Assembly (NCBI GenBank): GCA_002780065.1
Contig: PEWQ01000028.1
Span: 1-14,433, forward strand
Length of the DNA: 14,433 nt
From: Candidatus Hydrogenedentes bacterium CG07_land_8_20_14_0_80_42_17
GTDB lineage: Bacteria > UBA8481
Direction: 5' to 3'
The position numbers and the translations under genes are program-made. This document shows positions 1 through 14,433 of the stretch, piece by piece (the stretch's first letter is position 1; every line of letters starts with the position of its first letter). The notes below the pieces were generated by a model, which was not told the origin of the DNA, ran no database searches, and saw nothing but the letters and a program-made list of their open reading frames with translations.

Positions 1-16
1 AGAGACAATGAAAATA

Positions 17-721
17 TTAATTAGCTGTTGTTCCGTATCCTATAACTCTTTGACGATAAAAATTTTCTGAAACAAGTGAGGATATAGTCACCTGATTTTT
101 TCCGCTCGATGCGTGAATGAATTCTCCGTTTCCAATAAATATTCCAATATGATCAGGATTCCTGAAAAAAACGAGATCCCCCGGTTTTAGTTCATTGCGG
201 GATACATGTCGAACAAAGTAATACATTTCTCTGGCAGTTCTCGGAAGCGAGATACCAATATCTTCAAAAACATATTGGACAAGTCCGGAGCAATCAAAAC
301 CGTTTGGAGAAGTACCGCCCCAAGAGTAACGAGTGCCTAAATATGCCATCGCATGACTTACAACTCGAGCGCGCCAACTTTCATTTTGCTGAAAACTATA
401 AGAACCGATATCCTCATTTTGATTTTCGGATACCTTTTCATTTGATTCCGATGATACCACTTCAATTCTAGCAGCAATGTTTTGCTCACGTCCGGAAATA
501 GAAACATTTCTTTCTGAAGGCAGTGAATTTTGCGAAACCGTATGAGACTTAGTTTCAATCGATTCAAGTTTCAAAGGTATTGGAGAAACTGCGGCAAATG
601 CTTCATTTGATGTGAGAGGCATAGGCTGTATAGAAGGAAATGAGGAAGCAAATGCAGTGCCGACTATCGGCGTTAGAAACAGCGCTGCCCCAAAGATGGG
701 GATCCAGAAAGTCCGTTCCAT
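17..721 (-). CDS. Exported NlpC/P60-family cell-wall peptidase
   Basis: Likely a periplasmic or surface cysteine peptidase that cuts peptide bonds in peptidoglycan (family knowledge). The C-terminal ~120 residues form an NlpC/P60 domain. In numbering from the longest frame (start 805), the nucleophile is C172 in FDCSGLVQYVF, followed by H219 in DHIGIFIG and H231 in FIHASSG, so the triad looks complete. Between the signal sequence and the domain is a ~90-residue Ser/Glu-rich linker with no recognised fold. I chose the ATG at 721 rather than the upstream one at 805. From 721 the protein (234 aa) starts MERTFWIPIFGAALFL, a normal signal peptide ending near AFAS. From 805 it would carry 28 extra Arg/His-rich residues, and the predicted promoter would leave almost no leader. 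The Shine-Dalgarno before 721 is weak (AAAGG, long spacing), so the start is not certain; the family call is strong. It is divergent from the glycosyltransferase pair. Confidence 0.9.
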   Translation of the reverse strand: MERTFWIPIFGAALFLTPIVGTAFASSFPSIQPMPLTSNEAFAAVSPIPLKLESIETKSHTVSQNSLPSERNVSISGREQNIAARIEVVSSESNEKVSENQNEDIGSYSFQQNESWRARVVSHAMAYLGTRYSWGGTSPNGFDCSGLVQYVFEDIGISLPRTAREMYYFVRHVSRNELKPGDLVFFRNPDHIGIFIGNGEFIHASSGKNQVTISSLVSENFYRQRVIGYGTTAN

Positions 722-816
722 CGCAACCGAAAACCTTTTACGGCCTCGATACCCATGATGGACGGAACCAATCCAGATGCGCTTATGCTGGGTTATCCTA
801 CGCATCGGAGCATTTC

Positions 817-844
817 ATATTAGTAAATAAAAATTTGATGTCAA
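817..844 (-). promoter_or_regulatory. Sigma70-type promoter for the NlpC/P60 gene
   Basis: On the - strand there is a perfect -35 TTGACA (844-839), a 16-nt spacer and a -10 TAATAT (822-817). Transcription would begin near 810, giving a leader of about 90 nt before the ATG at 721. This position argues against the ATG at 805 as the start. The call rests on consensus match only. Confidence 0.55.
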
Positions 845-845
845 G

Positions 846-861
846 AAAAAAATATTTTTTT
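846..861. repeat. AT-only 16-bp palindrome between divergent genes
   Basis: Seven A, then TA, then seven T form a perfect 16-bp palindrome in the 806-901 divergent gap, just upstream of the - strand -35 box. It could be a bent or UP-type element for the promoter, or simply low-complexity AT sequence. No strong + strand promoter is visible in this gap; TGTAAT at 880-885 is a possible -10 for the rightward gene but lacks a convincing -35. Confidence 0.3.
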
Positions 862-901
862 CCACAGGTGAATAAATAGTGTAATCTTTTTCAGAATATA
901 G

Positions 902-2098
902 ATGCCGGAACAAAAAAATAATATGAAAAAAATTTTATTGCTTCATTTAATTTCGTGGCTGGTTGTTATTATTTCAATTTTTATTCTTTCTTTTTTTTAT
1001 CTTCATCGCTCTGATTTATTTCTTTGGGATTTTCGTCTTTATTACTCTGCCGGTCTTGCATTAAATAGCGGAGTAAATCCTTATGACAGCACTGAACTAT
1101 CACGGTTCACAACATTTGCGGAATACTTTCCATGCGCTTATCATTATCTAGTTCTAAACTTTTACCGTTTGCTGGCAGTTCTTTCCATCTCACATGCGAT
1201 GCTGGTCTTCCAATTATGCAAATTGATAGCGCTTTTACTCTTGATTCTAATGTGGCTCAAATTGTTTCCAAAATTAAAAAAGGAGGTCTTCTTTCCGTTT
1301 GCAGTTCTCTTTGGATTCAATGCCGCACTGATACTTGATCTCCGTTCAGGAAACATTTCTCTTTTTGAGACTCTTCTTATAACCTCCGGCTTACTGGCGT
1401 TTAATGCCGGAAAATATCGTCTCTTCTCTTTGCTGATTGTTTGCGCCGCTATGATTAAACTTTCACCTATTATTTTTCTTTGCATGCTCATCTTTGCTGA
1501 TGAACGCAGAGCATGGCGCTGGGGAGCTTTGGCGGCATTTTCGTTCTTCGTTTTATTGGCTTCACCAATCCTAATTTCTATGGATTATATTACAGGGTTT
1601 ATTTCCAATGCGCAGGCAATTGTTGATGAACGCGGAGCATATTGCCCTGCTACACTTCCGCTCATCAGAGATTTATTCAAGATAAATTCCATTACAGATT
1701 TATTCTATCCTAATTCTTTTTTTATTTTAATTGTGGTGGCTGTTTCTGGAACATGGATTTACTTTTCAAACAGAATAAAAAAAGATCGGATAAAACTGAT
1801 TTGCTTTTCTCTGCTCTCTTATGCATTAATTCATCCACGATTCAAAGACTACAGCTATATGCTTTTAATCGGCCCGATTTATTTTATAATTTCAAACATT
1901 AGTGATCGAAGAATAAAGTTATTTGGAATTATTCTTTTGATTCTTCCTGTCCGCATTTTCTTTTTCTCAGAAGTGAAGAATTATTTCGATATAGTCAGCG
2001 AGTATTATCCGTGGCTATTATTGCTAACCGCTTATCTTGGATTTATTTATTTCGAAATTAAAGGGAAATGGTTGAAGTATGAACTTGGTGTTAGATGA
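902..2098 (+). CDS. GT87-like (DUF2029) integral membrane glycosyltransferase
   Basis: Probable GT-C fold glycosyltransferase of the inner membrane that would use polyprenyl-phosphate-linked sugar on the periplasmic face (family knowledge; acceptor unknown). About ten hydrophobic segments are visible, the first at residues 11-33. The first periplasmic loop has WDFRLYYSAGLALNSGVNPYD (residues 42-62 region), the typical DUF2029 opening with a candidate catalytic Asp at 43. Later family-like blocks are RSGNISLFETLLI (148-160), AAMIKLSPIIF (182-192) and HPRFKDYSYMLL (311-322). Length (398 aa) is normal for the family. An alternative start is the Met at residue 8 (923); neither start has a good Shine-Dalgarno. 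The stop overlaps the next start by ATGA, so the two genes are probably translationally coupled. It is rich in Phe, Leu and Ile, as expected for a polytopic membrane protein. Confidence 0.8.
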   Translation: MPEQKNNMKKILLLHLISWLVVIISIFILSFFYLHRSDLFLWDFRLYYSAGLALNSGVNPYDSTELSRFTTFAEYFPCAYHYLVLNFYRLLAVLSISHAMLVFQLCKLIALLLLILMWLKLFPKLKKEVFFPFAVLFGFNAALILDLRSGNISLFETLLITSGLLAFNAGKYRLFSLLIVCAAMIKLSPIIFLCMLIFADERRAWRWGALAAFSFFVLLASPILISMDYITGFISNAQAIVDERGAYCPATLPLIRDLFKINSITDLFYPNSFFILIVVAVSGTWIYFSNRIKKDRIKLICFSLLSYALIHPRFKDYSYMLLIGPIYFIISNISDRRIKLFGIILLILPVRIFFFSEVKNYFDIVSEYYPWLLLLTAYLGFIYFEIKGKWLKYELGVR

Positions 2099-3834
2099 TT
2101 AATTTTTCATACAAGAGAATTGAAAAACATGTCGGAGCTCTGGCGCTTTTCTCTTTGATATCGTCGTTCTGGCTCTTTCCACTTTCCTTTCATATATTTG
2201 AGTGCCTGCCTGCAGGTCATGACTCATGGCTTTTTCTCTGGAACTTTTGGTGGACAGGAAAGGCACTCTTTGAACTTCACATCTCGCCGTTTTTTTGCGA
2301 CTACGTATTCTATCCTGTTGGAGTTTCTCTTTACTTTCATGCGGCAACTCCTTTAAATTCTCTTGTCGGATTTGCAGTTCAAACTCTGTCTACTCCGGCT
2401 TTCGCATTCAATTTCATTTTTGTTTCCTCTTTCATCCTGTCCGGCTATTTTGCGTTTCTGCTCGCTTATAGACTGACTGGAAGCTCTATCGCCGGACTCT
2501 TTGCCGGATACATATATGCCTTTTCTCCGTTTAGGTTTTCTCATATCGATCAGCTTGAACATCTTTCGACTCAATGGCCGGCTCTTTTGGCTTTTACTCT
2601 TTTTCTTCTTATCGAAAAAAAGACGATTTCAATCTCGATTCTTGCCGCAATTTCTTTTTCGGCGGTTTTTTATACGAACATTTATTACGGAGTTTTTTCC
2701 TCGGTAATGGTTTTATGTTTTTTCTTTTACGACTTCTTTTTCGTAAAGGATGAAAGAAAAAAAACGGTTCGAGTATGGATTATTTTTGCCGCGGCTTCTT
2801 CTCTTTTATGCGGACCTTTCGTATGGAAAATGCTTGAACTCGCCGGTGAGCAAGGACGTTTCATCGTGCCTATGTGGGTGAAGTCTGCTCAGTCTCTCGA
2901 TCTTTTAATGCTTATTACTCCAAGCCTCAATAATCCTTTTGTAGCAGATAACTATTTCCTTGAGAAAATTTATCTCTCATTTACTGCAGGAGAAAAGATA
3001 GGCTATTTAGGAATCAGTGTCATATTGCTTTCGATTTATGGGCTCGTAAAAAAAAGAGATAAACTATTTATTTTTGTTTTCGCTATGAGTTCGATCTTTG
3101 TTATTTTGGCGCTGGGACCGTTTCTTCACGTAGGAGGATTGGTGAAATGTTTTGGGTTTCCGGTGCCGTTGCCTCAACTTGCATTGCAGATATTGCCGGG
3201 CATAGGTGAAGCCAGAGTTCCTGCACGATACTTGAGCATTGCTATGATTTTTATTTCTTTGTCTGCGGCGCATGGAATCTCGGAATTATTGAGAAGCAAT
3301 TTAAAATATAAACGCATAGTAATTTTTATTTCTGCATTGGTTTTAATATTAGAATTTTGGAATAAACCTTTAGATTTGGTTCAACCTCGAACTCCTGCTT
3401 GGTGCAGAATACTTGCGTCTGACCCCCGCGACTGCTCTGTAATCGATTTGCCTTTGCAAATATCCGAAGAACCTGCCGAATGGTGGAAATCAGTAGATCC
3501 CGCAACTGACCACGGCTGGCTTCAAACGCTCTACAACAAGAGAACTTTGACAGGGACGCTTTCGCATACTGCTCTGACTAAAAGTAATTTTCTTTTTTTA
3601 TTGAACTCGAAGATCGTTTCGCAACTGTCTGAGATTACAAAAAACGAATTGACGCATTCAGATGCTGAGCGCGAATTACAGCGGTTGAGATTAACCTATT
3701 TTATTCTGCATAAAGATATCTACTTGAGAATTGGAGAAGATAAATTGAAGAGAGACAAAGCAATAATTGAAGATGAATTATTTGGAAGAAAAATATATGA
3801 GGACGATGAATTTATGATTTTTAAGAGGGAATGA
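2095..3834 (+). CDS. Large GT-C-like membrane protein, putative glycosyltransferase
   Basis: A 579-residue polytopic protein with roughly ten to twelve hydrophobic segments over residues 12-410 and a soluble C-terminal part (about 411-579). Early in the first loop is AGHDSWLFLWNFWWTG (residues 40-55) followed by FYPVGVSLYFHAATPLNSL (72-90), and then SPFRFSHIDQLEHLSTQWPAL (144-164 region). Such acidic and His-containing loops are typical of uncharacterised GT-C proteins in bacterial genomes. The C-terminal region has VIDLPL, LRLTYFILH and KIYEDDEFMIFK, the usual tail pattern of these proteins. It starts within the stop of the GT87-like gene (ATGA), so both probably act in one pathway, perhaps adding sugars to a lipid, exopolysaccharide or protein. 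The substrate cannot be read from the sequence, and assignment to a specific GT family is uncertain. Confidence 0.7.
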   Translation: MINFSYKRIEKHVGALALFSLISSFWLFPLSFHIFECLPAGHDSWLFLWNFWWTGKALFELHISPFFCDYVFYPVGVSLYFHAATPLNSLVGFAVQTLSTPAFAFNFIFVSSFILSGYFAFLLAYRLTGSSIAGLFAGYIYAFSPFRFSHIDQLEHLSTQWPALLAFTLFLLIEKKTISISILAAISFSAVFYTNIYYGVFSSVMVLCFFFYDFFFVKDERKKTVRVWIIFAAASSLLCGPFVWKMLELAGEQGRFIVPMWVKSAQSLDLLMLITPSLNNPFVADNYFLEKIYLSFTAGEKIGYLGISVILLSIYGLVKKRDKLFIFVFAMSSIFVILALGPFLHVGGLVKCFGFPVPLPQLALQILPGIGEARVPARYLSIAMIFISLSAAHGISELLRSNLKYKRIVIFISALVLILEFWNKPLDLVQPRTPAWCRILASDPRDCSVIDLPLQISEEPAEWWKSVDPATDHGWLQTLYNKRTLTGTLSHTALTKSNFLFLLNSKIVSQLSEITKNELTHSDAERELQRLRLTYFILHKDIYLRIGEDKLKRDKAIIEDELFGRKIYEDDEFMIFKRE

Positions 3835-3868
3835 GCAGAAATGTTCAAAAAGTTAATTTATTGAGATA

Positions 3869-3897
3869 TTGATTTTTATGCGGCAATTGTTTTTAAT
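3869..3897 (+). promoter_or_regulatory. Candidate sigma70-type promoter for the Tad gene run
   Basis: In the 3835-3964 gap there is TTGATT (3869-3874), a 17-nt spacer and TTTAAT (3892-3897). Transcription would begin near 3904, about 60 nt before the TTG start of the TadG-like gene. No terminator hairpin is visible after the glycosyltransferase stop at 3834, so read-through from upstream is also possible. Confidence 0.4.
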
Positions 3898-3952
3898 ATA
3901 GATATAGCCGTGCATACGGAGATGGAGCGGTTGATTATGTTGTTGAAGAGCA

Positions 3953-3958
3953 AAGGAG
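3953..3958 (+). promoter_or_regulatory. Strong ribosome binding site deciding a TTG start
   Basis: AAGGAG lies 6 nt before the TTG at 3965. No in-frame ATG is suitably placed nearby, and the TTG gives a lysine-rich N-terminus followed directly by a membrane segment, so the site supports TTG as the true start. Confidence 0.7.
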
Positions 3959-3964
3959 TGAGCA

Positions 3965-4753
3965 TTGAAAAAAGCGAAGACCTCACGGATTGTCGGGGTA
4001 CTTATACTTTTATTAATTCTTTTCGGGCTGAGCTTGGATTTTTGGCGAGCCAGCCGAGCTAAAAACGATATAGAACTAAAAGTAAAAAAAGCTGTAGAAG
4101 AGGCGGCAATGTATCTTCCTTACAGACCACACGAAGCTGTTCAGGCCGGTTTGAGTGCTTTGGAGTCAATGAAGATTAATTCGGATCCTGGCAGTGTAAC
4201 CGTTACGCCCGACGGTTATGCTCTTAAAATTTCGATTTATTCCGACGTTCCTTCTTTCTTTTCATGGATCATAGGTTTTTCAAAGATACGCTTCAAAGCA
4301 GAGAAAGAGGCAAGAATAGAGGTTGACGGTGCGGCGCCGTGCGATGAAGTTTCGGCGGATCAGGTTCTATTTGGAATAGTACCGGAAGCACCGGTTTCTT
4401 TTGACAGAGATATAACTATAGAAAGAGGCAGAGACAAATCTAATCGAGCTTTCGATATTTCTGGTAAGGCAATGCTTAAGGTTGGAGATAAACCCGTTCT
4501 GAAAGAAATTGCTTCTTTCGAAAAAATTGCATTGCATGACAGAACGATTGCGGTTATTTTATCTAGGCGTGGAGAGCTAGAACCGGAGATTTTGGGGTTT
4601 GGAGCTCTTGAGATTATAGGAACGGATTCGGAAGGAAATTTACGCGCGCGTTTCATTCAGTCGCAGGTGGAAGGCGATCCGAAGGTATTGCTTTCCAAAG
4701 AACATGATTTTGGATTGAGGCGCGGGGGAACACCGAGAGCGGTAATAAATTGA
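3965..4753 (+). CDS. TadG-like pseudopilin-type protein (putative)
   Basis: Membrane-anchored protein of the Tad apparatus, most likely a TadG-type minor component. A single membrane helix (residues about 8-27) is followed by LDFWRASRAKNDIELKVKKA and VEEAAMYL, matching the TadG pattern in which a helix ends in a Asp and runs into an Arg/Lys- and Ala-containing helix. Residues 86-120 (ALKISIYSDVPSFFSWIIGF, then KIRFKAEKEARIEV) match the usual TadE/TadG core of a beta strand, V-P-x-F-F, a loop ending in Gly, and another strand. The remaining ~140 residues are soluble with no recognised domain. There is no G-E-like prepilin peptidase site before the helix, so it is probably not processed as a pilin. 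It starts at TTG behind a strong ribosome binding site and lies directly upstream of CpaB, the secretin and TadZ. Without this context I would only call it a hypothetical membrane-anchored protein. Confidence 0.65.
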   Translation: MKKAKTSRIVGVLILLLILFGLSLDFWRASRAKNDIELKVKKAVEEAAMYLPYRPHEAVQAGLSALESMKINSDPGSVTVTPDGYALKISIYSDVPSFFSWIIGFSKIRFKAEKEARIEVDGAAPCDEVSADQVLFGIVPEAPVSFDRDITIERGRDKSNRAFDISGKAMLKVGDKPVLKEIASFEKIALHDRTIAVILSRRGELEPEILGFGALEIIGTDSEGNLRARFIQSQVEGDPKVLLSKEHDFGLRRGGTPRAVIN

Positions 4754-4766
4754 AAAAACAAGGTGT

Positions 4767-4781
4767 ATCATTCAGAATGAT
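4767..4781 (+). repeat. Weak AT-rich hairpin between the TadG-like gene and cpaB
   Basis: ATCATT and AATGAT form a 6-bp stem with a CAG loop shortly after the stop at 4753. It lacks G-C pairs and a following T run, so it is unlikely to terminate transcription. The rest of the 4754-4838 gap shows only the ribosome binding site for the next gene. Confidence 0.25.
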
Positions 4782-4823
4782 TGAATTATATTTGCCGATA
4801 AGAATGAATAACTTTTATTTTAT

Positions 4824-4830
4824 GAAGGGG
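4824..4830 (+). promoter_or_regulatory. Ribosome binding site supporting the TTG start of cpaB
   Basis: GAAGGGG ends 8 nt before the TTG at 4839. The nearby ATG codons at 4804 and 4822 are in another frame and reach a stop that overlaps the TTG, so TTG is the best start for the coding frame. Confidence 0.6.
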
Positions 4831-4838
4831 ATAAAACC

Positions 4839-5834
4839 TTGAATCCAAAATTGTTGATTATTATTGGAGCAGTTGTCGGAGTATTGTTTCTGTCGGCAAT
4901 TGGCGCGTATTTTTTCATATTTCGTTCTACTCAGCCCGTTGAAGATCCCGCGCTTGCCGCTCAGAAGTTGGATTCTGACAGTGACGGTTATACCGATGTT
5001 GATGAATTAGCTCAAGGAACTGATCCTAAGGATTCAAAACGGTTTCCAGGCTCGCATAAGAATGTTTTATTTGCCAAGCAGGATATTTCAGCAAACATAT
5101 TGATTACCGAAAATATGCTGGATGTAAAAGAGGTTGCGGCAAAGGGAGAAGCGCCCGACGCAACGGTTTTAGATCTGGACCGCGCGAGGGTTGTAGGACA
5201 CATTTCAACTGTCGATATAAAGACGGGAGATTTTGTGGTTGACGCGATGATATTTGGTGGACAGCCAAAACTTGCTTTTCTCGTTCCTCAATATAAACGC
5301 GCAATTTCTTTGAAGTATGATGAGCTTGCGGCAGTCAACGGTCTTATTCAGTTGGGAGATATTGTTGATGTAATCGGTCATTTCAGAGTTCAACGCCGTG
5401 AAGGCTCTCCGATAGATTATACTCGCATTATTGTGCAGAATGCCCGAGTGATTGCGATCGGTCCGAGATTTATTCCGAAATCGGAAGCCGACACATCGCC
5501 CGAAAGTATTCCGACCGGTTTGACCCTTTCTGTTTTTCCTCATGAAGCCGAGCGGCTTATCTGGGCTGAGAATTATTTAAGCGGTGGAGCGTTGGGCGCT
5601 CGACTTGTTCTTGCATTGAAATCTCCGATGAACAGCGCTCAAGAGAATACTGCCGGAGTTTTAGACAATACGTTAATTGGGAAAGACATAATAGCAGATC
5701 CAAGAGCAATAGAAATTTATCATGGAACAAAATACGGCGGAGTAGCGAGATTTGGAAGACCTGACGATGAGAGAATGGGATTGAATAAATTAGAAGGCTC
5801 TCAGTTGGCTCCTCAGACTGGAGTAGGACAATGA
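4839..5834 (+). CDS. cpaB: CpaB/RcpC Tad pilus assembly protein with calcium-binding-type insert
   Basis: Periplasmic Tad assembly factor thought to work with the secretin (family knowledge). An N-terminal anchor (residues 4-28) is followed by an Asp-rich motif, then a SAF domain (about 74-140: VLFAKQDISANILITENML ... VVGHISTVDIKTGDFV) and an RcpC/CpaB domain (about 145-262: KRAISLKYDELAAVNGLI, QLGDIVDVIG, IIVQNARVIAIG, LTLSVFPHEAERLIWAENY, GALGARLVLALK). That order is diagnostic for CpaB. The odd part is residues 45-65, DSDSDGYTDVDELAQGTDP plus KD, which fit a thrombospondin type 3 or EF-hand-like calcium loop and are not part of an ordinary CpaB. The last ~65 residues form a poorly conserved tail. 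It starts at TTG and overlaps the secretin start by ATGA, so dosage of the two is probably coupled. Confidence 0.88.
   Translation: MNPKLLIIIGAVVGVLFLSAIGAYFFIFRSTQPVEDPALAAQKLDSDSDGYTDVDELAQGTDPKDSKRFPGSHKNVLFAKQDISANILITENMLDVKEVAAKGEAPDATVLDLDRARVVGHISTVDIKTGDFVVDAMIFGGQPKLAFLVPQYKRAISLKYDELAAVNGLIQLGDIVDVIGHFRVQRREGSPIDYTRIIVQNARVIAIGPRFIPKSEADTSPESIPTGLTLSVFPHEAERLIWAENYLSGGALGARLVLALKSPMNSAQENTAGVLDNTLIGKDIIADPRAIEIYHGTKYGGVARFGRPDDERMGLNKLEGSQLAPQTGVGQ
4971..5033 (+). other. Thrombospondin type 3-like calcium-binding motif in CpaB
   Basis: Codons 45-65 encode D-S-D-S-D-G-Y-T-D-V-D-E-L-A-Q-G-T-D-P-K-D. Acidic side chains at 45, 47, 49, 53 and 56 have the spacing of a DxDxDGxxDxxE calcium loop, and the G-T-D-P end is typical of bacterial thrombospondin type 3 repeats. 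It sits between the membrane helix and the SAF domain. Confidence 0.65.
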
Positions 5835-8800
5835 GACGTTATTATTCAGCAATTTTACTTCTTTTAATTCTTGCCGGAGCCCCGATTTTTGCTCAGTCTG
5901 TAAGGCCTTCTCAAAATGTTCCGGATGTTTACGTAGCCGCAAACAATTCTTTTGTCATAACCGTTCCAAATCTTACGAAGGTTGCTGTTGGAGATCCTCG
6001 AGCGGTTTCCGCCAGTGTTGTCTCTCCGACTGAAGTTCTTATTCAAGGCTCTTCTTCGGTATCGAAGCCGGATGGAAAACTTAATTTTGCGACTTCGAAT
6101 GTTTTTGTGTGGTCCGGCGACAGACGCTACGTTTACAGAGTAGTAGTTATAGAGAATGACGAATCTGCATCTTATCCGTACGGCGTAGACCGCATAGATG
6201 TTGAACCAAATAGAATAATATTCCGCGGCGCTTCCAATAATGTCGACCGCACCAAAGCTGAATGCAGAATTATGTGCGAATCTTTGGGATTGAAATATGA
6301 AATTAAAGTTGAAGCTCTTCAATTCGTAGGCGCTATGACCGCAGCGGCTGGTGTTTCAAGAGAAGTTATCGATGATGCAGTGAAAAGAAATCTTGTCGTC
6401 GTCGGAATGACTCTCGACGATTTGAAGCACTCGCGCGGCGAACTTCCTCCGCCTTATCGTTCCGATGCTTCGACCTCGGGTGTGATTGATTATTACAATC
6501 TTGAAGATGTAATTGTCGGAGTAATGAACGGAATTGTTATTGAAGCTGATAAACTTAATAGCATATCCGAAGAGCTTATTCAGACAGCAAAAGAAAATTC
6601 ATTGATTATGGCCGGCATGACTGATTCGCAGGTATTTTCTATTTTGGGTCAGCCTCCGGTTTCTCCGATCGTGAAGGAAGAAAATAAAATAATAGTTCGA
6701 GAATATGCTTATCCGACGATGCGAGTTATTACCAGAGATGGAATTGTCGAAAGTGTTTCATCAAACCATCCTTTGATTCCAAGCAGCATTACGCCTCAAA
6801 AAATAGATTTGGGTACGACTGTTTCTGCAACCGGTCAAACATTGGTAATGAGAGCTTATCGACTTCAGTACATATCAGGCGCAGACTTAGAGAAGAACTT
6901 ATCACTACTTTCGAAGGCTTGGGGGACAAGCATTGGTTTTACCACCGGATATACTACAGACGGACTTTTCGCAATAGTAAGCGATACTGCGACGATTTCG
7001 ATTGTTGACGGTTTGGTCATTCTCTGGGATAGACCGATGACTCAGGCTCCGATTGCTATTCAAGAGACGAAATACACGATACCGGAAGGCAGACAGTGGG
7101 ATGGAATAGCAAGGGTATGGCAGGTTATTCCTGCTCGTGAAGTCGGTTTCTTGATGGCGCGATTTAATAATTCTGTAAGTGAAGCTAGAAGAAAAAATGT
7201 AGCGGACGAAATTAATAGATCGATTTCTACTTTGCCTGTGATTCCTTTTGCGTCGCCGTTGAGTATGAATTTAAGCGGAGCGACTTTAACTGTGACCGGA
7301 GTGCCTGAACAAGTTTCGATTATAAAAAATATTTTAGAAGGAATGATACCTGACATTATCGGGAAAGATTTGAATTCGGCTGTTGCTCAGGGAATTCTTC
7401 TTCCCGGAATGACGAAACAGCAGATTGAGGCTGCGAGGGGAGTCAAACTCGATGCTGGAAGGCGAGTTGAACTCTCGAATGGCAGTATCGGCTGGCTGTA
7501 TGAGTTAGGAGACCGAGCAGTTTTGTTGAATGAAGATATTCTCTCAGAAGAGAGAATGTATCCTGCAGGCGATGCGGTAAGGAATGCGAAGAGTGAAAAG
7601 AAACTGATCAGGTATTTATTGAGATCAGATGTTGAATCGATACTTGGACAGACTCCAAAAAGAATAACTCGAAGAGAAGATGGAATCACAGTAGTGAACT
7701 ATGATTTTGGCGAAGCATTATATTGGAACGATAGACTTGAGAGCATGAACGGTCTTGCGGGTTCAGAAATGCAGAGACTGGGAATATCCGTCTCTGTGCC
7801 TTCGACTGACGGAGTAGATTTCCAACTGCTTACTCCGGAAGAACAGCAGACTGTTATTCGCAGAGGAGTAGTGATGACCGGAATGACCGAACGCGACGTA
7901 GCGCGTGTGGTCGGGCAGGCTCCGTTCAATATAAAACCTGGCACTCTTCCCAACGAAAAGATTTACGTATATTCGGATTATGAAGTCACTTTCAGCGATG
8001 GAATTGCTTCGAAGGTGACATCGATCGGAGAGGGCACGCCGAGAATTATTGCTCTTCGTTCGCGCAGAGCATCTGACATGGTTTCACTGATTCTTTCTAG
8101 TTTTTCAAACATGTCTGAAGTCGGTCTTACAGCGGATACTGTTTCAAATCGGCTTATCGTTCGCGCAACTAATGACAAATTTATCGAGATAGAACGTTTC
8201 TCGAAAGCGATGGATCAGCAGGAAGTTCCTCAGGTATTGATTGAAGCTAAGTTTGTTGAGATGAATCGTCAGGCGGCAAAACAGCTCGGAGTTGAATGGG
8301 GACTTTCGACTCAGGCTGACGGAGGCAACAAGCCGTTTGTAGGATTCGGCGGTTCTTCATCGAGAACTGATGCTCAGACTCAACCTGCGGCTGGAGTAGT
8401 CACCGGAACTACCGGTTCCGGCGGCACAAATCAGACAATTTCGCTCGGCGGAGATGCAGGAATGCTTTTGGGAATGTTTGGCGGAAATGGTTTCTCATTC
8501 GGCGGATTGAGATATGCAAATGTCGATGTAATGGTTTCTGCTCTCGAATCTCGCGGAGATGCTGAAGTGTTATCTTCTCCGAGAATCGTCACACTTAATA
8601 ATCAAAATGCCTCATTGAAATCGATTGAGACTGTTTACGATGTGACAACGACTCAGACGATAGATCCTCTTACGGGTTTGACGACATTTTCAACTACGAC
8701 CAGTCCGAAGGATGTGGGAATCGAACTAAAGGTCAATCCTACGATTGGGCAAGACGGAGTCATTTCGCTGGATATTGACGCAACAGTTTCCAGAGTTGTA

Positions 8801-9175
8801 AGAACGCATAATTACGGAGTAGGATCGAATGTAATAATCATAAATGAAACGAGCGAAAGAAATTCCAAATCGCGTGTTATGGTGAGAACCGGCACTCCGC
8901 TTGTTATCGGAGGACTTTCTTCACGCGACTCAACTAGGACTGAACAGAAAGTTCCGTTCCTCGGAAATATTCCTATTCTTGGGAATTTATTTAAGTCGCA
9001 ATCAAAGGTTGGAACAGATGTTGATCTTCTAATCTTTCTTACGGCCCGCATCGCCCCGCCTGACGGAACCATTAGCTCTTTGGATCAGGTTTTATCCGCG
9101 CCGCGGCCTCAGATTCAAAATCCTCAAACTAACATTGAATTGCAAACAGCGCCCTCGGCAGGTTTGACTCGATAA
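5831..9175 (+). CDS. cpaC: Giant Tad secretin (CpaC/RcpA-type) with BamE-like repeats
   Basis: Outer-membrane channel subunit of the Tad machine. A signal peptide (MRRYYSAILLLLILAGAPIFA) is followed by a pilus-secretin N-terminal domain (residues 30-107: FVITVPNLTKVAVGDPRAVS, TEVLIQG, VFVWSG) and a weak BON-like stretch (120-163). Secretin N-type modules lie at about 337-403, 425-505 and 736-797. The secretin core runs from 799 to 1077 with VLIEAKFVEMNRQAAKQLGV, ALESRGDAEVLSSPRIVTLN, KVNPTIG and the signature VPFLGNIPILGNLFK (1041-1055). Five SmpA/OmlA/BamE-like repeats occupy residues 173-311 (two), 507-642 (two) and 666-733 (one). Residues 829-890 form a Gly/Ser/Thr-rich insert in the core. 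At 1114 aa it is about twice the size of a usual CpaC. The frame is intact and a GGAG site lies 7 nt before the ATG. It overlaps cpaB by 4 nt and ends 1 nt before the TadZ gene. Confidence 0.92.
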   Translation: MRRYYSAILLLLILAGAPIFAQSVRPSQNVPDVYVAANNSFVITVPNLTKVAVGDPRAVSASVVSPTEVLIQGSSSVSKPDGKLNFATSNVFVWSGDRRYVYRVVVIENDESASYPYGVDRIDVEPNRIIFRGASNNVDRTKAECRIMCESLGLKYEIKVEALQFVGAMTAAAGVSREVIDDAVKRNLVVVGMTLDDLKHSRGELPPPYRSDASTSGVIDYYNLEDVIVGVMNGIVIEADKLNSISEELIQTAKENSLIMAGMTDSQVFSILGQPPVSPIVKEENKIIVREYAYPTMRVITRDGIVESVSSNHPLIPSSITPQKIDLGTTVSATGQTLVMRAYRLQYISGADLEKNLSLLSKAWGTSIGFTTGYTTDGLFAIVSDTATISIVDGLVILWDRPMTQAPIAIQETKYTIPEGRQWDGIARVWQVIPAREVGFLMARFNNSVSEARRKNVADEINRSISTLPVIPFASPLSMNLSGATLTVTGVPEQVSIIKNILEGMIPDIIGKDLNSAVAQGILLPGMTKQQIEAARGVKLDAGRRVELSNGSIGWLYELGDRAVLLNEDILSEERMYPAGDAVRNAKSEKKLIRYLLRSDVESILGQTPKRITRREDGITVVNYDFGEALYWNDRLESMNGLAGSEMQRLGISVSVPSTDGVDFQLLTPEEQQTVIRRGVVMTGMTERDVARVVGQAPFNIKPGTLPNEKIYVYSDYEVTFSDGIASKVTSIGEGTPRIIALRSRRASDMVSLILSSFSNMSEVGLTADTVSNRLIVRATNDKFIEIERFSKAMDQQEVPQVLIEAKFVEMNRQAAKQLGVEWGLSTQADGGNKPFVGFGGSSSRTDAQTQPAAGVVTGTTGSGGTNQTISLGGDAGMLLGMFGGNGFSFGGLRYANVDVMVSALESRGDAEVLSSPRIVTLNNQNASLKSIETVYDVTTTQTIDPLTGLTTFSTTTSPKDVGIELKVNPTIGQDGVISLDIDATVSRVVRTHNYGVGSNVIIINETSERNSKSRVMVRTGTPLVIGGLSSRDSTRTEQKVPFLGNIPILGNLFKSQSKVGTDVDLLIFLTARIAPPDGTISSLDQVLSAPRPQIQNPQTNIELQTAPSAGLTR
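6347..8029 (+). repeat. Five BamE/SmpA-OmlA-like protein repeats in the secretin
   Basis: Units (nucleotides): R1 6347-6553, R2 6560-6763, R3 7349-7558, R4 7592-7756, R5 7826-8029. R1, R2, R3 and R5 share a leading helix, then VGMTLDDL, AGMTDSQVFSILGQPP, PGMTKQQIEAARG and TGMTERDVARVVGQAP respectively; R4 has lost GMT but keeps RSDVESILGQTP. After a variable gap each has an aromatic strand (IDYYNL, REYAYP, WLYELG, VNYDFG, YVYSDY) and most end in a D/N-G-I turn (MNGIVIEA, RDGIVESV, SDGIASKV). The spacing fits the small alpha-alpha-beta-beta-beta fold of SmpA/OmlA (BamE). The repeats are diverged at protein level and not visible as DNA repeats, so they are old. Confidence 0.7.
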
Positions 9176-9176
9176 A

Positions 9177-10430
9177 ATGGCTGGTATTCGAATTGTTCTC
9201 CTTTCAGGTGAGATGGAGGAACGTGTTCGGCTTAAGAAGGCTTTTCTTGTTGAACAGAACATGGAAGTTGTCGGCGAGTCGGATAATGCCGAAGAAGGAT
9301 TGAAATTAATCAAAGATTTAAATCCCTCGATTGTTGTTATTGATTCGAAGTTAGCCGGAGAAAATTCCGATGGGCTTGCCGCCGCGGAGCTAATATCAGT
9401 ATCAGCTCCTGCTTCGGATATCATTATCATTTCAGAAGAAGGAACGGACGGCTTGTTCATGCGTAAAGCAATGCTTGCCGGAGCGCGTCAGGTTATTCCA
9501 AAGCCTTATGATCCTGGCGATTTAATAGAGATTGTCAAACTTGTTGCCAACATAAGCGAAAAGAAGAAAGAGGCGATGGCGAAGCTTCTAGGTGCGAGAG
9601 AAGAAGAGGTAGTCGCATCAAAGACAGTTGCAATTTTTTCTACAAAGGGCGGAGTGGGAAGAACTCTATTAGCGACTAATCTCGCATGTGCGATCAAAAA
9701 ACTTACTGGGAAAAAAGTCTGCCTAGTGGATTTGGATCTTCAATTTGGAGATGTTGCGATCATGATGCATCTTCAACCTAAGAATACCATTGCAGGTCTT
9801 GCTCGAGAGATTGCCGATACTGGAGTATGCGACGATGAGGTTTTAGCAAACCATTTGCTAACGCATGAAGACAGCGGAGTAGTCGTGCTTACGGCTCCGG
9901 TTAGACCTGATGAAGCCGATCTTGTGAAGGGTACGCATATTGATGCTATTGTAAAGAAGTTGAAAGAGAAGTTTCACTATATTGTTATCGACACACCCGC
10001 GTTTTTGACCGATTCAGTTTTGACAGCTCTTGAACTCTCGGACTTTATCTTTTTACTTTTGACAATGGAACTTCCAACAATAAAAGACGGAAAACTTATG
10101 CTCGAAATAATGCAGACATTCGGCTATACGGATGAAAAGGTCAAGATCATAATGAACAGAGAAGCGTCGGATACTTCGTTTAAGAAAGCTGATATTGAGA
10201 AGGCTCTTGATTCCGAAATAGCCGCAACTATTCCGTCAGAAGGCATAGTCATTATGCCGGCAGTCAATGAGGGCGAACCATTTTATATCAGATCGCCTGA
10301 TTCGAAGGCGTCTGCGGCAATAAATGAAATAGTTAAGTTAATTGCCGCAGACGATATCAATCCTGATGCGATGACTGCGTCAAAGCCCGCAAAAAAATCC
10401 GGCGGTTTCTTTGGGAAGAAGAAGAAGTAA
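9177..10430 (+). CDS. tadZ: TadZ/CpaE: receiver-like domain fused to MinD/ParA-type ATPase
   Basis: Cytoplasmic protein expected to place the Tad machine in the cell (family knowledge). Residues 4-125 form a response-regulator-like domain with the acceptor-type Asp at 56 (VVIDSKL), Ser at 86 and Lys at 109 (IPKPYDP). The acidic pair expected near the N-terminus is absent (VLLSGEMEER), so phosphorylation is doubtful. Residues 148-395 form a MinD/ParA-type ATPase: deviant Walker A TKGGVGRT (156-163) with signature Lys157 but Arg162 in place of the Walker lysine, LVDLDLQFGD (183-192) with two Asp, and YIVIDTP (268-274). The tail is GGFFGKKKK after a short flexible linker, possibly a membrane- or nucleic acid-contacting patch (inference). 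The gene starts 1 nt after the secretin stop with only a weak ribosome binding site, suggesting coupled translation. Confidence 0.9.
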   Translation: MAGIRIVLLSGEMEERVRLKKAFLVEQNMEVVGESDNAEEGLKLIKDLNPSIVVIDSKLAGENSDGLAAAELISVSAPASDIIIISEEGTDGLFMRKAMLAGARQVIPKPYDPGDLIEIVKLVANISEKKKEAMAKLLGAREEEVVASKTVAIFSTKGGVGRTLLATNLACAIKKLTGKKVCLVDLDLQFGDVAIMMHLQPKNTIAGLAREIADTGVCDDEVLANHLLTHEDSGVVVLTAPVRPDEADLVKGTHIDAIVKKLKEKFHYIVIDTPAFLTDSVLTALELSDFIFLLLTMELPTIKDGKLMLEIMQTFGYTDEKVKIIMNREASDTSFKKADIEKALDSEIAATIPSEGIVIMPAVNEGEPFYIRSPDSKASAAINEIVKLIAADDINPDAMTASKPAKKSGGFFGKKKK

Positions 10431-10482
10431 TTTTTTTGTCTCAGAAGAATTTTTAATTTTCAATACAGAAGCAATTGGATTT

Positions 10483-10511
10483 TTGACTTAATTGTTCTTT
10501 ATATGTAATAT
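10483..10511 (+). promoter_or_regulatory. Sigma70-type promoter ahead of the tadA-tadB-tadC module
   Basis: TTGACT (10483-10488) is followed by exactly 17 nt and TAATAT (10506-10511), the same -10 sequence as in the NlpC/P60 promoter. Transcription would start near 10518, giving a leader of about 90 nt that contains both inverted repeats before the TadA start. No clear terminator separates this from the TadZ gene; the T run after its stop (10431-10438) has no stem before it. Confidence 0.55.
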
Positions 10512-10520
10512 TTCTTCATA

Positions 10521-10549
10521 GAATGTAAGTCGTGAGAGGAATTACATTC
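10521..10549 (+). repeat. Inverted repeat in the leader of the motor operon
   Basis: GAATGTAA (10521-10528) and TTACATTC (10542-10549) are perfect 8-bp inverted copies around a 13-nt spacer. They lie just after the predicted transcription start, so they could be an operator for a dimeric regulator or an RNA stem-loop at the transcript's 5' end. Confidence 0.45.
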
Positions 10550-10555
10550 GAATGG

Positions 10556-10581
10556 TAGCCGCAGGCTTTAGCCTGCGTTAC
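10556..10581 (+). repeat. REP-like palindromic hairpin
   Basis: CGCAGGC-TTTA-GCCTGCG (10560-10577) is a perfect, GC-rich 7-bp stem with a 4-nt loop in an otherwise AT-rich gap. Flanking GTA and TAC (10556-10558, 10579-10581) extend the pairing with a small bulge. Composition and form are those of a dispersed intergenic REP-type element. There is no T run after it, so it is not an intrinsic terminator. Confidence 0.6.
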
Positions 10582-10601
10582 AAATTGAAGTGAGGTAGAT
10601 T

Positions 10602-10608
10602 GGAGGAG
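10602..10608 (+). promoter_or_regulatory. Ribosome binding site of tadA, unusually close to ATG
   Basis: GGAGGAG is a near-perfect Shine-Dalgarno, but it ends 1 nt before the ATG at 10610 (3 nt if GGAGG is the pairing core). A second weaker GAGGT lies at 10592-10596. Either spacing is off optimum, or translation begins at the next in-frame Met (codon 10, 10637). Confidence 0.5.
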
Positions 10609-10609
10609 T

Positions 10610-12091
10610 ATGTCGCTTTTAGAACGTCTTGAATCGATGAAGAAGACTGCGCAGAAAGACAAGACTGCCCGCGCGTCAACGCCGGAAACTCTTTCTCCGC
10701 GCGATTCTCTAAAAAAAAGAGTTCAAGATAAACTAATTGCTGAAATAGATTCGAGCATTTTAAATCAGCCTGATCCTGATCTTAAGCGAACATTGCTCAG
10801 AGCTAGAATCGAAGAAAATATTGCAATCATAGGTTCGGAAATCGGAGTTTCTCTCACTAAAAAAGAACATGAAGATGTAATTAAGGAACTGCTGGATGAT
10901 ATTCTCGGACTGGGTGTAATTCAGCCTTTAGTAGAGGATGAAGATATTTCGGAAATAATGGTGAATGGTCCTAATCAGATTTATGTCGAAAAAAAGGGAA
11001 AAATTATTTTAGCAGACATTACATTTCCAAGTGAAGAATCAGTCCGTACGTGCATAAGCAAAATTATTGCGCCGCTTGGAAGGCGATGTGATGAATCAAT
11101 GCCGTATGTAGATGCGCGTTTGAAGGACGGCTCTCGTGTTAATGCTGTCATACCGCCTTTAGCACTCAATGGCTCGACTATTACAATACGTAAGTTTCAA
11201 AAGAATCCATTGAGGATTCCCGATTTGATAAGGTTTGGCGCGCTTACTGAAACATTTGGGGATTTTTTGAAGGCAACAGTGACAATTGCAAGAAATGTTG
11301 TTGTATCCGGAGGAACAGGTTCTGGAAAGACAACACTGCTTAATGCTCTTTCATCTTTCATAGATGAAGGAGAAAGAATTTGCACTGTTGAGGATGCGGC
11401 CGAGATACAAATCCTTCAGCCGCATTGGATCAGACTTGAGACTAAGGCGGCAAATGTTGAAGGCAAAGGCGCAGTCACAATGCGGGATTTAATCAGAAAT
11501 ACTTTACGCATGAGACCTGACAGGGTCATCGTTGGCGAATGCCGCGGCGGTGAAACTCTGGACATGCTTCAAGCGATGAATACAGGTCACGACGGATCTC
11601 TGACTACGCTCCATGCAAATACCCCGCCTGATGCTGTTCGACGCATAGAGACAATGGTTCTTATGTCCGGAGTTGATCTTCCATCGAGAGCTATACGCGA
11701 ACAGATTGCGTCCGCAATCCATGTGATTGTTCAGCAGTCGAGACTCTCTGACGGTTCACGTAAAATTACGTATATTTCTCAATGCACAGGTTTTGACGGG
11801 CAAGAGGTTCAACTAGCCGATATTTTTAAATACAATCAGACAGAGCTTTCTGAAGAAGGAAAGATAATCGGTAAGTTTGAACCGTGCAGATTCGTTCCGA
11901 CTTTTTACAAACTATATTTGAAGAATGGAATAATAATTCCTCTTACTATTTTTGGTTTTACAAAGGCGGAATCTGTGGAATGGATAAATAAAAATCTGCA
12001 GGATGAAATCAAGCGCGCTCCTTCTCTTGTCGAAAAACTGTCGAAAGAGAATGCAAAGATTGATTTCTCTCATATTAGAGCGGGACATTAA
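10610..12091 (+). CDS. tadA: TadA/CpaF motor ATPase
   Basis: Hexameric cytoplasmic ATPase that powers pilus assembly or secretion through the TadB/TadC platform. After a charged N-terminal tail (1-35) and a helical region (36-105) come the CpaF blocks: LGVIQPLVEDEDISEIMVNG (101-120), SMPYVDARLKDGSRVNAVIPP (163-183 region) and TITIRKF (190-196). The catalytic core has Walker A GGTGSGKTT (234-242), the acidic segment CTVEDAAEIQI (258-268), Walker B RVIVGECRGGE (305-315) and the His box GHDGSLTTLHANTP (326-339). All key residues are present. The normal family end is near KNGIIIPLTIF (438-448). Here about 45 further residues follow, charged and helical, without recognised identity. The gene starts a separate transcription unit with tadB, tadC and DUF192. 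Confidence 0.95.
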   Translation: MSLLERLESMKKTAQKDKTARASTPETLSPRDSLKKRVQDKLIAEIDSSILNQPDPDLKRTLLRARIEENIAIIGSEIGVSLTKKEHEDVIKELLDDILGLGVIQPLVEDEDISEIMVNGPNQIYVEKKGKIILADITFPSEESVRTCISKIIAPLGRRCDESMPYVDARLKDGSRVNAVIPPLALNGSTITIRKFQKNPLRIPDLIRFGALTETFGDFLKATVTIARNVVVSGGTGSGKTTLLNALSSFIDEGERICTVEDAAEIQILQPHWIRLETKAANVEGKGAVTMRDLIRNTLRMRPDRVIVGECRGGETLDMLQAMNTGHDGSLTTLHANTPPDAVRRIETMVLMSGVDLPSRAIREQIASAIHVIVQQSRLSDGSRKITYISQCTGFDGQEVQLADIFKYNQTELSEEGKIIGKFEPCRFVPTFYKLYLKNGIIIPLTIFGFTKAESVEWINKNLQDEIKRAPSLVEKLSKENAKIDFSHIRAGH

Positions 12092-12109
12092 AATGAGTGC
12101 GGGGAAATA

Positions 12110-13117
12110 ATGCTTCAACTAGTTGTAGGTGCATTTCTACTAATTTGTATTGCTGTTGTAATATTGCTTGTTAAACGAGTTAAAACTCGTGATGATGGAA
12201 CGAATAAACTTGAGAAGACGCTCGCTCCTTATATTGACAGAGATTATTTCCAAAAACTTGAAAAGCTTGAGGCTGAAGAGGCGACTCTCGGAATTAAAAA
12301 AAAGAGCGCTCTAACTAACGTTTCCAAGATAATCGAAAAGGTTGTTGTCTTTGAAGGTTACAGGCAGAAATTGGCAGTGAAACTCTCTGCCGCCGGAATG
12401 CAATGGCGCGCCAGCGAATTTCTGACTTTGATGATGATTATCGGAGTCTTCTGTTTCTTCTTGGGAATGGCTATAGGAAAGATTATGTGGAACAATCCTT
12501 TGATTGTCGGAATTCCGTTGGGCTTTATTGGTTTTCAGTTTCCAAATTTAGTTCTCGGATTCAAAAAGTCTTCTAGACAAAAAGCTTTTCAAGGCCAGCT
12601 TGTCGATACTCTCGGACTAATTTCGAATTCTCTGAAAGCTGGATACTCTTTTCTTCAGGCAATCGAGATGGTATCGCGCGAAGCGCCTTCACCAACAAAA
12701 GAAGAGTTTCAAAGGCTCATAAGAGAAAATTCTCTGGGTATGCCTTTAGATGACGCGCTTGAAGCGTTGGGCAAGAGAATAGAGTCAGAAGATTTCAACC
12801 TAACGGTTACTGCTGTTATGATTCAGAGACAGATCGGAGGTAATCTCGCTGAAGTTCTTGAAAATATATCTGCAACGATTCGTGAGAGATTAAAACTTAT
12901 AGGCACAATTAAAGCTTTGACAGCTCAAGGAAAGATGGGCGGAATTGTGATTACTGCGCTTCCGACAGGACTTTTCGCCATAATGTATTTTCTAAATCCG
13001 GACGTGATGGGAATGTTGTTTCAAGAAAAGGTCGGTTGGATTTTAATTGGCATCGGACTTTTCATGCAGGGGCTTGGAGCTTTTGTCATAAAAAATATGC
13101 TGAACGTGGAGATGTGA
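12110..13117 (+). CDS. tadB: TadB inner-membrane platform protein
   Basis: Integral inner-membrane component that, with TadC, forms the platform driven by TadA. An N-terminal membrane helix (residues 4-22) is followed by a charged cytoplasmic linker (23-100). Two hydrophobic segments (103-122 and 130-149) precede the GspF-type domain (about 160-282), with VDTLGLISNSLKAGYSFLQA (165-184), DDALEALGKRIESEDFNLTV and IQRQIGGNLAEVLENISATI (238-257) as typical TadB blocks. Two C-terminal membrane segments (about 277-296 and 307-328) finish the protein. Length (335 aa) is normal. It follows tadA after 18 nt with a GGGG ribosome site, and ends 1 nt before tadC. Confidence 0.92.
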   Translation: MLQLVVGAFLLICIAVVILLVKRVKTRDDGTNKLEKTLAPYIDRDYFQKLEKLEAEEATLGIKKKSALTNVSKIIEKVVVFEGYRQKLAVKLSAAGMQWRASEFLTLMMIIGVFCFFLGMAIGKIMWNNPLIVGIPLGFIGFQFPNLVLGFKKSSRQKAFQGQLVDTLGLISNSLKAGYSFLQAIEMVSREAPSPTKEEFQRLIRENSLGMPLDDALEALGKRIESEDFNLTVTAVMIQRQIGGNLAEVLENISATIRERLKLIGTIKALTAQGKMGGIVITALPTGLFAIMYFLNPDVMGMLFQEKVGWILIGIGLFMQGLGAFVIKNMLNVEM

Positions 13118-13118
13118 G

Positions 13119-14060
13119 ATGCTTGGAACAATTGTAATCATCATAATTATTTTGATGCTTATCGGTGTCGGCATCGCTATATGGTTTGTTAAGGGCTCAA
13201 AGCGAAATATTGCCAGAGAGCGGCTGTTTGAACTGCTTGAACAGTCTAAACAAAGACAGCGCGGACAATCACTCGCCTCTTTTGATCAAGAACAGCTCGA
13301 TAAATCATTTTTCGAGAGAGTAATTCAGCCCGTGCTCGATAATTTTGCCAAGAAGATGCAGAAGGGGAAAAAAGGGAAGAAGGTAGACAAAATCGGAGAA
13401 CTGCTTATTCGCGCGGGCAATCCTGGAAACTTGACCTCGGGTCAGTTTAGAGCTCTGCAGATGCTTTCCGCAATGATATCCGTTACTCTCTTTGCTTTCC
13501 TTGCGTTGATCGGTTTAATTCCTCTACAGTTTGTAATGCTACTGCTTGTAATTGGCGCAGGATTTTCATTTGTGATTCCGCAGTTTTGGCTGACCAAGAA
13601 AGTGACGACTCGGCAGAAGGCAATGCGAAAGTCTTTGCCTGACTTGTTGGATTTATTGACTGTTTCAGTTGAGGCCGGACTTGGATTCGATCAAGCAATA
13701 CAGAAAGTTATCGAGAGGATGAAGAATCCGTTGACTGAGGAATTCGACAGGATGCTTCAGGAAGTAAAAATAGGCTCGGTTCGCAAAGACGCACTAAAGG
13801 CATTGACGGCTCGAGCGCAGGTGCCGGAACTCGATACATTGATTTCAGCAGTCATTCAAGCGGATACTCTTGGCGTCTCCATCGGACAGATTTTGAGAAT
13901 TCAGTCTGATCAACTGCGCACAAAGCGTAGGCAGATGATCGAAGAGATGGCTCAGAAACTTCCGATCAAAATGCTCTTCCCTATGATATTTTTTATCTTT
14001 CCAACAATTTTTATTGTCACTTTAGGTCCGATTGGCCTCAAGGTTTGGAAGTCGATGTAA
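13119..14060 (+). CDS. tadC: TadC inner-membrane platform protein
   Basis: Second GspF-type platform protein, partner of TadB. A membrane helix at residues 4-24 leads to a Lys/Gln-rich cytoplasmic stretch (25-95). Hydrophobic segments at about 113-133 and 137-157 precede the GspF domain (171-285) with SLPDLLDLLTVSVEAGLGFD (172-191), EEFDRMLQEVKIG (207-219) and IQADTLGVSIGQILRIQSDQ (246-265), all typical of TadC. The C-terminal block LPIKMLFPMIFFIFPTIFIV (281-300) is the conserved final helix. Length (313 aa) is normal. A GGAG site sits 7 nt before the ATG. The DUF192 gene follows after 6 nt. Confidence 0.92.
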   Translation: MLGTIVIIIIILMLIGVGIAIWFVKGSKRNIARERLFELLEQSKQRQRGQSLASFDQEQLDKSFFERVIQPVLDNFAKKMQKGKKGKKVDKIGELLIRAGNPGNLTSGQFRALQMLSAMISVTLFAFLALIGLIPLQFVMLLLVIGAGFSFVIPQFWLTKKVTTRQKAMRKSLPDLLDLLTVSVEAGLGFDQAIQKVIERMKNPLTEEFDRMLQEVKIGSVRKDALKALTARAQVPELDTLISAVIQADTLGVSIGQILRIQSDQLRTKRRQMIEEMAQKLPIKMLFPMIFFIFPTIFIVTLGPIGLKVWKSM

Positions 14061-14066
14061 AGTTTG

Positions 14067-14433
14067 ATGCATACCGAATTTACAAATTCGAAATATGTTA
14101 TTATCACTGACGAAAAAGATCGAGTTTTGTGGGATAGAATAGAGATTGCCGAAACATTTTTTTTAAAGCTCAAAGGATTAATGTTCAGAAAAAAGTTAGA
14201 GCATGGAGAAGGACTTTTATTGCTGGAAGTATCTTCGATTCACATGTGCTTCATGAGATTTCCCATCGACGCAATTTTTTTAGATAGAGACTTTCGAGTA
14301 AAACAAGTTTTCATGAATTTGAAGCCGTGGACCGGATTTGCTATTGCCGATGCCGCTCATGTATTAGAACTGCCTTCCGGCTCTACCAGTGGGCTTGAGA
14401 TAGGGATGCAGATACGGCTACGGGGGCATTCTT
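14067..14433 (+). CDS. DUF192 protein, 3' end cut by window edge
   Basis: Open from ATG 14067 to the end of the window (122 codons, no stop seen). The translation contains the DUF192 pattern: KLKGLMFRKKLEHGEGLLLL (residues 34-53), IHMCFMRFPIDAIFLDRDF (58-76), VKQVFMNLKPW, and VLELPSGSTSGLEIGMQI (99-116). Only a few C-terminal residues should be missing. DUF192 is a small beta-barrel-like domain of unknown biochemical role. Here it is encoded without a signal peptide, 6 nt after tadC, so it is probably cotranscribed with the motor genes. A TTG directly precedes the ATG in frame. No strong ribosome binding site is visible. Confidence 0.82.
   Translation, partial: MHTEFTNSKYVIITDEKDRVLWDRIEIAETFFLKLKGLMFRKKLEHGEGLLLLEVSSIHMCFMRFPIDAIFLDRDFRVKQVFMNLKPWTGFAIADAAHVLELPSGSTSGLEIGMQIRLRGHS

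Follow-up and report, generated by a model that had tools for sequence, protein, structure and literature searches.

A Tad secretin from Candidatus Hydrogenedentes with five BLIP/BamE-like modules in its periplasmic arm

Secretin arms and the crossing of the periplasm

The link between the outer-membrane channel and the inner-membrane ring of Tad systems is debated, and different species are thought to solve this problem differently. In Pseudomonas aeruginosa, the secretin RcpA binds the dodecameric RcpC ring through its VirB9-like N-domain, and its periplasmic portion is not long enough to cross the periplasm unaided (PMC12307814); the S-domain of RcpA (residues 381-416) binds the pilotin TadD (PMC10499894). 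Caulobacter has CpaI, a distinct VirB9-like protein that connects the secretin CpaC with CpaB close to the peptidoglycan; CpaI is missing from many Tad systems (PMC13170226), so that their membranes must be linked otherwise. The PilQ secretin of Thermus thermophilus forms six stacked rings that span most of the periplasm (PMC5745081). Here we describe a Tad secretin whose arm appears to have grown through the insertion of five BLIP/BamE-fold modules.

The Tad operon and the layout of its secretin

The stretch of DNA that we analyzed (hereafter, the window; 14,433 nucleotides of contig PEWQ01000028.1) belongs to the 2.39 Mb draft genome of Candidatus Hydrogenedentes bacterium CG07_land_8_20_14_0_80_42_17. 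The phylum is represented in our sample by two genomes, this one and the metagenome-assembled genome 'Candidatus Hydrogenedentota bacterium isolate J006' (RFFU01000011.1; hereafter, J006). Both encode an Omp85/BamA protein, which implies that both organisms have an outer membrane.

The Tad operon in the window consists of genes for a membrane protein (3965-4753), CpaB/RcpC, the secretin, TadZ, TadA, TadB and TadC, followed by a DUF192 gene, and the gene order in J006 is identical. On the forward strand, we identified the CpaB/RcpC alignment protein (4839-5834; TIGR03177, 93.7 bits at a cut-off of 71; SAF and RcpC domains from Pfam, and a TSP3 repeat), a TadZ/CpaE-type ATPase with a response-regulator receiver domain at its N-terminus (9177-10430; Pfam AAA_31 and Response_reg), the TadA/CpaF ATPase (10610-12091; T2SSE, E 8.9e-63), and the platform proteins TadB (12110-13117) and TadC (13119-14060), both with T2SSF matches. 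The TSP3-like calcium-binding repeat of CpaB (DSDSDGYTDVDELAQGTDP) occupies residues 45-65, between the membrane helix and the SAF domain, and is also present in J006. The conserved membrane protein directly upstream of cpaB shows 30% identity between the two genomes and no match in a Pfam search; it is perhaps TadE/TadG-like. A gene for a divergent NlpC/P60 peptidoglycan endopeptidase (17-805, reverse strand) adjoins the operon. Apart from the main operon, both genomes contain a cluster of TadE/TadG-like minor pilin genes (locus L158, 6435-9536, reverse strand, contig G000:C131); no pilotin gene was recognized in these clusters (L158 and L159), and the window contains no gene for a TPR lipoprotein.

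The secretin gene (5831-9175, forward strand) is a single intact ORF of 1114 residues with Pfam Secretin and Secretin_N matches, and occupies the RcpA/CpaC position in the operon. The PF00263 core, the VirB9-like/pil_N domain and the adjacent cpaB, tadZ, tadA, tadB and tadC genes identify it as a Tad secretin of the RcpA/CpaC type. Relatives were sought in viral contigs, plasmids and genome contigs; none was found in the first two, and among genome contigs only J006 encodes one. This relative aligns over its full length, with approximately 38% identity overall, 66% in the N-terminal domain, 56% in the barrel, and 25-37% in the repeats described below.

The N-terminus is a seven-stranded VirB9-like domain (T2SS-T3SS_pil_N; residues 31-112, window positions 5921-6166; this and all other domains are on the forward strand). 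The score for PF13629 was 17.1 bits with hmmscan alone and 24.8 bits with neighbors in the genome search, at a cut-off of 23, and the model of the domain superimposes on TrwF/VirB9 (8rt6_B; Z 8.9, 2.1 Å, 73 residues). This domain is the expected contact site for CpaB/RcpC; a search of both genomes for another PF13629 protein found none. It is followed by a small, tentatively BON-like domain (residues 117-165; 6179-6325) that is recognizable by its predicted strand-strand-helix-strand order only and has no Pfam match. Further along the arm, the ring-building Secretin_N domain Na (residues 335-404; 6833-7042) corresponds to the Secretin_N match at residues 384-443 of the J006 relative; this segment gathers nearly all the matches from secretins of other genomes and shows a match to HofQ N1 at E 0.1. 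A second ring-building-like domain, Nb (residues 425-508; 7103-7354), is tentative, with a helix-strand-strand-helix order predicted at low confidence and no Pfam match. N3 (residues 738-797; 8042-8221) is a clear Secretin_N domain (PF03958, E 1.6e-8), and the core that forms the double beta-barrel (residues 904-1074; 8540-9052) covers positions 1-167 of the 169 in PF00263 (E 4.5e-40; 137.5 bits at a cut-off of 27.5).

The core begins near residue 900, whereas in a sample of 50 other secretin frames it begins at about residue 670 at the latest. Some of these frames are cut by locus ends, and other secretins of the window genome and J006 are longer still. Indeed, both genomes encode a giant secretin (L165:3883-12336, reverse strand, G001:C88; L164:4119-8759, reverse strand, G000:C204) with an exceptionally long arm: Ig-like domains and STN are accompanied by about 21 Secretin_N domains (residues 449-2087) ahead of the secretin core, which is followed by four HHH_3 motifs and by a match to T2SSK (GspK); the copy in the window genome is cut by the contig end and retains 12 Secretin_N matches. 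The presence of a secretin with some 20 Secretin_N domains in both genomes suggests that long arms are habitual in this lineage. Two more unusual secretins were noticed, one in which an Ig-like extension follows the barrel (L166:4976-9547, forward strand, G001), and a GspD-like one with TPR repeats before N0 (L167:288-2957, forward strand, G000).

Five repeats and their fold

Residues 175-733 of the secretin (6353-8029) include the five divergent units that the earlier note had placed there. To assess these repeats without circularity, each repeat position was held out in turn and sought with a profile of the remaining four from both species, with 1000 shuffled proteins as the control. R1 (residues 175-241; 6353-6553; 26.4 bits), R2 (residues 244-311; 6560-6763; 37.1 bits), R3 (residues 514-576; 7370-7558; 16.6 bits, and 32.7 bits in J006) and R5 (residues 669-733; 7835-8029; 19.4 bits) scored 16.6-37.1 bits in the window protein (J006: 20.7-41.6 bits), values that none of the 1000 shuffled proteins reached. 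R4 (residues 581-641; 7571-7753) gives a marginal score in the window protein (5.1 bits, reached by one shuffled protein in 1000) and a clear one in J006 (12.6 bits, reached by none). The J006 secretin carries all five repeats at the same positions; the repeats are real and are conserved between the two genomes. Some details of the earlier description change. A leading helix, previously assigned to four units, is present in all five, and the unit ends in four strands (helix-helix-four strands in R1 and R3, with three strands in R4). The reported loss of the GMT motif from R4 applies to the window protein and not to J006, in which R4 has GLT.

The decay of R4 in the window protein, together with the high divergence of the repeats, is what would be expected if the modules were passengers of a duplication-prone gene that are merely tolerated. 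We consider this improbable, given that all five have stayed in place in two families that belong to the same order, despite an overall identity down to 38%, and that the GMT, glycine and aromatic core positions are retained.

Searches with single repeats or single proteins against Pfam and the PDB yielded little or nothing, and profiles were required. With Pfam BamE (PF04355; cut-off 23.2), the complete proteins scored 18.6 bits (window) and 19.7 bits (J006), and single repeats 14.2 bits or nothing, with a sub-threshold match at residues 259-279 within R2. The repeats contain the GMTxxxVxxxxG helix motif and an aromatic strand in the alignment. A profile of all ten repeats retrieved BLIP (beta-lactamase inhibitory protein) first from the PDB (E 0.003), ahead of an unrelated reductase (0.047), TpgA (0.12) and numerous chains of BamE (from 0.16), and profile-profile comparison (hhalign) with six BamE-like sequences gave a probability of 89%. 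The AlphaFold2 model of R1-R2, for which the alignment rows were the other repeats of both secretins, has a mean pLDDT of 84.9 (about 85-90 in R1) and consists of two modules, each with two helices packed against an antiparallel sheet of four strands. With this model, Foldseek placed BLIP-I at the top (E 2.1e-3), followed by SAV1118 and YjgB. For R2, VIA-align aligned BamE from three genera, OsmE and BLIP at Z 5-6 (2.7-3.0 Å over 54-61 residues), with Z 6.0 for BamE (2.7 Å, 55 aligned) and OsmE, and Z 5.3 for BLIP; these scores are moderate, and nearly all top rows belong to one superfamily. R5, taken from a weak model of the whole arm (model residues 637-713), matched SAV1118 (4h0a_A; Z 7.8, 3.0 Å, 62 residues), the same chain that tops the R2 list. 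That whole-arm model, built from two sequences (pLDDT 50, pTM 0.25), is too weak for the arrangement of the modules, and its Foldseek matches were mostly Ig-like and cadherin chains.

Taken together, the sequence profiles and the AlphaFold2 model make it very probable that the repeats adopt the BLIP/BamE superfamily fold. The earlier assignment to the SmpA/OmlA family therefore holds at the level of the superfamily, with BLIP, BamE and OsmE as the best-matching known families, but not for PF04355 in the strict sense. The possibility that these are ordinary secretin N-domains was rejected: the repeats show no Secretin_N match, their helix-helix-four-strand order differs from beta-alpha-beta-beta-alpha, and separate Secretin_N domains, N3 and another one between the two repeat blocks, are recognized in the same protein, alternating with the repeats.

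The arrays appear to be rare. Among 386 genomes (one per species, from part of the phyla, so that rarer occurrences are possible), the repeat profile detected arrays only in the window genome and J006, and in 50 other secretin frames it found nothing better than E 0.7. Beyond the two secretins, the matches are mostly single domains of secreted proteins or lipoproteins with the motif GMTxxxVxxxWGxP. The best one outside the phylum (E 2.8e-9) is a C-terminal BLIP/BamE-like domain in a Copper-amine-oxidase-N protein (L122:418-1692, forward strand, G053); matches in two efflux-type proteins (L127 and L141) look like chance. A search of the open-access literature yielded no description of a secretin that contains BamE, OmlA or BLIP-like domains, in agreement with the earlier note, which knew of no described secretin of this build.

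The relationship to BamE, a lipoprotein that belongs to the Bam complex of the outer membrane, had led to the proposal that the modules direct the secretin to this membrane or hold it there, in place of a separate pilotin, and a search for CpaD in both genomes indeed found none. However, the BamE-like motif by itself is no proof of a role in outer-membrane assembly. The fold also occurs in secreted proteins of Gram-positive bacteria (YjgB and SAV1118) and so carries no outer-membrane address. None of the five repeats contains a cysteine, and there is no lipobox or other lipoprotein signal; the repeats are internal and unlipidated, in contrast to pilotins of the TadD/PulS/PilF type. They lie N-terminal to N3, far on the periplasmic side and away from the membrane barrel. 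Furthermore, the secretin keeps a 39-residue tail after the barrel (9056-9172), at the same position as the S-domain of RcpA and similar to it in length; the last residues of RcpA bind TadD (PMC10499894). The replacement of a pilotin is thus poorly supported, and we regard it as very unlikely.

Possible roles of the modules and comparison with known systems

The reading that we somewhat favor is that the main role of the modules is to lengthen the arm, which the earlier note had mentioned as an alternative and which fits the data better than targeting or anchoring. Two modules follow the N-terminal (VirB9-like and BON-like) part and precede the ring-building N-domains; the other three come between those N-domains and N3. 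About ten domains separate the N-terminus from the barrel; at 2.5-3 nm each, by our estimate, these would be of the order of the width of the periplasm. Given that the VirB9-like domain is 66% identical between the two genomes and matches TrwF/VirB9, that CpaB is intact, and that the searches of both genomes found neither another PF13629 protein nor CpaD, the simplest interpretation is that the five modules lengthen the arm. The late start of the core and the giant secretin of both genomes agree with this reading. Under this scenario, the modules would serve as structural spacers or brackets within the periplasmic cylinder, holding the VirB9-like domain far from the outer-membrane barrel, and the secretin itself would bridge the periplasm to the CpaB/RcpC ring, taking on the task that falls to CpaI in Caulobacter, or to the six stacked N-rings in the PilQ of Thermus. 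More tentatively, the modules could be a second type of ring-building block that stacks into closed rings, making the secretin a single-protein conduit from the outer membrane to the CpaB ring, with arms that, in this lineage, can be extended by unrelated folds.

The same modules might instead project laterally from the secretin wall as binding domains that hold a partner, such as a pilotin-like or scaffold lipoprotein, a chaperone or peptidoglycan, without lengthening the channel. The closest folds do bind proteins: BLIP grips beta-lactamase with its tandem pair, and BamE attaches to the Bam complex; a BamE-like domain also occurs in TpgA. Because BLIP/BamE folds usually bind proteins, a binding role would be equally natural. 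The division into two separate clusters and the divergence of the surfaces would fit partner binding, and the greater divergence of the repeats compared with the barrel is compatible with spacers as well as with rapidly changing partner surfaces. Nevertheless, no candidate gene for a partner is evident in the conserved operon, and there is no sign of a binding surface common to the five modules. We consider lateral binding less likely than lengthening. For arm lengthening, as for its alternatives, the arrangement is known from two genomes only. A secretin with a different fold inserted in its arm, in two blocks, is a natural experiment on both the length and the composition of such arms.

The closest known counterparts are RcpA of P. 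aeruginosa and CpaC of Caulobacter, which share with the window secretin the core, the VirB9-like N-domain, the C-terminal tail and, in CpaC, N3, along with the operon partners CpaB, TadZ, TadA, TadB and TadC. Unlike RcpA, with one periplasmic domain, and CpaC, with two, the window secretin has about ten, among them the five BLIP/BamE-like modules as well as additional ring-building domains. With PilQ of Thermus, it shares an arm multiplied, in PilQ, to span most of the periplasm; PilQ, however, multiplies the usual ring-building fold, whereas here a different fold is inserted. BLIP and BLIP-I resemble the repeats in the tandem two-helix, four-strand module with the GMT motif, but BLIP is a free secreted inhibitor and the modules described here are inside a membrane channel protein. 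BamE/SmpA-OmlA, OsmE and TpgA share the GMTxxxVxxxLGxP helix motif and a superposable fold (Z 5-6 over 55-57 residues); they are single domains, lipidated or linked to OmpA, in contrast to the repeats, which fall below the PF04355 cut-off and lack a lipobox. The likeness to CpaI is one of proposed work, namely bridging the secretin and the CpaB ring, which in Caulobacter involves a separate VirB9-like protein and in the window secretin would be accomplished by a BLIP/BamE-like insert.
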